A stretch of 64,000 nt of DNA from positions 1-64,000 of the forward strand of contig JAMONV010000054.1 in NCBI GenBank assembly GCA_027066365.1, read 5' to 3'. The notes beneath the pieces were generated by a model. The model worked only from the letters and a program-made list of their open reading frames with translations, was not told the origin of the DNA and searched no databases. Position numbers and translations under genes: made by a program. The DNA comes from Flavobacteriales bacterium. GTDB taxonomy: Bacteria; Bacteroidota; Bacteroidia; Flavobacteriales; Flavobacteriaceae. Positions 1 through 64,000 of the stretch are shown piece by piece (the first letter of the stretch is position 1; the number at the start of each line of letters is the position of its first letter).

Positions 1-43
1 AAAAAAAATGATATTCATCATATTCGTTTCGAAAAATAGATAT

Positions 44-51
44 TATATTTG
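44..51 (+). promoter_or_regulatory. -7 promoter element for the CZB gene
   Basis: TATATTTG matches the Bacteroidota -7 consensus TAnnTTTG. It lies 22 bases before the ATG at 74, which gives a leader of roughly 16 bases, the same geometry as the other promoters in this window. No clear TTTG -33 box is visible. Confidence 0.5.
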
Positions 52-73
52 AATAACCATAAAGGCATAAAAA

Positions 74-511
74 ATGAAACGCGAAATTATTGATGAAATC
101 TTGCAAGCGAAAACCGGACACAAAAGATGGTTGGCATACGCAAGAGCATTACACATGGGAATACCTGTCGATAAAAAAGCCATCCCCATGATTGAAACCG
201 ATTGTCATTTCGGAAAGTGGTATTACGGCAAGGCGCAAGTATTCTCCAATCTCGAAAGTTTTAAAGCCATAGAGGAACCGCATACAATGTTGCATCAAAT
301 TTACATGCAAATGTATAAATTACGGAAAACTCCTTTGGAAACCGGATTATTTATTTCCAAGAAAGCCGCCGAAAAAAAACGGCAAGAAAAATTGGATAAA
401 TACATGGAACAATTGAATCATATTTCAGATTTGCTGATGGAATCACTTTCTCACTTCGAAAACGATATCCGTAATATGAGTGATGCCGATATTCTTTCGT
501 ATAAATATTAG
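74..511 (+). CDS. Stand-alone CZB (chemoreceptor zinc-binding) domain protein
   Basis: A soluble protein of 145 residues made almost entirely of a CZB domain, the helical zinc-binding module usually attached to chemoreceptors or diguanylate cyclases, where it senses zinc or redox state. The ligand set is visible: His16 in the motif HKRW, Cys44 in CHFGKWYYG, and His70 and His74 in HTMLH. The segment DCHFGKWYYG is the family hallmark. Residues 100-140 form a charged helical tail. There is no signal peptide, membrane segment or signalling output domain, so it would act in the cytoplasm through a partner or simply as a zinc-binding protein. It has its own promoter and terminator and is monocistronic. 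The family call is confident, the role is not known. Confidence 0.85.
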   Translation: MKREIIDEILQAKTGHKRWLAYARALHMGIPVDKKAIPMIETDCHFGKWYYGKAQVFSNLESFKAIEEPHTMLHQIYMQMYKLRKTPLETGLFISKKAAEKKRQEKLDKYMEQLNHISDLLMESLSHFENDIRNMSDADILSYKY

Positions 512-540
512 CATTAGTGAGTTATAGGTTTTTGAAGTAG

Positions 541-580
541 AAAAAGAGGCTGTCTTCACACACGGGCAGCCTCTTTTTTT
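541..580 (+). terminator. Intrinsic terminator after the CZB gene
   Basis: The arm AAAAAGAGGCTG (541-552) pairs with CAGCCTCTTTTT (567-578) around a 14-base loop, and the T-run continues to 580. The leading A-run means it could also work for leftward transcripts. Confidence 0.8.
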
Positions 581-592
581 ATACCTTATTGT

Positions 593-600
593 TATCTTTG
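593..600 (+). promoter_or_regulatory. -7 promoter element of priA
   Basis: TATCTTTG matches TAnnTTTG. It ends only 6 bases before the ATG at 607, so transcription would start on or next to the start codon and the message would be leaderless or nearly so. Confidence 0.55.
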
Positions 601-606
601 TATGTT

Positions 607-3045
607 ATGACGGAAAATACTTTTGTAGACCTTATCATTCCCCTTGCGGTGGACGGCTTATTCACCTACGCTTGCACACCCGAAATGTTTGAAAAGCTTG
701 AAAAAGGCATACGCGTGGCCGTTCCCTTCGGAAAATCACAAATTCAAACCGGAATCGTTTATCGAAAACACCATATTCCGCCCGACTATCCCGTAAAATC
801 CGTCCTTCAAATTATCGATAATGAACCCATTCTGAACGAACAAGCTTTTGCCTTAATGGAGTTTATGGTCAATTATTATCTTACTTCCTACGGAAAAGTT
901 CTTCGCAGCGCCCTCCCCCGCTCTTTTCTGATCGAAAGCAAAACTTTCTTACAACTCAACCGCGCCAGGCATTACGATACAAAAACACTATCCGATACGG
1001 CCTATTTAATTATTGAAGCACTGGAAAAAAACACCATTCTCAATGTAGACGAATTGTCGAAAATCACCGGCAAGAAAAGCGGAAATATCAGCTGCATACA
1101 TCGATTGATAGAAGAAAATATTATCCGACTAAAAGCCGATATTCGCGAAAGGTATAAGCCCAAAACCCTGACTTATGTTTTGCCCGCCGTTGATGAAGCT
1201 GAAATCGGCTTATTCCTTGATCAATTACCGAAAAGAGCCATAAAACAACGGGATTTGTTATTGAAATTTCTCCATCTTTATTATCCGGAGCGAAAACCCG
1301 TTCCGAAGAAAAAATTGTTGGACAATACTTCGCCGAGTGCGTTCAAAGCATTGATAGACAAAGGAATATTGAAAACCATCGTCAGGTTCGTGGCCCGGCA
1401 GAATTATGATGAAAAAGAAGGCGATTTTATATTTACACTCAACGAAGAACAAACGACAACCTTTCACCGGATTCGTCAAGCTTTCAATCAACAAAAACCC
1501 GTTTTGCTACACGGCTTGACCGCCACCGGAAAGACCGAAATCTATATGCAATTAATAGAAGAAACGATCGCCAAAGGCGAACAAGCCCTCCTGATGGTAC
1601 CCGAAATTGCACTTACCCTCCAGCTCGTTGAAAGAATTCGTAAAAAATTTCCCGGCAAGATAGCGATCTATCATTCCAAATACGATCTTCATACCCGTCG
1701 CGAAATATGGACGGATGTTTTACACAACCGGCCCAATGCACGCCTGATATTAGGCACGCGATCGGCCGTTTTTTTGCCTTATAAACGTTTGGGATTGATC
1801 GTAGTGGATGAAGAACATGACGAATCCTACAAAGAATTTTATCACGAGCCCTTCTATCAAGCCCGGGATATGGCACTAGTGCTGGGAAAAATTCACGGCG
1901 CCAATGTTATATTAGGTTCGGCAACACCGTCATTGGAAAGCTATACACATGCACGCAATGGAAAATACGTTTTGACAGAATTATTCAAACGTTATCATGA
2001 CACGCCCGATCCCGAACTTGAAATCAAAGATTTGCGAAAGGTTGTCAAAAAAAACAATTTGCAAGGTCACTTTGCACAAAATACCTTGGATGAAATACGA
2101 CGCACCGTGGAAAACGGACATCAAGTAATCGTTTTTATTAACCGGCGCGGTTATGCACCCATTGTAGAATGCCGGAATTGCGGTCATATCGAACATTGCC
2201 CCAATTGTTCCGTCAGCTTGACATATCATAAGAACAGCAATACCCTCAAATGTCACTATTGCGGATATCAAATACCTATGACACACACTTGCCGCGCTTG
2301 CGGTAGTAATCAATTGGAAATGCATGGCGCAGGAACACAACAAATTGCTTCGGAACTGAACGAATTTTTCCCGGATTTCGAAATCGACCGGCTCGATACG
2401 GACACCACCAAAACCACCGCCGCCTATGAACGGATTTTACAACAATTCGACGAAGGCAAGACCCAAATACTCGTCGGAACACAGATGCTTTCCAAAGGTT
2501 TGGACTTCGACAATGTAGCGCTCGTCGTAGTGGTCAATGCCGACCGCCTGATGCGTTTTCCCGATTTTCGCGCTCATGAACGCGCCTTCCAATTGCTCAT
2601 GCAAGTCTCAGGCCGAACCGGCAGAAGAATGCGTCAGGATAAAATTATCATACAAACCTACCAGCCCGGCCATCCGGTCCTGGGTTTCGTTCAAAAAAAA
2701 GATTATCAAGGATTTTATGCTTATGAAACCACCGAACGACAAACCTTCGGATATCCACCCTATCTCCGGCTAATCAAATTGGTATTGAAAGCCAAAAACC
2801 CGCAAAACCTCAATGAAGCCGCCGGTTGGATTGCCCAATCGCTTCGCTATTATATCAAAGACGTTCTGGGCCCTTCGGAACCGCCCGTTTTTAAAATCAA
2901 AAATTATTTCCATAAAGAAATTCTTATTAAAATTCCACCGAATCAACTCAATACCATCAAAGAAATCATCAAAAAAACAGTCCGAAGATATCGAAGTATT
3001 CCTGCATTCAGGAGTGTTCGATTATACATCAATCCCGACCCGTAA
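607..3045 (+). CDS. priA: Primosomal protein N' (replication restart helicase PriA)
   Basis: PriA is a superfamily 2 DNA helicase that recognises stalled forks and reloads the replisome. This copy is 812 residues long, longer than the roughly 730 of E. coli. The N-terminal 3'-end-binding domain is followed by a winged-helix region and then the helicase core. The core carries a Walker A motif GLTATGKTE near residue 303, a DEEH box near 401, and SKGLDF and GRTGR motifs in the second lobe. The inserted zinc domain (about residues 521-568) keeps all eight cysteines as four CxxC pairs. An in-frame TTG lies at 589, but it falls just before the -7 element, so the ATG at 607 is preferred. The gene is monocistronic; the 134 bases to mdh hold no recognised feature. 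Confidence 0.97.
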   Translation: MTENTFVDLIIPLAVDGLFTYACTPEMFEKLEKGIRVAVPFGKSQIQTGIVYRKHHIPPDYPVKSVLQIIDNEPILNEQAFALMEFMVNYYLTSYGKVLRSALPRSFLIESKTFLQLNRARHYDTKTLSDTAYLIIEALEKNTILNVDELSKITGKKSGNISCIHRLIEENIIRLKADIRERYKPKTLTYVLPAVDEAEIGLFLDQLPKRAIKQRDLLLKFLHLYYPERKPVPKKKLLDNTSPSAFKALIDKGILKTIVRFVARQNYDEKEGDFIFTLNEEQTTTFHRIRQAFNQQKPVLLHGLTATGKTEIYMQLIEETIAKGEQALLMVPEIALTLQLVERIRKKFPGKIAIYHSKYDLHTRREIWTDVLHNRPNARLILGTRSAVFLPYKRLGLIVVDEEHDESYKEFYHEPFYQARDMALVLGKIHGANVILGSATPSLESYTHARNGKYVLTELFKRYHDTPDPELEIKDLRKVVKKNNLQGHFAQNTLDEIRRTVENGHQVIVFINRRGYAPIVECRNCGHIEHCPNCSVSLTYHKNSNTLKCHYCGYQIPMTHTCRACGSNQLEMHGAGTQQIASELNEFFPDFEIDRLDTDTTKTTAAYERILQQFDEGKTQILVGTQMLSKGLDFDNVALVVVVNADRLMRFPDFRAHERAFQLLMQVSGRTGRRMRQDKIIIQTYQPGHPVLGFVQKKDYQGFYAYETTERQTFGYPPYLRLIKLVLKAKNPQNLNEAAGWIAQSLRYYIKDVLGPSEPPVFKIKNYFHKEILIKIPPNQLNTIKEIIKKTVRRYRSIPAFRSVRLYINPDP

Positions 3046-3179
3046 ACCTTATGCCCCGGCAAAACGAATTTTTCTATTTTCCATTAATTTCAAAATTATA
3101 TTTTTATGATTTTTGATAGCTTAAAATGAAAAAAAGGGTATTAATTTTAAATCGTAATAAACCATAAAATCATTTCATC

Positions 3180-4121
3180 ATGAGCAAAAAAGTCACAGTG
3201 ATAGGCGCCGGCAATGTGGGAGCAACCGTTGCCAACGTGCTTGCGCAAAAAAATATCATAGGCGATATAGTCCTGCTGGATATCAAGCCCGGATTGGCCG
3301 AGGGAAAAGCTTTGGATATTTGGGAATCCTCCCACATTAATTATTTCGATACGCGCGTACACGGCTATACGGACGATTATTCCAAAACCGCCAATTCCGA
3401 CGTCGTTGTCATTACATCGGGATTACCGCGTAGGCCCGGCATGAGCCGCGACGATTTGATCGAAACCAATGCGAAAATCGTTAAATCCGTAGCGGAAAAG
3501 GCCTACGAATATTCACCCGACGCCATTTACATAATCGTATCCAATCCTTTGGACGTGATGACCTATACGGCCTATTTGACCACGGGATTACCGCGAGAAA
3601 GAGTTTTCGGTATGGCCGGCGTGCTTGACACGGGACGTTTCGAAGCATTCATTGCCGAAGCGCTGCATGTTTCACCCAAAGACGTTACCGCCCTATTAAT
3701 GGGTGGACACGGCGACACCATGGTTCCTTTACCGCGTTATACCACCGTCTCCGGCATTCCCTTAACCGAATTAATGGATGAGGACAGCATTCAAAAACTA
3801 GTTGAACGAACCCAAAAAGGCGGCGGTGAAATCGTGAAATTACTCGGTACTTCAGCATGGTATGCACCCGGTGCGGCCGTAGCCCAAATGGTGGAAGCCG
3901 TCATTGTGGATTCGCATCGTGTAATGCCCGTCTGCGTGATGCTCGACGGTGAATACGGTCTCCGTAACGTAGCCATCGGCGTACCGGTCAAACTTGGCGC
4001 TAACGGAATAGAAAAAATCATTGAAGTGAGTTTGAACGAACAAGAAAAAGCATTACTGTATCAATCCGCCGACCATGTTAAAGAAGTCATGAAAATATTG
4101 GACGACTTGAAATTATTCTGA
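3180..4121 (+). CDS. mdh: Malate dehydrogenase (LDH-like type)
   Basis: Catalyses NAD-dependent interconversion of malate and oxaloacetate in the TCA cycle. The 313-residue protein has the Rossmann motif GAGNVGATV at residues 8-16. The substrate loop PRRPGMSRDD has arginine where lactate dehydrogenases have glutamine, which selects dicarboxylic substrates. SNPLDVM follows, and the catalytic histidine is His177 in GGHGDT. Length and motifs match the LDH-like, tetrameric malate dehydrogenases common in Bacteroidota. It is transcribed alone and ends at a strong hairpin. A dicarboxylate-type transporter lies immediately downstream behind its own promoter, a suggestive but unproven functional link. 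Confidence 0.96.
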   Translation: MSKKVTVIGAGNVGATVANVLAQKNIIGDIVLLDIKPGLAEGKALDIWESSHINYFDTRVHGYTDDYSKTANSDVVVITSGLPRRPGMSRDDLIETNAKIVKSVAEKAYEYSPDAIYIIVSNPLDVMTYTAYLTTGLPRERVFGMAGVLDTGRFEAFIAEALHVSPKDVTALLMGGHGDTMVPLPRYTTVSGIPLTELMDEDSIQKLVERTQKGGGEIVKLLGTSAWYAPGAAVAQMVEAVIVDSHRVMPVCVMLDGEYGLRNVAIGVPVKLGANGIEKIIEVSLNEQEKALLYQSADHVKEVMKILDDLKLF

Positions 4122-4145
4122 TAATATTTCAAATCCTGTTTACCC

Positions 4146-4180
4146 GAAGCGTCATCTCATATTGGGTGACGCTTCTTTTT
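4146..4180 (+). terminator. Intrinsic terminator after mdh
   Basis: GAAGCGTCA (4146-4154) pairs perfectly with TGACGCTTC (4167-4175), with a 12-base loop, followed by TTTTT. Confidence 0.85.
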
Positions 4181-4233
4181 ATCCTATCGTCTGAAAAATA
4201 GCAATTGAAGTTTAAAAAATTACTTGAAATCAT

Positions 4234-4241
4234 TAAATTTG
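4234..4241 (+). promoter_or_regulatory. -7 promoter element of the DASS transporter gene
   Basis: TAAATTTG matches TAnnTTTG and gives a leader of about 16 bases before the ATG at 4264. A weak TTTA lies about 19 bases upstream in the -33 position. Confidence 0.5.
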
Positions 4242-4263
4242 ATAAGCTAATACCCGTCAAAAA

Positions 4264-5811
4264 ATGAAACGCATTTTGGCACTAATCTTTTCCGCCCGTT
4301 TTTTGGTTGGCTTGGCATTCCTATTCTGGGTATACACCATAGTCAATCCTTATGCGTTGGAGCCACAAAACCCGTCGGTGACGCGTATGGCCGGCATTGC
4401 CGTTTTGATGGCCGTTTTATGGATGACCGAAAAAATTCCATTGGCCGTTACCGCTCTGATTCCGGTCGCCTTGTATCCTTTTCTGGGAATTATGAACGGT
4501 AAAAAAGTGGCTTCCGTTTATTTTAATCATTTAATTTTCTTGTTTATCGGTGGTTTCCTGATCGCTTTGGCCATGGAAAAATGGAATTTACACAAGCGGA
4601 TAGCCGTCAATATTTTATTGCTCATCGGTAGTGCACCGCATAAAATTTTATTTGGAGTTATGCTGGTAACCGCATTTCTTTCGATGTGGATTTCCAATAC
4701 CGCCACCACTATGATGATGGTTCCCATCGTATTATCTCTTTCCGCCCAATGGGATAAAGAAGAAACCTCAGGAATCACCAAAGCGCTACTACTCGGAACG
4801 GCGTATGCGGCTTCCATTGGCGGCGTGGCAACATTAATCGGAACACCGCCCAATTTGTTTTTTGCCAGAATCTATAAAATTTACTTTCCGCAAGCACCTG
4901 ACATTGATTTTGCCAAATGGTTTTCTTTTGCATTCCCGCTTAGTATTTTTTTACTGGCTGCCGCTTATCTCTACTTACGATGGTTTTTTCTCCACAAACC
5001 AGAAGTTTCTATCAAGAGAAATCAAGGAGAAAAACAGGTGCTGCTTGAAGAAAAAAAACAATTGGGGCCGATGCAATACGAAGAATTCATCATAACGATT
5101 TTATTCGTTTTTTTGGCCCTACTTTGGCTCACACGTCGCGGTTTAAAAATCGGGAATTGGCATTTTCAAGGCTGGTCCGGTTGGTTTCCACACCCCGAAT
5201 GGATAACAGACGGAAATATCGCCATGTTCATCGGTGTTTTATTATTTGCCATTCCGTCCAAAAACAAAAACCATGGAAAATTCATTATGGATTGGCATAC
5301 GGCTTCACGCATTCCATGGAATATTATCCTGCTTTTCGGTGGTGGATTCGCACTAGCCGAAGGATTTAAAGAATCGGGTCTCACCAATTATATCGGAAAT
5401 CAATTGGCCGGTTTGGGATCGCTAAGCCCGTTTTTCATTTTATTAATTGTTATCGCATCCCTGACCTTCCTCACCGAATTAACATCCAATACCGCCACGG
5501 TGGAAACCTTACTTCCCATATTGGCAAGCATGGCCGTTTTTATTCGATTAAATCCTCTCTTTTTAATGATACCCGCCACGGTTGCCGCTTCATTTGCTTT
5601 CATGCTACCCATTGCCACCCCACCTAATGCCATTGTTTTCGCCAGTGAAAAAATCAAAATCAAAGATATGATGAAAGCCGGTTTGGCCATGAATATTATC
5701 GGAATTCTGATTTTGACCGTAACCGCTTACGTATTGATGGACCGAATTTTTAATATCGACCCGCATGTATTGCCATCTTGGGCGAAAATCATTCAATCTA
5801 AAATGCCATAA
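4264..5811 (+). CDS. DASS/SLC13 family anion:sodium symporter
   Basis: An inner-membrane transporter of 515 residues with about 11-12 hydrophobic segments in the two-fold pseudosymmetric layout of the divalent anion:Na+ symporter (DASS, SLC13) family. Both signature Ser-Asn-Thr motifs that coordinate sodium and substrate are present: SNTATTMM near residue 144 and SNTATVET near 408. A glycine-rich stretch LFGGGFALAEG precedes the second motif. Family substrates are C4-dicarboxylates, citrate or sulfate, and the sequence alone does not decide. Lying directly after malate dehydrogenase makes malate, fumarate or succinate a reasonable guess. It is a single-gene unit. Confidence 0.9.
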   Translation: MKRILALIFSARFLVGLAFLFWVYTIVNPYALEPQNPSVTRMAGIAVLMAVLWMTEKIPLAVTALIPVALYPFLGIMNGKKVASVYFNHLIFLFIGGFLIALAMEKWNLHKRIAVNILLLIGSAPHKILFGVMLVTAFLSMWISNTATTMMMVPIVLSLSAQWDKEETSGITKALLLGTAYAASIGGVATLIGTPPNLFFARIYKIYFPQAPDIDFAKWFSFAFPLSIFLLAAAYLYLRWFFLHKPEVSIKRNQGEKQVLLEEKKQLGPMQYEEFIITILFVFLALLWLTRRGLKIGNWHFQGWSGWFPHPEWITDGNIAMFIGVLLFAIPSKNKNHGKFIMDWHTASRIPWNIILLFGGGFALAEGFKESGLTNYIGNQLAGLGSLSPFFILLIVIASLTFLTELTSNTATVETLLPILASMAVFIRLNPLFLMIPATVAASFAFMLPIATPPNAIVFASEKIKIKDMMKAGLAMNIIGILILTVTAYVLMDRIFNIDPHVLPSWAKIIQSKMP

Positions 5812-5858
5812 ATCAATTTTTATGCATGCATAATATTTACATTACAACATAAAGTTTG

Positions 5859-5866
5859 TAATTTTG
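5859..5866 (+). promoter_or_regulatory. -7 promoter element of the OmpA-like lipoprotein gene
   Basis: TAATTTTG matches TAnnTTTG and gives a leader of about 20 bases before the ATG at 5894. Confidence 0.5.
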
Positions 5867-5893
5867 CGTTAGAATAATAAAACACATTAAGAA

Positions 5894-6727
5894 ATGAAAA
5901 AACTTGTTGTCTTATTTGTGATGTTCGGTTTGTTATCAGGCTCTTGCGTTTCCAAAAAAAAATATAGAGAAATGCAAGCAAAATATGAAAAAGCGGAAAA
6001 AAATTATAAAAAATTCCGCCAGAATTATACAGAATGTAAAGTGGAAAAGGCTCAATTACAAGCCCGTATCGATGCATTAAACAGTTCCAATCAAAATTTG
6101 CAAAAAGCATTGGATAAATGTATCAATTTAAACCAACAAGGCAATGTAAATATCAGCAAATTATTGGATGAAATTCGCAGTTCCAACGCTTATATCAAAA
6201 TGTTGATTGCCGAAAACAAAAAGAAAGATTCGCTCAATCAAGTATTGAAGGAACAACTTACCAAATCTATCAAAGATGTGAATGCCAATGATGAAGATTT
6301 GGATATCAAAGTGAAAAAAGGCGTGGTTTTCATCTCTTTGTCGGATAAAATGTTATTTAAATCCGGAAGCACACACATCAATCCCCAAGCGGACCGCGTT
6401 TTAGCTAAAATCGCCAAAATCCTTAATGCACACCCGGATTATGAAATTTTAGTCGTAGGGAACACGGACAATGTTCCTATCCACACAAAATGTATTAAAG
6501 ACAACTGGGATTTGAGCGCACTACGTGCGACGGCCATAGCCCGAAAATTACAAACCGATTTCAATGTGGATCCCAAGCGCATCACTGCCGGAGGACGCGG
6601 CGAATGGCAACCCAAAGCCGATAACAACACCGCCGAAGGACGTCAGAAAAATAGAAGAACCGAAATTATCCTTTTGCCGAAATTGGACGAATTCATGAAA
6701 CTGATGAATCAAGCACCACAACAATAA
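5894..6727 (+). CDS. OmpA-family peptidoglycan-binding lipoprotein
   Basis: An envelope protein of 277 residues predicted to anchor the outer membrane to peptidoglycan. The signal peptide ends at Cys18 in LLSGSC, a relaxed lipobox. Residues about 25-120 are a long charged coiled coil rich in Lys, Glu, Gln and Asn. Residues about 145-265 form an OmpA C-terminal domain, with NTDNVPI, the helix WDLSALRATAIA, GRGEWQP and the closing QKNRRTEI. The Asp and Arg used by this fold to bind diaminopimelate are in these last motifs. The arrangement of lipobox, coiled coil and OmpA domain is common in Bacteroidota. It is monocistronic. Confidence 0.92.
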   Translation: MKKLVVLFVMFGLLSGSCVSKKKYREMQAKYEKAEKNYKKFRQNYTECKVEKAQLQARIDALNSSNQNLQKALDKCINLNQQGNVNISKLLDEIRSSNAYIKMLIAENKKKDSLNQVLKEQLTKSIKDVNANDEDLDIKVKKGVVFISLSDKMLFKSGSTHINPQADRVLAKIAKILNAHPDYEILVVGNTDNVPIHTKCIKDNWDLSALRATAIARKLQTDFNVDPKRITAGGRGEWQPKADNNTAEGRQKNRRTEIILLPKLDEFMKLMNQAPQQ

Positions 6728-6740
6728 CTCATTCTATATC

Positions 6741-6776
6741 AAACACTTGGGTGTATATTTTTGCATCCAAGCGTTT
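6741..6776 (+). terminator. Possible terminator after the OmpA-like gene
   Basis: AAACaCTTGGgTG (6741-6753) can pair with CATCCAAGcGTTT (6764-6776) with one mismatch and one G-T pair. The following T-tract is poor, so this is a moderate prediction. Confidence 0.4.
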
Positions 6777-6824
6777 GCTTTAATAAAAATGATAAACCAT
6801 AGTTTAAAATATAAAAAAAATTAT

Positions 6825-6832
6825 TATATTTG
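6825..6832 (+). promoter_or_regulatory. -7 promoter element of the Roadblock operon
   Basis: TATATTTG matches TAnnTTTG. A TTTA lies 18 bases upstream. The leader to the ATG at 6891 is about 50 bases, longer than usual here, and contains two near-identical copies of AAAGGAAAATAAA followed by AGAGGAAAT just before the start codon. Confidence 0.55.
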
Positions 6833-6890
6833 CACCCCGATTTCGGCCTGCTAAAAAGGAAAATAAAAAGGAAAATAAAGAGGAAATTAT

Positions 6891-7562
6891 ATGTGGAAAA
6901 TTTTTGGAAAAAAAAACGAAGAAGCCGGAAATCATCAAATTATGCGAGAGCATAACGGCCATCAAAACAACTTGACAAAAAAAACTGCAAAACCACTCTT
7001 TCCGGCAAAACGAAACGGAGAAAAAAAACTAAAACCCGAGTTTCTTTCACAACGCAAAAATTCAAACGGAAATAAAACCTATAACAATTCGTTCAAGTTA
7101 TCCGGTTTATCCGAAATTCCCGAACAAAACAACCTGAAAAAAAACAATGAAACCTTAACGAAAATAAACCGGAACGAAAGCGCTGATAAAAAGAATTTAT
7201 ATAATCATTATGAAGAATTGGAATTTTTTTTTCTGAAGCTTATAAATGAATATCCGCAATCGATACTATTAGCCGGCATCAAGCCATTAAATGAAACTAA
7301 AGTTATTATTTTTGAGGATAAATATAAAAAAATCGATTTCCGTCCGTTTTTTCAACACATCGAATCCGTTCCGGTAAAGTTAAACGAAGAAAAATTTTCC
7401 AAGCCGGAATATATCCTGCTGAAATTGACCGGAAATAAAACAGCTTATATACATTTTCGAAACAAGCATATCGTATTTACCGTTTTCGATATGGAAAATA
7501 TCAATACGGGAATTATTATCAATATCATTGCCAAAGAACTCAATAACTTCAAAAACCTATAA
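6891..7562 (+). CDS. Unrecognised protein with basic disordered N-terminus and possible Roadblock-like C-terminal domain
   Basis: A protein of 223 residues in two halves. Residues 1-105 are rich in Lys, Asn, Glu and Gln with almost no hydrophobic clusters, so they are probably disordered. Residues about 107-223 look folded. I read them as helix (YEELEFFFLKLINEY), strand (SILLAGIKPL), strand (KVIIFED), helix (FRPFFQHIESV), three strands (YILLKL, TAYIHF, HIVFTVFD) and a last helix (TGIIINIIAKELNNF). That order matches the alpha-beta-beta-alpha-beta-beta-beta-alpha layout of Roadblock/LC7 domains. The next gene, two bases downstream, encodes a clear Roadblock-like protein, which supports a common fold and a hetero-oligomer. 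The fold call is inference from pattern only; no known family motif is recognised. Confidence 0.6.
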   Translation: MWKIFGKKNEEAGNHQIMREHNGHQNNLTKKTAKPLFPAKRNGEKKLKPEFLSQRKNSNGNKTYNNSFKLSGLSEIPEQNNLKKNNETLTKINRNESADKKNLYNHYEELEFFFLKLINEYPQSILLAGIKPLNETKVIIFEDKYKKIDFRPFFQHIESVPVKLNEEKFSKPEYILLKLTGNKTAYIHFRNKHIVFTVFDMENINTGIIINIIAKELNNFKNL

Positions 7563-7564
7563 CT

Positions 7565-7936
7565 ATGGACACAAAAAAATTAAACGAATCCATGATGGTC
7601 TTAAAAGAGGCCTTAGGAGACGCACTGATAAGTGCTGACATTTGGATTAAAGGTACGGGAACATCCATTGCCGGCTTCAACGGCAATCCTCGTGCCACTG
7701 CACTTTTCGATCAAATCACCAAAGACATCGTCAAAAGCTTGAAAAGCTCGGGATTCCCCGTTTTGGACAAGTATTACCTGATTAACTTGGCCGACGGAAA
7801 ACTCGTGGTTGTATTGAATCATGGCGATTATTTATGGAAAATGCTTGTGGACGGTGATAAAGCCAACCTCGGTTTGTTGTTGAATATTGCCATCCCTGAC
7901 GCTTTGAAAGCACTGGACGAAGCCATTGCGGGATAA
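7565..7936 (+). CDS. Roadblock/LC7 domain protein
   Basis: A single-domain cytoplasmic protein of 123 residues that resembles bacterial Roadblock/LC7 proteins, small dimerising scaffolds often paired with small GTPases (as MglB with MglA) or with signalling proteins. Visible elements are an initial helix, the strand pair ALISADIWI and SIAGFNGNP, a helix ATALFDQITKDIV, the strands YYLINLADGKLVVVLNHGDYLWKMLVD, and a final helix LGLLLNIAIPDALKALDEAI. The start lies 2 bases after the stop of the preceding gene, so the two are almost certainly co-transcribed. No MglA-like GTPase is encoded in the window, so the partner is unknown. Confidence 0.75.
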   Translation: MDTKKLNESMMVLKEALGDALISADIWIKGTGTSIAGFNGNPRATALFDQITKDIVKSLKSSGFPVLDKYYLINLADGKLVVVLNHGDYLWKMLVDGDKANLGLLLNIAIPDALKALDEAIAG

Positions 7937-7960
7937 CTATTATTTTCCCCGACAAATCCT

Positions 7961-7990
7961 AGGTCATTCGCTGTTGAATGGCCTTTTTTA
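7961..7990 (+). terminator. Terminator after the Roadblock operon
   Basis: AGGTCATTC (7961-7969) pairs with GAATGGCCT (7976-7984), with one G-T pair, a 6-base loop and a following T-run. It sits between convergent genes. Confidence 0.7.
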
Positions 7991-7995
7991 TTTTT

Positions 7996-10776
7996 TTAAT
8001 ACCAAGAACGCGAAAACATTTTAAATAAATCCGGCAAACTGAAAACGAACATGATGCGAATGTGTTGCCAATAGGTTTTGTCGAAGCGCTCCATGCCCGA
8101 ATCGGAAATCACGGGAAAATACAACTCGAAGAAATCGGGAACAAGATAATAACGTAAGCCTGCATCATAATGAAACCGCCAAGGCTTATGCCGTTTTTTT
8201 ACCCAACCGTAGTCTACATATAGATTGAAACGCTTCCAAATGCCTATATTTAAATTATTAACCGCCATGACTTGATTGGCAAATTGGTCGGGATAAAACA
8301 CTTTGAATGCACCTTCGGCATAAATATACTGCTGAGCCATAATTCCTTGCTCTTCGGAGCGTCCGTAGTAATGATATTTGAATAAATAATCCACGGGGCG
8401 GGAAAGAGCGAAAGAAAAATAATCCGTTCCGGTATGATTAACGGGCATCCAGCCAAAATAAAATCTAAACTCGAATTGACGAAATTGGTCAATAAACCTA
8501 CGGAATTTGAATTCGGTTTGCCATTTCACAAAAGAACGGTGAAGTTCCAATATATTCAAAAGAGAATAGCGATTGAGGAATGCTTTTTTGAATTGAAGAT
8601 CACTTAAGCGAAAAACGGCATATCGGGTGGATTCGTCTTGAACCGGAGCATCTTTATGCACATATAGCCATTCAATTGCAATGGTATTTCCTTGCATCAA
8701 TTTTTTTTTCCGGTTTTTAAAATTCAAGGTAAAATACACATCGAAAATGCGATAAAACCGGTCGAAATCGTAATGATAAATATCAAAATATCCCCCCAAA
8801 GAAAATCCGAAAAAATGAGGCGAAACATAGTGTTTTATCCATTTGAAATTTCCACTTCCGGTTAAGGTTTGACTGCGCCATGCATAATCGGGCTTGAATT
8901 CCCAAGCAAAAGTTCTGTCCAATAAAGTTTTATTGTTTACGGCCATTCCGGTTATCAAGCCGTCGTATAAATTAAAATCCACCGACGGATTGAAGAAAAA
9001 TTGACGTTTAAAAGGATTTCGCAAATCGGAAACGGGACGTATGCTTATTTTCTTCCGGCTTCGCGGCCAAATATTATCGCCTTTTTCCGGTTCGGGATAT
9101 AGCAAATCTTTATTTACATACCAGGTGATTCTTTGATTGTATGGCATATAAACCGATGTATCCTTACCCCTAAAAAAGAGTATTTTTTTTCGGCAAATCG
9201 AATCTCCCGCCATGCCGCTAAGCACTACGGGCAAGGCAATATTTCCACGGTTCAAAATCCGCAATTCCAAACTGTCGCCTTTTTTCTTCCCTTTGAGTTT
9301 AAAATCAGGCTTCATTGCAGATTGATAATAATTCCCTTTAAAAAATCTTAGGGCGGCGAAATCAAAACCCGCCGAATCCAAAATTTGACCGGGTTGCAGA
9401 GAATTTTTCCCGGCCAATATCAAAATGTTTTTCAACCAAGGATCAAATTTTTCCTTTACAGAAAAATACCGAAGATTTCGCCATGCCAGTGCCGACTTAT
9501 AAGGAACTGCTATTTCACGATTAAAATTGGTCAATGAATCCGCAGACAAAAGCAAATCCTGATCACGGTTCATCGAAACCATATAATAATATGAGAGCGG
9601 GTATTTGTAAATATATGGATAGCGGAAAAATTCGTAAATGTTTAAGAACGGCCAATGTCCCGTTTTCCCGGCCAAACGGATTTCGGGATAAAAACGGCTT
9701 ACGTACTCCATCACCAGCCACTGCATCAAACCCGCCCAAAACGCATAATCCCGTCGCAAATCCACATGCCAATAACGCATGCTTTCTTTGATAATTTGTT
9801 TTAGCAAGTTAATTTCCAAAACGAAATTTTTATCGAAAGGATTCATTACCGGCAACCAATGTATGCCATAGACCGGGTGACGACCCGATAATTCGTTGTC
9901 AATCAACACTTTATCGGGAAACGAAAATGAAAATTGTTCCAAAAAACCGGTCACGCGATCCAGCGCGATAATTTTAGCCGCATCTTCCGTTTCGGAAAAA
10001 AAATTCCGGTCGATAATAAAAAGCGTTCCTTTTCTGATAATCCGCAAAGGCTTTTCGCCGTAAAAAGCCATATCCAATCGATTATTTTCACTTTTCAAGA
10101 AAACTTGCATGCGACCATCGGATAACAACCGCTCTTGACCGGCCGAAGGATGACAACCGGAACATTTCACATTCAAAGTCAACCGGACGGATAAATCTAC
10201 CAAAGGAAGATCGTTTAAATTCTTATTCCGGTATGGTTTAAACTCCTTGAAAAAAACCGGCATGGGCAACCAATCGCGCAGCATTGCTCCGTGCTTTCGG
10301 TATCCAATCCCGGTAAATTTGGCATCGGGTAGTTTCAATCTTCCGGTAATCATGATTTGATGTTTCCCCTCGGGAAAATGTTTCTTCAAAATAATTTTGA
10401 ACCAATCGGGAAAGGGATGTAAAATTTGATATTCGCTAGCGGAATCCACTTTTAAAAATCCCCGTTCATTTTCCGATGAAAAGGCAAAATGAAGCTTGTA
10501 TTGCCCCGATATAGCCTCACCTATTCCCGAATGAATATCGGAATAGGCATTCAGCCAATTATAAAAATATAGCGTATCGCCTGGCTTTAATGTATCGTAG
10601 CTAATTTCCATTCGAAATACGGCTACGGAACGAAAATCGTCGTTAAAACGAACATCAATTTTTTGTTCAAGCGGTATTTGTGCGAACAAAAATGAAGTGA
10701 CCGGAAACAATAAAACCGGTAATTTAATCTTTAATGAAAGGCACAGGCCGAAAAACCGCTTGTGGCGATGTAACAT
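7996..10776 (-). CDS. M1-peptidase-like protein fused to an outer-membrane beta-barrel, catalytic motif lost
   Basis: A large envelope protein of 926 residues with an N-terminal signal peptide (long basic n-region, hydrophobic core, cleavage near LFAQ). Residues about 40-300 are a beta-rich domain and about 300-420 a helical region laid out like an M1 (gluzincin) peptidase. The C-terminal third alternates aromatic and charged residues like a beta-barrel. The linker segment NPSVDFNLYDGLITG resembles that of Bacteroidota peptidase-barrel fusions. Where active relatives have HExxH, this protein has KESMR at residues 330-334, and the glutamate ligand about 20 residues on is also missing. It therefore looks unable to bind zinc. 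It overlaps the preceding gene by 53 bases and is probably co-expressed with it. The family assignment is inferred from layout. Confidence 0.6.
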   Translation of the reverse strand: MLHRHKRFFGLCLSLKIKLPVLLFPVTSFLFAQIPLEQKIDVRFNDDFRSVAVFRMEISYDTLKPGDTLYFYNWLNAYSDIHSGIGEAISGQYKLHFAFSSENERGFLKVDSASEYQILHPFPDWFKIILKKHFPEGKHQIMITGRLKLPDAKFTGIGYRKHGAMLRDWLPMPVFFKEFKPYRNKNLNDLPLVDLSVRLTLNVKCSGCHPSAGQERLLSDGRMQVFLKSENNRLDMAFYGEKPLRIIRKGTLFIIDRNFFSETEDAAKIIALDRVTGFLEQFSFSFPDKVLIDNELSGRHPVYGIHWLPVMNPFDKNFVLEINLLKQIIKESMRYWHVDLRRDYAFWAGLMQWLVMEYVSRFYPEIRLAGKTGHWPFLNIYEFFRYPYIYKYPLSYYYMVSMNRDQDLLLSADSLTNFNREIAVPYKSALAWRNLRYFSVKEKFDPWLKNILILAGKNSLQPGQILDSAGFDFAALRFFKGNYYQSAMKPDFKLKGKKKGDSLELRILNRGNIALPVVLSGMAGDSICRKKILFFRGKDTSVYMPYNQRITWYVNKDLLYPEPEKGDNIWPRSRKKISIRPVSDLRNPFKRQFFFNPSVDFNLYDGLITGMAVNNKTLLDRTFAWEFKPDYAWRSQTLTGSGNFKWIKHYVSPHFFGFSLGGYFDIYHYDFDRFYRIFDVYFTLNFKNRKKKLMQGNTIAIEWLYVHKDAPVQDESTRYAVFRLSDLQFKKAFLNRYSLLNILELHRSFVKWQTEFKFRRFIDQFRQFEFRFYFGWMPVNHTGTDYFSFALSRPVDYLFKYHYYGRSEEQGIMAQQYIYAEGAFKVFYPDQFANQVMAVNNLNIGIWKRFNLYVDYGWVKKRHKPWRFHYDAGLRYYLVPDFFELYFPVISDSGMERFDKTYWQHIRIMFVFSLPDLFKMFSRSWY

Positions 10777-11956
10777 AATAAATTCCGGGTTTTAAATCAC
10801 CAATATACCAATTTTCGTCATTTCGAAGCGTTTTGGTTTTAAGGATTTTACCGCTTACATCGGAAATATAAAACAATTGCGGCACTTGAAGGTTTTCGAC
10901 ATGAATAAAATCCGTTGCGGGATTGGGATAAATGGCAAATTTCGACAAACGGGTTTCTTTCACATCAAAAATACGGTCGGTGTATAGTGTCAACACCACG
11001 GGAATATGATCGCTCATCTCCCATAAATTATTACGAAGTGTTTGTGGATAGAAACCGGAACATTGCGAATCGTTAATATCGTCATTAAAACAATTGCCGT
11101 TATTCCCGTATGCCGAATATGAACCCCGGCGATAATACAAATCCCCTTGCGTTTGCATGAGCTCCTGCGAAACCAAGATAAAATCAAAGCGATCATCCAG
11201 CCCGCCACCAACAAAATTTCCTCCTTTATTCACATTAGGCGACTGCGTATGCAGATCCGCAAAAGAGGAATTATTATGCCAATATCCGGGACGATTCACC
11301 GGATCTTTCAAAATAATAGCATTGGTAGTGTCAATAAGTTCCCTGTATGCCGGTTCATCGCTGTAATACAAATTAAAATCACCCGCCACCAATACATAAT
11401 GCCCGGCGGGTATATTCGCTAAATCGGCCGTCAAAATATCAACCATTTCCAATCGTTTTTGCTCATTTACATCGCCCGATGACGCCTTCAAATGCAGAAC
11501 GTAAACATCGACAAACACCGTATCTATATCTGCAGTTTTTAGGGCTAAAGTATAATGATTGATATCACGAATCGAAGTGGTTAAATATGTTTGGGATACC
11601 AATTCCAATTTATCCGAATTATAAAATAACATCTGTTGCAAGGTGGAATTGGGATTGGAATGACACCATTCGAATTGTGCCGCTTCATAAGCGGAATTCA
11701 GCGGTTTTAGGGCACGGTAAAGCACCGTGTCGGCGGCGGCAGCGGTTTCCACTTCGCAAACGGCAAAAATATCGGGACGGTAAGTTTCCAGAATCGCTCG
11801 CAAATAAGATGTTCTCGAGTAATCGGTTCCGTCGGGAAAAAGCATGAGATTATAACTCATCACACGCACGCTGTCTTGAGCCGAAACCCGGAAAAAAAAA
11901 AGCCCGATAAGAATAATGAAAAGCTTAGAAATTCGGTTGTAATTTGTATTTTTCAT
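10724..11956 (-). CDS. Secreted endonuclease/exonuclease/phosphatase-family protein with T9SS sorting domain
   Basis: A secreted DNase I-fold phosphoesterase of 410 residues. A signal peptide ends near VSAQ (residue 27). The catalytic domain (about 28-320) shows the family motifs: SYNLM with the metal-site Asn, a glutamate in CEVE near residue 68, LHLKASSG, the GDFN motif, DDRFDFIL, and the terminal SDHIPV with its catalytic histidine. The last 80 residues start with IYPNPATDFIHV and form a type A sorting domain, so the protein should cross the outer membrane by type IX secretion. The substrate (nucleic acid, phospholipid or other phosphoester) cannot be told. It overlaps the LOG gene by 32 bases and the M1-like gene by 53, forming one unit. 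Confidence 0.88.
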   Translation of the reverse strand: MKNTNYNRISKLFIILIGLFFFRVSAQDSVRVMSYNLMLFPDGTDYSRTSYLRAILETYRPDIFAVCEVETAAAADTVLYRALKPLNSAYEAAQFEWCHSNPNSTLQQMLFYNSDKLELVSQTYLTTSIRDINHYTLALKTADIDTVFVDVYVLHLKASSGDVNEQKRLEMVDILTADLANIPAGHYVLVAGDFNLYYSDEPAYRELIDTTNAIILKDPVNRPGYWHNNSSFADLHTQSPNVNKGGNFVGGGLDDRFDFILVSQELMQTQGDLYYRRGSYSAYGNNGNCFNDDINDSQCSGFYPQTLRNNLWEMSDHIPVVLTLYTDRIFDVKETRLSKFAIYPNPATDFIHVENLQVPQLFYISDVSGKILKTKTLRNDENWYIGDLKPGIYYVTSPQAVFRPVPFIKD

Positions 11957-12611
11957 AAAATCTATTAATAATTTCGATCACTTCATTCACACTATCCGTC
12001 ACATGAATTATATTTAAATCCTCCGGGCTGATGTATTGATATTTTTCCAAGAGCTCGGATTTAATCCAATTCAGCAATCCTTGCCAATAGGAAGAATCAA
12101 AAAGAATAACGGGAAATTTTTGGATTTTGCGGGTTTGAATCAAAGTTAACGCTTCAAACAATTCGTCCAAAGTACCGAAGCCTCCGGGCATCACCACAAA
12201 AGCTTGTGCGTATTTAATAAACATTACTTTTCGCACAAAGAAATAGCGAAAATCAAGCAATTTGTCCTCGTCTATATATGGATTATGGTGCTGTTCGAAA
12301 GGCAAATCGATATTCAATCCTATGGAATCGGCGTTTTCTTCCTGTGCACCTTTGTTGGCGGCTTCCATAATGCCGGGACCGCCGCCGGTAATTATCCCGT
12401 ATCCTTCCTTGGCCAACCGGCGGGCAATTTCCACTGCCTTTTCATAATGTTCGCTTCCGGGTTTTGTGCGTGCCGAACCGAAAATCGTTACTGCCGGACC
12501 CAATTTTGACAAAGTCTCAAAACCGTCAACAAATTCACTCATGATACGAAATATCTGCCACGTATCGTTGGTCTTTATCTCATTCCAATTTTTTTTGACC
12601 TGTTTATTCAT
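11925..12611 (-). CDS. LOG-family nucleotide 5'-monophosphate phosphoribohydrolase (TIGR00730-like)
   Basis: A cytoplasmic Rossmann-fold enzyme of 228 residues of the LOG family, which cleaves nucleoside 5'-monophosphates (cytokinin nucleotides in plants, AMP and others in bacteria) into base and ribose phosphate. Both signature loops are present: GGGPGIMEAANKGA near residue 78 and MPGGFGTLDELFEAL near 143, the PGGxGTxxE motif that binds the nucleotide and holds the catalytic Glu. An arginine lies before the second loop. It is the first gene of a three-gene overlapping unit, a surprising grouping with two exported proteins. No promoter with a full TAnnTTTG match is visible upstream. Confidence 0.88.
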   Translation of the reverse strand: MNKQVKKNWNEIKTNDTWQIFRIMSEFVDGFETLSKLGPAVTIFGSARTKPGSEHYEKAVEIARRLAKEGYGIITGGGPGIMEAANKGAQEENADSIGLNIDLPFEQHHNPYIDEDKLLDFRYFFVRKVMFIKYAQAFVVMPGGFGTLDELFEALTLIQTRKIQKFPVILFDSSYWQGLLNWIKSELLEKYQYISPEDLNIIHVTDSVNEVIEIINRFYEKYKLQPNF

Positions 12612-12705
12612 ATTGTTTCTTCATTTTGACAAAAAGCAGCGCAATTTAAGAAAAATAGACGTTATTTAGTCCATAAAAAATATTTTCGTTTTCATAATCA
12701 ATAAT

Positions 12706-12739
12706 AAAAACCTAAGGCTACATTTAAATTATCGCCTTA
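12706..12739 (-). terminator. Possible terminator after the oxidoreductase operon
   Basis: On the minus strand TAAGGC (12739-12734) pairs with GCCTTA (12718-12713), followed by a T-rich tract. The stem is short (6 bp) with a 15-base loop. Confidence 0.4.
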
Positions 12740-12767
12740 ACATAAAATCCGGTAAATCTTTCGAAAA

Positions 12768-14027
12768 CTATTCCAATTCCTCCACTCTGGCCACCGTATC
12801 CAAAAAAATATCTTTCAAGCGATGATCCGATAAAACTTTTTTCAATGCTTCCAATGGAAACAATTGTTCCTTTTTCAACACGTAGGCCACGGCTAATAAG
12901 GCGGCACTTTTGCGGTTAACCAAAGCATGAAAAGGTTTGATAATCAATTTTTTATATGAGAAATCAATCTTTCCGGTCAATTTCTCGTCTAAATAGACCT
13001 TGGTGTCTGCAGTAATCCGGTGTTTAACTTTTTCCAATCCATCTTCGGTTACGATAACGGCAATATCGGGATTATCCAACCCCGTATAATTAATTTCGTT
13101 CTTGTCGGCAATCACTTCCGCTACGGAAAATCCCGTGCCCACGGTAATGGGATACTCTCCTTTCATGGTGGCTTGCATCCCCGACAGCATAGCCGCTTGT
13201 GCCATAAACGCACCGACGGATTGTACACCGCCTCCCGCCGAACCGGCAATCAAAATCCCCGTTCGTTTTCCGGCATGGGCTTCAAACTCCGGCGAAAAAT
13301 AGCGCTCGCGGTCAAATAACGAATTTCTTTCTTTGGAAACAATATGCGTAGGCGGACGATTGTTTTCAAATTCCTCTTCATCATCGGCAACTGCCATTAG
13401 TTCCGGTAATTTCTTCATACCGTACGATGGACACAAACTGGCAATCTCAACTAACGAAAAGCCTTCCGTTTCAATGGCTTTACGAATTTTTTCCTTAATA
13501 TTTTTCGGATTATTCACCCGAACGGCATAGCGCGCTCCGCTGGCATATGCCAATTTTACCACGTCAAATGGCGGAATATCTTTTTCAAAATCGATAATTT
13601 CCTTGTATTTCCGTGTGGACAAACCGCTTATTTGTCCGCCGGTCATACCATATAATAAATTATTAAGCAAAATCAAAGTCATATCCACATTGCGACGCGC
13701 ATCTTCCAATATGTGCTGTAATCCTATCGTTGCACCTCCGTCTCCGATAAAAGCTATGGTTTTTTTCCCGGGCTTCTGCTCCAATCCCATAGCCACACCC
13801 AATCCCAAGGCCGGTGAACGACCATGCAACCCGTGAATGGTATGCGTGGCAAAAAGCGGATCAATCAAACCGCTACATCCGATATCGCTCACTATGACAA
13901 TATCTTCGGGCTTATAACCCAAATCTTCCAAAACTTTGGCCAGTTGGTTTATGCTGATTCCGTGTCCGCAACCCGGACAAAACGGAAATTTCTTCCCGGT
14001 TAAAATTTTTTCTTTTGTTTCGATCAT
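12768..14027 (-). CDS. 2-oxoacid:ferredoxin oxidoreductase, fused beta and gamma subunits
   Basis: Part of a CoA-dependent 2-oxoacid:ferredoxin oxidoreductase, most likely the 2-oxoglutarate enzyme. Residues about 1-235 are the thiamine-diphosphate beta subunit, with FCPGCGHG near residue 16 and the TPP motif GDGGATIGLQHI near 95. After a linker, residues about 255-400 are the gamma (CoA-transfer) domain, starting ILIAGSAGGGVQSVGAF. In the KorAB enzymes I know from bacteria the gamma domain is fused to the alpha subunit instead, so this arrangement is unusual. The alpha gene lies 15 bases upstream. No separate ferredoxin-like delta subunit is encoded nearby. Substrate could also be pyruvate or a branched-chain keto acid. 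Confidence 0.88.
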   Translation of the reverse strand: MIETKEKILTGKKFPFCPGCGHGISINQLAKVLEDLGYKPEDIVIVSDIGCSGLIDPLFATHTIHGLHGRSPALGLGVAMGLEQKPGKKTIAFIGDGGATIGLQHILEDARRNVDMTLILLNNLLYGMTGGQISGLSTRKYKEIIDFEKDIPPFDVVKLAYASGARYAVRVNNPKNIKEKIRKAIETEGFSLVEIASLCPSYGMKKLPELMAVADDEEEFENNRPPTHIVSKERNSLFDRERYFSPEFEAHAGKRTGILIAGSAGGGVQSVGAFMAQAAMLSGMQATMKGEYPITVGTGFSVAEVIADKNEINYTGLDNPDIAVIVTEDGLEKVKHRITADTKVYLDEKLTGKIDFSYKKLIIKPFHALVNRKSAALLAVAYVLKKEQLFPLEALKKVLSDHRLKDIFLDTVARVEELE

Positions 14028-14042
14028 AACATTAAATTGAGT

Positions 14043-15155
14043 TTAAGATAAAACGGCTTCAACAATTTCTCCGGGCGTTATCATCATTCCAATCTTATTC
14101 ACTCCGGTAACCTTTCCCGGCGCTCTTTCACCGAATAAAATCTCCTTCAATTGTCCCGTCAAATTTTCTTCGGCAATGATTATCTTATCGTAATCATCCA
14201 ACCAATCATAAAGCTTTTGATGAACGGGTAATAATGTTTTCAATACTAATAAATCCACGTTTTTGCCGTCTCGTGTGAGAATTTTTATTGCATCTTTGGC
14301 GGCATCGGTGGTAATGCCCCATGTTAAAATCAACGTTTTGGCGGATGGTCCCGATTTAATCCATTCATACGCAAACAGATCATCGATATTACGGATGAAT
14401 TTTTTACGCAATCGTTTGGTATTTGCCATGGCTTCGGGATCGGCTTTGCGGATATTTCCGTCTTGATCGTGAGTGGAAGCCGTAAACCGGGTCGAAAATT
14501 CGTCGTCACCTAACGGCACAAAGGCGGGTGTATCGTTCGCTTCCGGTTTATACGGCTTGAATTCTCCGGTAATTTGACGTTGGTGCGTATGTTTCTGAAG
14601 CGGTTTTAATCTTCCTAAATCAAAACTTTTTCGGTACATCACCATTTCCTTGGATGTTAACAAAAAAACGGGTGTCCGGTATTTGATCGCCGTTTCCACC
14701 GCTTTATTCGACAATGTCCAAGCATCTTCAAAACAGGAAGGTGAAAACACTGGCACCGGATATCCGCCGGAAATAATCCCTTTCAAAAACATCAAATCAC
14801 CTTGTGCACCCGTAGTGGCAGAACCCGTGCTGGGTCCCAAACGCTGTGTGATCACAATCACCATCGGTAATTCCATGGCATAGGCCATATTAATACTTTC
14901 CACCATGAGCGCAATACCCGGAAAAGCACTGGAAGTGACCGGTATCTTCCCCGTAGCCGATAAACCTGCCATCCATTGTAAAGTGGAAATTTCATCGGGC
15001 GCAGCCAGAAACAAAGGCATGCGCTGCTTGGCATACTTATATGTCCAATTGGAAGGCGTAATGGGATAACCCACAAATACATCGGCGCCGGATTGTGCCA
15101 GCGCTTCAATGATAATCTTCGACCCGTCAACCAACGCCAATTGTCCGGTTGTCAT
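14043..15155 (-). CDS. 2-oxoacid:ferredoxin oxidoreductase, alpha subunit
   Basis: Alpha subunit of 370 residues of the enzyme whose beta-gamma part is encoded downstream. It opens directly with the pyrimidine-binding domain (VDGSKIIIEALAQSGADVFVGYPITPS) and has the typical ESINMAYAMELPMVIVITQRLGPSTG segment near residue 105. A second domain (about 260-370) begins near KTLILTWG. The N-terminal gamma domain found in fused KorA proteins of 580-620 residues is absent here and is attached to the beta subunit instead. It is the first gene of a two-gene operon with a good promoter at 15178. In an organism with malate dehydrogenase this enzyme probably serves the TCA cycle. Confidence 0.9.
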   Translation of the reverse strand: MTTGQLALVDGSKIIIEALAQSGADVFVGYPITPSNWTYKYAKQRMPLFLAAPDEISTLQWMAGLSATGKIPVTSSAFPGIALMVESINMAYAMELPMVIVITQRLGPSTGSATTGAQGDLMFLKGIISGGYPVPVFSPSCFEDAWTLSNKAVETAIKYRTPVFLLTSKEMVMYRKSFDLGRLKPLQKHTHQRQITGEFKPYKPEANDTPAFVPLGDDEFSTRFTASTHDQDGNIRKADPEAMANTKRLRKKFIRNIDDLFAYEWIKSGPSAKTLILTWGITTDAAKDAIKILTRDGKNVDLLVLKTLLPVHQKLYDWLDDYDKIIIAEENLTGQLKEILFGERAPGKVTGVNKIGMMITPGEIVEAVLS

Positions 15156-15177
15156 AATATTGCATTTTAGTCAGCCA

Positions 15178-15185
15178 CAAATGTA
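15178..15185 (-). promoter_or_regulatory. -7 promoter element of the oxidoreductase operon
   Basis: The minus strand reads TACATTTG, matching TAnnTTTG, and gives a leader of about 16 bases before the ATG at 15155. Confidence 0.5.
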
Positions 15186-15198
15186 TAAAATACTTTTT

Positions 15199-15231
15199 AA
15201 ACCCGGCATGAATATTTATTTAGTTTGCCGG
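15199..15231 (-). terminator. Possible terminator after glutamine synthetase
   Basis: On the minus strand CCGGCA (15231-15226) pairs with TGCCGG (15208-15203) across a 17-base loop, followed by GTTTAAAAAG. The weak T-run keeps confidence low. Confidence 0.35.
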
Positions 15232-15269
15232 AAATTTTTCTTAACATTAACAACCGAATCTATTTCTTC

Positions 15270-17429
15270 TTATCGCGTAAATAATAATTCACGATATTTG
15301 ACCAACGGCCAAAGTTCATCGTCCACCTGCATTTCCAAATCATCGGCCAAAACACGGATTTTTTCCATCTGCGGAATAATCCGTTTCGTTATCAAATCCG
15401 CTTTTTCCTCCTCATTTTCAATCGATTGCATCAAACGAAGCAACTTCTTTAACCGGTTATTTTCGCCAATTAATTCCGTCAAATCACTCGACAATTTTTT
15501 CAAATTTTCCGTATCGCTCCGAATTCCCAAATCTTTTAAATGCTTGATATTTTCCGCCAATCTTGTTTGATAATTCGTCACTACCGGAATAATATGATTG
15601 GAAATCAAATCGGACAAAACCCTTCCTTCGATTTCCAGTTTTTTATTATATTGTTCCAATAAAACATGATAACGCGATGCTAATTCCGCTTCGGAATATA
15701 CACCCAAATCAACGAAAAGCTTCACCACTTCCGGTTCTTGCAATACTTTCAATGCAGCCGGTGTCGTTTTCAAATTGCTCAATCCCCTTTCTGCCGCTTC
15801 CCGTTTCCATTCTTCACTGTATCCGTTTCCTTCAAATAAAATTCGCTCGCTTTCCTTAATATATTGGCTTAACACGCGTATAATGGCATCGTCTTTTTTC
15901 AATCCTTTTGCGATTTGCTTTTCGAAATCTTCCAAAAACCGCTTCAATTGCATGGCCATAATGGTATTGAGGCTAATCATCGGTGAAGCACAATTGGCCG
16001 ACGCGCCCACCGATCGAATTTCAAATTTATTTCCCGTAAAGGCAAACGGCGATGTTCTATTCCTGTCCGTATTGTCAAGAAAAATTTGAGGGATCTTCCC
16101 TATTACATTGATTTTCAATTCCGTTTTTTCATCCGGCGTCAATTTTCCTTTCTTCAAATTTTTCAACTCTTGCAAAACACCTGTCAAATATTTACCTATG
16201 AAAACCGAAATGATGGCAGGCGGTGCTTCATTGGCCCCCAAACGGTGATCATTCCCCGCCGAAGCTATGGAAGCGCGAATCAGTTTTTCATAATCATTAA
16301 CGGCCTTTATCACATTCACAAAAAAGGTCAGAAATCGCAAATTCCGTTTCGGCGTGTCCCCCGGACTCAATAGATTGATTCCCGTATCCGTCATCAACGA
16401 CCAATTGTTATGCTTCCCCGATCCGTTGATGTATTCAAAAGGTTTTTCGTGCAAAAGCACTTCAAAATGATGCCGCCGGGCGATTTTCTTCATGATATCC
16501 ATCAATAAAGTATTATGATCCACCGCTAAGTTCACTTCTTCAAACACCGGAGCAATTTCGTATTGTCCGGGTGCCACTTCGTTATGACGCGTCTTTACGG
16601 GAATGCCCGCCTTCAACGCTTCGATTTCCAAATCACGCATAAAAGCCATCACGCGCTCGGGTATCGACCCGAAATAATGGTCTTCCATTTGTTGGTTTTT
16701 CGCCGGCGGATGACCCAACAATGTCCGGCCTGTCATAATCAAATCGGGACGTGACTTGTATAAGGCACTGTCTACTAAAAAATATTCTTGTTCCCAACCC
16801 AATGTGGCATAAACTTTTTCCACATTACGGTTAAACATCTGCGCCACTTGTGTCCCGTAATAATCTAGGACTTGAGACGAACGAAGCAACGGCGTTTTGA
16901 AATCCAAAGCTTCGCCCGTGTAGGAAATAAAAATCGTAGGTATGCAAAGCGTAGTGCCGTATATAAAAGCCGGTGAACCCGGATCCCATGCCGTATAACC
17001 GCGCGCTTCAAACGTGTTTCTCAACCCCCCGCTGGGAAAACTCGAAGCATCCGGCTCTTGCTGTGCCAATTGATTCCCCGTAAAAACTTCCAAAGACTCC
17101 CCGTCAGGCAATTTTTCCAAAAACGAATCGTGTTTTTCGGCAGTCGCCCCGGTGAGCGGCTGAAACCAATGCGTATAATGCGTAGCTCCGTTTTCAATCG
17201 CCCATGTTTTCATCGCAGCCGCTATTTTACCGGCCAATTCCCTGTCCACCGTCAAACCTTTCTCCTTCACTCGCTTAAATTCCCGATAACTCTCTTTATC
17301 CAAATATTGACGCATCTTTTCGTCGGTGAAAACATTTTTCTCAAAAATCTCCGACCGTTTCTTAACCGGTTCGATTTTTACAGGCGAACGATCAAAAGTT
17401 TCGCGTAATGCCATAAAGCGTATATTCAT
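15270..17429 (-). CDS. glnN: Glutamine synthetase type III
   Basis: Makes glutamine from glutamate, ammonia and ATP; the main ammonium-assimilating enzyme when nitrogen is scarce. At 719 residues it has the length of the GSIII class, a dodecamer well known from Bacteroides and cyanobacteria. The N-terminus begins MNIRFMALRETFDRS, as in Bacteroidota GSIII proteins. Catalytic-core motifs are visible: the metal-binding region RHNEVAPGQYEIAPVFE, the GSGKHNNWS loop with the glutamate-site residues, and ANEAPPAIISVFIG. The C-terminal 150 residues form the helical GSIII extension. It is transcribed alone from a promoter with both boxes. The upstream 347-base gap contains a palindrome and direct repeats that could be control sites. 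Confidence 0.96.
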   Translation of the reverse strand: MNIRFMALRETFDRSPVKIEPVKKRSEIFEKNVFTDEKMRQYLDKESYREFKRVKEKGLTVDRELAGKIAAAMKTWAIENGATHYTHWFQPLTGATAEKHDSFLEKLPDGESLEVFTGNQLAQQEPDASSFPSGGLRNTFEARGYTAWDPGSPAFIYGTTLCIPTIFISYTGEALDFKTPLLRSSQVLDYYGTQVAQMFNRNVEKVYATLGWEQEYFLVDSALYKSRPDLIMTGRTLLGHPPAKNQQMEDHYFGSIPERVMAFMRDLEIEALKAGIPVKTRHNEVAPGQYEIAPVFEEVNLAVDHNTLLMDIMKKIARRHHFEVLLHEKPFEYINGSGKHNNWSLMTDTGINLLSPGDTPKRNLRFLTFFVNVIKAVNDYEKLIRASIASAGNDHRLGANEAPPAIISVFIGKYLTGVLQELKNLKKGKLTPDEKTELKINVIGKIPQIFLDNTDRNRTSPFAFTGNKFEIRSVGASANCASPMISLNTIMAMQLKRFLEDFEKQIAKGLKKDDAIIRVLSQYIKESERILFEGNGYSEEWKREAAERGLSNLKTTPAALKVLQEPEVVKLFVDLGVYSEAELASRYHVLLEQYNKKLEIEGRVLSDLISNHIIPVVTNYQTRLAENIKHLKDLGIRSDTENLKKLSSDLTELIGENNRLKKLLRLMQSIENEEEKADLITKRIIPQMEKIRVLADDLEMQVDDELWPLVKYRELLFTR

Positions 17430-17455
17430 ATCAATTCAAGTTTTAAATCTCCATA

Positions 17456-17484
17456 CAAAAATATACATTTTTTCTCAGTCCAAA
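17456..17484 (-). promoter_or_regulatory. glnN promoter
   Basis: The minus strand has TTTG (17484-17481), a 17-base spacer and TATTTTTG (17463-17456), matching the -33 and -7 boxes. The leader to the ATG at 17429 is about 20 bases. Confidence 0.6.
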
Positions 17485-17548
17485 CGAATATTTTAAAGAC
17501 ACATCAAAAAAAAATGTTCAAATTATATACACACTCCCTTTAAAAATT

Positions 17549-17677
17549 ATGGAGAAAGAAAAAAAATATGTTTTTTTAAAAGAATCCGGTTTTAATTACG
17601 CGATGAGAAAATCAAATGGAAACTATAATTGTTTCGCTGAATTGAAACTACATTTAACACTCGAAGCCGAAAATTAA
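17549..17677 (+). CDS. Candidate small protein of 42 residues
   Basis: Between glnN and the thioesterase gene, a 347-base gap otherwise without a gene, an ATG at 17549 opens a frame of 42 codons ending in TAA at 17675-17677. The product starts MEKEKKYVFLKESGF and ends LKLHLTLEAEN; its composition is balanced, with Cys28 and no low-complexity run apart from the lysines. No TAnnTTTG promoter and no clear ribosome binding site precede it, and chance open frames of this length are common in AT-rich DNA. A palindrome 70 bases downstream could end its transcript. No family is recognised. Confidence 0.2.
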   Translation: MEKEKKYVFLKESGFNYAMRKSNGNYNCFAELKLHLTLEAEN

Positions 17678-17731
17678 CAACAAAACAATCACACTACCGA
17701 TAAAAAGCCGAATCGGTCGAAAAAGTCATTG

Positions 17732-17774
17732 TTTATTAACATTATAGAATTTAACACTGTTAAATTTATTAACA
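17732..17774. repeat. Direct repeats flanking a 19-bp palindrome upstream of glnN
   Basis: TTTATTAACA occurs at 17732-17741 and again at 17765-17774, 33 bases apart (about three helical turns). Between and touching the second copy is a perfect inverted repeat, AATTTAACA-C-TGTTAAATT (17748-17766). The block lies in the gap between the thioesterase stop and the glnN promoter, about 265 bases from that promoter. It could be an operator, a protein-binding part of a replication origin (dnaA is 600 bases away) or the base of a terminator for the thioesterase transcript. Confidence 0.55.
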
Positions 17775-17776
17775 AC

Positions 17777-18190
17777 TCACAATTCAATCGAAGGAAATTT
17801 TTCAACTATATTACGGGGAGGACGTATGGGTTTGCCGTCTTTTGCGGCAAAAAACAATTCCACTTCCGCTTCCGTGGTTTTTTGACCCGATTCATTGAAA
17901 ATTTCGTATTCGAAAATCAACTTAACTCCCGGTGGTTTTTTTATATTTACTTTCACCGTAATTTTTTCATCAAAAGTCAAGGGAATAATATATTTGATTT
18001 TTATTGTCCTAACAGGCAACAATATTCCGTTGGCTTCCAATGACTTATAGGAAATTCCGATTTGTTTCATCCATGCTATTCTCGCCGCTTCCAAATAAAC
18101 CGGATAAACACTGTGGTGAATGTAACCCATTTGATCGGTTTCGGCATAACGCGTAATAATATCAAAGGAATAAGTATTTTTCGAATGCAT
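17777..18190 (-). CDS. Hotdog-fold acyl-CoA thioesterase (YbgC/4HBT type)
   Basis: A small cytoplasmic hotdog protein of 137 residues of the 4-hydroxybenzoyl-CoA thioesterase family. The active-site region RYAETDQMGYIHHSVYPVYL (residues 14-33) contains the expected Asp19 followed by the MGYIHH turn and the helix EAARIAWMKQIG. The remaining strands (VRTIKIKYIIPLTF, ITVKVNIKKPPG, LIFEYEIFNE, TTEAEVELFFA) fit the fold. It probably hydrolyses short or medium acyl-CoA or acyl-ACP; the exact substrate is unknown. It is divergent from dnaA, sharing a 168-base AT-rich gap. Confidence 0.88.
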   Translation of the reverse strand: MHSKNTYSFDIITRYAETDQMGYIHHSVYPVYLEAARIAWMKQIGISYKSLEANGILLPVRTIKIKYIIPLTFDEKITVKVNIKKPPGVKLIFEYEIFNESGQKTTEAEVELFFAAKDGKPIRPPRNIVEKFPSIEL

Positions 18191-18358
18191 AATTCGGATT
18201 TCTGGCGCCTAATTATACGGAAATCTTTTTTAATTTCCAAGCAAAAAAAATTTTTTTATCAACAAATTTTTGTCAATTTTTGCAGTAGAAAAATAAATAA
18301 AACAAGCAAATTATTTTTAATAATTATTTAGTAATCTTTTAAAACCGCGTTTTAGCCT

Positions 18359-19762
18359 ATGGAAGCTAGCAAAATTTGGGACGAATGTTTGGCTTTTATC
18401 CGGTCCAATACCTCGGAAGAAGTTTATGAAACTTGGTTTAAACCGATTAAAGCGATCAGCCTTCAGGATAAAACGCTAAAAATCGAAGTCCCCACTCAAT
18501 TATATTATGAATGGCTCGAAACGCATTTTGTGGATTTGCTTCGCGCAGCGCTCACTAAAGTGTTGGGGCGAAATGCCAAATTGATTTATGCCGTGCGCAT
18601 GTCCAAAACCGACGATCAAGCCAAAATTAACTATCCCGGCGCTTCCAAACCCAAAATTAACACCGTAAATCCCAAATCCCGCATCATCAAAGATATTAAC
18701 CCCTTTGTGATTCCGGGCGTGGAAAAAGTTACCATCGACTCCAACCTCAACCCCAATTATACCTTTGATAATTTCATAGAAGGGCCTAATAACAAATTAG
18801 CGCGCAACGCCGGAATGGCCATTGCCAAACGCGTAAACGAAGTAGCCTTTAATCCGCTTTTTATTTTCGGCGGCGTAGGTCTTGGAAAAACCCATTTGGC
18901 CAATGCCGTTGGCGTGGAAATCAAACGGCTCCATCCCGGCAAAAACGTGCTCTACGTCTCCATGGAAAAATTCAGTCAGCAATACGCTTCCGCTACGATA
19001 AATAATACGCGCAACGATTTTCTACAATTTTACCAAATGATGGACGTGCTGATCGTGGATGATGTGCAATTTTTAGCCGGGAAAGAAGGAGCCCAGAAAG
19101 CTTTCTTCCAGATTTTCAACCATTTACATCAAAACAAAAAAATCCTCATTTTCACTTCCGATAAAGCTCCCGTGGAAATCAAAGACATCAAAGGACGCTT
19201 GCTCTCACGCTTTAAATGGGGTCTTGCCGCCGAATTGAAAGCCCCCAACTACGAAACTCGCGTCAGGATTATCAAAGCCAAGCTCTTCGCCGACGGCATG
19301 GAAATGCCCGAAGATGTGATTCATTATATCGCCCAAAACGTCCGGTCCAATATACGCGAAATAGAAGGTATACTCACCAGCTTGATCGCTCAAGCCACCT
19401 ACATGCATCGCGAAATCAACCTCGATTTGGCACAAGAAGTCATCGACAAAATCGTTCGTCATCAAAAACCCCATTTCAGCTGCGAAATGATTAAACAACA
19501 TGTAGCAAAATTTTTCAACATCGACGTAAGCCTGCTGGATACCAAACGTCGCAAAAGACAAATCGTCATGGCGCGGCAAGTAGCCATGTATCTGGCCAAA
19601 AAATTCACTAAAGCTCCGCTCGAACAAATCGGTCGCGAAATCGGAAACAAAGATCATGCCACCGTTATTTATTCACTCAAAGTCGTTAACGATTTAATGG
19701 ATACGGATAAAAAATTCCGTAAATTCGTGGACGAAATCGAAAACGGACTATACAATTTATGA
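18359..19762 (+). CDS. dnaA: Chromosomal replication initiator protein DnaA
   Basis: Opens the replication origin. All four domains are recognisable in 467 residues: an N-terminal helical domain (1-80, with WFKPIKAISLQ), a linker with basic and proline residues, the AAA+ domain with Walker A GGVGLGKTH near residue 171 and Walker B VLIVDDVQFLAG near 230, and the C-terminal helix-turn-helix domain with the signature NKDHATVIYSLK near 430. The 168-base gap upstream is AT-rich and holds one TTATCAACA (18256-18264), a poor match to the usual DnaA box, and no full promoter match. The stop overlaps the next start by 4 bases (ATGA), coupling dnaA to a tyrosine phosphatase gene. Confidence 0.98.
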   Translation: MEASKIWDECLAFIRSNTSEEVYETWFKPIKAISLQDKTLKIEVPTQLYYEWLETHFVDLLRAALTKVLGRNAKLIYAVRMSKTDDQAKINYPGASKPKINTVNPKSRIIKDINPFVIPGVEKVTIDSNLNPNYTFDNFIEGPNNKLARNAGMAIAKRVNEVAFNPLFIFGGVGLGKTHLANAVGVEIKRLHPGKNVLYVSMEKFSQQYASATINNTRNDFLQFYQMMDVLIVDDVQFLAGKEGAQKAFFQIFNHLHQNKKILIFTSDKAPVEIKDIKGRLLSRFKWGLAAELKAPNYETRVRIIKAKLFADGMEMPEDVIHYIAQNVRSNIREIEGILTSLIAQATYMHREINLDLAQEVIDKIVRHQKPHFSCEMIKQHVAKFFNIDVSLLDTKRRKRQIVMARQVAMYLAKKFTKAPLEQIGREIGNKDHATVIYSLKVVNDLMDTDKKFRKFVDEIENGLYNL

Positions 19763-20235
19763 AATTATTTCCCCCGAAAATTTTATTCGTTTGTCTCGGC
19801 AATATTTGTCGTTCACCCTTAGCGGAAGCATTACTAAAACACAAAACCAATACCCAAAATTGGCTTATCGATTCGGCCGGCCTCGATTCATGGCATCTCG
19901 GAGAACCTCCTTGCGATTTGACCCGCCGAATATTGACCGAAAACGGTATTCAAACCGAACATCGGGCCCGGTTGTTCAACACCAAGGATTTTGACAAATT
20001 CGACCTTATTTATGTCATGGATCATCAAAACTTGCAACAAGTTTTAAACATGGCGCGCAATGATAACGACCGTGCCAAAGTAAATTTGATTCTCAACGAA
20101 ATTTTTCCCGGCGAAAATCTCGACGTCCCCGATCCCTACATGCAAAATCAAGCCGCCATCCAACAAGTTTATCACCTGCTGGATGCCGCCACGGATCAAA
20201 TCGCACAAAAATTCAACCATGAAAACAAACGATAA
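19759..20235 (+). CDS. Low molecular weight protein-tyrosine phosphatase
   Basis: A cytoplasmic phosphatase of 158 residues. The P-loop VCLGNICRSPLAEALL carries the catalytic Cys12 and Arg18 (CX5R). The general-acid aspartate is in DVPDPYM near residue 121, the usual DP(Y/F) site. In bacteria these enzymes remove phosphate from tyrosine kinases of polysaccharide export or from other phosphoproteins, and some act on small molecules. Here the gene overlaps dnaA by 4 bases and the methylase gene by 17, so the three are translationally linked; no tyrosine kinase is encoded nearby. Confidence 0.93.
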   Translation: MKLFPPKILFVCLGNICRSPLAEALLKHKTNTQNWLIDSAGLDSWHLGEPPCDLTRRILTENGIQTEHRARLFNTKDFDKFDLIYVMDHQNLQQVLNMARNDNDRAKVNLILNEIFPGENLDVPDPYMQNQAAIQQVYHLLDAATDQIAQKFNHENKR

Positions 20236-20959
20236 GCCGAAGCTGTATTTAATTCCTAATTTCCTGAACGACCAAATATCACCCGAAAATGTTTTTCCGG
20301 AATATAACAAGATGGTTATCAGAAACTTAACTCATTTTATTGCCGAACACGAAAAAAGCGCACGACGTCTTATCAAATCCATTTTGCCTCAAAAATCACA
20401 AAATGAATTGCATTTTTTTCTCCTTAATAAACATACACCCGTAGCCGAACTCGGTAACTTTTTACAACCTATGCAAAAAGGTTATTCAATGGGACTAATC
20501 AGCGACGCAGGTTTGCCCGCCATCGCCGATCCCGGCAGCCAAATCATTCACTTGGCACGAAAATACGATTTTGAAATCAAACCGCTTGTGGGGCCATCTT
20601 CGATTTTTTTGGCACTAATGGCATCGGGGTTGAACGGACAACATTTTGAATTTCACGGTTATTTGCCTGTGAATACACCCCAACTCATCAAAAAAGTCAA
20701 ACAATTGGAAAACGAAACCATTCGGCAAAATAAAACCCAAATTTTTATCGAAACACCTTATCGAAACGACCGTCTTTTACAAATTTTATTGAAAAACCTC
20801 AAGGAAAACACAATGCTTTGCGTAGCGGTGGACTTAACAGGACCGAATGAGAAAATCCACACATACAACATTGCACTATGGCGAAGAAAAAAGTTATCGT
20901 TCCATAAAATTCCTGCCGTTTTCCTATTGGGGAACTCAAATACCCGTCAGAAATTATAA
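20219..20959 (+). CDS. SAM-dependent tetrapyrrole-methylase-fold methyltransferase (RsmI-like)
   Basis: A 246-residue protein of the RsmI/YraL group, which 2'-O-methylates C1402 of 16S rRNA. The SAM-binding motif SDAGLPAIADPGSQ is the family hallmark, followed by VGPSSIFLALMASGL and HFEFHGYLP. It opens with KLYLIPNFLND in place of the LYLVPTPIGN of E. coli RsmI, which is the Bacteroidota variant, so the target may differ. I place the start at the ATG at 20219, because the in-frame codons further upstream add a stretch unlike the family. It ends inside the convergent FadL-like gene, overlapping it by 13 bases. Confidence 0.85.
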   Translation: MKTNDKPKLYLIPNFLNDQISPENVFPEYNKMVIRNLTHFIAEHEKSARRLIKSILPQKSQNELHFFLLNKHTPVAELGNFLQPMQKGYSMGLISDAGLPAIADPGSQIIHLARKYDFEIKPLVGPSSIFLALMASGLNGQHFEFHGYLPVNTPQLIKKVKQLENETIRQNKTQIFIETPYRNDRLLQILLKNLKENTMLCVAVDLTGPNEKIHTYNIALWRRKKLSFHKIPAVFLLGNSNTRQKL

Positions 20960-22518
20960 CGCATGGTTAGCGTATAAAGACTTCCCGTTTTCCGAATATC
21001 ATAAACGGAAGTTAAACCGACAGGGAACAATTGTTCCGTCATTTTTCGCTTGATGGTGACGGCGGCAAAATCCACTTCCACACTACCGAAATCGTATCCC
21101 ACCCCGAAGCTGATATTCTCCGTCGTCAAATCTTTTACATAACGATATGGAGAAGTTCTGTAGGAATAACCCGCACGCAAACTAAAATCATCCACTTTTA
21201 ACTCACCACCAACCGAAAGCGTATGCACGGCCGTATAATTATCCCGAATCAACCGGTTTAAGGCTTTAAAATAATCTCCCTCGCTTCCGTCGTCCAAGCT
21301 TAAATGGGTTTGCCCCCAATCCGTATAAGTATAATGAAACGATATCAATCCGCTTTTTTGGAATATAAAAGTCATGCCGGCCATCGTTTTGCCGGGTGAA
21401 ATATAACGATAAGGCTGATAAACATTCGTTTGTTCAGGGTTTAAATCGAAATAATTGATTTCGTCCGTATTGCCGTCACCGTCCAAATCGTCACGATCCA
21501 AAGATTCGGAATAAAGGATTTCGTGCAAGGTTTCTTTCACCGTCCACCAAACCGGCGAATGGTAGGCAAGCGACAAACGAATCGACGGAATCAGTTTATA
21601 CATCAATCCGATTTTAAAACCATAACCGTCCGCATCGGTTTTAAGTTGTGTCTGATATTTCACACTTTGCAAAACGGAATGGGCATCATAACCGTCTTCC
21701 TGCAATGTGCGGTTCCGTGTCAAATTCAATCCTTGCTTCTGAAAACTCAAGCCCAACGCAAGCTTCTTTTTATATTCACCCGCAACAAAAAAATCGGTAA
21801 CATGCTTTTTTCCGAATATTTCCATATCCAACCGGTGACGAACGCCGCCTGCATGAGAGGCATTGCTAACGTAATCCGTATTGTTTTGATCGTTGGAAAC
21901 CGGATCTATCAAATAACCTTGATATGCCAAAAAGGCTTTTTGTGCGGATGAACCGTAATTTTCTCCCAACCATTCATAGACACCGTCAAAACTTTCCAGT
22001 GTGCCGATATTCAAATCGCCTGTCGGAATACCTTGCGCATGTGCCAAGAAATATTGCGTAATATCCAATCCGTCGCCATTTATACCGGCCATGGAAAAAT
22101 GATTATCATAACTCCGCAACAATCGCATATTAAATCCAAAAGCGATCTTGTTCCAATCGGAAGCGGAAGAAATATAAGGCAGGACCAAACCTATTTGAGC
22201 CGTGCGAAACAAACGGTGATAAATACTCAAATCCTGTGTTTGAGACGTTTGACCGAAATAATCGGTCGTATTATTCAAATGATAAATCGAAGGCGACCAT
22301 GAAAAACGGTTCGTAACAAAGTAAACCGAACCCGCCGGATTATCGGATACGGCGCTCAAATCGGAACCGGACGAACCGATAGCTCCTGCAGTGGCCGTAT
22401 ACCGGGCCGACCCGTTCAACTCTTCGTCATTATACCAAAAAACATCATTCAAATCTTGTGAAAAAATTTGAGAAAAAACGCTTGACAACAAGACAAAGAC
22501 CAAAATGATTTTCTTCAT
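20947..22518 (-). CDS. FadL/OmpP1/TodX-like outer-membrane transport protein
   Basis: A predicted 14-strand outer-membrane barrel of 523 residues. A signal peptide ends near IFSQ (residue 20). The N-terminal part reads ARYTATAGAIGSSGSDLSAVSDNPAG, the glycine- and alanine-rich hatch segment with the family NPA motif. The rest alternates aromatic and polar strands and ends in an aromatic residue (MRYNF), as barrels do. Family members import long-chain fatty acids or other hydrophobic compounds. It is monocistronic on the minus strand, with no full promoter match upstream. Confidence 0.87.
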   Translation of the reverse strand: MKKIILVFVLLSSVFSQIFSQDLNDVFWYNDEELNGSARYTATAGAIGSSGSDLSAVSDNPAGSVYFVTNRFSWSPSIYHLNNTTDYFGQTSQTQDLSIYHRLFRTAQIGLVLPYISSASDWNKIAFGFNMRLLRSYDNHFSMAGINGDGLDITQYFLAHAQGIPTGDLNIGTLESFDGVYEWLGENYGSSAQKAFLAYQGYLIDPVSNDQNNTDYVSNASHAGGVRHRLDMEIFGKKHVTDFFVAGEYKKKLALGLSFQKQGLNLTRNRTLQEDGYDAHSVLQSVKYQTQLKTDADGYGFKIGLMYKLIPSIRLSLAYHSPVWWTVKETLHEILYSESLDRDDLDGDGNTDEINYFDLNPEQTNVYQPYRYISPGKTMAGMTFIFQKSGLISFHYTYTDWGQTHLSLDDGSEGDYFKALNRLIRDNYTAVHTLSVGGELKVDDFSLRAGYSYRTSPYRYVKDLTTENISFGVGYDFGSVEVDFAAVTIKRKMTEQLFPVGLTSVYDIRKTGSLYTLTMRYNF

Positions 22519-22568
22519 AATATTTTGGATTTCAAATTACGGCTCAATATAAATTATGTTTAGCGGAA

Positions 22569-24077
22569 TTATCTCCGGTGGTTTCTTGAAAAATTCGAAC
22601 GATTTCCTCCACCATGTCCGAATGAAGAATGCGAACGCCCGGAACCATTCCTTAAACGGAAACTACCGAAAGAACGCGAACTCCTTGTCGAACCACTCCG
22701 TGTGGAATTGGAATTAAAATGTATTGCTCTTGTTCCGGAAGAATAACTCGAATGAGAAAGAGAATAATTTCGTCTGGGAACCTTTGTTCTTACGGATTGT
22801 GCCGAACGCTTGGTTTGGTGTCGTGTTATCCGTGTTTTATTCCTATTTTTATTCAACGTTCCATAGGAATATATGCGACGGTTAGGTGTCGAATGACGAA
22901 TCGTTTCGCGCGTATCGGAACGAATCGCGGTTTCACCGGAACGAATGGCATGAACATTATTCCTATTCCGCTCCTTTTGATAATGACTGCCGCGAATTCG
23001 AACATTATTCAAATATGAACGTCCGTTTCCTCCATTACGGCGAGTGCGTGAATTGTTAGTTCTTGTATTGCGAATTGCCGGTGCCCGATGTCTGCGAATA
23101 CGATCCACATTGCGAATACTCCTTGTATCTCGACTGCCACGGATTATTCCGTTATTGCGCGAATTAGGTATTGTACGAGTAGTACGTCCGCCTCGAACCA
23201 TACCGTTTTGGTGACCGTTTCTTATGCCGGTCCTAATATTCGTATTTCTCCCTTGGCGAACTCCCGCGTTACGAATATTCCTGCCGGTAATACTCCTGTC
23301 GCGTCCATTGCCAAAAGTGCGTCCCGGATGTAATTTACGCATCAAATCACGCGAAATAACCGTCCCGATATGGCTCGGACGACCGCCACGCGGACCGCGA
23401 ACATTCGTCACATAAGTGTTATACATCACATATGGATAACCCGAATAATAACCCCCGTAATGTCCGTAATAGTGCGGATAACCGTAGTAATAAGGATAAT
23501 AAGGATAACCGTAGTAATAATAGGTATAATAAGGGTAATGACCGTAATAATTATTGATAACTACATAATCATAACCCCATGGATCGCACCACGGATCATA
23601 AAACCACGGATCATAAAAACCCCCATAATAACTCACGGTAAAATAAATCCCCGGTGAATAGAAATACCAGCGAGGACGATACCAAAACCAATAAGTATCG
23701 TAGTGTACATATACATGAACATCGTGGTCGTCTCCATCGGATCGGGACCGGTTGTAGGAATCGGTCAAATCGGCCGGATCGGTTGTATAGTCGCTGTCAT
23801 TATCATAGGAACGTGCTTGATCGTTCGTTTGTTCTTCTTCCGTATATTCTCCCGCTTGATCACGATCATTTTGTGTTTGCTCGAAAATATATTGACGTTT
23901 CCCGGTAGATTGTTCCGGTTCCGTGTGCCGGGATTGATTATGCCGGAAAGCATCCTGATATTCCGTATCATTATAATACATCCCGTCGTCGGCGGAAACA
24001 TTGTGATAACTGTCGCATGAAGTCATCACCAACGCCGAAGCGAACATAAGAACGAAGAAGGGGAAATATTTTTTCAT
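22569..24077 (-). CDS. Tyrosine-rich, arginine-rich low-complexity lipoprotein
   Basis: A surface or periplasmic lipoprotein of 502 residues. The signal peptide ends at Cys21 in VMTSC. The frame runs 15 codons further upstream, but the ATG at 24077 gives the proper lipoprotein start. Residues about 25-110 are acidic and polar. Residues about 115-220 are extremely rich in Tyr, Gly, Pro and Trp (runs such as YPYYTYYYYGYPYYPYYY). The last 280 residues are very basic, dominated by Arg, Asn, Gly and Ser with many TR, NR and GR dipeptides. Similar tyrosine-rich lipoproteins occur in Bacteroidota, but no function is known to me. The minus strand has TATCTTTA at 24105-24098, one base off the -7 consensus. 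Confidence 0.75.
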   Translation of the reverse strand: MKKYFPFFVLMFASALVMTSCDSYHNVSADDGMYYNDTEYQDAFRHNQSRHTEPEQSTGKRQYIFEQTQNDRDQAGEYTEEEQTNDQARSYDNDSDYTTDPADLTDSYNRSRSDGDDHDVHVYVHYDTYWFWYRPRWYFYSPGIYFTVSYYGGFYDPWFYDPWCDPWGYDYVVINNYYGHYPYYTYYYYGYPYYPYYYGYPHYYGHYGGYYSGYPYVMYNTYVTNVRGPRGGRPSHIGTVISRDLMRKLHPGRTFGNGRDRSITGRNIRNAGVRQGRNTNIRTGIRNGHQNGMVRGGRTTRTIPNSRNNGIIRGSRDTRSIRNVDRIRRHRAPAIRNTRTNNSRTRRNGGNGRSYLNNVRIRGSHYQKERNRNNVHAIRSGETAIRSDTRETIRHSTPNRRIYSYGTLNKNRNKTRITRHQTKRSAQSVRTKVPRRNYSLSHSSYSSGTRAIHFNSNSTRSGSTRSSRSFGSFRLRNGSGRSHSSFGHGGGNRSNFSRNHRR

Positions 24078-24175
24078 GGTTGTAGATTTTGCTCCTATAA
24101 AGATAATCATTAGTTTTGTCATTCAAAAATCAGACTTCAATAATTATACCAAACTAACTAAATTTTGTAACAATT

Positions 24176-25654
24176 ATGGCAAAAAAGCTTCCCAAACGCT
24201 CCGAAGATTATTCCAAATGGTATAATGAATTGGTGGTGCGCGCCGGATTAGCCGAAAATTCAGGGGTTCGCGGAATGATGGTCATCAAACCTTATGGATT
24301 TGCCATTTGGGAAAAAATGCAGGCGCAATTGGACAAAATGTTTAAGGAAACAGGCCACCAAAACGCATATTTTCCTTTATTGATACCCAAAAGCTATTTT
24401 GCCAAAGAAGCAGAACACGTGGAAGGTTTCGCCAAAGAAGCCGCCGTGGTAACACACTATCGATTGCGCACGACCGCCGACGGAAAAGGCATTGAGGTAG
24501 ACCCAACGGCCAAATTGGAAGAAGAATTGATTATTCGCCCCACTTCCGAAACAATAATTTGGGATACCTATCGCCGGTGGATTCAATCCTATCGCGATTT
24601 GCCGCTTTTGATTAACCAATGGGCTAATGTAATGCGCTGGGAAATGCGCACGAGATTGTTTTTGCGCACAGCCGAATTCTTATGGCAAGAAGGACATACG
24701 GCGCACGAAACGCGCGAAGAAGCCGTGGAAGAAGCCGAACGTATGATCAATGTCTATGCCGACTTTGCCCGAAATTTCATGGCTATGCCCGTTATCAAAG
24801 GCTACAAGACCCCTACGGAACGATTCGCCGGCGCCGAAGAAACCTATACCATTGAAGCTCTTATGCAAGACGGAAAAGCATTGCAATCGGGAACGTCGCA
24901 TTTTCTAGGACAAAATTTTGCCAAAGCCTTCGACGTTAAATACCTTTCGCGTGAAGGAAAACTGGAATATGTTTGGGCCACTTCATGGGGCGTTTCAACA
25001 CGCTTGATGGGCGCTCTCGTAATGACCCACTCCGACGATAACGGATTAGTCCTCCCTCCGAAATTGGCTCCTATCCAAACGGTTATTATTCCCATTTTCA
25101 AAACCACCGAACAACGTCAAGCAATCGACCGTAAAGCCGGCGAAATTGTCGAACGTTTGCGCAACAAAGGAATCAGCGTGAAATACGACAATAGCGATAA
25201 TTATAAACCCGGTTGGAAATTCAATGAATACGAATTAAAAGGTGTTCCCGTTCGATTAGCCATAGGTCCACGCGATTTGGTAAATCAAACCGTGGAAGTG
25301 GCTAGACGCGATAAATTAACAAAAGAAATCGTGTCGATGGACGGTATCGAAAATTATGTGGAAAATCTCCTCCGGGACATTCAACAAAACTTGTTTGAAC
25401 GGGCCCAACAATATCGCAACGAACATATCACCAAGGTGGATAGCTTCGAAGAATTCAAAGACGTTTTGGAAAACAAAGGCGGATTTATCCTCGCTCATTG
25501 GGACGGAACGTCCGAAACCGAAGAAAAAATCAAAGAATTGACCAAAGCCACCATTCGTTGTATTCCCATGGATATGGACACCTCCGAAGAAGGTAAAGAT
25601 CTGCTCACCGGAAAACCCTCAAAACAGCGCGTATTATTTGCTAAGGCATATTAG
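24176..25654 (+). CDS. proS: Prolyl-tRNA synthetase (archaeal/eukaryotic type)
   Basis: Charges tRNA-Pro. At 492 residues and without the editing insertion it belongs to the short ProS type 3 seen in archaea, eukaryotes and many Bacteroidota. Class II motifs are visible: the dimer motif around [13 protein letters not shown], motif 2 in [20 protein letters not shown] and the following [15 protein letters not shown]-like stretch, and motif 3 in [19 protein letters not shown]. The anticodon domain ([11 protein letters not shown] onward) and the C-terminal extension typical of this type follow. It is monocistronic. The near-promoter TAAATTTTG upstream has one extra base in the spacer of the -7 box. 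Confidence 0.97.
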
Positions 25655-25668
25655 AACGACTAAGTGGC

Positions 25669-26913
25669 TTATTTTTTCTTCACCAATAAATCCATCATGC
25701 TAACCGCTGCCGCTCTTGCTTTACGCTTAATCAAATCGCGTGGTGTGTTATCACCCACTTCATATATCACCGATTCGGCACCGAATTGCAAATAAAACCA
25801 TGTTTTGGCATAAGGTTCACTCAATGGCGTCGCTTCGTGGTTTGTGGCAAAAGGCCATACGGACAAATCGATTGCCGCTGGCCATAACCGACGAAACCAT
25901 GCCATGGGTGTTTTAAAAGAATCATCAAAAAGATAATAAGTATCCTCATTCATGGAATGAAAATCCAACCCCAATACAATTCGCGCTTTTTTTTCCTTAG
26001 CCCGCTTAAGAATAAATCCACTGACGGCATTAACTTCCGGTTGACGATAATATGCCCAATCCCGGTTTAAATCAACCCCGTTGGCATTATGTCGCCAATG
26101 TCCCAAATCCACCCCATCAGGATTAAGCAAAGGGAAAAACCAAATTTCGTATTGCTTGAAGAAACGATCGTTTAAAATATTTTCACGTCCCAAGGTTTCC
26201 ATAAATTCCCGAAGTGCCATAAATCCTGTTATTTCCGGTGGATGCAAACGCCCGAATACCACAATGACATCGGAATGTTTTTTTGCAATATTACCCATTT
26301 TCAAAAACGGTATTTTCTTCCCCATTACCGACTTACCCGCCGCACCGATTTCCGTCACATATGGCGAATGGGCAGCCAACGAGTCCAGCCAATGATACGT
26401 ATCTTCAGACGTAATCAATTCCTGCGCCGCCACATAAACGGGTTCCGGTGTAAGACGCAACTTAAAAACCGCTTGGGAAGTATCCGCCGACACTTCAACA
26501 TCATCGATTAATTGCCAATGTTTTCCGTCCCGGCTCAATTTGGGCGGATATCGGTGGTGACCGTTTTCATACCTCAAACGCAATCGAATCTCCTTAACCG
26601 TATCCGACCATACCCTGAAAGCATACCACGGGCTATCGTTTATCGGTACATTTTCCGGCGTTATTAAAGCCGTATAAACACTGTCTTCGTCTTGAAAAAA
26701 ACCGTTCAATCTTGCCGCATCAAAACGATTATCCGCATAAACATCACCCGCATCGAAAATTTTTTTCATTTGAAATTCGATGTGCTTATTACGTGTATCA
26801 TTCGGAACAGGATAGTGGAATTCTTTTCTCATATAACTTTTGCAGGCGTTAAGATAAATTAACAAAATAAAAACAATCGAAGAAATATATATAACCGAAT
26901 AACTTTTATTCAC
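25669..26913 (-). CDS. M14-family zinc carboxypeptidase, lipoprotein
   Basis: A lipoprotein metallopeptidase of 414 residues. The lipobox is LNAC with Cys24. Residues about 40-160 are a beta-rich N-terminal domain. The catalytic domain (165-414) has the zinc ligands His224 and Glu227 in GRLHPPEITG and His319 in DFHS, the substrate-binding region PLLNPDGVD and NGVDLNRDW (with Asn and Arg), and the general base Glu385 in IYEVGD. All residues needed for activity are therefore present. Related proteins remove C-terminal residues from peptides or act on peptidoglycan stems. The start overlaps the stop of the upstream subtilase by 4 bases, so the two proteases are co-translated. It converges on proS with a 14-base gap. 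Confidence 0.92.
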   Translation of the reverse strand: MNKSYSVIYISSIVFILLIYLNACKSYMRKEFHYPVPNDTRNKHIEFQMKKIFDAGDVYADNRFDAARLNGFFQDEDSVYTALITPENVPINDSPWYAFRVWSDTVKEIRLRLRYENGHHRYPPKLSRDGKHWQLIDDVEVSADTSQAVFKLRLTPEPVYVAAQELITSEDTYHWLDSLAAHSPYVTEIGAAGKSVMGKKIPFLKMGNIAKKHSDVIVVFGRLHPPEITGFMALREFMETLGRENILNDRFFKQYEIWFFPLLNPDGVDLGHWRHNANGVDLNRDWAYYRQPEVNAVSGFILKRAKEKKARIVLGLDFHSMNEDTYYLFDDSFKTPMAWFRRLWPAAIDLSVWPFATNHEATPLSEPYAKTWFYLQFGAESVIYEVGDNTPRDLIKRKARAAAVSMMDLLVKKK

Positions 26914-28517
26914 CGGTCTTGTTTTATGAGTTTAAAATATCGCTTCCTATGCCCGTCGTATAATATATAAATATAAATACCTTTATCCAAGTATCCCGTT
27001 TCAATGCTTTCATTGATTCGCCCCTCTCGAATTAATTTTCCGGTCATATCGAAAACGGCATAAGATAAAGAGGATACGTTGCCTTGTATAAATATATGAT
27101 TTTGAAACGGATTAGGATATATTACTACATTTTGTAATTGATTCATCAAGACAGAATCCAAATTTTGCATCAACCGGTCCAATTCGGGGAAACCGTATCC
27201 GTAAAGACTATCGGGCCTGTGATAACGATCCGAAGCTTTCTGAAATGCATCTTTCATGGCTTGAGGGGGAATAGCGGGATAAGCTTGCACCATATCCGCC
27301 ACAAAACCCGTTATCACCGGTGCCGATAACGATGTCCCGTTTAATTGATAGTAATTTCCGCTGTAATAACACCGCGTATGAACACCCCATGACATTACAT
27401 CCGGTTTAATCCGCCCGTCGGCCGTATTACCGGCACTACTAAATGAAGCCCTTACGCCGTTTTCATCAGCCGCACCTACGGCGATTACGTCATGTGCATC
27501 GGCAGGAAACGAAATTTTTTTCCAGTTGCTCGTTCCGCTATTCCCCGCCGAAACTACCACATGAATCCCCTTTTCGGTTGCTTTTTGCGCAGCTATGCTA
27601 ACAATCGCCGTTTTTCCGTCCAATTGCGCCCACGTATGATTATATTCCGGCCTGTCAAAAACGGTATATCCCAAGGACGTATTGATTACATCAACCCCTA
27701 CGCTGTCAGCGCGTTCAGCCGCTTCGGCCCACCATGTTTCTTCCACCGGCATTTCCCGGTAAACATCTTCCGAAACATATAAACAATAATCCGCCTGCGG
27801 TGCCGTTCCCACCAAGAGATTATCTTCTAAGCCGCCAATGCGAGACCATACCACCGTCCCGTGAAAATGGCGGGTATAAACCCATGTCGTATCGTCGGGA
27901 AAATTGTACGTATCCACCACTCCGTTTCGTTGAAATATATGCGCAAAAACACGAGCCGTATCGGCCCGTTGAAAACCGGCATCAATCACTGCAATTAAAA
28001 CATTATGTCCGTCATAACCTCGACGGTGAACGTCATAGGCGCGATGGATGGCATAAGAAACCGTATCCGGTCCGTATGCATATGTTCTGTATGATAATTG
28101 CGAGAGCATTTTTTCATCTGCTCCCGAGAAACGCCGGCGGGATAAACTTCCCCAGTCCGTGCGTGCAAATCGGATACTGTCCACAAAAGAAAATTCCAAC
28201 AAGGAAGCCACTGTTGACGAATCGCCCCGTACGTGCAAACAATTCAACCATTTGGATTTTCCTAAAATTTCCAACCCTTGAACGGATTTTATCTGCGCCA
28301 CATAGTTTTCGTCCACCGGAACATCCGAAATATCCAAGCCGATGCCGTATCGAGCCCGCCTGTCCAGTGCCCGCTGCGAAAGCATTAACAATGGGTTATT
28401 TAAATAAGTAGCATAGCCGGGCTTGTCATGAAAAAAAACCCATGCATCTTCGGTTTGCGCAAGGATACGGATTGAGATTGAAAACAAAAGCCCGAAAAAC
28501 AAAAAACGATTCTTCAT
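26910..28517 (-). CDS. Subtilisin-like serine protease (S8) with T9SS sorting domain
   Basis: A secreted protease of 535 residues. A signal peptide ends near ILAQ (residue 21), followed by an inhibitor-like propeptide (about 22-140). The catalytic triad is intact: Asp179 in AVIDAGF, His219 in HFHGT and Ser396 in GTSLSAP, with the oxyanion Asn326 in SAGNSG. Residues about 450-535 begin VVIYPNPFQNHIFI and form a type A sorting domain, so export is by the type IX system and the protein probably ends up on the cell surface. It is the first gene of a two-gene operon with the M14 carboxypeptidase and has a two-box promoter. Confidence 0.94.
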   Translation of the reverse strand: MKNRFLFFGLLFSISIRILAQTEDAWVFFHDKPGYATYLNNPLLMLSQRALDRRARYGIGLDISDVPVDENYVAQIKSVQGLEILGKSKWLNCLHVRGDSSTVASLLEFSFVDSIRFARTDWGSLSRRRFSGADEKMLSQLSYRTYAYGPDTVSYAIHRAYDVHRRGYDGHNVLIAVIDAGFQRADTARVFAHIFQRNGVVDTYNFPDDTTWVYTRHFHGTVVWSRIGGLEDNLLVGTAPQADYCLYVSEDVYREMPVEETWWAEAAERADSVGVDVINTSLGYTVFDRPEYNHTWAQLDGKTAIVSIAAQKATEKGIHVVVSAGNSGTSNWKKISFPADAHDVIAVGAADENGVRASFSSAGNTADGRIKPDVMSWGVHTRCYYSGNYYQLNGTSLSAPVITGFVADMVQAYPAIPPQAMKDAFQKASDRYHRPDSLYGYGFPELDRLMQNLDSVLMNQLQNVVIYPNPFQNHIFIQGNVSSLSYAVFDMTGKLIREGRINESIETGYLDKGIYIYILYDGHRKRYFKLIKQDR

Positions 28518-28536
28518 TATGATTATTTTCCGCTTC

Positions 28537-28566
28537 CAAAAATAAAATTATAATCAAACAGACAAA
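28537..28566 (-). promoter_or_regulatory. Promoter of the subtilase-carboxypeptidase operon
   Basis: The minus strand has TTTG (28566-28563), an 18-base spacer and TATTTTTG (28544-28537). The leader to the ATG at 28517 is about 13 bases. Confidence 0.6.
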
Positions 28567-28571
28567 GCCTC

Positions 28572-29063
28572 TTATCGTTTCCTTTCGATAATTTCCAAAT
28601 CTTTAATTTCTCCCTTATCCAATCCAAACCGAACCATTGTTCGCACTTGATGAAAACCGCTCTTGCCCGCCGCCCCCGGATTGATATACAATAAACTGTT
28701 CTTTTCGTCATACATCACTTTCAAAATATGTGAATGCCCCGCAATAAACAAATCCGGGCCGCATTCCCGAATTAATGATTTCGCCCTGCGCGTATAGCGC
28801 CCCGGATAGCCACCGATATGCAATATCAAAACTTTTACACCTTCCCTTTCAAAACATTGATATTCTGGCCATGCCGATCGAACCCCGGCATCGTCTATAT
28901 TCCCGAAAACCCCGAAAACCGGCTTTATTTTTTCCAAGGTTTCCACCACTTTCATATTACCCACATCGCCGGCGTGCCAAATTTCGTCCGCATCGTCAAG
29001 ATAGGATAAAGCAAAATCATCCAATGTGCCATGCGTGTCAGATAATAACAATATCTTTTTCAT
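28572..29063 (-). CDS. YfcE/MJ0936-family metallophosphoesterase
   Basis: A small cytoplasmic phosphodiesterase of 163 residues. The calcineurin-like metal motifs are all present: LSDTHG near residue 8, HAGDVGN near 31, FGNIDD near 54, and the paired histidines in ILHIGG and GHSHI near 80 and 114. Relatives hydrolyse phosphodiester bonds in artificial substrates and some cyclic nucleotides; the natural substrate is unknown. Its start overlaps by 4 bases the stop of the T9SS plug gene upstream, so it is made from the same message. Confidence 0.93.
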   Translation of the reverse strand: MKKILLLSDTHGTLDDFALSYLDDADEIWHAGDVGNMKVVETLEKIKPVFGVFGNIDDAGVRSAWPEYQCFEREGVKVLILHIGGYPGRYTRRAKSLIRECGPDLFIAGHSHILKVMYDEKNSLLYINPGAAGKSGFHQVRTMVRFGLDKGEIKDLEIIERKR

Positions 29064-30307
29064 CGGCTCATTGGTTTGGATATTGCTTGCCCCATACCGA
29101 TCAAACGCGAATAACGCGCACCCGCCGGTCGATAATAAACCAAAACCGTATATCGATTTTCGGTTTCAAAAAAAGAAGGAATAACAGCCGTCCAATCAAT
29201 ACCGCCATTTGAATTTTTTCCTACGTAATAATAATCGTAGTAACCTTGCTTCAATGGAATAACAACCTCATATAACCCGGCCTTTTCATTATATCGCAAT
29301 CGGTTTTTTTTCTCCAAACGCCATTGATTGAATCGCCCTGTCACATAAACTTCTTTTCCTTCCGGAACGGCATCTGCCGGTAAACGAAAATGCACCAAAA
29401 CATAATCGGCCTCTAAAACCGCATCGTCCGTATGCTTGGAATCCACCACATAAGACCCGTCGATATCCTTGTAGTCATTATAGTGCGCCGGCGGCCAATA
29501 AGGGGTCACATAAGCTTCATAAAAATCATGCAAACGCATGGAATCCAACCCCCGGTTGTAGCCGCGCAAATTGCGCGTTTCGAATGAATAAAATTCCGCT
29601 CCGCCCGGAAACAACGCTTTTTCGGGATAATAATAATCCAAGCTACTGCCATTATTAAAAACCGGCTTTTCAAAAATCCTTACGTCATATGGATTTTCGT
29701 TTTTTAATACGAAAACTTTCAATTCCGAATAAGGATCGACTATCGGAAAATGTTGGATATTTACACGAAAATGCACCAGTTGGTGCGAATGAATCTTATC
29801 GGGTAATGTAGGTATTTTCACCTGAACACCCACCGTAACCGACCGCTCGTAAATCATCACGGGAAAATTAAAAACCGGTTCTTCGTTTTCGTCCAGAATT
29901 TCAATCAAATAATTTCCCGATTTGGTGATACGTGTATTTTCATTAGGAATACGAAACGAATAATGAGTATAGGGCTGCAAAGTTGCCGTGCTGTTTTCTT
30001 CGTCTTCAATCATTGCGGAATCGAAACCGTCGATATATTCTTGCGGTAGCAATTGACTTTCATGCCAATTCTCATCGAAACGACGAATCCGGTAATAATA
30101 GTTTTTTTCATCGCCATACAGGTCGTCAAACGATACAAAAACCGGTTCATCCATAGCCGCAATGGCATATTTATATGGATAATCATTAACGGTACATTCG
30201 GCCGTTCCGATGTAATCGGGGGGCGGAATATAAATCGTCTGCAATTGAGCCGTTAATCCGCTCGCCCATAACATCCAAGTGAAAAAAATCCAAACTCCCC
30301 TTTGCAT
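29060..30307 (-). CDS. Type IX secretion system plug protein (DUF5103)
   Basis: A 415-residue exported protein of the DUF5103 family, one member of which (Plug) was found in Flavobacterium johnsoniae closing the periplasmic side of the SprA translocon when substrate is absent. After a signal peptide ending near LTAQ, residues 30-250 form two beta domains with the characteristic stretches FDDLYGDEKNYYYRIRRFDENW and NSTATLQPYTHYSFRIPNEN. Residues about 295-375 resemble an early-set Ig-like glycogen-binding module. The C-terminus ENRYTVLVYYRPAGARYSRL is also typical. Two T9SS cargo proteins are encoded in this window, which fits. Family identity is confident; the plug role is by homology. Confidence 0.85.
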   Translation of the reverse strand: MQRGVWIFFTWMLWASGLTAQLQTIYIPPPDYIGTAECTVNDYPYKYAIAAMDEPVFVSFDDLYGDEKNYYYRIRRFDENWHESQLLPQEYIDGFDSAMIEDEENSTATLQPYTHYSFRIPNENTRITKSGNYLIEILDENEEPVFNFPVMIYERSVTVGVQVKIPTLPDKIHSHQLVHFRVNIQHFPIVDPYSELKVFVLKNENPYDVRIFEKPVFNNGSSLDYYYPEKALFPGGAEFYSFETRNLRGYNRGLDSMRLHDFYEAYVTPYWPPAHYNDYKDIDGSYVVDSKHTDDAVLEADYVLVHFRLPADAVPEGKEVYVTGRFNQWRLEKKNRLRYNEKAGLYEVVIPLKQGYYDYYYVGKNSNGGIDWTAVIPSFFETENRYTVLVYYRPAGARYSRLIGMGQAISKPMSR

Positions 30308-30322
30308 TGAACATATTTTTCT

Positions 30323-30811
30323 TCAACGAAAAACACCAGAAACCTTTTCAAAGAAAAGATAACCGAAATACAATACCACCCCGATTTTTAATCCTGTGGA
30401 AAACAAAAATCCGACCAACGAACCCAAGGCGGCGCGTAAAGCCTTCTCCGCTTGATTTTGATGAATCATTTCACCGATAAAAGCGCCCAGGAATGGTCCC
30501 ACAATCACGCCCAACGGAATCGGCGTAATCAACCCCGCCACCAAACCTATCATCGCACCCCAAACACCGTATTTGGTACCGCCGAATTTCTTGGTACCCA
30601 TGGCCGGCACAATATAATCCAAAATCTGCACCACCACTGCCACGGCCAATGTCAACCACACCATATCCCAATCCTGCGGGATACTTTCCGTAAACTGCAA
30701 TAACAACAACGACAACCACGCCAATGGGGGCCCCGGAATCACCGGCAGTACACATCCGGCTAATCCGGCTACCAATAAAACAACTCCCAGAATAATGAAA
30801 ACAATATCCAT
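30323..30811 (-). CDS. DUF456 family membrane protein
   Basis: A 162-residue integral membrane protein with about four to five hydrophobic segments, rich in glycine. The opening GVVLLVAGLAGCVLPVIPGPPLAWLSLLL and the middle GTKYGVWGAMIGLVAGL plus PLGVIVGPFLGAFIGEM are the recognisable DUF456 pattern, with glycine zippers in both. Function is unknown. It lies 15 bases upstream of the plug gene on the same strand and may be in its operon, together with the phosphodiesterase. Confidence 0.85.
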   Translation of the reverse strand: MDIVFIILGVVLLVAGLAGCVLPVIPGPPLAWLSLLLLQFTESIPQDWDMVWLTLAVAVVVQILDYIVPAMGTKKFGGTKYGVWGAMIGLVAGLITPIPLGVIVGPFLGAFIGEMIHQNQAEKALRAALGSLVGFLFSTGLKIGVVLYFGYLFFEKVSGVFR

Positions 30812-30873
30812 GCCTATTAAAGCTTTTGAATTTAAAATTACGGTTTTTTAATTTGTTCCGCAAATCCAATGCC

Positions 30874-30901
30874 AAAAAGCCGGTTCATAACGAACCGGCT
30901 T
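30874..30901 (-). terminator. Terminator of the coiled-coil protein gene
   Basis: A perfect 10-bp stem: AAGCCGGTTC (30877-30886) and GAACCGGCTT (30892-30901), 5-base loop, with a T-run on the minus strand after it (A74-A78 of the plus strand). It ends the transcript of the gene at 30928. Confidence 0.85.
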
Positions 30902-30927
30902 CCGTTAACTTTGATTTTCTTTCGGTT

Positions 30928-31314
30928 TCAATCCAGCCATTCGGTAAAGAAGTCCATCATTTCTTCTTTGAAATCATAGTGCAGACGAATATAAGTACGC
31001 ATTTCTTCACGCAAAGGTTGTTGTTCGCGATATAACCGTCCGTCCAAAGGTTCATTCAAATCCGCTGCACGCAAATTAAGCCGTTTTTCCTTGATCTTAT
31101 GAAGCAAATCCGAAATCACTTTTCGCTCACGCATAATTTTATTTTGATACCGTTCCAATTTTGCCAATGCATTTTGGTCCAAATCCTTGCGCCTTGCTAT
31201 TTCTTCCAGTTTTTCTTGGAATGAATCCATTTCGTCGCGGTGAAATTTCAATTCGCGTTTCCATGTATCCAAATTAAACTCCAAATCGCTTAAATAATTG
31301 ATTTTCTTTTCCAT
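30928..31314 (-). CDS. Coiled-coil hypothetical protein
   Basis: A 128-residue soluble protein with no recognised family. Residues 1-85 are an uninterrupted, highly charged helix with heptad-like spacing (two long helices are likely, with a break near DQNALAK). The C-terminal part, REEMRTYIRLHYDFKEEMMDFFTEWL, is rich in Tyr, Phe and Trp and may pack as a helical cap. It has no signal peptide or membrane segment. It is expressed alone: a strong terminator follows and TATCTTTA at 31345-31338, one base off the -7 consensus, lies about 24 bases before the start. Confidence 0.7.
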   Translation of the reverse strand: MEKKINYLSDLEFNLDTWKRELKFHRDEMDSFQEKLEEIARRKDLDQNALAKLERYQNKIMRERKVISDLLHKIKEKRLNLRAADLNEPLDGRLYREQQPLREEMRTYIRLHYDFKEEMMDFFTEWLD

Positions 31315-31370
31315 AAAGCATTTATGTTTTTTCTTAGTAAAGATATAACTTTTTTATGAATTTTCATCTC

Positions 31371-32417
31371 TTATTTTCGACCTACTTTTTCCAATTTAAC
31401 GATAAAAATCAAATCCGTATTCGGGGGTATAACTCCGCCGGCTCCTTGTTCACCATACGCCAAATACGAAGGTATAAATAACACGGCCTCTTCACCTTCG
31501 TGCAATTGCATAATTCCTTCGTCCCAGCCTTGAATCACCTTGCCCATCCCCACTTTGAAACTGAACGGAAATTTCCTTTTATAAGAACTATCAAACATCC
31601 TACCGTCCTTGAAATAACCCTTATAATGCACATAAACCACTTGGCCCTTCACCGGTTTCTTACCTTTCGTCTTTTTAAGCTTATAGACCTTCAATCCCGA
31701 GGCCAAAGGCTCGGCTTGGCGCTCCCATTCTTTAAATTGTTGCGCCAATTTAGCTTGCTCGGCTTTTTGTTTTTCCATAGCCGCTTGTTTTTGTTTCATG
31801 TAATCCGAAAAAACTTTAACCGCATCGAATTCCTTGGCCTTTTTGCCTTTCCTCAAAATTACTACTTTCAAAATTTTATCACCTTTTTTGATCTTGTGCG
31901 CCACATCCATTCCTTTCACCACTTTCCCGAAAGCGCTGTAATGCCCGTCCAACCTAGGCGTATCGGTTAAAGTGATAAAAAATTGACTACCATTAGTATC
32001 GGGGCCGGCATTGGCCATGGAAATGGTGCCTTCTGTATGCTTCAAATCACTAATTTCGTTCTTAAATTCATATCCGGGCCCGCCCGCTCCCGTTCCCAAC
32101 GGATCACCGCCTTGAATAACAAAATCCTGAGGGTCACCTTGCGCCTTGCTGATTACCCGGTGAAAAGTCAATCCGTCATAAAACCGTTTCCCTCTGTATT
32201 GTTCGCTTACAAAGGGGTTGGTGCCTTCGGCCAAACTAATGAAATTGGCCACCGTCAGTGGCGCTTGGTCCGGTTCCAATTTGACCAAAATATCGCCTTT
32301 TTCCGTTTGAATATCCGCGTAAATCCCGTCGGGCATGCCTTTTAATTTTGAGCTTTTGCATTGCGTAGCCATAAAAATCAATCCGATAAGCATGCTTGCA
32401 ATCATGAATTTTTTCAT
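31371..32417 (-). CDS. Dual-family immunophilin: cyclophilin plus FKBP, lipoprotein
   Basis: A lipoprotein of 348 residues with two prolyl-isomerase domains of different families. The signal peptide ends at Cys20 in ATQC. Residues about 32-195 are a cyclophilin, with RFYDGLTFHRVI, FVIQGGDPLGTGAGGPGYEFKNE and NGSQFFITL holding the active-site Arg, Phe and Gln residues. A charged Lys- and Gln-rich linker (about 200-235) leads to an FKBP domain (about 240-345) with VYVHYKGYFKDGRMFDSSYK and VIQGWDEGIMQLHEGEEA. Cyclophilin-FKBP fusions have been described in Flavobacterium. It overlaps gldI by 4 bases and probably folds proteins in the periplasm. Confidence 0.93.
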   Translation of the reverse strand: MKKFMIASMLIGLIFMATQCKSSKLKGMPDGIYADIQTEKGDILVKLEPDQAPLTVANFISLAEGTNPFVSEQYRGKRFYDGLTFHRVISKAQGDPQDFVIQGGDPLGTGAGGPGYEFKNEISDLKHTEGTISMANAGPDTNGSQFFITLTDTPRLDGHYSAFGKVVKGMDVAHKIKKGDKILKVVILRKGKKAKEFDAVKVFSDYMKQKQAAMEKQKAEQAKLAQQFKEWERQAEPLASGLKVYKLKKTKGKKPVKGQVVYVHYKGYFKDGRMFDSSYKRKFPFSFKVGMGKVIQGWDEGIMQLHEGEEAVLFIPSYLAYGEQGAGGVIPPNTDLIFIVKLEKVGRK

Positions 32418-32965
32418 AGTGTATCTGTTTTTATCTTCCTAATTTCAAGCAATTTCAAATTTAAACGAAAAGGATAATTCGGCGGAATGCGTTCTCCGTC
32501 TCCCAAATATCCGTATCCCAAATACGAAGGAACCAAAAAAACCGCTTCTTCGCCTTTCGATAGCATTTTCACCGCTTCGCGCAATCCGGCAAAAAGTTCT
32601 TCTTTATCCACCGCATAGGTTTTCGTTCCGATTTCCGAAGGTGAATAAATGGTATCACCGCCTAAAGTAAAAATACCGTATTCCATCATCACCATATAGC
32701 CATAGGTTGGTTTTAGCGTATCTTTTTCGTTCCTTACCTTATAATAATATGGCATTCCCAATCCCGTTTGAATCCATTCTTTATCTTGCTCCCGCTTCAT
32801 TATCGTGTCAAATAATTTTTCCTCAAACCGGTATCTGGCTTTATTAAAACGTATGGAATAGCTCAAATCGTGTCCGTAAAAATGTTTCACGGGAAATCTC
32901 GGCTTTAATTCTTCTTGACATGAAATCAAAACCGGCAATAAAAGCCAAACACAAAACCGTTTCAT
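32414..32965 (-). CDS. gldI: Gliding-associated FKBP-type prolyl isomerase GldI, lipoprotein
   Basis: A lipoprotein of 183 residues with Cys16 in the lipobox LISC. The C-terminal FKBP domain (about 80-175) resembles GldI, a lipoprotein required for gliding in Flavobacterium johnsoniae and thought to fold gliding or type IX secretion components. The characteristic region is IYSPSEIGTKTYAVDKEELFAGLREAVKMLSKGEEAVFLVPS followed by GYGYLGDGERIPPNYP. GldI proteins usually lack several active-site residues of canonical FKBPs, and the first strands here are also divergent. Overlaps of 4 bases on both sides join it to nrnA and the dual immunophilin. Confidence 0.85.
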   Translation of the reverse strand: MKRFCVWLLLPVLISCQEELKPRFPVKHFYGHDLSYSIRFNKARYRFEEKLFDTIMKREQDKEWIQTGLGMPYYYKVRNEKDTLKPTYGYMVMMEYGIFTLGGDTIYSPSEIGTKTYAVDKEELFAGLREAVKMLSKGEEAVFLVPSYLGYGYLGDGERIPPNYPFRLNLKLLEIRKIKTDTL

Positions 32966-33990
32966 GATTTGACGATTTGATCACAATTTTCTTTGACGGC
33001 TTTTTTGAATGCTTTCACCGCTTCGTCGAAACCGCCTTCATAGCTTCCGCCCGATGCATTTTTATGACCGCCACCGTTGAAATACTTCCGCGCAAAAGCA
33101 TTCACATCGAAATCGCCCTTGGAACGAAACGAAAAACGAATGATTTCCTCGTCCGGCTTCTGCGAAATCAAAGCCGTAAATCGTGCATCCTTCAATGCCA
33201 AACCGTAATTGACAATCCCTTCCGTATCGCCCGGTTCATAACCGAATTGCTCCAATGTGTGCCTGTCTAGCGCAATATACGTAGTTTTACATTCTTCCAT
33301 AAATTTCAAACGGCGCAACGCCTCGGATAACAACTTGATTTTTTCAGTTGTAAATGAATCGTAAACCAACGAATGAATCAAAGCCGAATCAATACCTTGT
33401 TCCAGCAAATCGGCACTGATCCGGTGCGTGTCGCTCGAGGTTTGTCCGAATTTAAACGAACCCGTATCCGTCATAATACCCGTATATAGACACTCGGCCG
33501 TTTCTTTATCCATATACTCGATTAATCCTGTTTTTTGCAGAAAAACATACACCAATTCGGCGGTGGAAGCACGCGAAGGAACAGAAAAACGATAAGGAAT
33601 CCGTATATCAGGCTGCAAATGATGATCAATCATCATAAATTTCTTTTCCGGCAAATGGGATTCCAACAATTCACCCAACACTTTACCAGCCCTGTGTAAC
33701 GCATTGAAATCCAAAAGAATAATCATTTCTGCGTTTTGCAAAACCTCTTTGGCTTTTTCCTTATTTTTTTCAAAAACAATAATTTTTTCCGCTCCCGGAA
33801 GCCATTGTAAAAACTCCGGTATTTCATCCGGCGAAATAATGCATGATTGCTTACCCGATTTTTCCAAAACCCTTTGTAACGCCAATGACGACCCCACACA
33901 ATCACCATCGGGACGTGCATGAATTATCAAAGCAATTTGATCCGCTTTATCGATTAAAATTTTGGCTTGCTTGAAATCGAAATTTTCCAA
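32962..33990 (-). CDS. nrnA: NrnA-type DHH phosphoesterase (nanoRNase / pAp phosphatase)
   Basis: A cytoplasmic DHH/DHHA1 enzyme of 342 residues. NrnA proteins degrade RNA oligomers of two to five bases and dephosphorylate 3'-phosphoadenosine 5'-phosphate. Metal-site motifs are visible: HARPDGDCVGSSLAL near residue 24, LLDFNALHRAG near 92, MIDHHLQPD near 118 and TDTGSFKFGQTS near 170. The DHHA1 substrate motif GGGHKNASGG is near residue 312. It is the first gene of the nrnA-gldI-immunophilin unit. GATATTTG (34026-34019 on the minus strand) lies in promoter position with one mismatch to the -7 consensus. The 139 bases upstream hold nothing else. Confidence 0.92.
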   Translation of the reverse strand: MENFDFKQAKILIDKADQIALIIHARPDGDCVGSSLALQRVLEKSGKQSCIISPDEIPEFLQWLPGAEKIIVFEKNKEKAKEVLQNAEMIILLDFNALHRAGKVLGELLESHLPEKKFMMIDHHLQPDIRIPYRFSVPSRASTAELVYVFLQKTGLIEYMDKETAECLYTGIMTDTGSFKFGQTSSDTHRISADLLEQGIDSALIHSLVYDSFTTEKIKLLSEALRRLKFMEECKTTYIALDRHTLEQFGYEPGDTEGIVNYGLALKDARFTALISQKPDEEIIRFSFRSKGDFDVNAFARKYFNGGGHKNASGGSYEGGFDEAVKAFKKAVKENCDQIVKS

Positions 33991-34129
33991 TCCGGTATAA
34001 TTTGTTTAATTTGAATTACAAATATCCGAAAAATATTCCTAATGTTCTATGGAACAAACAATTTTTGAAACCTTTGATTTTTTTAACGGGAAAACTTTTT
34101 ATTAAATGAAAACGATAGCTATTGAAAAC

Positions 34130-34780
34130 TCACGACTTCAAAAAAGGTTCGATCACTTCGCTTAGCCTCCTTGCATGTGTCATCACCATCAAATGGGATA
34201 ATCCCTCCAATTTAAAAACCGGTTCTTGCAAATATTTTACCGGCAAAATCCGGTCAGCCGTGCCATGCAAATGGATAAACGGAACTGCCAACGGCGGCGA
34301 TTGCCAATTTAAAAACTGTTCTACCGCCCACCGAAAATATTGAGAATCGCGTATGGCTAAATATTTCTCGTATAACATCAAACGCTTTTTCACCCGTTTT
34401 ACCGGGACAACCCGAGCCGTCCTTCCGGGCTTCAAAACCGGACTCAACGGAACCCATAAACCCGGACGAAAAGGTTTGACAAATCGATAATGTGGCGGCA
34501 TTTCCGAAGCATATTTAATGGTAGAAATCAATATCAATTTTTCCGCCGACAACAATGCGGCAATTTCCCGCACCACAAGACCGCCGAATGACATACCCAA
34601 CAACACCGACCCCGTTTCGATTCGAAAAACGGTAATTAACCTTTCGGCATAATGCGATAAAGTTTCGCCATGCTCAGGCATAAGCCATTCCATATACACC
34701 GGTTCCGTATCAGGCGGCAATGACAATCCTCGAAAAATAGTAGACTTGGCACCCATGCCCGGCATCAAATACACCTTCAT
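34130..34780 (-). CDS. Alpha/beta hydrolase
   Basis: A cytoplasmic alpha/beta hydrolase of 216 residues. The opening strand MKVYLMPGMGAKSTIF supplies the oxyanion region, the nucleophile elbow GMSFGG puts the catalytic serine at residue 64, the acid is probably the Asp in HGTADRILP, and the histidine is in EGLSHLMV near the end. The substrate is unknown. It overlaps the mtaB stop region by 4 bases and so is translated with it. A cap domain of about 50 basic residues (VKRVKKRLMLYEKYLAIRDSQ) sits between the elbow and the acid. Confidence 0.85.
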   Translation of the reverse strand: MKVYLMPGMGAKSTIFRGLSLPPDTEPVYMEWLMPEHGETLSHYAERLITVFRIETGSVLLGMSFGGLVVREIAALLSAEKLILISTIKYASEMPPHYRFVKPFRPGLWVPLSPVLKPGRTARVVPVKRVKKRLMLYEKYLAIRDSQYFRWAVEQFLNWQSPPLAVPFIHLHGTADRILPVKYLQEPVFKLEGLSHLMVMTHARRLSEVIEPFLKS

Positions 34781-36084
34781 GATTCCAGGATTTTTCCTTC
34801 AACGGTATCGCCATGTCTGCCCTTCAATAACACGCGAACAGAACGATTTATAAAACGCTCGTCAAACGGCGCCGAAACCCGAATATAATTTTCCGTAAAA
34901 CCATACATTTTTCCTTCCTTTTCGCTTCGTTCGAATAATACCGTGCGCATACTACCCGATTGCGATTCCGAAAACAACAATTGCTTCCTGACAGATAATT
35001 CACGCAATAACTTACTACGTTGACGCTTAATAGAAACCGGCACTTTCTTTTGCATTGTCGATGCTATGGTGCCCGGGCGATCGGAATAACTGAACACATG
35101 CAAATAACTCACATCCAAGTCTTTCAAAAAAGTATAAGTTTCCCGAAACAACGCATCCGATTCACCCGGAAATCCCACAATCACATCCACACCAACGGCG
35201 GCATCCGGATTCAAAGTTTTAATTTTTTCCACTTTTTCTCTGTATAATTCACGGCGGTAGCGCCTCCGCATTTTTCGCAAAACTTCATTGGAACCGCTCT
35301 GCAACGGTATATGAAAATGCGGCAAAAAAGCTCTGGATTGCTTCAATACAAATGCAATCATTTCATCCGTCAACAAATTCGGTTCTATGGACGATATACG
35401 ATAGCGTTCGATACCTTCCACTTCATCCAAGGCTCGAATTAAATCGATGAATTTTCTTGTTTTTCCGCCGGAGTTATCCACAAACGTACCGATATTAACA
35501 CCCGTTATAACAATTTCCTTGATATCACTTCGAGCAATTTCTCTCGCCTGCTCCACCAATGACTCAATCGAAGGGTTTCGCCCTTGGCCCCTTGCTTCGG
35601 GAATCACACAATAGGTGCAAGGATAATCACAACCGTCTTGCACTTTCAAAAAGGCCCTGGTCCGGTCGCCCGACGAAAAAGCGGGCAAAAACAAATGGCC
35701 TTGTGCAGGTTCATCATTCATAATTCCGCCTATTTTACCTTCCAACAAACCGGGCAAATATTTGTTCAATCGAAATTTTTCCGAAATACCCAACACCAAA
35801 TCCACCCCATCGATAGACAGGGTCGTTTCCGGATCTCTCTGTGCCATGCATCCCAAAGCAACCACCTTGGCCGACGGATTTCGGCGTTTGACTCGCCGAA
35901 CAAGTTCCTTTAATTTTCGCTCGGCCTGTGCCGTCACCGTGCATGTGTTTATCACATAAACATCCGCCGGCATGCGAAAATCCACCCGTTCAAAACCGTC
36001 AATCCTCCGCGCAATGGCTGAAGTCTCGGCATAATTCAATTTGCATCCCAAGGTCTCAAAAGCAATTCTCTTTTTTTCTCGCAT
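34777..36084 (-). CDS. mtaB: tRNA N6-threonylcarbamoyladenosine-37 2-methylthiotransferase MtaB
   Basis: A radical-SAM enzyme of 435 residues that adds a methylthio group to t6A at position 37 of tRNAs. The N-terminal MTTase domain has the three cluster cysteines Cys14 (ETLGCKLNYAE), Cys48 (INTCTVT) and Cys79 (LGCMAQ). The radical-SAM motif CX3CX2C is Cys152, Cys156 and Cys159 in GCDYPCTYCVIPEARG. A C-terminal TRAM domain (about 375-435) follows. ETLGCKLNYAE and the GYxFx length separate MtaB from MiaB and RimO. It is the first gene of a two-gene unit with the hydrolase. Confidence 0.95.
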   Translation of the reverse strand: MREKKRIAFETLGCKLNYAETSAIARRIDGFERVDFRMPADVYVINTCTVTAQAERKLKELVRRVKRRNPSAKVVALGCMAQRDPETTLSIDGVDLVLGISEKFRLNKYLPGLLEGKIGGIMNDEPAQGHLFLPAFSSGDRTRAFLKVQDGCDYPCTYCVIPEARGQGRNPSIESLVEQAREIARSDIKEIVITGVNIGTFVDNSGGKTRKFIDLIRALDEVEGIERYRISSIEPNLLTDEMIAFVLKQSRAFLPHFHIPLQSGSNEVLRKMRRRYRRELYREKVEKIKTLNPDAAVGVDVIVGFPGESDALFRETYTFLKDLDVSYLHVFSYSDRPGTIASTMQKKVPVSIKRQRSKLLRELSVRKQLLFSESQSGSMRTVLFERSEKEGKMYGFTENYIRVSAPFDERFINRSVRVLLKGRHGDTVEGKILES

Positions 36085-36110
36085 GCGGCAAAATTAATCA
36101 TTCGCAATCA

Positions 36111-38048
36111 TCAATTCACAAACTCCCAACTGATACCCAAACGAATAAAAGCATCGGCGTATGGATATCCGGGCGCACTAAAATAAGCGGGGCGATACCG
36201 CTCCCACATGGCATTGAAATGCGACCACTTCAGATAGGCTCTGAATTTTTTTACTTTGAAATCAAAGAAAATGTCGGCCAGATAGAAATTACCGTAAATC
36301 CTGTTATTTTGAACGAAAAATTCATTCAACAACGGATTGTATCCGGCTAAATGAAACGGCGAAAACCAATCCGCCGAAATGCCGGCTATCATCCACATGT
36401 GTTTTTTAAACCAAAAGTCCGTGTAATACAACATACCTCGTGCAGTCCATCGAGGTGCGTCAAACGGCGAATTTCCCGTCAAAAGCTGATAACGCACCCT
36501 GACATAAACACCGAATCGTCCCTTATGTATATCCGTTTTTGCCTCCGCCGAAAACAAACCGGTAATCGGCACCCATGAATGCGGCAAACTGTCGACGCCG
36601 AAGTAAACACTGTTTTTCGCTTGATTGTATGCTAGCTTTACATGGGATTTAGCGTAGGAAGCGCCCCATTCCACCGATGTCAATTGTGTTAAACCGAAAT
36701 TATGATTCCAAGTAAATTTTTTAAACCGCGATTGCCACAATTCAAATACCGGCCGGGGTCGCACCGCCATACGTGAAACGGAAAACCAAATTTTTCGGAT
36801 ATCTCTCCCGTATGCAACAGCACCCGTCAATCGACCCTGCTTCCATTGTAGCTCGTATGAAGCGTTCACGTTCCATTGAACATCCCCAGCCTTTTGTTTT
36901 CCTTCCAAATAAATCGTATTCTCAAGCCTGAAATGCTGCCGTCCCACATCTCCGGCTATACTGTCGAAAGTTTGAAAAAACCGCCGCCAAACCACCCCTG
37001 ATCTCACTTGCAATAAACCCTTCTCATAGCGCACATAAAAATCATGCCGGTAATCACGATAACCTATGCTGTCAAAATCCTTGGAATAAGGCGTCCATTT
37101 TTCACCGAAATCTCCCGCTTGCTCTCCTTTGTATGCATAATAAGCTTTCCAATAATCAAATGCATAACCCGCTTGAAATACACTATCATGCTTGCGCAGA
37201 TAAGTCCGAACCTCAAAACCTGTCTCACGACTATGCCAAATACTCAAATCTTGCTCCGATTTGACCGGAATACGTCCTCTATCCAAAAATTGCGACCCCG
37301 GATTCGTAAATATATTTTCATCCGTCAATCCACCGTTTTCATCGTTTTCAAAATGATTCTTTACCATATAAAAACGAATCTGTATCCGGTTTTTTAAAAC
37401 CCGTCGTTCCGTATTAAAAAACCACCTTTCTTGATCCGATACACTATGCCGGTAATATCCCAGAGAACTCAACCCGCGATAACCCACACCCAAATTCCAA
37501 TCCTCCGTGATATTCGTCCCGAAACGGCTGTCCAACATTTGACCTTGATTGTTCCCGGTTAAGAAAAATAACTTCGAATAAGGCGTTGGAACGTGATAAT
37601 ATAACAAATTTTTCCCTCTTAAAACACCCGCTTTCCCCAACGGCACCAAATCACCGAAAACGCTCCTTTCCCATTCTATACCCAAAACATTCAACGGCTG
37701 CCCGATATTCTGAAACGGCATAAAACCGAATAGATCCCGCTGCATAAAATTAGCCGTATAATGATTCCGCGGCCCCATCAATGTATCGATAACCGTAGTA
37801 TCGCCCTCCGGTAAATAAAAACGATATTGCGATAACGGATAAGTTTTTAATTTCCTCTTATGACGCTCATTCTCGCCTCCCTGCCTCACCGTCGAAGTGT
37901 CATTGGAAAAGGAGCCCGGACGAATGATGCGTCCACCCATATCTCCGCCTTGACCCTTGCCCGGAAACCGGTCGATCTGCGCCGAAAGGGTCGAAAATAA
38001 TACCGGCATCAGAATAAAAAAAACACGTAATCTCATGCGATTATTCAT
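36111..38048 (-). CDS. Putative outer-membrane porin (Porin_10-like)
   Basis: An outer-membrane barrel of about 645 residues. The signal peptide starts MRLRVFFILMPVLF and ends near LSAQ. The open frame extends upstream to 38180, but that part is cysteine-rich and overlaps the neighbouring transporter gene, so I start at the ATG at 38048 (38036 is the alternative). After a short linker rich in Gly and Asp, the sequence NHYTANFMQRDLFGFMPFQNIGQPLN is characteristic of the Porin_10 group of Bacteroidota. The rest alternates aromatic strands with polar loops to the C-terminal WEFVN. It lies 26 bases upstream of mtaB. Confidence 0.82.
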   Translation of the reverse strand: MNNRMRLRVFFILMPVLFSTLSAQIDRFPGKGQGGDMGGRIIRPGSFSNDTSTVRQGGENERHKRKLKTYPLSQYRFYLPEGDTTVIDTLMGPRNHYTANFMQRDLFGFMPFQNIGQPLNVLGIEWERSVFGDLVPLGKAGVLRGKNLLYYHVPTPYSKLFFLTGNNQGQMLDSRFGTNITEDWNLGVGYRGLSSLGYYRHSVSDQERWFFNTERRVLKNRIQIRFYMVKNHFENDENGGLTDENIFTNPGSQFLDRGRIPVKSEQDLSIWHSRETGFEVRTYLRKHDSVFQAGYAFDYWKAYYAYKGEQAGDFGEKWTPYSKDFDSIGYRDYRHDFYVRYEKGLLQVRSGVVWRRFFQTFDSIAGDVGRQHFRLENTIYLEGKQKAGDVQWNVNASYELQWKQGRLTGAVAYGRDIRKIWFSVSRMAVRPRPVFELWQSRFKKFTWNHNFGLTQLTSVEWGASYAKSHVKLAYNQAKNSVYFGVDSLPHSWVPITGLFSAEAKTDIHKGRFGVYVRVRYQLLTGNSPFDAPRWTARGMLYYTDFWFKKHMWMIAGISADWFSPFHLAGYNPLLNEFFVQNNRIYGNFYLADIFFDFKVKKFRAYLKWSHFNAMWERYRPAYFSAPGYPYADAFIRLGISWEFVN

Positions 38049-38054
38049 CCGGGA

Positions 38055-38062
38055 CAAATATA
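38055..38062 (-). promoter_or_regulatory. -7 promoter element of the porin gene
   Basis: The minus strand reads TATATTTG and matches TAnnTTTG. It lies only 6 bases before the ATG at 38048, so either the mRNA is leaderless or translation starts at 38036. Confidence 0.5.
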
Positions 38063-38107
38063 CGAAGTTTAAAATTGGCAATCCGCCAAAGGCAATATTA
38101 CAATCCA

Positions 38108-39346
38108 TCACCCGAACATGGCATAGGCAATCGAAACGGCAGCAACAATACCCGCCAAATCGGCAATCAATCCTACCCATACCGCATATCTGACACGCTT
38201 CACTCCCACCGAACCGAAATAAACCGCCAAAACATAAAAAGTGGTTTCCGTGCTACCTTGCATAATGGAAGTCAAGCGCCCCACAAAACTATCCACGCCG
38301 AATTCTTTCCAACTTTCCACCATAGCGGCCCGCGCACCGCCGCCGGTTAACGGTTTGAGAAAAGCCGTCGGCAACGCATCCACAAATCGCGTATCCATGT
38401 GCAAGGCACCGAAAAATACACGGAAAAATTCCAATACATAATCCATCGCTCCCGAAGCGGTGAAAACACCTATTGCAGTCAACATAGCCACCAAATACGG
38501 AATGATTTTAACGGCCACCCCGAATCCCTCCTTTGCGCCGTCAATGAATGCTTCGTAAACATTTATTTTCTTTATTAATCCCCAAGCAACAAAAAACACA
38601 ATCACACCGAACAAAATCAAACTGCTAATCAACGAACTGGTCGCTTGTAATCGATCCGGCGGCAATTGGCTCATCTTCATTCCAAACCAAACGATAAACA
38701 ATCCCGCAGGCACCAAGTATGCCAAAACAACCGGATGAAAAATATTGATTCGTTGAATCATTGCCGTCACCAGCAACCCCACCAATGTGGAAATTGCCGT
38801 CGCAATCAAAATCGGCACAAAGACATCCGCGGGATTATGCGCTCCCGAAGCCGCCCGCAACGCCAATATACTCACCGGAATCAAAGTCAAACCTGAAGTA
38901 TTCAAAACCAAAAACATGATTTGTGCATCACTGGCACGATCCTTATGCGGATTCAAACTTTGTAATTCGTCCATCGCCTTCAAGCCCAAAGGCGTAGCCG
39001 CATTATCCAATCCCAACATATTGGCCGAAAAATTCATCATCATAGCACCAACCGCCGGATGACCTTTGGGAACTTCGGGGAACAAACGTGTAAATAAAGG
39101 TGAAATGAGTTTGGCCAAAAATTCTATCACACCGCTGCGCTCTCCGATTTTCATCACACCCATCCAAAAAGCCAAAACACCGGTCAAAAATAATGATAAT
39201 TCAAAACCCGTCTTGGCACGGTCAAACAAAGTATCCACTATCACATTAAAAATACCGGGATCGGCACCGGGCGCCAAAAACGCTTTATATAACGCCACTA
39301 GAAATGCAACAAGAAAAAAACCCGCCCATATCAGATTTAATGCCAT
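38108..39346 (-). CDS. Nucleoside-recognition (SpmA-SpmB fusion) membrane protein
   Basis: An inner-membrane protein of 412 residues with two copies of the nucleoside-recognition (Gate) domain, equivalent to SpmA and SpmB of spore formers joined end to end. The first half has FWMGVMKIGERSGVIEFLAKLISPLF and MMMNFSANMLGLDNAATPLGLKAM; the second has FIDGAKEGFGVAVKIIPYLVAMLTAIG and LPTAFLKPLTGGGARAAMVE plus the SIMQGSTETTFYVL segment. These proteins occur widely outside spore formers, and transport of nucleosides or related compounds has been suggested. It lies 3 bases downstream of the NagX-like gene, with which it is probably co-transcribed. Confidence 0.88.
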   Translation of the reverse strand: MALNLIWAGFFLVAFLVALYKAFLAPGADPGIFNVIVDTLFDRAKTGFELSLFLTGVLAFWMGVMKIGERSGVIEFLAKLISPLFTRLFPEVPKGHPAVGAMMMNFSANMLGLDNAATPLGLKAMDELQSLNPHKDRASDAQIMFLVLNTSGLTLIPVSILALRAASGAHNPADVFVPILIATAISTLVGLLVTAMIQRINIFHPVVLAYLVPAGLFIVWFGMKMSQLPPDRLQATSSLISSLILFGVIVFFVAWGLIKKINVYEAFIDGAKEGFGVAVKIIPYLVAMLTAIGVFTASGAMDYVLEFFRVFFGALHMDTRFVDALPTAFLKPLTGGGARAAMVESWKEFGVDSFVGRLTSIMQGSTETTFYVLAVYFGSVGVKRVRYAVWVGLIADLAGIVAAVSIAYAMFG

Positions 39347-39349
39347 AAA

Positions 39350-40534
39350 TCAAACTTTGAAAAAGATTTTTTTGCGGTATAAATATATGGAAAGTAAAAT
39401 ATAAAACATCAAAACACTTAACGCATATATCAAAGACGCCGTTTCGGGTTTTGCGACCCATTCTCCCCACGTATGCGAAAACAACCAATTGTGAACCGAA
39501 TGTCCGCCGATTTTAGCCCGGTAAAAAATCTTGGCAATAAATCCGTTTAAAAAAAACACCGCTATGGCATTCATTCCCATGGCTACAAACGGATATGTCC
39601 ATGAGCGCCAATGCGTAAATTCGGTCATGAAATAAAGTAAAGCAAAAATCAAAAACGCCAATCCGCCCGTATAGAGCACAAAAGTGGACGTCCATAATTT
39701 CTTGGAAAACGGAAACCACGGTTCCCACCAATATGCCAAGCCCATCAATAATCCGCCCGATATCACAAACCACACTAGGCGTTTAAACGGATTTTGAACA
39801 TACAATAATATTAAGCCCAAAAAGATACCCAAAATGGCCGTGGCAACCGAAGGCAAAGTGGAAAGTAAACCTTCGGGATCGTAATTACCCCGAACACGTT
39901 TCCCTTCATCCGGTTCCCAGTGATACCACATGTGACTGACACCCAAAACCTTACGATCGATTTTCGACACCAAATTATCGTTCTTATTTAATCTTTTCTC
40001 AATCAATTCACTCACATTGCCTCCCGCCAATTCATCCTTCCCTATCATCACATACCAATATCCGCCCTCTATTAACATAAAAACCGCTATCAAAAAACCG
40101 AGCCCCCAAGCAAATCCGAATTTTTCTCTTATGTATTTAAATAATAAAAACAATAGTGCCGCAAAGAAAAATACTAGGCCAATACGAACCAAAACCCCCG
40201 GAATACGTAAATAATGCAAATCCGTAAAAAACGGCCGTTTAATCTTGAATCCCGCCAGAAACCAACCCAGCAAAAACAATTTTAATGTCCGGCTAAAAAT
40301 CCGCTTATAAGTTTTCCAATTGTTCGTAGGACGCTTATCATATGCCAAAGCAATACTGGTGCCGACAATAAACAAAAAGAAAGGGAAAACCCAATCCGTC
40401 GGCGTAATGCCGAACCATTCCGCATGTTCAAAAGGCGGATAAATATGTGCCCATGTGCCCGGATTATTCACTATAATCATCAAAGCAATTGTCAGACCGC
40501 GAAACAAATCGACCGAAAGTATTCGCTTTTTCAT
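39350..40534 (-). CDS. DUF5009/NagX-like membrane acyltransferase
   Basis: An inner-membrane protein of 394 residues with about 10 hydrophobic segments. The start, ILSVDLFRGLTIALMIIVNNPGTW, and PTDWVFPFFLFIVGTSIALAY are typical of the heparan-alpha-glucosaminide N-acetyltransferase-like family, called NagX or DUF5009 in bacteria, whose conserved Asp and His lie in these loops. The family transfers acetyl groups from cytoplasmic acetyl-CoA to sugars outside the membrane. Here the target could be a glucosamine or peptidoglycan fragment, but no sugar-use genes are nearby. It heads a unit with the SpmAB-like gene. Confidence 0.85.
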   Translation of the reverse strand: MKKRILSVDLFRGLTIALMIIVNNPGTWAHIYPPFEHAEWFGITPTDWVFPFFLFIVGTSIALAYDKRPTNNWKTYKRIFSRTLKLFLLGWFLAGFKIKRPFFTDLHYLRIPGVLVRIGLVFFFAALLFLLFKYIREKFGFAWGLGFLIAVFMLIEGGYWYVMIGKDELAGGNVSELIEKRLNKNDNLVSKIDRKVLGVSHMWYHWEPDEGKRVRGNYDPEGLLSTLPSVATAILGIFLGLILLYVQNPFKRLVWFVISGGLLMGLAYWWEPWFPFSKKLWTSTFVLYTGGLAFLIFALLYFMTEFTHWRSWTYPFVAMGMNAIAVFFLNGFIAKIFYRAKIGGHSVHNWLFSHTWGEWVAKPETASLIYALSVLMFYILLSIYLYRKKIFFKV

Positions 40535-40673
40535 GAAGTGAAAATTTGCTAAATCTAAAAAATTTTTTCCATTTAAAATACGATTTATATTGCTTTTATC
40601 AAAAAGCTAACGCAATAATCGTAAGAATTCGATTAAAACAATAACGAAACGACCCTGTTCCAATGAATTTCCT

Positions 40674-40681
40674 TACCTTTG
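40674..40681 (+). promoter_or_regulatory. -7 promoter element of the lysS operon
   Basis: TACCTTTG matches TAnnTTTG and gives a leader of about 19 bases before the ATG at 40707. Confidence 0.5.
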
Positions 40682-40706
40682 CAAAAAACCAAAACATCAT
40701 TAATCC

Positions 40707-42407
40707 ATGCAATTATCGGAACAGGAAATCGTCCGGCGTCAAGCCATGGAACAACTTCGAAAGTTAGGCATTGAACCCTACCCGGCCGAAGCATATCAAG
40801 TAACTGCCACAGCCAAAGAAATCAAAGAAAATTATGAAACATATGAAGGAAAAGAAGTAAGCTTGGCTGGCCGAATGATGAGCCGGCGCATTATGGGAAA
40901 AGCATCCTTTGCCGAATTGAAGGACGCTACCGGACGCATTCAATTGTATTTCAATCGCGACGAACTTTGCCCGGATGAAGATAAAACATTATACAACACG
41001 GTTTTTAAAAAATTACTGGATATCGGCGATATTATCGGCGTGAAAGGTAAGGTTTTCAAAACCCGAACCGGAGAAATTTCCGTTTTAGTCAAAACGTTAA
41101 AAGTGCTTTCCAAATCACTTCGTCCGCTTCCCGTAGTCAAAATCGATTCCGACGGAAAAGTGCATGATGCCTTCTCCGACCCCGAATTACGCTACCGGCG
41201 CCGCTATGTCGATCTCATCGTAAACGACAAAGTGAAAGAAACATTCATCAAGCGTAGCAAAATCATCAATGCCATGCGCCGTTTCTTTGATAAACGCGGC
41301 TATTTGGAAGTGGAAACCCCCATCCTACAACCCATTCCCGGCGGTGCCGCCGCCCGTCCTTTTATCACCCATCATAACACGTTGGATATTCCGCTTTACT
41401 TGAGAATTGCCAATGAATTATATTTGAAACGCTTAATCGTAGGTGGATTTGACGGCGTCTACGAATTTGCCAAAGACTTCCGTAACGAAGGAATGGACAG
41501 AACACACAATCCCGAATTTACCGTATTGGAATTGTATGTACCATACAAAGACTACAACTGGATGATGAACTTCACCGAAGAATTGCTCGAATACGTAGTA
41601 AAAGAAATTAACAACGGTAAAACCGTAATCAAAGCCTGGGGGAAAGAAATCGATTTCAAAGCGCCCTATCCGCGTATACCTATCTTAGACGCCATCAAAG
41701 AACACACCGGCCACGATTTATACGGCAAATCCGAAGAAGAAATCCGCCGAATCGCCATGGAATTAGGATTGGAAGTAAACGAAAGCATGGGAAAAGGAAA
41801 ACTCATCGATGAAATTTTCGGTGAATTCGCCGAAAAACATTATATCCAACCTACTTTCATCATCGATTATCCCGTGGAAATGAGCCCGCTTACCAAAAAA
41901 CACCGTTCAAAACCCGGATTGACCGAACGATTCGAATTGATTGTCAACGGTAAGGAAATTGCCAATGCTTATTCGGAATTGAACGATCCCATCGACCAAT
42001 TGGAACGTTTCAAAGAACAATTGCGCCTATCGGAAAAAGGTGACGACGAAGCCATGTATATCGACTACGACTTTGTGCGCGCATTGGAATACGGAATGCC
42101 ACCGACTGCCGGCATTGGAATCGGAATCGACCGATTGACTATGCTCTTGACAGATAATGACAGTATTCAAGAAGTGATTTTCTTCCCGCAAATGCGCCCC
42201 GAAAAGAAAAAAGTCGAATTAACCGCCGAAGAAAAAAAAGTATTGAAAGCCATGGGAAACCGCTCCGAAATGCCTTTGGACGAACTGCGCGCATCGGTTG
42301 AGTTGAGTAATAAAAAATGGGATAAAGCGCTGAAAGGATTGGCTAAAAAAGAACAAACCAAAGTGGAAAAACAAGGCGAAAAACTTATTATCAAGCGATA
42401 CAATTAA
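40707..42407 (+). CDS. lysS: Lysyl-tRNA synthetase (class II) with C-terminal extension
   Basis: Charges tRNA-Lys. Residues about 50-150 form the OB-fold anticodon-binding domain ([23 protein letters not shown]). The class II core follows, with motif 1 around [24 protein letters not shown], motif 2 in [18 protein letters not shown] and motif 3 in [14 protein letters not shown], after which FFPQMRPEK closes the usual enzyme near residue 497. A further 65 residues form a charged helical domain ([11 protein letters not shown]..., then EKLIIKRYN) that looks like a small winged helix. Bacteroidota LysS proteins often have such a tail. The HSDR_N-type gene starts 1 base after the stop codon. Confidence 0.97.
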
Positions 42408-42408
42408 A

Positions 42409-42870
42409 ATGACCCGCCCTTCTTTACCCCAGCTCAATTTCCCCGTCTATGAATGGGACTTGAAACAACAATCAAACAAATGGTATATTCGTGATATTTT
42501 TCGCCGGAAATATGTGATACTCACACCCGAAGAATGGGTCAGACAACATGCCGGGCGGTTCCTCGTCGATAACGGCTATCCGCTAACAGTTATTTCCCTG
42601 GAAAAACAATTGCAAGTTAACGGACTGAAACGCCGCTTTGATTTGGTCGTATTCGACCGGCATAATCAGCCGTTTTTGCTAGTGGAATGTAAACGCCCCC
42701 AAGTGGAAATAACCGCGGAAGTAATGAACCAAGCGGCGCATTACAATTATACTTTGCAAGCGCCCTACCTGTGGGTTACCAACGGCTTAAAACATTATAT
42801 CCTGAAATTCAATACCGGACAACGTCCCGAAATCATGGAAAAACTCCCTCTTTACGGACAATATGAATGA
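42409..42870 (+). CDS. Stand-alone HSDR_N-type PD-(D/E)xK nuclease-fold protein
   Basis: A 153-residue protein resembling the nuclease domain at the N-terminus of type I restriction R subunits, but complete in itself. The nuclease residues are present: Asp78 in KRRFDLVVFD and Glu93-Cys-Lys95 in LLVECKRP, followed by the family pattern AEVMNQAAHYNYTLQAPYLWVTNG. A short tryptophan-rich leader (residues 1-50) precedes it. No helicase, methylase or specificity subunit lies nearby, so it is not part of a restriction system. It has a 1-base gap to lysS and overlaps the glycosyltransferase gene by 8 bases; its job is unknown, perhaps DNA or RNA repair. Confidence 0.8.
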   Translation: MTRPSLPQLNFPVYEWDLKQQSNKWYIRDIFRRKYVILTPEEWVRQHAGRFLVDNGYPLTVISLEKQLQVNGLKRRFDLVVFDRHNQPFLLVECKRPQVEITAEVMNQAAHYNYTLQAPYLWVTNGLKHYILKFNTGQRPEIMEKLPLYGQYE

Positions 42871-43822
42871 ATCGATTGCCATCGCATTACTTAATTGGAA
42901 CGGAAAAAAATGGCTGGAACAATTCCTCCCGGGCATTTTGCGCTTTTCGCACGGAGCCACGGTTTATGTAATCGACAACCATTCAACCGACGGTTCCACA
43001 GAATGGCTCAACAAGCATTTCCCGCAAGTGAAAATAATCCCCTTGGATCATAATTACGGCTTTGCCGGCGGATATAATCGCGGTTTACGTCAAATTAAAG
43101 AAAACTTCGTTGTATTGCTCAATACCGACGTGGAAGTAACGGAAAATTGGCTTGAACCCCTTAAACAACGCCTGCTTTCCGATCCGAAAATTGCCGCAGT
43201 GCAACCCAAAATTAAATCATGGCATCAGGAAAACAAATTTGAATACGCCGGCGCCGCAGGCGGACGATTGGACTTCTTCGGTTATCCCTATTGCGACGGA
43301 CGATATTTCACAAAAATCGAAACAGATTACGGACAATTTAACCAAGCCAAACCGATAGATTGGGCGTCCGGAGCATGCATGTTAATCAACAAGGACATTT
43401 TCTTTGAAACCGGCGGTTTCGACCAAAACTTTTTTGCCCACCAGGAAGAAATCGACTGGGCATGGCGCGCCCGTCGCAAAGGATATAAGATTTATTACGA
43501 ACCGAAATCAACGGTGTACCATATTGGCGGAGGAAATCTGAACTACGGGCATCCGCAAAAAACCTATTTGAATTTCCGAAATAACCTCCTAATGCTCTTG
43601 AAAAACTTACCCGCAACGAATGCTTTCTTCGTCATTCCCATTCGTTTGATAGGTGACGGATTGACAGGTATAATGTTTCTTATTCAAGGAAAACCGCAAC
43701 ATACTTTGGCAATTATTAAAGCACATTTCAGCTTTTATAAACGTTTCAATCGATATCTTAAAATGCGCCAAAAACCCTTCCTGAAAAAATATTATTCCAA
43801 ATTTTTTTTCTTATTTCGATAA
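42863..43822 (+). CDS. Glycosyltransferase family 2 (WbbL-like)
   Basis: A GT-A fold glycosyltransferase of 319 residues. The nucleotide-sugar site begins IAIALLNWNGKKWLEQ, with VYVIDNHSTDGS and the metal-binding NTD in LLNTDVEV near residue 91. The acceptor region contains WASGACMLINKDIFFETGGFD and AHQEEIDWAWRARRKGY, the pattern of rhamnosyltransferases such as WbbL. A final hydrophobic stretch followed by basic residues would let it sit on the inner membrane. It probably adds a sugar to a surface polysaccharide or to a lipid-linked precursor. It ends 1 base before the convergent pdxH stop. Confidence 0.9.
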   Translation: MNESIAIALLNWNGKKWLEQFLPGILRFSHGATVYVIDNHSTDGSTEWLNKHFPQVKIIPLDHNYGFAGGYNRGLRQIKENFVVLLNTDVEVTENWLEPLKQRLLSDPKIAAVQPKIKSWHQENKFEYAGAAGGRLDFFGYPYCDGRYFTKIETDYGQFNQAKPIDWASGACMLINKDIFFETGGFDQNFFAHQEEIDWAWRARRKGYKIYYEPKSTVYHIGGGNLNYGHPQKTYLNFRNNLLMLLKNLPATNAFFVIPIRLIGDGLTGIMFLIQGKPQHTLAIIKAHFSFYKRFNRYLKMRQKPFLKKYYSKFFFLFR

Positions 43823-43823
43823 A

Positions 43824-44483
43824 TCAACTTCCCAATCGCGTTATCTTCCATGTATAATCCGGTTGCAATTCATATAAAAAACGATCGTGCAAGCGATTAG
43901 GTTGACCTTGCCAAAATTCGATTTTCTCCGGTTTGACTAAAAAACCGCCCCAATAAGACGGTCTCGGTATCTCTTTTCCCTCGAATTGCTCCTCAAACTC
44001 CCGAACCTTGTCTTGCAACCACCGTTTCGACGGAACCGGACGACTTTGCGGCGAAGCCCATGCCGCCAATTGACTGCCGCGCGGCCGCATGGAAAAATAG
44101 CCGTCCGACAAATTCGGCGCTAATTTTTCCGCTTTGCCCTTTATGATTATCTGCCTCTCCAACTGAGGCCAATGAAAATGTAAACTTACCGACTTATTCT
44201 TTTCAATATCTTGCGCCTTGTCGCTTTCGTAATTGGTATAAAAAACAAATCCGTCCCACCGCAAACGCTTCAATAATACGGTTCTAATTCCTGGAAATCC
44301 GTCACGACCGAATGTAGCCAACTGCATGGCATTCACTTCAACACAAGCCTCCTCCCGCTCCGCTTCGGCAAACCAATCGCGAAACAATTCCATGGGATTT
44401 TCCGGCAATTGTGATTCATCCAATTGAAATTTTCCGTATTGCCGGCGATATGTGCTTAAATCCTTTTCGGGTCTATCAGACAT
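43824..44483 (-). CDS. pdxH: Pyridoxamine 5'-phosphate oxidase
   Basis: Converts pyridoxine or pyridoxamine phosphate to pyridoxal 5'-phosphate with FMN. The 219-residue form (from ATG 44483) matches family length, and the frame upstream is excluded because the promoter lies inside it. Motifs: ELFRDWFAEAEREE, MQLATFGRDGFPGIRTVLLK, the FMN-binding FYTNYESDKAQDI with HWPQLERQIIIKG, the substrate site SQLAAWASPQS, and the closing LVKPEKIEFWQGQPNRLHDRFLY, the signature of the enzyme. It is monocistronic, with a two-box promoter. Confidence 0.96.
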   Translation of the reverse strand: MSDRPEKDLSTYRRQYGKFQLDESQLPENPMELFRDWFAEAEREEACVEVNAMQLATFGRDGFPGIRTVLLKRLRWDGFVFYTNYESDKAQDIEKNKSVSLHFHWPQLERQIIIKGKAEKLAPNLSDGYFSMRPRGSQLAAWASPQSRPVPSKRWLQDKVREFEEQFEGKEIPRPSYWGGFLVKPEKIEFWQGQPNRLHDRFLYELQPDYTWKITRLGS

Positions 44484-44499
44484 AGTAATTTTTATATCA

Positions 44500-44531
44500 C
44501 AAAAATACGGAAATTCATTTCCCGGAACAAA
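44500..44531 (-). promoter_or_regulatory. pdxH promoter
   Basis: On the minus strand, TTTG (44531-44528), a 20-base spacer and TATTTTTG (44507-44500) match the -33 and -7 boxes. The leader to ATG 44483 is about 12 bases, which decides the start codon. Confidence 0.65.
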
Positions 44532-44679
44532 ACATGAATTCAAGCCTCTATAATTCTTTAGCTCGATGCTATAAAGCCGGTTATTAATTTTTTTTATTCC
44601 TTATATCAAAAAGTTTTATAACAAAAGTTACTTAATCTATCGTTTTACCAATACTTTTGAAGTATTCAAAATAACAACA

Positions 44680-45180
44680 ATGACCAAAGTAAATTTCAAA
44701 TCACCACCCGTGTCATTAAAGGGCGATTTACCGTCAACAGGAAGCATCGCCCCCGATTTTGAATTGATTGCTAAGGATTTAAACGGCAAAACACTAATGG
44801 GTTTCAAAGGTAATACTTTGATACTCAATATATTTCTAAATCTTAACACACCCGTTTGTGCGGCTTCGGTTAAAAAATTCAACGAATTGGCTACGAAATT
44901 GGAAGGCGTTAAAATTTTAGCAATTTCTAAAGATTTACTTTTTGCCCACCACAGATTTTGCTCCGGCGAAGGCATTGAAAACGATATCAATTTATCCGGT
45001 TTTAAATGCGATTCCGGCTTTGGCGACAATTACGGAGTGGAAATGATTGACGGCCCCTTGGAAGGATTATTTGCACGCGCCGTCATAATCATTGACAATG
45101 AAGAAAGAATCAAATATACCCAATTGGTTCCGGAAATAACTGAAGAACCCGATTATGACGATGTTTTAAAAGCGATATAA
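44680..45180 (+). CDS. tpx: Thiol peroxidase (Tpx)
   Basis: A soluble atypical 2-Cys peroxiredoxin of 166 residues that reduces hydroperoxides with thioredoxin. The peroxidatic site is TPVCAASVKKF, with Cys60 and the catalytic Thr57; the resolving cysteine is Cys94 in RFCSGEGI. In the usual PS(V/L)DTPVC the Ser-Asp part is replaced by NLN, a mild departure. The end of the protein, FARAVIIIDNEERIKYTQLVPEITEEPDYD, is typical of Tpx. It has a long 5' gap (196 bases to pdxH) without a full -7 match, and a strong terminator. Confidence 0.94.
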   Translation: MTKVNFKSPPVSLKGDLPSTGSIAPDFELIAKDLNGKTLMGFKGNTLILNIFLNLNTPVCAASVKKFNELATKLEGVKILAISKDLLFAHHRFCSGEGIENDINLSGFKCDSGFGDNYGVEMIDGPLEGLFARAVIIIDNEERIKYTQLVPEITEEPDYDDVLKAI

Positions 45181-45210
45181 ACCGAAAGCTAAGCGTTTCA
45201 AGTGTTTAAA

Positions 45211-45248
45211 AAAAGACCGCCTGCTATGATTTAGAGGCGGTTTTTTTT
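45211..45248. terminator. Bidirectional terminator between tpx and the PAP2-like gene
   Basis: ACCGCCT (45216-45222) pairs with AGGCGGT (45235-45241), a run of A on the left and T on the right. It serves tpx on the plus strand and the convergent minus-strand gene, whose stop lies inside the T-run. Confidence 0.85.
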
Positions 45249-45870
45249 ATAGAAACCGGAAAATAATAAACATGGAAATCATACCCGAAAACAAGCCAGC
45301 GACGATTTCCAATACACTGTGAGCTTTCAAATATAATCTTGAAGCCAATGTTAACCCTGCAATTATCACAATTAAAGCAAGTAGATCCAAAATATTTTGA
45401 TGATGACGATAGCTCCATATCAAAAAGAAAACGAATACGCCGCCAAAAGCCAGTGCATGCAGTGAAATTTTAATACGAAAAATATTGAAAATCACCGCCA
45501 TTCCCAATGCCAAAGCAATGGCGCAAAAAAATAAACTCAATTCATGCAAAACAGCAATAGGAAAAAGAAACTTACATAAAAACAAATATATGAAAGCGAC
45601 AAAAGCGGAAAAATATTTACGCGCACCGGGATTTTCCAAAAAAAAAGAACGTAAAATTTTGAGCCGCCATAACAGGTATTGCAAAACGAGCGGAATTAAT
45701 ACGGTGGGAATGAAAATCAATCGAAGTAATTTATATAAATCATAGTAATAATAATCACTCACGAAAAAATATCCGATAACGGCATAAAAGGGCAAAAAAA
45801 CCGGGTGAAACAAAATGGATAATAACCAAGCGAAAATATCGAGTAAGGTTAAAGAATCTTGAGTTCGCAT
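45247..45870 (-). CDS. PAP2-like membrane protein with degraded phosphatase motifs
   Basis: A 207-residue membrane protein with about five to six hydrophobic segments. The layout resembles PAP2 phosphatases: SLHALAFGG matches the PSGH motif only in the SxH part, and SRLYLKAHSVLEIVAG matches SRxxxxxHxxxD except that Glu replaces the last Asp. The first motif, KxxxxxxRP, is not seen (NPGARKYF occupies its place). Activity is therefore doubtful. The start codon overlaps the rpoN stop by 1 base (TAATG), so it is translationally coupled to sigma-54. Confidence 0.6.
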   Translation of the reverse strand: MRTQDSLTLLDIFAWLLSILFHPVFLPFYAVIGYFFVSDYYYYDLYKLLRLIFIPTVLIPLVLQYLLWRLKILRSFFLENPGARKYFSAFVAFIYLFLCKFLFPIAVLHELSLFFCAIALALGMAVIFNIFRIKISLHALAFGGVFVFFLIWSYRHHQNILDLLALIVIIAGLTLASRLYLKAHSVLEIVAGLFSGMISMFIIFRFL

Positions 45871-47363
45871 TAGAGTTCTTTTCGAAGGCGTGCAGGCGGA
45901 ATGCCCATTTGCTCACGATATTTGGCCACCGTTCTGCGTGCCACATTATAACCTTTTTCTTTGAGCACTTTTGAAAGCGCTTCGTCGGTCAGCGGCTTTC
46001 GCTTGTTTTCTTTCTCGATAACTTCCTTGAGGATTTCTTTTACTTCTATGGTGGAAACTTCTTCGCCGCCGGTGGTTGTCAAACTTTCGGAAAAGAATTC
46101 TTTCAATAATTTGGTGCCGTAAGGGGTGTCTACATATTTACTGTTTGCCACACGCGAAACCGTGGAAATATCCATTCCAATTTTGTTGGCAATATCTTTT
46201 AGAATCATGGGTTTCATTTTACGTTCATCACCGGTCAAGAAATATTCTTTTTGATATTCCACAATGGCGCGCATGGTTTTTTCCAGCGTGTTATAACGTT
46301 GCCTCACTGCATCAATAAACCAATTGGCCGAATCCAGTTTTTGCTTGATAAACGTTACGGCTTCCTTTTGCTGACGGGTTTTGTTTTTTTCCAATCTATA
46401 GCCTTCCAACATTTCCTTATAGTGACGCGAAACGCGTAATTCGGGTAAATTTCTTCCGTTCACTTCCACCACGGGAATTTTGGTTCCGTCGGGTTGCTCT
46501 TCGATTCGCACCTTAAAATCCGGAATAATATGCGTGGTGATTCGTGATCCGCTCAATGAACCTCCGGGCTTTGGGTTAAGTTTTCTGATTTCCTCCAAAG
46601 CATCCTTCAATTCCGCTTCATTCAGCTTAAAACGTTCCAAAAGTTTCTTGTAATGCTTATGGGTTAATTCCCGAAAGCCACGCTCCAAAATCTTCAAGGC
46701 ATGCTCGCGTGCTTTATTTGAGGATTTCCTTTTTATTTGAATGATTAAACTCTCTTGCAAATTGCGTGCTCCCACCCCCGGCGGATCCAATAACCATATA
46801 ACCCGTTTCAAAATGTCTGCAATCTCTTCTTCATCCGCCATTAAACCTTCGTTAAAGGCCAAATCATCGGAAATATCCGCCAATTCTCGACGCAAATAAC
46901 CGGCATCGTCCAATGAACCGATCAAATATTCGGCAATTCGTTGTTGTTTTTCGTCCAATTGAAATGCTGCCAATTGCGACATTAAATATTCCCTGAAACT
47001 TTGCCCGCCCGATATATTAAAACGCAAGTCCTCCTCCTCATCCTGACCGTAATTCCTCGCATACAATCGATAATCAGGCGTGTCATCACGATTCAAATAA
47101 CGTGAAACATCAATATCTTCATATTTGTTTTCTTCACTTTCCGCTTCTGCGCCCGAGTCAGTGCCTTCGCCGGGAAAAGTCCCGTTATTTTCAACCACAA
47201 TTTGATCTTCTTCAATTCCTTCGGTCAATGCCGGATTTTCTTCCAATTCACGCTTCACCCGCTGTTCAAATGCCACCGTAGGCAATTGAATCAACTTCAT
47301 CAACTGAATTTGTTGCGGCGTTAGTTTTTGCTGTAATTTTTGCTGTAAAGATTGCTTGAGCAT
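45870..47363 (-). CDS. rpoN: RNA polymerase sigma-54 factor
   Basis: The 497-residue sigma factor that needs AAA+ activators to start transcription. Region I (1-50) is glutamine- and leucine-rich, as expected (LKQSLQQKLQQKLTPQQIQLMK), the acidic region II (about 60-110) follows, and the core-binding domain has LLDPPGVGARNLQESL and LNPKPGG. The RpoN box ARRTVAKYRE is intact near residue 478. An activator with the matching AAA+ domain is encoded at 52156-53316. The gene has its own promoter and is coupled to the PAP2-like gene. Confidence 0.97.
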   Translation of the reverse strand: MLKQSLQQKLQQKLTPQQIQLMKLIQLPTVAFEQRVKRELEENPALTEGIEEDQIVVENNGTFPGEGTDSGAEAESEENKYEDIDVSRYLNRDDTPDYRLYARNYGQDEEEDLRFNISGGQSFREYLMSQLAAFQLDEKQQRIAEYLIGSLDDAGYLRRELADISDDLAFNEGLMADEEEIADILKRVIWLLDPPGVGARNLQESLIIQIKRKSSNKAREHALKILERGFRELTHKHYKKLLERFKLNEAELKDALEEIRKLNPKPGGSLSGSRITTHIIPDFKVRIEEQPDGTKIPVVEVNGRNLPELRVSRHYKEMLEGYRLEKNKTRQQKEAVTFIKQKLDSANWFIDAVRQRYNTLEKTMRAIVEYQKEYFLTGDERKMKPMILKDIANKIGMDISTVSRVANSKYVDTPYGTKLLKEFFSESLTTTGGEEVSTIEVKEILKEVIEKENKRKPLTDEALSKVLKEKGYNVARRTVAKYREQMGIPPARLRKEL

Positions 47364-47389
47364 ACGCAGGATCTTGCCATTGTAATTTA

Positions 47390-47397
47390 CAAATATA
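47390..47397 (-). promoter_or_regulatory. -7 promoter element of rpoN
   Basis: The minus strand reads TATATTTG, matching TAnnTTTG, with a leader of about 20 bases to ATG 47363. Confidence 0.5.
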
Positions 47398-47440
47398 AGT
47401 ATTTATCCCTAATCTCCGGCTCGCTCACATGCCCGTCCGT

Positions 47441-48856
47441 TTAGTAACGGTAATAATCCGGCTTATACGGTCCTTCGGGAGATACACCGATATACTCCGC
47501 TTGTTCGGGCGTTAACCGGGTAAGTTTAACACCTAAAGCGTCCAAATGTAAACGCGCCACTTCCTCATCCAATTTTTTGGGCAAGCGATAGACTTGCGGA
47601 TCCAAATCTTTTTGCCATAATTCCAATTGCGCCAATACTTGATTGGTAAACGATGTGCTCATCACAAAAGAAGGATGTCCCGTTGCATTTCCCAAATTCA
47701 CCAAGCGTCCGTCCGATAATAATATGATCGCATGTCCGTCGGGAAAAATATATTGGTCCACTTGCGGTTTAATGCGGATATGTTTAATACCCGGATAATT
47801 TTTCAATTTATCCACTTGTATTTCATTATCAAAATGACCTATATTGGAAACGATTGCATTATTTTTCATCCGTTTCATATGTTCGATCGTGATAATATCT
47901 TTATTTCCGGTAGCCGTAACGAAAATATCCGCTTTTTCCACCACATCATCCAAAGTGAGCACATCATAACCTTCCATTGCCGCCTGCAAAGCACAAATCG
48001 GATCGATTTCGGTCACCACCACTTTGGCACCGGAATTTTTTAATGCTTGCGCCGAACCTTTGCCTACTTCTCCATAGCCGCACACCACGGCTGTTTTTCC
48101 GGCAATCATTATATCCGTTCCGCGCTTGATGCCGTCGATAAGCGATTCACGGCAACCGTACAAATTATCAAATTTCGATTTGGTCACCGAATCGTTTACG
48201 TTGATGGCGGGAAATAATAATTTTCCTTCTTTGGCCATTTGATACAAGCGATGAACTCCGGTGGTGGTTTCTTCCGACACACCACGTATTTTTTCAACAA
48301 AACGGTGCCACTTGCCCGAATCTTCCTTCAAAATAAGCTTCAAACGCTTCAACAATTCACGTTCATCTTCACTTCCGGGTTCTTTATCTAAAACCGAAGG
48401 ATCGTTTTCCGCTTCATAGCCCAAATGCACCATCAGTGTTGCATCGCCACCGTCGTCGATAATCAAATCGGGACCGGAACCGTCAGGCCATGTAAGGGCT
48501 TTTTCGGTAGCCCACCAATATTCTTCCAAAGTCTCACCCTTCCATGCAAAAACCGGAATCCCGGATGCCGCAATCGCCGCCGCCGCATGATCCTGCGTCG
48601 AATAAATATTACAACTGGCCCAACGAACTTCGGCGCCTAATTCCACCAAAGTCTCTATTAAAACGGCCGTCTGAACGGTCATATGTAGCGAACCCGTAAT
48701 TTTAGCGCCTTTCAGCGGTTTTTGCGCTCCGTATTTTTTTCGCAATGCCATTAAACCCGGCATTTCCTGTTCGGCCAAGCGGATTTCCTTACGCCCGAAA
48801 CCGGCTAACGAAAGATCTTTGACTTTGTAATCTTGGGTAGTGGCATCGATTTTCAT
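47441..48856 (-). CDS. ahcY: Adenosylhomocysteinase (S-adenosylhomocysteine hydrolase)
   Basis: Splits S-adenosylhomocysteine, the product of all methylations, into adenosine and homocysteine in the activated methyl cycle. The 471-residue protein has the N-terminal substrate domain ([31 protein letters not shown]), the insertion typical of long bacterial forms, the NAD-binding motif [14 protein letters not shown] near residue 262, and the C-terminal end [23 protein letters not shown], which is diagnostic. The minus strand has TATATTTA (48891-48884), one base off the -7 consensus, about 28 bases before the start. No SAH riboswitch-like structure is evident in the short leader. Confidence 0.97.
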
Positions 48857-48932
48857 TGTTTCGATTTTGATAAAGTTTTGGAGTAAATATATAAATTTTC
48901 CCGGTAACCGTGCTTTCGCCGGAAATTTTTCG

Positions 48933-49643
48933 TTAATCTAATTCCACCGGCAAATATCCCGCCCAGTAAACTCCCGATTCATCAAGGCCGGCCCGAACGG
49001 CATACACTTCGATTCCTTCCGAAACCACTCGCTTAAGCATATCCGCATAAGCGTTGTGAATTTCCGGCGCAGGTCTGAAAATTCTCACGTCCAACCGCTG
49101 AACCACAAATATCATTGCGGCACGATAGCCTTCTTTCTTCGCTTGTAGCAATTCTTCCAAATGTTTTAAACCGCGCTTCGTAGGAGCATCGGGGAAAAGC
49201 GCATAATCTCCCTTTCGATAAGTTACGTTTTTAATTTCGATAAATAATTTTTCCCGCTTATTTTCCAAATATAAATCAAACCTGCTATTGCGAAATGTAA
49301 TTTCCTTGAAAACCTTATTAAAAGTTTCAAATCCGGCCAAACGGTTTCTTTTCAATGCACTGCAAATCAATACGTTAGGAATTTTCGTATTCACCCCGAT
49401 CCATGTTTCACCGTTATGTATGGCTTCCCATGTATAAGCTGTTTTCCGTTTGGAATTTTGCGAAGGCGTCATCAGAATTTCGGCCCCGGGGATCAAACAA
49501 CTTTTCAAACTTCCCGTATTGGTCGAATGTGCCGTTACAATACGTCCGTCCGGTAATTCCGCATCCACCAAAAAACGTTTGTAGCGTTTAATAAATCTCG
49601 CTTTCACCGGTTGCACCGGAAAACGATAAAGATAATCAGGCAT
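48933..49643 (-). CDS. sfsA: SfsA family DNA/RNA-binding nuclease
   Basis: A 236-residue protein of the SfsA family: an N-terminal OB-fold nucleic-acid-binding domain ([22 protein letters not shown], then [17 protein letters not shown]) and a C-terminal PD-(D/E)xK-like nuclease domain. The putative catalytic residues are in [24 protein letters not shown], with Asp and Glu-x-Lys, followed by [16 protein letters not shown]. SfsA of E. coli was named for its effect on sugar fermentation and later shown to have nuclease activity. It overlaps gldG by 8 bases and so is in the gldFG operon. Confidence 0.94.
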
Positions 49644-51261
49644 AATGTTTTTTTCTCAAATATTGATACATTATAACGGGAAACGAAACCAAAAGCAAAG
49701 GCAATAAAAAGCCGAACCATTGCCAAAAACCACCTTCTGCCACCGCCCGGTTTTTATCAATTAATGCAGGTCGCACTTCCTTGGTCTTTAACAAAAACAA
49801 TCCCGATTTATCCGTGAGATAATGCACGGCATTCAACAAAAAACTCAGATTATCAAACGTCATCCGACTATACCGGTCATATCCCAAAGGTATTGGACCG
49901 TTTCGTCCTACATCGTTTTTGATAATATCTCCGTCGGCAATCAAAATCATCTTGGTTTTGGCGCTGTCTTTGGTGGAAATATCGAAAGGCTTAACCCGGC
50001 CTGCATAGGCCGATTTGAACTGTCCTTCCAGCAATATTCCGAAAATCTTTTCCCCCGCATTGAAGCGCGCCGGATCGGGTTTCCGTGCAATTTCCGAAAA
50101 ATTGATTTGAACCGGAACCCCGATAATTTCCGTATGTGGCGAACTCTTGAGCAATACGGTTTTAGGCGGTCCGCCCGGCAACGTATCGATAATACTAACA
50201 AAATCCAATTTGATCTTACCCGTATTTTTTCCGATGGGATTGTCTTGCTCGGGAATGACCAATGGCGAATAATACCATGGAAACGATTGCAGTTGAGGGT
50301 TTTTACCCACTTGACCCACTTTAAGTGTTACCGGTGCCGCTTGCCAATCTTTTACCAATACCGGTTCCAACCGCACCCCGTAGCCGAATAACCAATCCGT
50401 TAAATCCAATTCGGCGTTGAGCGCATAAGTCCTGTGCCGATACATCAAAGTATCCTTGTGTGCCTTCACCGGATCGATCAATAGAAGCAATTTGCCGCCA
50501 TTCATAAGGTATTGGTCCAGTGTAAATTTTTCTTCGGGCGAAAATTTTTCCGTAGGCTTTGCCACGATGACCAAATCGAATTGCTTTAATTGCTCCAATG
50601 TGCGCTGCGGATTAACCTTGATGCTGTCCAACGTAAACGGTGCCAAACGGTAAAAATCACGTAATGCAGTGAGAAACGAAGCTAGATAAACATCCGGCAA
50701 CTCACCGTTCCCTTTCAAGATTGCCACCGCCGGTTTCTCCTTCACCAATAGCTCGGAAAAACGGTATGCAAAAGCATATTCCAATTGCTCGATACTACGG
50801 TTGATTTGTTCTTCTACTCCTATCCCGGGAATATCCACCAATAAAGGAACTTGAACCGATTCATCCCCAATGAAAATCACCGCCCACGGAAATACCGTTA
50901 TGCCCGTAAGTTCGTTTCCTTTTCTGACGGTAATCTCGGCGGGAATCATTCCTTCCCGCTGTAATTTCCCGGAAAGATTACTCTTCAAAGGATCCGTAAA
51001 ATCAAAGGTTATCTTCGAATTGATATGGTGAAATTGCTGTAGCAACATCTGCGTTTCTTCGGATAATTTCCGGAAATACGACGGAAAAGAACCTTTCAAG
51101 TAAACCTCAATATGAACCGGCTCACGGACGGAATTCAACAATTTAATCGTTGCCGGCGCCAATGTATAACGCTTATCCGCAGTTAAATCGAAACGTTTGT
51201 GAGATAATAATGCCACTGCTAGCAATCCCATTAACAAAACTATGATATAAATCCTCCTCAT
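49636..51261 (-). CDS. gldG: Gliding motility ABC-transporter component GldG
   Basis: A membrane-anchored protein of about 541 residues with one transmembrane helix at each end and a large extracytoplasmic part. GldG belongs with GldA (ATPase) and GldF (permease) to an ABC system first linked to gliding in Flavobacterium johnsoniae. The N-terminus shows HKRFDLTADKRYTLAPATIKLL, the characteristic start of this family. Residues 250-280 contain LLIDPVKAHK of the GldG/intraflagellar-type domain. I chose ATG 51261 because it overlaps the gldF stop in the ATGA fashion of this genome; longer starts at 51285 and 51327 exist. No gldA gene is in the window. Confidence 0.9.
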   Translation of the reverse strand: MRRIYIIVLLMGLLAVALLSHKRFDLTADKRYTLAPATIKLLNSVREPVHIEVYLKGSFPSYFRKLSEETQMLLQQFHHINSKITFDFTDPLKSNLSGKLQREGMIPAEITVRKGNELTGITVFPWAVIFIGDESVQVPLLVDIPGIGVEEQINRSIEQLEYAFAYRFSELLVKEKPAVAILKGNGELPDVYLASFLTALRDFYRLAPFTLDSIKVNPQRTLEQLKQFDLVIVAKPTEKFSPEEKFTLDQYLMNGGKLLLLIDPVKAHKDTLMYRHRTYALNAELDLTDWLFGYGVRLEPVLVKDWQAAPVTLKVGQVGKNPQLQSFPWYYSPLVIPEQDNPIGKNTGKIKLDFVSIIDTLPGGPPKTVLLKSSPHTEIIGVPVQINFSEIARKPDPARFNAGEKIFGILLEGQFKSAYAGRVKPFDISTKDSAKTKMILIADGDIIKNDVGRNGPIPLGYDRYSRMTFDNLSFLLNAVHYLTDKSGLFLLKTKEVRPALIDKNRAVAEGGFWQWFGFLLPLLLVSFPVIMYQYLRKKHYA

Positions 51262-51989
51262 CGACGGTGTTTTTTTACCTGCCATACGGCTAAAAGCAAA
51301 AAGATTATCGTCCAAAACAGCATCCATGCCACATCCCCCAGATATATTAATCCTTTACCGAAATGCTCGTATACATTCATCAACGAAGTGGAACGCAAAT
51401 AAAAATCGGCCGAACCGAACAAATTGAAATTGCCCAATCCGTGCAATCCGTAAAAAATCAAAAAATTCAGAAAAACACCGCCCAAATATGCAGCCATCTG
51501 TCCTTCCGTTGAAGCGGAAACATAAACGCTAACCGCCCCGAAAACAGCGGATAACAAAATCAATCCCATATAACCCGCTATGATAATCCCCGCATCGGGA
51601 CGATTACCCGGAAGCGCAAGTCTTTCAATCGTATATACATACACCAAGGTCGGCAATAAAACGAATAAAACAAAAATCCACACCGCCAACCACTTACCCG
51701 ATACCAATGAAAAAACCCGTAAAGGTTTGGTGAGTATAATTTCAATCGTCCCCGTTCGATATTCAGCCGATAAAGCACGCATCCCTATGGCGGGAATAAG
51801 AAACATTAATAACCATGGGGCCAAATCGAAAAATGGCGTCAATTCCGCATAAGCACTATAGAGAATATTGAAATTACCGTCCATCAACCACAAAAATAAT
51901 CCGCTAACCGCTAAAAAAACCACCGGAACAATCAATCCGGTCCACCCCGAAAAAAATCCCTTGAATTCCTTACTAAAAATATTCCACAT
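51258..51989 (-). CDS. gldF: Gliding motility ABC-2 permease GldF
   Basis: An inner-membrane permease of 243 residues with six hydrophobic segments, of the ABC-2 type. The N-terminal part FSKEFKGFFSGWTGLIVPVVFLAVSGLFLW and the following FDLAPWLLMFLIPAIGMRALSAEYRTGTIEIILTKP are characteristic of GldF and related ABC-2 permeases; the RTGTIEILLT motif is the coupling-helix region. It lies at the head of gldF-gldG-sfsA. No promoter with the -7 consensus is seen before it. Confidence 0.92.
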   Translation of the reverse strand: MWNIFSKEFKGFFSGWTGLIVPVVFLAVSGLFLWLMDGNFNILYSAYAELTPFFDLAPWLLMFLIPAIGMRALSAEYRTGTIEIILTKPLRVFSLVSGKWLAVWIFVLFVLLPTLVYVYTIERLALPGNRPDAGIIIAGYMGLILLSAVFGAVSVYVSASTEGQMAAYLGGVFLNFLIFYGLHGLGNFNLFGSADFYLRSTSLMNVYEHFGKGLIYLGDVAWMLFWTIIFLLLAVWQVKKHRR

Positions 51990-52155
51990 AATACCTCATG
52001 CCATTTGCATTGCGAAGTTAATAAAATGATTTATTATGCCTTCGCCTAAAAACCGTTTTTCAGAAGAAAACGAATATTTTAACGCTTTTATTCAGTTAAT
52101 ATTGTTCTATATTCGGACGGCAAAAAAAAATACGACTGAAAAACAAAAAAACCTT

Positions 52156-53316
52156 CTATTCTTTCCCGGAAAATTGAACCACATCGTCCTTGCTCACCGG
52201 ATTACCTCCTAAAATAATCAACCTTTCAACAATATTACGAAGTTCACGGACATTTCCCGACCATGTATATGATTGCAATCGTTTGATGGCACCATCGCTA
52301 AATTCCTTAGGTTTCATGTTTTGTTCTTCGGTGATTTGTTGGGCAAAATATTCCACCAATAACGGAATATCTTCCTTGCGTTCGTCCAAAGCGGGCACAT
52401 GAATTTCAATGACCGCCAAACGGTGATATAAATCTTCGCGAAACCTTCCGGCTTCTATTTCTTTTTTCAAATCTTTATTCGTGGCGGCAATCACGCGCAC
52501 ATCCACTTTAATATCCTTATCACTGCCCACACGCGATATTTTGTGTTCTTGCAATGCGCGCAACACTTTGGCTTGTGCCGATAAACTCATATCGCCCACT
52601 TCGTCCAAAAACAAAGTCCCACCGTTGGCCTGCTCGAATTTTCCTTTTTTATCTTTGTAGGCGCCCGTAAAAGACCCTTTCACATGCCCGAACAATTCGC
52701 TTTCGATTAATTCCGAAGGAATAGCCGCGCAATTCACTTCCACCATAGGCGCCTTGGCACGCTTGCTCTTTTGGTGTATCCAGTGCGCCACCAGTTCTTT
52801 TCCCGTTCCGTTGGGACCCGTAATCAAAACCCGTGCATCAGTCGGCGCCACTTTCTCGATCATTTCCTTAACCTTCTTCAGTGCTTCCGACTCGCCTATC
52901 ATGGTATATTTCTTGCTTACCTTACGCTTGAGCTTCACATTTTCCTTCACCAATTCTTTCATTGTGTGTGCATTACGCAAGGTAGTCAACAAACGGTTCA
53001 AATCCGGCGGTTTTGATATATAATCGTAAGCCCCCACACGCATGCATTCCACGGCCGTTTCCAAATCGCCATGACCCGAAATCATCACAAACGGCAAATC
53101 GGGCTTGATTTTTTTGCTTTGTTTCAAAACTTCCAATCCGTCTTTTTTCGGCATTTTTATATCACAAAGCACCACATCGTAATCATTGGATTTGATCTTA
53201 TCCAAACCTTCCACCCCGTCATAAGCTTCCTCCACTTCATAACCTTCTCTGGTCAATATTTTATTTAATACGCGTTGAATGCTTTGCTCGTCTTCAATCA
53301 CTAGGATTTTAGCCAT
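52156..53316 (-). CDS. Sigma-54-dependent response regulator lacking a DNA-binding domain
   Basis: A two-component response regulator of 386 residues. The receiver domain (1-120) has the phospho-acceptor Asp52 in LCDIKMPKKDG. The AAA+ domain (about 140-380) has Walker A GPNGTGKE at 167-174, the sigma-54-contact loop GSFTGA at 214-219 (Ser instead of the usual Ala), Walker B in GGTLFLDEVGD and the arginine-finger region of the enhancer-binding family. It ends about 25 residues after the R-finger helices, so the C-terminal helix-turn-helix is missing; activation would be from solution or through a partner. Its client is probably RpoN at 45870-47363. No histidine kinase is adjacent. Confidence 0.93.
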   Translation of the reverse strand: MAKILVIEDEQSIQRVLNKILTREGYEVEEAYDGVEGLDKIKSNDYDVVLCDIKMPKKDGLEVLKQSKKIKPDLPFVMISGHGDLETAVECMRVGAYDYISKPPDLNRLLTTLRNAHTMKELVKENVKLKRKVSKKYTMIGESEALKKVKEMIEKVAPTDARVLITGPNGTGKELVAHWIHQKSKRAKAPMVEVNCAAIPSELIESELFGHVKGSFTGAYKDKKGKFEQANGGTLFLDEVGDMSLSAQAKVLRALQEHKISRVGSDKDIKVDVRVIAATNKDLKKEIEAGRFREDLYHRLAVIEIHVPALDERKEDIPLLVEYFAQQITEEQNMKPKEFSDGAIKRLQSYTWSGNVRELRNIVERLIILGGNPVSKDDVVQFSGKE

Positions 53317-53334
53317 AATTAATAATTTTTAAAT

Positions 53335-54450
53335 TCAGGAAAATATATCGTGAATACGTTCAAAAAAAGATTTCTTTTTATTTTTTCTCACTCCGAATGC
53401 GGCATCGTTAAGCTTACGCTCAAAATACTTCCGGTCTTCTTCCGATAATTTTTTGGGCAAATGCACATTGACCCGGATAAACAAATCGCCGTATTCGTCG
53501 GAATTAAGCCGCGGAATTCCTTTTCCTCTCACGCGTAATATCTTACCGGGATCGATACCCGGTTCCAAATGCAATTTGATTTTTCCGCCCGGTGTATTAA
53601 CTATTTTGGTTGTACCCAAAACAGCTTCCGGCAATGAAATATCTAGTTCGTGATATAAATCCAAACCCTTGATTTCAAAAGACGGATCGTGCATTTCCTT
53701 GAATTCCACCAATAAATCGCCCGCCACACCGTAATCCGACGGCGCATCGTGACCTTTCTGCGCCACTTTCAATTGGACGCCTTCTCGAACACCCTTGGGA
53801 ATTTTAATCTCAACGATTTCCTCAATCCATCGCAAACCGTTTTCGTCGGCGCCCTCGCCCCTTCGCGACAAAACCCGGCCGGTTCCTTCACAAGTTTTGC
53901 AACGGTGTGTCGTTTCGGTCATACCGAAAATAGTATGTGTAACACGACGAACCACGCCATGACCGCCACATGTGGGGCAAGTAGTGTAAGCACTACCCGG
54001 CGCTTTCACTTTGCGTTTTACCTTTATACGCTTTACGCCGCCGTGCATGATATCGTCCAATGTAATCTTTAATCGCACGCGCAAATCACGCCCCTTCACC
54101 CTGTGACGCGAAGCGGATTGGCGATAATAACTCCCCCCCATTCCTCCGCCGAACAAATCACTGAAAATATCTTGGAAATGTCGAAAAATATCTTCAACAT
54201 CCGTGTAATGCGGTGCTCCGTTTCCACCTTCAAAAGCGGCACTTCCAAATTGATCGTAACGTGCCCGCTTCTCGGGGTCGCTCAAAACTTCATAGGCTTC
54301 GGCGGCTTCTTTGAACTTCTCTTCCGCCTCTTTATCCCCCGGATTGCGATCCGGATGATATTGAATGGCTTTTTTGCGATATGCCCGCTTAATTTCTTCT
54401 TGCGTAGCCGTTCGCGAAACGCCTAAAATCGCATAATAATCCTTGCCCAT
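53335..54450 (-). CDS. dnaJ: Chaperone DnaJ
   Basis: Hsp40 co-chaperone of 371 residues that delivers clients to DnaK. The J domain (1-70) has HPD at 32-34, then a Gly- and Phe-rich stretch (GSYYRQSAS). The zinc-binding region has only two CxxCxGxG motifs, CPTCGGHG (158-165) and CKTCEGTG (184-191), where most DnaJ proteins have four; the lost motifs are the outer pair, leaving one zinc site. This form is known to me from flavobacterial DnaJ. The C-terminal substrate domain follows ([23 protein letters not shown]). The gene follows grpE by 30 bases. Confidence 0.96.
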
Positions 54451-54480
54451 CGCAATGTCTATATTTTAACCGGAATCTTT

Positions 54481-55038
54481 CTATTGAATGGTAACAACCT
54501 TCGGATACCGAATGATTTTGTTTCCTAATCGATATCCTTTTTCAATAACATCATGAATCTTTCCCGACATCTTCTTATCACCCGGAATTTGTGCCACTGC
54601 ATCGTGTATATCCGCATCAAACGCATCTCCTTTATGCACTTCTATTTCCTTCAAACCCTTGTCCGTCAACACCTTACGAAATTTATCATAAATCAGTTTA
54701 ACTCCTTTATACAAATCGTCCTCTTCCGTTTTTTTCAATTCGGTCAAAGCACGTTCAAAATCGTCCAAAACGGGCAATAAATCGGCAATCACTTCCTCCG
54801 ACGCCGTTTCGATTAAATCCATTTTCTCCCGGTTGGTGCGCTTGCGGTAATTATCGAATTCCGCATACAAACGAATATATTTATCCTTCTCCTCGGCTAA
54901 TTGATTTTGTAAATCATCAATTTGCGCTTGCATTTCTTCCGCTTGATCTGGTTTCGTTTCTCCCGTTTTAGTTGATTGACTTTGTTTGACTTCATTCTTC
55001 AATACTTCCTGATTTTCTTTATGATTTTTCTTTTTCAT
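54481..55038 (-). CDS. grpE: Nucleotide exchange factor GrpE
   Basis: GrpE releases ADP from DnaK. The 185-residue protein has the long dimerising helix (about 25-110, DDLQNQLAEEKDKYIRLYAEFDNYRKRT) and the beta domain typical of its family (GDAFDADIHDAVAQIPGDKKMSGKIHDVIEKGYRLGNKIIRYPKVVV). It heads the grpE-dnaJ operon, with a two-box promoter. No CIRCE-like inverted repeat is visible upstream, so heat-shock control is not evident from sequence. Confidence 0.96.
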   Translation of the reverse strand: MKKKNHKENQEVLKNEVKQSQSTKTGETKPDQAEEMQAQIDDLQNQLAEEKDKYIRLYAEFDNYRKRTNREKMDLIETASEEVIADLLPVLDDFERALTELKKTEEDDLYKGVKLIYDKFRKVLTDKGLKEIEVHKGDAFDADIHDAVAQIPGDKKMSGKIHDVIEKGYRLGNKIIRYPKVVTIQ

Positions 55039-55065
55039 TTTCTCCGGTTTTGTTTTTTAATCATT

Positions 55066-55095
55066 CAAAATTATGCCAAATCCAAAAAATGACAA
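55066..55095 (-). promoter_or_regulatory. grpE-dnaJ promoter
   Basis: On the minus strand TTG (55095-55093), a 19-base spacer and TAATTTTG (55073-55066). The leader is about 21 bases. Confidence 0.55.
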
Positions 55096-55099
55096 GTTG

Positions 55100-55771
55100 T
55101 CACTTTTTCCATGCTCTCAACATGTGTCGCTTTCCCAGAGGGCCTGCAAGCCTTTCCGTCTTAAATCCGGCTTTAATAAGATTTCTACGCACTTCTCCTT
55201 TTGCCGAATAAGTAACGAACACTCCGTTTTTTCGCATGGCAAGATACATATTTTTTAGCACTTCAAAAGTCCACAACTCCGGCTGGCTGCGCGGACTAAA
55301 CGCATCGAAAAAAATAACGTCCCATTGTTCACGAACTTGGACTTCCTCAATAGGCAAACGGTGTTTGATTAATGTAAAATTTTCATCCAATTCAACGGAT
55401 TGTTCCCATTTCGAAATATGAATCCGCAAAAATATTTGTTTTTCGGCTTCATCCCGATAAAAATTCAATAGCTTGTATTCATCCGAATTCAACGGGAACA
55501 TTTCATAGGTTTCATAAATGATTTGATGTTCGTTCTCCTTCGCAAAACGCCATGCTAAAAATGCATTCAAACCTGTCCCGAAACCCATCTCGCCTATGCG
55601 AATAACCCGTTGCCTCGCTTGAGATGCATATTCCTTCAATCCTTTATCGATAAAAACATACAAACTCTCCTTCATCGCTCCGTGAAGGGAATGATAAGTT
55701 TCTCCAAAACGAACCGAATATATAGTAGGCGAACCGTCGCCTGTCTGTCTCGAAAAACGTTCTTTATTCAT
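55100..55771 (-). CDS. mnmD: tRNA 5-methylaminomethyl-2-thiouridine methyltransferase (MnmD, DUF752)
   Basis: A Rossmann-fold methyltransferase of 223 residues, the methylase half of MnmC without the FAD oxidase part. It finishes the mnm5 modification of the wobble uridine in certain tRNAs. The family motifs are SVRFGETYHSLHGAMKESLYVFI, the SAM site IGEMGFGTGLNAF, and the catalytic FFDAFSPRSQPELWTFEVL with VTYSAKGEVRRNLIKAGF. Overlaps by 4 bases with the upstream membrane-protein gene, so it is the last gene of the safE operon. Confidence 0.92.
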   Translation of the reverse strand: MNKERFSRQTGDGSPTIYSVRFGETYHSLHGAMKESLYVFIDKGLKEYASQARQRVIRIGEMGFGTGLNAFLAWRFAKENEHQIIYETYEMFPLNSDEYKLLNFYRDEAEKQIFLRIHISKWEQSVELDENFTLIKHRLPIEEVQVREQWDVIFFDAFSPRSQPELWTFEVLKNMYLAMRKNGVFVTYSAKGEVRRNLIKAGFKTERLAGPLGKRHMLRAWKK

Positions 55772-56217
55772 GAACCGGCTGGCTTTGTTGCTTCACGAAT
55801 GAAATAAAAAACGGGTAACAATAAAAATAATCCGACAGGCTGAATAAGCATCCGGCGTAAATAAAAAACAATTCGATAATCCACCGGACGAATCCACTGA
55901 ACCGTCAGCACGAATAAAATTCCCAAAATTACACCGGAATAAATAAAAAATTTGACAGCCCACAGGGTTAATCGCGCATCTTTAAATAACAATTGCAACA
56001 AAATTACCGACAAAATCGAATTGACCGAATAGCGCAAAAAAATACTGAAATAATCTTCGAACCTTAACACCGGCAAAGAACTTTTCATATAATTACCCGA
56101 AGCAAAATAATCGATGAATTTTTCGGGAAACCATTCTTGCTCGAATAAACGTACCGAAATTAATAAAATAACAACCGCTATGGCAAATACGTGTCGAAAC
56201 CGGTTATTGCTCTTCAT
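55768..56217 (-). CDS. Exosortase F-associated-like membrane protein
   Basis: A 149-residue integral membrane protein with four predicted helices. The pattern RLFEQEWFPEKFIDYF, then FLRYSVNSILSVILLQLLFKD, and the C-terminal FYLRRMLIQPVGLFLLLPVFYF resembles the exosortase F system-associated family found beside the protein-sorting enzyme exosortase F in flavobacteria. No exosortase gene or PEP-CTERM-like cargo is seen in the window, so either the partner lies elsewhere or the role differs. It overlaps safE by 14 bases and mnmD by 4. Confidence 0.6.
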   Translation of the reverse strand: MKSNNRFRHVFAIAVVILLISVRLFEQEWFPEKFIDYFASGNYMKSSLPVLRFEDYFSIFLRYSVNSILSVILLQLLFKDARLTLWAVKFFIYSGVILGILFVLTVQWIRPVDYRIVFYLRRMLIQPVGLFLLLPVFYFIREATKPAGS

Positions 56218-56968
56218 CTTCGTGCAGTAAATGTTTCACCTTTTTTATCTTTTTCTTATACATCATTTCTTTTTTGGCATTAATTTCCAAATGTTGTTTT
56301 CCCGGAGATAAATACATGATATTCAATCCCAAACCGCGTAAAATGAACAAGACACCCACCAAAACCACCACATAAGGAATCATTCTGTCCAATTTTCGGC
56401 GCACTTCCACCGAAAATAAAGTTTGCAAATAAGTAATCAACATCAATGCCGGTGTGGTTCCCAGTCCGAAAAGCATCATGTAAAGCATACCATACCATAC
56501 GCTTCCCGTTGCAACGGCACCCACCAAAGCCAAATAAACCAATCCGCACGGCAAAAAACCGTTCAAAAAGCCCATACCGAACATGGCACCCAAGCTTTTC
56601 CGCTTGAGCAAACGATTCATTTGAAACTTCAATTTTCCGATAAATTGCCCCCACGCTCCCGGCAAACCGGGATTAAGCCACTTCGAAGCAGGAAAAAAAG
56701 CCACCAAAATCATGAAAATTCCAAAAATCAAAGAAATATTTTGCTGTAATCCCGACAATTTCAAACCCGTCCCGATTAAGCCGAAAACCAAACCGATTAA
56801 ACCGTATGCCAACAAACGACCAATATGATAAACAATCAATTGCATGGCGGTTTTCAATCGATTTGACCGGTCAACGGGAATAATTAACGCTATCGGACCG
56901 CACATTCCTACACAGTGTGCCTCGCCGATCAAACCCAATAAGAGCGCGGAAAGAAAAATTTCAGCCAT
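56204..56968 (-). CDS. TauE/SafE-family membrane protein (cytochrome-maturation type)
   Basis: An inner-membrane protein of 254 residues with six helices of the short SafE-like type, built like DsbD's membrane domain. The family markers are GEAHCVGMCGPIAL (a CxxxC pair, residues about 19-23) and GMGFLNGFLPCGLVYLAL; the cysteines suggest copper handling or disulfide transfer. Such genes usually lie near cbb3-type oxidase or heavy-metal ATPase genes in Bacteroidota, but none is visible here. I start at ATG 56968 because the next ATG upstream (56986) lies in the promoter. Confidence 0.85.
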   Translation of the reverse strand: MAEIFLSALLLGLIGEAHCVGMCGPIALIIPVDRSNRLKTAMQLIVYHIGRLLAYGLIGLVFGLIGTGLKLSGLQQNISLIFGIFMILVAFFPASKWLNPGLPGAWGQFIGKLKFQMNRLLKRKSLGAMFGMGFLNGFLPCGLVYLALVGAVATGSVWYGMLYMMLFGLGTTPALMLITYLQTLFSVEVRRKLDRMIPYVVVLVGVLFILRGLGLNIMYLSPGKQHLEINAKKEMMYKKKIKKVKHLLHEDEEQ

Positions 56969-56983
56969 ACAATTTGTTTTGCA

Positions 56984-57014
56984 CAAATTTAATCATAATC
57001 GCCTAGCAAGCAAA
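56984..57014 (-). promoter_or_regulatory. Promoter of the safE operon
   Basis: On the minus strand, TTTG (57014-57011), a 19-base spacer and TAAATTTG (56991-56984), an exact match to the TTTG-N19-TAnnTTTG arrangement. The leader to ATG 56968 is about 10 bases. Confidence 0.7.
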
Positions 57015-57050
57015 AATAAGAAAGACCGCTACATACGTAAGCGGTCTTTC
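57010..57050 (-). terminator. Terminator after superoxide dismutase
   Basis: A perfect 11-bp stem: GAAAGACCGCT (57020-57030) with AGCGGTCTTTC (57040-57050), 9-base loop, followed on the minus strand by TTATTTTTG. The last bases double as the -33 box of the safE promoter. Confidence 0.75.
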
Positions 57051-57088
57051 TCCTTTAACCTTAAAACTCCTTAGCTATGAAAAAAGGA

Positions 57089-57694
57089 TTATTGTTTGAC
57101 TTCGTCATATCGCCTAGCCACTTCTTTCCAATGGATGACATTAAAAAAATCATCGATATAGTTTCCTCGCTTATTTTGGTGTTTTAAATAATATGCGTGC
57201 TCCCAAACATCCATACCCAAAATCGGTGTCCCGATACAATCAACAAATTTCATTAGAGGATTATCTTGATTGGCCGTCGTGCAAATGCTTAATTTTCCTT
57301 CATGCACCAGCAACCAAACCCACCCCGAACCGAACCTTGACAAACCGGCTTTCTTAAATTGTTCTTTGAAAGTTTCAAATGACCCGAAGTCCCGTTGAAT
57401 GGCATCGAACAAATCCCCCACCGGCAATCCGCCACCTTCCGGAGACATGATTTGCCAATAAAGTTTATGATTCCAATAGCCTCCGCCGTTGTTTCGAATG
57501 GCCGTCTGATTTATGTGAATGCTTTTGAGGATTTCTTCAATGGATTTTCCTTCAAAACAAGTCCCTTCAATAGCGGCATTCAATCCGTTCGTATAGCCCC
57601 GGTGGTGTCCCAAATGGTGAACCCGCATGGTGGCTTCATCGATATAGGGTTCCAAAGCATTATATTGATAAGGTATCTCTGGCAATTTAAACAT
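57089..57694 (-). CDS. Superoxide dismutase, Fe/Mn family
   Basis: A cytoplasmic superoxide dismutase of 201 residues. The metal ligands are visible: His in MRVHHLGHH, His in YWNHKLYW, and Asp-His in the signature DVWEHAYYL. RNNGGGYWNH and TTANQDNPLM resemble the manganese type (GGG, and the Gln of NQD), though WNH is closer to the iron type, so cambialistic use is possible. ATG 57694 gives the family N-terminus (FKLPEIPYQYNALEP); the frame opens 4 codons earlier. It has its own promoter and terminator. Confidence 0.94.
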   Translation of the reverse strand: MFKLPEIPYQYNALEPYIDEATMRVHHLGHHRGYTNGLNAAIEGTCFEGKSIEEILKSIHINQTAIRNNGGGYWNHKLYWQIMSPEGGGLPVGDLFDAIQRDFGSFETFKEQFKKAGLSRFGSGWVWLLVHEGKLSICTTANQDNPLMKFVDCIGTPILGMDVWEHAYYLKHQNKRGNYIDDFFNVIHWKEVARRYDEVKQ

Positions 57695-57717
57695 AATCGT
57701 TTTCAATTTTAACGAAG

Positions 57718-57725
57718 CAAATATA
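57718..57725 (-). promoter_or_regulatory. -7 promoter element of superoxide dismutase
   Basis: The minus strand reads TATATTTG, an exact match to TAnnTTTG. The leader to ATG 57694 is about 17 bases. No good -33 box is present at the right distance, consistent with a need for an activator. Confidence 0.55.
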
Positions 57726-57744
57726 CGAACGCATTTATTTTTTT

Positions 57745-57764
57745 ATGTGACAAAAATATCACAT
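57745..57764. promoter_or_regulatory. Inverted repeat upstream of superoxide dismutase, possible activator site
   Basis: ATGTGA-N8-TCACAT, a perfect 6-bp inverted repeat. Its centre is about 43 bases upstream of the predicted transcription start, which is where Crp/Fnr-type activators bind at class II promoters. The spacer is 2 bases longer than the TGTGA-N6-TCACA of Crp, so the protein is unknown. Confidence 0.4.
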
Positions 57765-57788
57765 TTTTTTATAACGGCATAACGATTT

Positions 57789-58625
57789 TCAATAACGCTC
57801 CACCAGCGCACGAACCAATTCACGAACCACCGGCTCCGCCTTGGCCGCTTCCTTAATTACTTCCTGATGATTGACATTCTTGATAAATTCTTCATCGCCC
57901 AAATCGGTAATTACGGAAATTCCGAACACTTCCATCTCCATATGTTTGGCCACAATCACTTCGGGAACCGTACTCATTCCCACGGCATCGGCGCCCAAAG
58001 TTCGCACCATTTTATATTCGGCCAAAGTTTCAAACGTAGGTCCTTGCAACCCCAGATAAACCCCTTTTTGATATGAAATCCCGTTGTTTTTGGCATAATC
58101 TTCCACTACTTTTATCATTTCCATACTATACGGTTCGCTCATATTTACAAACCTGGGACCGAAACGTTCGTCATTGGCACCTCGCAGCGGGTGTTCCGGA
58201 AAGAAAAATATATGATCGGTGATAATCATCACGTCTCCGATTTTGAAATTGACATTTACACCACCCGATGCATTGCTTACAATCAACTTGTTGATTCCCA
58301 TTAATTTCATTACACGTTCGGGAAAAGTAACCTCCTTCATATTATATCCTTCATAATAATGAAAACGCCCATTCATAGCCATTACATATTTCCCCGATAA
58401 CCAACCGAATATCAGCGAACCTTTATGCCCCTTAACCGTGGACACGGGAAAATTGGGTACACTTTTATAAGGAATCTCAACATCAATGTCGATATCTTCA
58501 CTCAAACTGCCTAATCCGCTACCCAACACAATGCCGTATTCGGGTATTTCATCCAGAATATCCAATAAATGATCGGCGGTTTCGCGCGCCTTGTCATATA
58601 AATTTTCTGCTGTTAACATATGCAT
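57789..58625 (-). CDS. Purine nucleoside phosphorylase
   Basis: Splits purine nucleosides with phosphate into base and ribose 1-phosphate (nucleotide salvage). The 278-residue protein is of the trimeric PNP/MTAP family: phosphate-binding GSGLGSLSEDI near residue 36, GRFHYYEG near 86, SNASGGVNVNFKIGDVMIITDH, GVYLGLQGPTFETLAEY and TVPEVIVAKHMEMEVFGISVITD. These match guanosine/inosine phosphorylases; the hexameric DeoD type is excluded. The start may be M3 (ATG 58619). It overlaps lpxK by 32 bases, so it is in the same operon. Confidence 0.95.
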   Translation of the reverse strand: MHMLTAENLYDKARETADHLLDILDEIPEYGIVLGSGLGSLSEDIDIDVEIPYKSVPNFPVSTVKGHKGSLIFGWLSGKYVMAMNGRFHYYEGYNMKEVTFPERVMKLMGINKLIVSNASGGVNVNFKIGDVMIITDHIFFFPEHPLRGANDERFGPRFVNMSEPYSMEMIKVVEDYAKNNGISYQKGVYLGLQGPTFETLAEYKMVRTLGADAVGMSTVPEVIVAKHMEMEVFGISVITDLGDEEFIKNVNHQEVIKEAAKAEPVVRELVRALVERY

Positions 58626-59598
58626 ATATTTTTTGTTTCAATATTTGCTCGTCTTTCGACCGGAATCTCACCGGCACAACGATAGGCTCAAAACCCGCAT
58701 CCTCCAATTTTTGCTTGTCTTTCTCCGTTGTGATTATGCCTCGGGCTTTATATTTTTTCAATACCGATCGAATCTTTTGCAACCGCCTCCGGCCATACTC
58801 GGCATGATCGGGAAAGAGTAGCGGAACAAAGTTAATATTTTTTCCCGACAGGAAATCTAACATTGGCACAGGATTGGCGATTCCGGTAACCAAAACGTAT
58901 TGTTTCCCTTCCAAATCGCTCCAATCCAATGATTTATTCCCTTGATACGGTTCCCCGTGTTCCAAATGATAAATCAATACGGGCTTGCCGGTCATTGCTT
59001 CGATTTTTGCCTTCTTCGCGCTAGCTTCTTCCATTTTATCATCGGGAACTTTGGTCAAAACAATCAAGTCCGCAGTTTTGGCGCGTTGCGGTAAATCCCT
59101 TAAAGAACCCATAGGAAACAAATCATCTTCTGTAAACGGCTTGTTAAACGGCGTCAATAATATTCGAAAGCCCGAAGCTAATCGCCTGTGCTGAAAAGCA
59201 TCATCCAACAATATTATATCGGAACGAACAAGCCTTTGCAGTTCCCTGATTCCGTGCACCCGGTCGGCATCCACCGCCACATGCACCCGGCTGCCGTATC
59301 GGCGAAAAATCTGATGTGGTTCGTCACCCGATTCCCGCCAGCCGTCTCCTTCTTTGAGCAAGCGAAATCCCTTGCTCTTTCGCCCATAACCCCGGCTTAA
59401 TACGGCCAAGCGGTATGTATCCGACAAAAGTTCAATCAAATATTCCGTAAACGGTGTTTTTCCGGCCCCTCCCAAATTCAAATTACCTATAATAATCACA
59501 GGAATATCCACTTTATATGAGCGTAAAATTTTCCGGTCATACAGCGCATGACGTAATCTCAAAATCCCTTCGATGATTTTTGCCGGTAGCTTTTTCAC
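58594..59598 (-). CDS. lpxK: Tetraacyldisaccharide 4'-kinase
   Basis: Phosphorylates the 4' position of the lipid A disaccharide precursor at the inner membrane. The 334-residue protein begins with RLRHALYDRKIL and has Walker A GNLNLGGAGKTPFTEYL near residue 38, RGYGRKSKG near 72, GDEPHQIFRRYG, DAFQHRRL (the DxxQ-R catalytic region) and GIITTEKDKQKL. Kinase and lipid A pathway show a Gram-negative outer membrane. Preceded by the BatA-like gene (4-base gap) and overlapping the PNP gene. Confidence 0.96.
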   Translation of the reverse strand: MKKLPAKIIEGILRLRHALYDRKILRSYKVDIPVIIIGNLNLGGAGKTPFTEYLIELLSDTYRLAVLSRGYGRKSKGFRLLKEGDGWRESGDEPHQIFRRYGSRVHVAVDADRVHGIRELQRLVRSDIILLDDAFQHRRLASGFRILLTPFNKPFTEDDLFPMGSLRDLPQRAKTADLIVLTKVPDDKMEEASAKKAKIEAMTGKPVLIYHLEHGEPYQGNKSLDWSDLEGKQYVLVTGIANPVPMLDFLSGKNINFVPLLFPDHAEYGRRRLQKIRSVLKKYKARGIITTEKDKQKLEDAGFEPIVVPVRFRSKDEQILKQKIYAYVNSRKFI

Positions 59599-59602
59599 GG
59601 TT

Positions 59603-61492
59603 TTATTTCCAATATTTAATTACCAACAGTTCTGTCAATAAAAACAATAGCGCCAGCAATATAAACCATCGCGAATAATCCGGCGGTTCATCGCTTCGGG
59701 GAATATTTCCCGTATAATCATTTTTGTAAAGCTTTATATGGGGCGGCAACTCGTTTTCTCCGCCACGATAATAGACGAGTCGGCTTTCTTTTCTGTTTTC
59801 ATTGACGGCGATAACCCCCAATGTATCTTGTCCTTTAATCACCGAATAAATACCGGGAGGTAAATTCAAATTTTTAATATAAACCTCCGTCTTTCCATCC
59901 TTCATCACCGAATAAACCGAATATTCACGATTTCCCGATAGAAGCTTAACCGGTTCTTCTCCTTCGATACCCTTGGAAAAAATTACCGCTTTATCCGTTC
60001 CCGAATAAAAATACAGTCTTTCTTCCGCATATGTATTCATAGGTTTATAAAATACAGGTATAACCAACGGTGATTGATAAAAATCCGATACGGGATATGC
60101 CGGATAAAAAGTGAAAACATATAAATTTCCATGCTTGAAAAAAGCAGGATATCCTTCTCCCGTCGAAATCAAAGAACCCGTCACGGGAGGCAATGCATAT
60201 ATGAATTTCGTATAAGGAAACTGCGATTGAGCGGGTTGCTTCTCAAATACATCACGGAAAAAAGGCCTGCGAAAATCAAGACGATTAAGTATAAAGTCAC
60301 CCTTTTTCAACGTAAAAGCGGGATTTATTCGCTTGAAAAACGCCCGGTCGTTTTCCATGGATTTTTGCGGAACGAATATCACCGGAACCGGCAGGCTTGC
60401 AATTAAATCGAAATTGTAGTAAGGTTTCCAACCATACAACACCAACAAATCATATTGCTTCGCTTTTACCCAATCCACTTCATCAGGTTTGACGGTTTTA
60501 TAATCCACACGGTTGGCTTTCCAGAGCTTAAATAAAAAAACCGGAATGCTATCGCCCACCATCAACACTTTTTTAGGTTTATTTCCCGGAACGATAAAAT
60601 ACAAGCGGTTATCAGGCATATAATACGGATCGTTCGTAATTTCGATTTGAGCGCCCGGCGCCGAATAATTTTTTTCGATATGAAATTCTATCGTATCCCC
60701 TTCGTCTTTATCCAAATTCAATAATTGACTAAAAACCGGTTTGCCACCCATGGTCACCTTAAAAACCGAATTGAACTTTTTTCCGCTTGCATGCACCAAA
60801 GCCCGGTAATAAACTCTGTCGGCAGCTTGCTTCACCATAAAAATCGTATCAACGGATAAATTAACGGGAAATTCGGAATTAACAAAAATAAAATGATACT
60901 CCGAAAGTGTATCTTCCCTTGCCATATGCAAAGCCGTTTCATCGAAAAATTGCCCGTCGCTGAAATAATAAACCTGTTTTCTTCCCGGAAACTTGCGTTT
61001 CAAAGCCTTCAAAATCGCCACATGATCCGTAACTCTGTGCCGGAAGTCATTCCGTAATAAACCGGTCAAATTTTTTCCATCTGTTTTCCTCCATCGTTGG
61101 CCGTCGTATAAATAATATTGATTGGAGGCAAAAACCCCTTCGTGCAACAATGACAATAATCGATCGTGCAAATCCGTATTGCCGGAACGGTAATTGGTAG
61201 ACATGCTCCGGTCGAAAAAAATCACCGAAGGCAAGCCCGATTTTTTCGTTTCCAAAGGGAAATACGGCTTGGCAAACGCCAGCACCAGTGCCGCCAATGC
61301 CCCCATGCGTAGCAACAGTAAAATCCATTTTTTCAGCTTTTGAATACGCTGCGTTTCCCGATGAATTTGTTTAAGAAAAGATACATTCGGAAAAATCAAT
61401 CGCTTATAGCGGCGCAAGCGCATCAAATGCACCAAAACCGGTATGAGCAGCAGAAAAAGGAAATATAATATGGACGGATTCTGAAATTTCAT
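59603..61492 (-). CDS. BatA-domain (TIGR02226) double-transmembrane protein
   Basis: A 629-residue membrane protein. The N-terminus, PSILYFLFLLLIPVLVHLMRLRRYKRLIFPNVSFLKQI, is the N-terminal double-transmembrane domain of the Bacteroidota aerotolerance-related group, with basic residues between two helices. Residues about 85-600 are extracytoplasmic: a von Willebrand-like beginning (PSVIFFDRSMSTNYRSG with a DxSxS metal site) followed by beta-rich modules. One helix closes the protein. The frame opens 32 codons upstream, but ATG 61492 starts where the family begins. It sits 4 bases before lpxK. Confidence 0.85.
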   Translation of the reverse strand: MKFQNPSILYFLFLLLIPVLVHLMRLRRYKRLIFPNVSFLKQIHRETQRIQKLKKWILLLLRMGALAALVLAFAKPYFPLETKKSGLPSVIFFDRSMSTNYRSGNTDLHDRLLSLLHEGVFASNQYYLYDGQRWRKTDGKNLTGLLRNDFRHRVTDHVAILKALKRKFPGRKQVYYFSDGQFFDETALHMAREDTLSEYHFIFVNSEFPVNLSVDTIFMVKQAADRVYYRALVHASGKKFNSVFKVTMGGKPVFSQLLNLDKDEGDTIEFHIEKNYSAPGAQIEITNDPYYMPDNRLYFIVPGNKPKKVLMVGDSIPVFLFKLWKANRVDYKTVKPDEVDWVKAKQYDLLVLYGWKPYYNFDLIASLPVPVIFVPQKSMENDRAFFKRINPAFTLKKGDFILNRLDFRRPFFRDVFEKQPAQSQFPYTKFIYALPPVTGSLISTGEGYPAFFKHGNLYVFTFYPAYPVSDFYQSPLVIPVFYKPMNTYAEERLYFYSGTDKAVIFSKGIEGEEPVKLLSGNREYSVYSVMKDGKTEVYIKNLNLPPGIYSVIKGQDTLGVIAVNENRKESRLVYYRGGENELPPHIKLYKNDYTGNIPRSDEPPDYSRWFILLALLFLLTELLVIKYWK

Positions 61493-61497
61493 TGATA

Positions 61498-61505
61498 CAA
61501 AGATA
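61498..61505 (-). promoter_or_regulatory. -7 promoter element of the BatA-like-lpxK-PNP operon
   Basis: The minus strand reads TATCTTTG, matching TAnnTTTG. It ends 5 bases before ATG 61492, so the mRNA is leaderless or nearly so. Confidence 0.5.
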
Positions 61506-61511
61506 CATAAA

Positions 61512-61548
61512 CAAAAAAATCCCGGTGTGCGTAACGACACCGGGATTT
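61512..61548 (-). terminator. Terminator of the 61593-62666 gene
   Basis: ATCCCGGTGT (61519-61528) pairs perfectly with ACACCGGGAT (61537-61546), 8-base loop, with a T7 run following on the minus strand. This separates the gene from the BatA-like operon. Confidence 0.85.
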
Positions 61549-61592
61549 CCTCGAACCGAAAACGATGCTCACGCAACACAAAATCCAACAGA

Positions 61593-62666
61593 TTAGGCTA
61601 TATCCATCGCCGATTTCGGCTTTTCTTCGCTTAATCGAATATTTTGCGCCGTTTGCGGAACCGGAACGATTTTTTCTTTCTTAATCCACCGTTCGGGCAA
61701 ATGAATTTCGTGTCCGCGCACATGAATGGTCGTCGCTTTAACCGGCATTTCATATACGATTCGCAAACCGTAAACCGGGTTTCCGAAACGGTTTTTAAAT
61801 TCTCCGGGTCCATCCACCATTAGTAACTTGAAATCGGCAGGGAAATAAATGCGTTTCGCATAATCGCGTTTGCGATTCGGTAAATAATAAGTCAACCAAA
61901 GCACTTTGGCCGTACCTTTATAACGCAATCCGGTAGGGATATAAGTGCCGGATTTTTTTTCTTCTTTCAATAACCGGTCGATATAATCCCGTGCGTCCTC
62001 AAAATCGCTATCGCTTACAGACAAGTAACGCACCGGATATCCGCGTACATACGCCACCATATTGAGCCATTGAACACTGCGTTGTTTTTCCGTATTAATC
62101 AACGAATCGATTTCCTTCAAGATGCCACCGGTAAAATGTTCGGAAAATTCCGGATAATACGGTAATGCCGACAACAAATCCACTGCACGTTTAATTTTAT
62201 TCAAACAAGTTTCATCGGGGCAAACCGCCATAGCGGCACGCAATTCACAAAACAGTTGACGCAATTCCTCCAAAATGCCCGGGTGCAATTCCGGATTAAT
62301 ATAACTTTCGGTCACTTCATGCACCACGGCTTCGGGAATTTCCTTGAGCGCTTCGTCTATATCGTCTAATTGATGTTTGCCCCAAGGCTTATAATGCCCG
62401 TCGAAATCTTTATATTCTGCCACCGTATTGGCGGTTTCCACCGTCACTCTATTTTCGGCACAAGCCACTTCGCGAATTTTTTCGATTTCATCGCCGAATT
62501 TTTTTTTCCAAAACGGCGAATAAGTCAAAGTACACAGATAATCACTGCGTTTTTTGAGATCCGTCAGCTGAGCCGGCGTTTCCACTTGCAACATTTCGTC
62601 ACGAATAATGCAATTAATGCGGCGAATATCATCCGCATTGTTTACACGTCCGTAAATACGTTTCAT
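61593..62666 (-). CDS. Unrecognised 357-residue protein
   Basis: A soluble protein of 357 residues that I do not recognise. It begins MKRIYGRVNNADDIRRINCI, has a helical, charged middle (about 30-215) with scattered Cys residues (26, 49, 69, 140, 148, 153 approximately; none in a zinc-like CxxC pair), and a beta-rich C-terminal third (GTAKVLWLTYYLPNRKRDYAKRIYFPADF, then VYGLRIVYEMPVKATTIHVRGHEIHLPERWIKKEK). The segment RGHEIHLPERW is notable for its paired His and Glu. No signal peptide or membrane segment. It has its own terminator, and a 268-base upstream region with repeated elements. It could be a DNA-associated or sensing protein; that is a guess. Confidence 0.75.
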   Translation of the reverse strand: MKRIYGRVNNADDIRRINCIIRDEMLQVETPAQLTDLKKRSDYLCTLTYSPFWKKKFGDEIEKIREVACAENRVTVETANTVAEYKDFDGHYKPWGKHQLDDIDEALKEIPEAVVHEVTESYINPELHPGILEELRQLFCELRAAMAVCPDETCLNKIKRAVDLLSALPYYPEFSEHFTGGILKEIDSLINTEKQRSVQWLNMVAYVRGYPVRYLSVSDSDFEDARDYIDRLLKEEKKSGTYIPTGLRYKGTAKVLWLTYYLPNRKRDYAKRIYFPADFKLLMVDGPGEFKNRFGNPVYGLRIVYEMPVKATTIHVRGHEIHLPERWIKKEKIVPVPQTAQNIRLSEEKPKSAMDIA

Positions 62667-62725
62667 GGCTCTAAATTTTTCGATTTCAATAAGTTATACG
62701 CAAAAAACAAGCCTTATTACCTTTC

Positions 62726-62890
62726 CTGACAATTTTTCGTTTTTTCTGACAAAATTTCTAGAAATTTCTTTTTTTTCACCCGAATAAACCGGCATCTTTC
62801 ATTTCTTTCCTTGGATAGATATTATCAAAGTGATTTTCTTCAAAAACGAAAAAAATTTCTTGTCTAAAATTTCTTGTCTAAAGTCTAAAA
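62726..62890. repeat. Clustered direct and inverted repeats upstream of the unrecognised gene
   Basis: A perfect 16-bp palindrome AAATTTCTAGAAATTT lies at 62752-62767. The motif AAATTTCTTGTCTAA occurs twice in tandem (62853-62867 and 62867-62881, period 14), followed by a partial third copy. CTGACAA occurs twice, 20 bases apart (62726 and 62746). AAATTTCT thus appears four times in the 268-base gap before the divergent control region of the gene at 61593, where no standard -7 element was found. Confidence 0.6.
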
Positions 62891-62934
62891 AAACCTACGT
62901 TTAAAAACCATTTATACTAAACCGAAACGAAATC

Positions 62935-63582
62935 TCAACCTTTTTTTCGCTTCATCAAAAAATACCAAATAACCCAAAGCGAAACATAAATAAAAACGAT
63001 ACCACCCAATGCCGGATAAGGATTTTCACGCGAACTGACAGCGCCCAACCAAACCAAAACCACCGCATAAGGAACCGTTCCCAAAAGATAATAAACGACA
63101 AACCGCCCGAAAGGCATCCGGTTCATGCCGGCCATGCAACAGGTCGCTTCCGGCAACATGGGCAATGCACGCGCAATCAACAAAGCACCCGTACCGAAAC
63201 GTTCAAACAACTCATACACTTCCCGAACATGCATGTCATCCTTCAAAACCAAACGCATGATTTTTTTTCCCGCAAAATGACAAATCACAAAAGCCGTTAA
63301 ACCCGACAAAAACATACCCGCCACCGATGCTATCAATCCCCAATAAAAACCCAATAAATAGCCCGCCGAAGTCACCAAAAAAACCGTCGGAACCGAAAAG
63401 AAAACATCCACCGCCAACAAACCCCCGATCACCAATCCGATTATCCATGACGACCGGCGGGAAACCACTTCGATATAATACTTGATATCGGCAACGGAAA
63501 GTAAACCGGTTAGATTCATCAACGCAAAAATCAACAGAAAAAAAACTATAATCCAAGCATATAATTTCAAAAAAGATTTCAC
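62935..63582 (-). CDS. VTT-domain (TVP38/TMEM64/DedA-like) membrane protein
   Basis: An inner-membrane protein of 215 residues with about six hydrophobic segments. The VTT/SNARE-assoc domain is visible: VFFSVPTVFLVTSAGYLLGFYWGLIASVAGMFLSG, then FERFGTGALLIARALPMLPEATCCMAGMNRMPFGRFVVYYLLGTVPY, with the conserved R-x-LP and G residues. Such proteins may act as lipid scramblases or affect membrane lipids, which fits its coupling to a phosphatidylserine synthase gene (4-base ATGA overlap). Confidence 0.9.
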   Translation of the reverse strand: MKSFLKLYAWIIVFFLLIFALMNLTGLLSVADIKYYIEVVSRRSSWIIGLVIGGLLAVDVFFSVPTVFLVTSAGYLLGFYWGLIASVAGMFLSGLTAFVICHFAGKKIMRLVLKDDMHVREVYELFERFGTGALLIARALPMLPEATCCMAGMNRMPFGRFVVYYLLGTVPYAVVLVWLGAVSSRENPYPALGGIVFIYVSLWVIWYFLMKRKKG

Positions 63583-64000
63583 GCGATTTCCTTTTGATTT
63601 TCAAAAATAAGCGAAAGCACAATATACAAACCGACCGAAACGGGCACAAAAGCCAATCCGCCCAATAAAATCATTAGCATCGAAACAATAACAATCGCAT
63701 ATCGCAATACATTTTCATGCCAACCGAAATGCTTGAATTTGAGCGCAATCAAACGTATGGGAGCATTCATAATCCAAACGGAAAAAACAATCATCGCGGC
63801 AAGAAAATAAATATTGCCGTAAATCCGTGACCAAAACCCTTCGCCTCGCAATGCCGTCAAAATAATACCGAACCACATCAAGGCATTAGCGGGCGTGGGC
63901 AATCCGATAAAACCCGTCGTTTGCCGATCATCAATATTAAATCCAGCCAAACGCCAAGCCGCTCCCAAAGAAATTAGAAAAGCCCCGTAAACATAAGGCT
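63579..64000 (-). CDS. CDP-alcohol phosphatidyltransferase (phosphatidylserine synthase), 5' end beyond the window
   Basis: The C-terminal 140 residues of an integral membrane enzyme; the frame stays open to the window edge (PYVYGAFLISLGAAWRLAGFN), so the start lies past 64000. AAWRLAGFNIDDRQTTGFIGLPTPANALMWFG is the diagnostic segment that follows the DG(x)2AR motif in CDP-diacylglycerol-serine O-phosphatidyltransferases. Four further helices follow. The catalytic CDP-alcohol motif is in the missing part. Phosphatidylserine is the precursor of phosphatidylethanolamine, the main phospholipid of Bacteroidota. Confidence 0.85.
   Translation of the reverse strand, partial: PYVYGAFLISLGAAWRLAGFNIDDRQTTGFIGLPTPANALMWFGIILTALRGEGFWSRIYGNIYFLAAMIVFSVWIMNAPIRLIALKFKHFGWHENVLRYAIVIVSMLMILLGGLAFVPVSVGLYIVLSLIFENQKEIA

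Follow-up and report, generated by a model that had tools for sequence, protein, structure and literature searches.

The closest described systems to the gene pair reported here are built around the Roadblock fold, which MglB (Myxococcus, Thermus) has in common with both of its genes, here called gene A and gene B. According to the accessible part of the report on them, the Roadblock paralogues MglB and MglC each form homodimers, which bind one another in a 4:2 ratio, and a gly-rich beta1-beta2 turn makes the contact of MglC with MglB as well as that of LAMTOR5 with LAMTOR2-3 (PMC7949163). The Myxococcus proteins are likewise two diverged Roadblock paralogues, there acting together; however, MglB still serves MglA, and the aromatic-start tail of gene A has no counterpart there, as far as the accessible text goes (PMC7949163). 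LAMTOR/Ragulator is described, in the part of the source that is available, as a hetero-Roadblock scaffold held at the membrane (PMC5680233). For genes A and B both the hetero-Roadblock scaffold and its place at the membrane are predictions, and Ragulator differs in that its anchor is a separate protein (p18) and in that it recruits Rag GTPases. In a survey from 2014, orphan MglB homologues without a coupled MglA made up 328 of 749; within its accessible part none of these orphans had been characterised experimentally, and PATAN genes near MglA were already known (PMC4316618). That set was gathered with the Robl_LC7 model and BLAST (PMC4316618), whereas genes A and B are missed by the Pfam model; they also differ from the orphans in coming as an asymmetric pair. 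In Methylacidiphilum, the HGbRL protein is a globin linked to a Roadblock domain, according to the available part of its description (PMC4476040). HGbRL is one fused protein with a globin of another class, while here globin and Roadblock were not found within one protein: they are separate genes in 4 of 15 gene B loci, the globin is of the protoglobin class, and it lies away from the locus in the window. Globin-Roadblock fusions, orphan MglB proteins and mutually binding Roadblock paralogues are already known; what is new is an asymmetric Roadblock pair below the reach of Pfam, with exchangeable fronts, in cells without detectable MglA.

The window, that is, the whole stretch of 64,000 nucleotides of DNA that was analysed, lies on contig C54 of a Flavobacteriales genome, an assembly of 2.03 Mb in 64 contigs that is 99% complete. 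The coordinates of the two genes (Table 1) and the 2 bases between them, both genes being on the + strand, are exactly those originally predicted. Read by eye, the gene on the 5' side of the pair is OmpA-like and the one on the 3' side is convergent. A conservon (Cvn/Mfp) would unite histidine kinase, Roadblock, CvnC-type and small GTPase genes in one operon; with these flanks, and with no MglA-type gene found in the genome, the locus does not look like one. The -7 consensus of Bacteroidota promoters is TAnnTTTG, and a fit to it is found upstream of gene A, but with 6 matches on both strands of 3669 bases against 5.3 expected, the upstream region is not enriched over chance. Hairpins followed by a T run, of the kind seen behind gene B, number 2 in the region against 1.6 expected from shuffles.

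Table 1. Features of the gene A-gene B locus, with positions in the window.
Feature	Position	Strand	Basis or remark
Gene A: tail and Roadblock-fold partner, 223 aa	6891..7562	+	reading frame, fold model
Gene B: conserved protein of 123 aa with a single Roadblock-fold domain	7565..7936	+	reading frame, fold model
N-terminal aromatic peptide MWKIFGKKN, gene A residues 1-9	6891..6917	+	most constant part of the tail
Basic tail of gene A, residues 1-105, net charge +12	6891..7205	+	charge count
Roadblock-fold domain of gene A, residues 100-223	7188..7559	+	predicted model, homology to gene B
TATATTTG, fits the Bacteroidota -7 consensus	6825..6832	+	58 bases 5' of gene A
Terminator-like hairpin, then T run, directly 3' of gene B	7961..7984	+	10 pairs

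At thresholds as loose as E 10, Pfam and NCBIfam give no match to gene A or gene B, and neither protein is matched by Robl_LC7 (PF03259), a model whose sole match in the window's own genome is a gene on contig C15. The original prediction that gene B encodes a Roadblock/LC7 protein is right by predicted structure, and could not have been derived from the Pfam or NCBIfam models because neither set matches the gene. AlphaFold2 gave a model of gene B from a 14-row alignment (pLDDT 79, pTM 0.69) and one of gene A residues 100-223 (pLDDT 87, pTM 0.81); the alignment for the latter held 27 rows, 14 of A and 13 of B, which leaves the models partly dependent on each other. In both, strands and helices follow the order alpha-beta-beta-alpha-beta-beta-beta-alpha. 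The best solved match of gene B is Asgard Roadblock3 (9jue; Z 16.2, rmsd 1.8, 114 residues aligned), MglB (6hjm) scores Z 15.8 with rmsd 1.9 over 115 residues, and the structure search returned 87 matches at E<=0.001. For the gene A domain the best solved match is an Asgard Roadblock (7yh1; Z 12.7, rmsd 2.4, 113 aligned), with MglB (6h5b) at Z 12.3 and rmsd 2.5 over 116 residues; Foldseek is weaker here and reaches E<=0.001 for 2 entries, each a chain of a Rag-Ragulator complex. Profilin, considered for gene A, was outranked by Roadblock and Rag entries in the structure search. The predicted models thus lie near solved Roadblocks over most of the domain, and as modelled both gene B and the C-terminal part of gene A are of the Roadblock fold, the latter as had been proposed.

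It had also been proposed that the end of gene A repeats the helix and strand order of gene B, and this reflects real homology: aligned with hhalign, the two profiles match with a probability of 98 (E 7.3e-14, 113 columns), and on this profile evidence the gene A domain and gene B are homologous and distantly related. A profile of 14 gene B sequences, run with filters off and a nominal 2000 sequences, lists, at E<=5, every one of the 14 gene A proteins that carry the domain (4e-25 to 0.8; 8 of them below 1e-3, the window's own at 0.011), matches three stand-alone A-like genes at 1e-5 to 4e-5, and lists none of the 56 other reading frames of the window. When the window row is removed from the gene A profile, the window domain is recovered at E 1.4e-9, a leave-one-out score that reused an alignment built with the left-out row; the full gene A profile, scored against the same rows from which it was built, lists one of the 56 other frames (E 0.37). 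The sequence bridge to canonical Roadblocks is weak. Against 13 canonical rows, the gene B profile is not significant (probability 2.7) and the gene A profile is weak (52.7); an indirect bridge is the match of the gene A profile to a canonical-type Roadblock of genome G006 (E 2.3e-5 for 2000 sequences), while that on C15 is reached at only E 2.3. Membership in the Roadblock family therefore rests mainly on structure, and the pair is classed by fold, not by a sequence model. Among PDB sequences, the matches to A and B bear unrelated names and score no better than E 0.27. PADLOC and PHROGs were uninformative, with a single PHROG of unknown function (E 0.02), and viral contigs gave no relative by single-protein query. 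A defence system was dropped as a candidate, PADLOC being without a match.

Gene B is present in six of the nine genomes of the genus, and one of the three genomes without it is 98% complete. Samples of 296 genomes of the order and 395 of the phylum contained it once each, both times in the window's own genome, and a named genome set gave 12 loci, 7 of which repeat contigs already found. There are 16 distinct gene B loci, with upstream DNA visible in 15; the sixteenth (G003 C11) starts at the edge of its contig and could represent the second half of C112. A co-directional gene lies immediately 5' of gene B in 15/15 loci, at a spacing of -4 to +44 bp, and in 14 of them it ends in a diverged Roadblock domain, the least certain being that of G007 (leave-one-out E 1.7e-4). 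In this the pair differs from MglB. The original prediction called for conservation of the gene pair, and this is what is seen: nowhere among the 15 loci is gene B found without an upstream gene. The exception as regards the domain is C15 in the window's own genome, where the upstream protein of 293 aa matches none of three profiles; this genome has two stand-alone pairs (C54, C48) in addition to the third gene B on C15. Three genomes of the genus have A-like genes without an adjoining gene B. Because of these genes and of the C15 protein, the pairing of A and B is not absolute. The C15 protein has a segment FWKRLFGSS near its C-terminus. The three stand-alone A-like genes (L084 674-1675, L085 2263-3072, L086 4379-5296) each stand tail-to-tail with an ArgK/MeaB-like P-loop gene, named by reading.

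The two genes diverge to unequal degrees. Over 13 of the 15 loci (omitting C15, with no domain upstream, and G003 C112, where gene B is cut by the contig end), mean identity is 18% for the Roadblock part of gene A vs 54% for gene B, and the former is less conserved in 78/78 comparisons. The divergences of A and B correlate moderately (r 0.33, matched by 61 of 10000 permutations). Judged from these sequences, gene B resembles a core under constraint, and gene A a variable adaptor.

Gene A proteins come with three kinds of front end. In eight loci (the window, C48, G008 C55, G003 C211, G007, G001, L033 and L034) there is a long tail of 86-168 residues before the last 118, with a net charge of +6 to +22 in all eight and N-terminal peptides such as MWKIFGKK, MWKLFG, MWNIFKKK and MGLLDFLFG. 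In G003 C112, G006 C145 and G008 C88 the protein has 142-143 aa and nearly no tail. In L036, L040 and L041 it has 310-331 aa, with a DUF4388-like region ahead (E 5e-5, 1e-4 and 2e-6, of which the first two narrowly miss the Pfam cut-off), which is presumably a PATAN domain. To judge by these fronts, gene A resembles an adaptor of modular build. Residues 2-9 hold 22 F or W over 11 proteins, against 3.4 in shuffled tails; these are 8 paired and 3 stand-alone proteins, one of which (the G008 stand-alone gene) entered the count without its first residue. None of 20000 shuffles reached this count, although this is not a probability from independent samples because the rows include several close relatives and the choice of peptide followed inspection of the alignment. 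Two or more F/W in residues 2-9 occur in 6 of 56 other window frames, and on visual inspection 5 of these 6 resemble the N-termini of signal or membrane sequences, including that of the transporter-like gene at 51258-51989 described below. The basic, disordered tail of the original prediction stands as to its charge over residues 1-105, disorder being judged by composition alone. The emphasis on basic residues holds for the eight long-tailed paired loci and fails for the three stand-alone relatives, whose tails begin with aromatic residues as well, yet are acidic (net charge -5 to -17); basic charge is therefore not the constant feature, and the constant element is the W/F peptide at the extreme N-terminus. 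Nor is the tail present everywhere: elsewhere it is replaced by a DUF4388-like domain or is nearly absent. The aromatic-basic N-terminal peptide of gene A, a putative membrane anchor, resembles the membrane-targeting end of MinD. LAMTOR/Ragulator is held at the membrane via an N-terminal lipid anchor. Elsewhere in the window, at 49636-51989, genes read as a GldF/GldG transporter of Bacteroidota gliding (named by reading), and a transporter-like gene at 51258-51989 starts MWNIFSKEFKGFF, resembling the N-terminus of gene A.

In 4 of the 15 loci (C15, G003 C112, G006 C145, G008 C88) gene B belongs to a four-gene cluster of Roadblock, protoglobin, upstream gene and gene B itself. Pfam identifies the Roadblock of C15 (E 2e-10) and the protoglobins of C15 (E 1e-16) and G006 (E 6e-16); the remaining Roadblock and globin members were assigned by eye from likeness. 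On C15 (L015 6480-8692) the members are a canonical Roadblock, a protoglobin, the 293-aa protein and the third copy of gene B. The globin there is the only protoglobin of the window's own genome, away from the pair in the window. It has a histidine that aligns with a histidine of Tlr1989, and we take the aligned segment to hold the proximal ligand. No paper combining 'roadblock' and 'protoglobin' was found in the open-access literature searched. In the loci with a DUF4388-like front the neighbours are others: PAS-SpoIIE phosphatase genes lie near gene B in all three, and SiaC-like genes were matched in L036 and L041 and read by eye in L040, with the SiaC and SpoIIE neighbours mostly on the opposite strand. 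A SiaC query had no match in any of the nine genus genomes, nor in control genomes. At L041 a further protein of 126 aa (6468-6848) stands just 3' of gene B, followed by the SiaC gene, and matches the canonical Roadblock profile at E 1.6e-6 (2000 sequences).

The absence of an MglA-type GTPase from the window, noted in the original prediction, extends to the nine genus genomes searched. The Arf model has 24 matches in the nine genus genomes, all 24 in frames of 387-910 aa; the three of the window's own genome read as MnmE, HflX and IF-2 (named by reading), and neither an Arf-model nor an MglA match falls on contig C54. The MglA query, an MglA-like protein of G409 that is itself matched by the Arf and Ras models, gave no credible gene in the nine genomes at E<=1, the sole match being a fragment in G005 (E 0.016) with two internal stops. 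In outgroups it was strong in 4/4 (E 5e-46 or better), controls that include G409, the query's own genome, and G335, where MglA was already known. Four of the nine genus assemblies are only 80-91% complete, while that of the window is 99% complete. Unlike MglB, then, the pair is below Pfam detection and has no MglA gene nearby and none found in the genus, and its cells appear to be without an MglA-type GTPase. In another family of the phylum, G335 and G409 have a cluster (L102 5298-8831, L103 4413-7801) of Roadblock, MglA-like GTPase, Roadblock-like gene, DUF4388-Roadblock fusion, an unknown gene and protoglobin, the Roadblock-like gene being below the cut-off (E 0.05); Pfam was run on the copy of G335. 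Roadblock, globin and MglA-like genes stand together there; short of a phylogenetic tree, the arrangement suggests that the GTPase was lost in the genus while its Roadblock and globin components were retained. Tandem Roadblock pairs of ~120-130 and 170 aa occur in other families of the phylum (L104 6482-7410, L105 4218-5163, L106 4043-4963); these stretches have no frame >=90 aa with GxxxxGK[ST], and MglA-like genes are found elsewhere in the same genomes.

Taken together, the two-gene operon is probably, though far from certainly, a GTPase-free hetero-Roadblock scaffold, the pairing of A with B being read from linkage and homology. It is unlikely that the pair is instead an ordinary orphan regulator of the MglB type, working with a housekeeping GTPase or with a P-loop GTPase that goes unrecognised elsewhere in the genome. 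MglB-type proteins normally serve MglA, whose GTP hydrolysis MglB stimulates as its GAP, the cluster of G335 and G409 retains an MglA-like gene among several Roadblock genes, a DUF4388-Roadblock fusion and a protoglobin, and the ArgK/MeaB-like gene adjoins the stand-alone A-like gene in three genus genomes. The A-B pair may have a divergent or unrelated GTPase partner. Such a regulator is hard to reconcile with an MglA query that fails in the nine genus genomes and succeeds in every outgroup, or with Arf-model matches that all lie in long frames and read as MnmE, HflX and IF-2 in the window's own genome, and the A-like and P-loop genes are convergent and form no operon.

Doubtful, but with a better claim, is an arrangement of A and B as stacked homodimers, like MglC sandwiched by MglB, in place of a heterodimer: the MglB and MglC homodimers bind in just such a 4:2 ratio, as the accessible text has it (PMC7949163), and the gly-rich beta1-beta2 turn of gene B (G30, G32) is among its best-conserved positions. 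For the tail, binding to nucleic acid and not to membrane or protein is improbable. The positive charge of the eight long-tailed paired proteins would suit it, but the stand-alone relatives are acidic with the same aromatic N-terminus, and three of the four-gene clusters nearly lack the tail.

For the hetero-Roadblock scaffold, gene B would be the conserved core subunit, and gene A a partner that has diverged and evolves fast, its Roadblock domain pairing with gene B; we infer a heterodimer. The front end of gene A would set what the pair binds and where. In the window this front would be a flexible basic tail, with the aromatic-basic start most likely serving for docking or as an anchor at the membrane interface. 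The module would work without an MglA-family GTPase, relaying signals or gathering signalling partners. In the sister loci its input could be the protoglobin, as a putative haem sensor, and the canonical Roadblock protein from the same gene cluster, and in more distant relatives PAS-SpoIIE phosphatases and SiaC are the neighbours of the module. A bolder version, which we regard as rather unlikely, makes the GTPase-free heterodimer an adaptor for the output of a haem-globin sensor, in which globin and canonical Roadblock switch the A-B pair and the fronts route the signal. If this were true, the front ends (membrane-anchoring tail, DUF4388-like domain) would be interchangeable and lead to different destinations, and the pair would be a Ragulator-like scaffold that outlived its GTPase. 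For the family as a whole, it is worth noting that Roadblock-fold proteins exist below the reach of the standard Pfam model. With a compact linked pair, no detectable MglA and natural variants of one subunit, Roadblock function without a GTPase is now testable.
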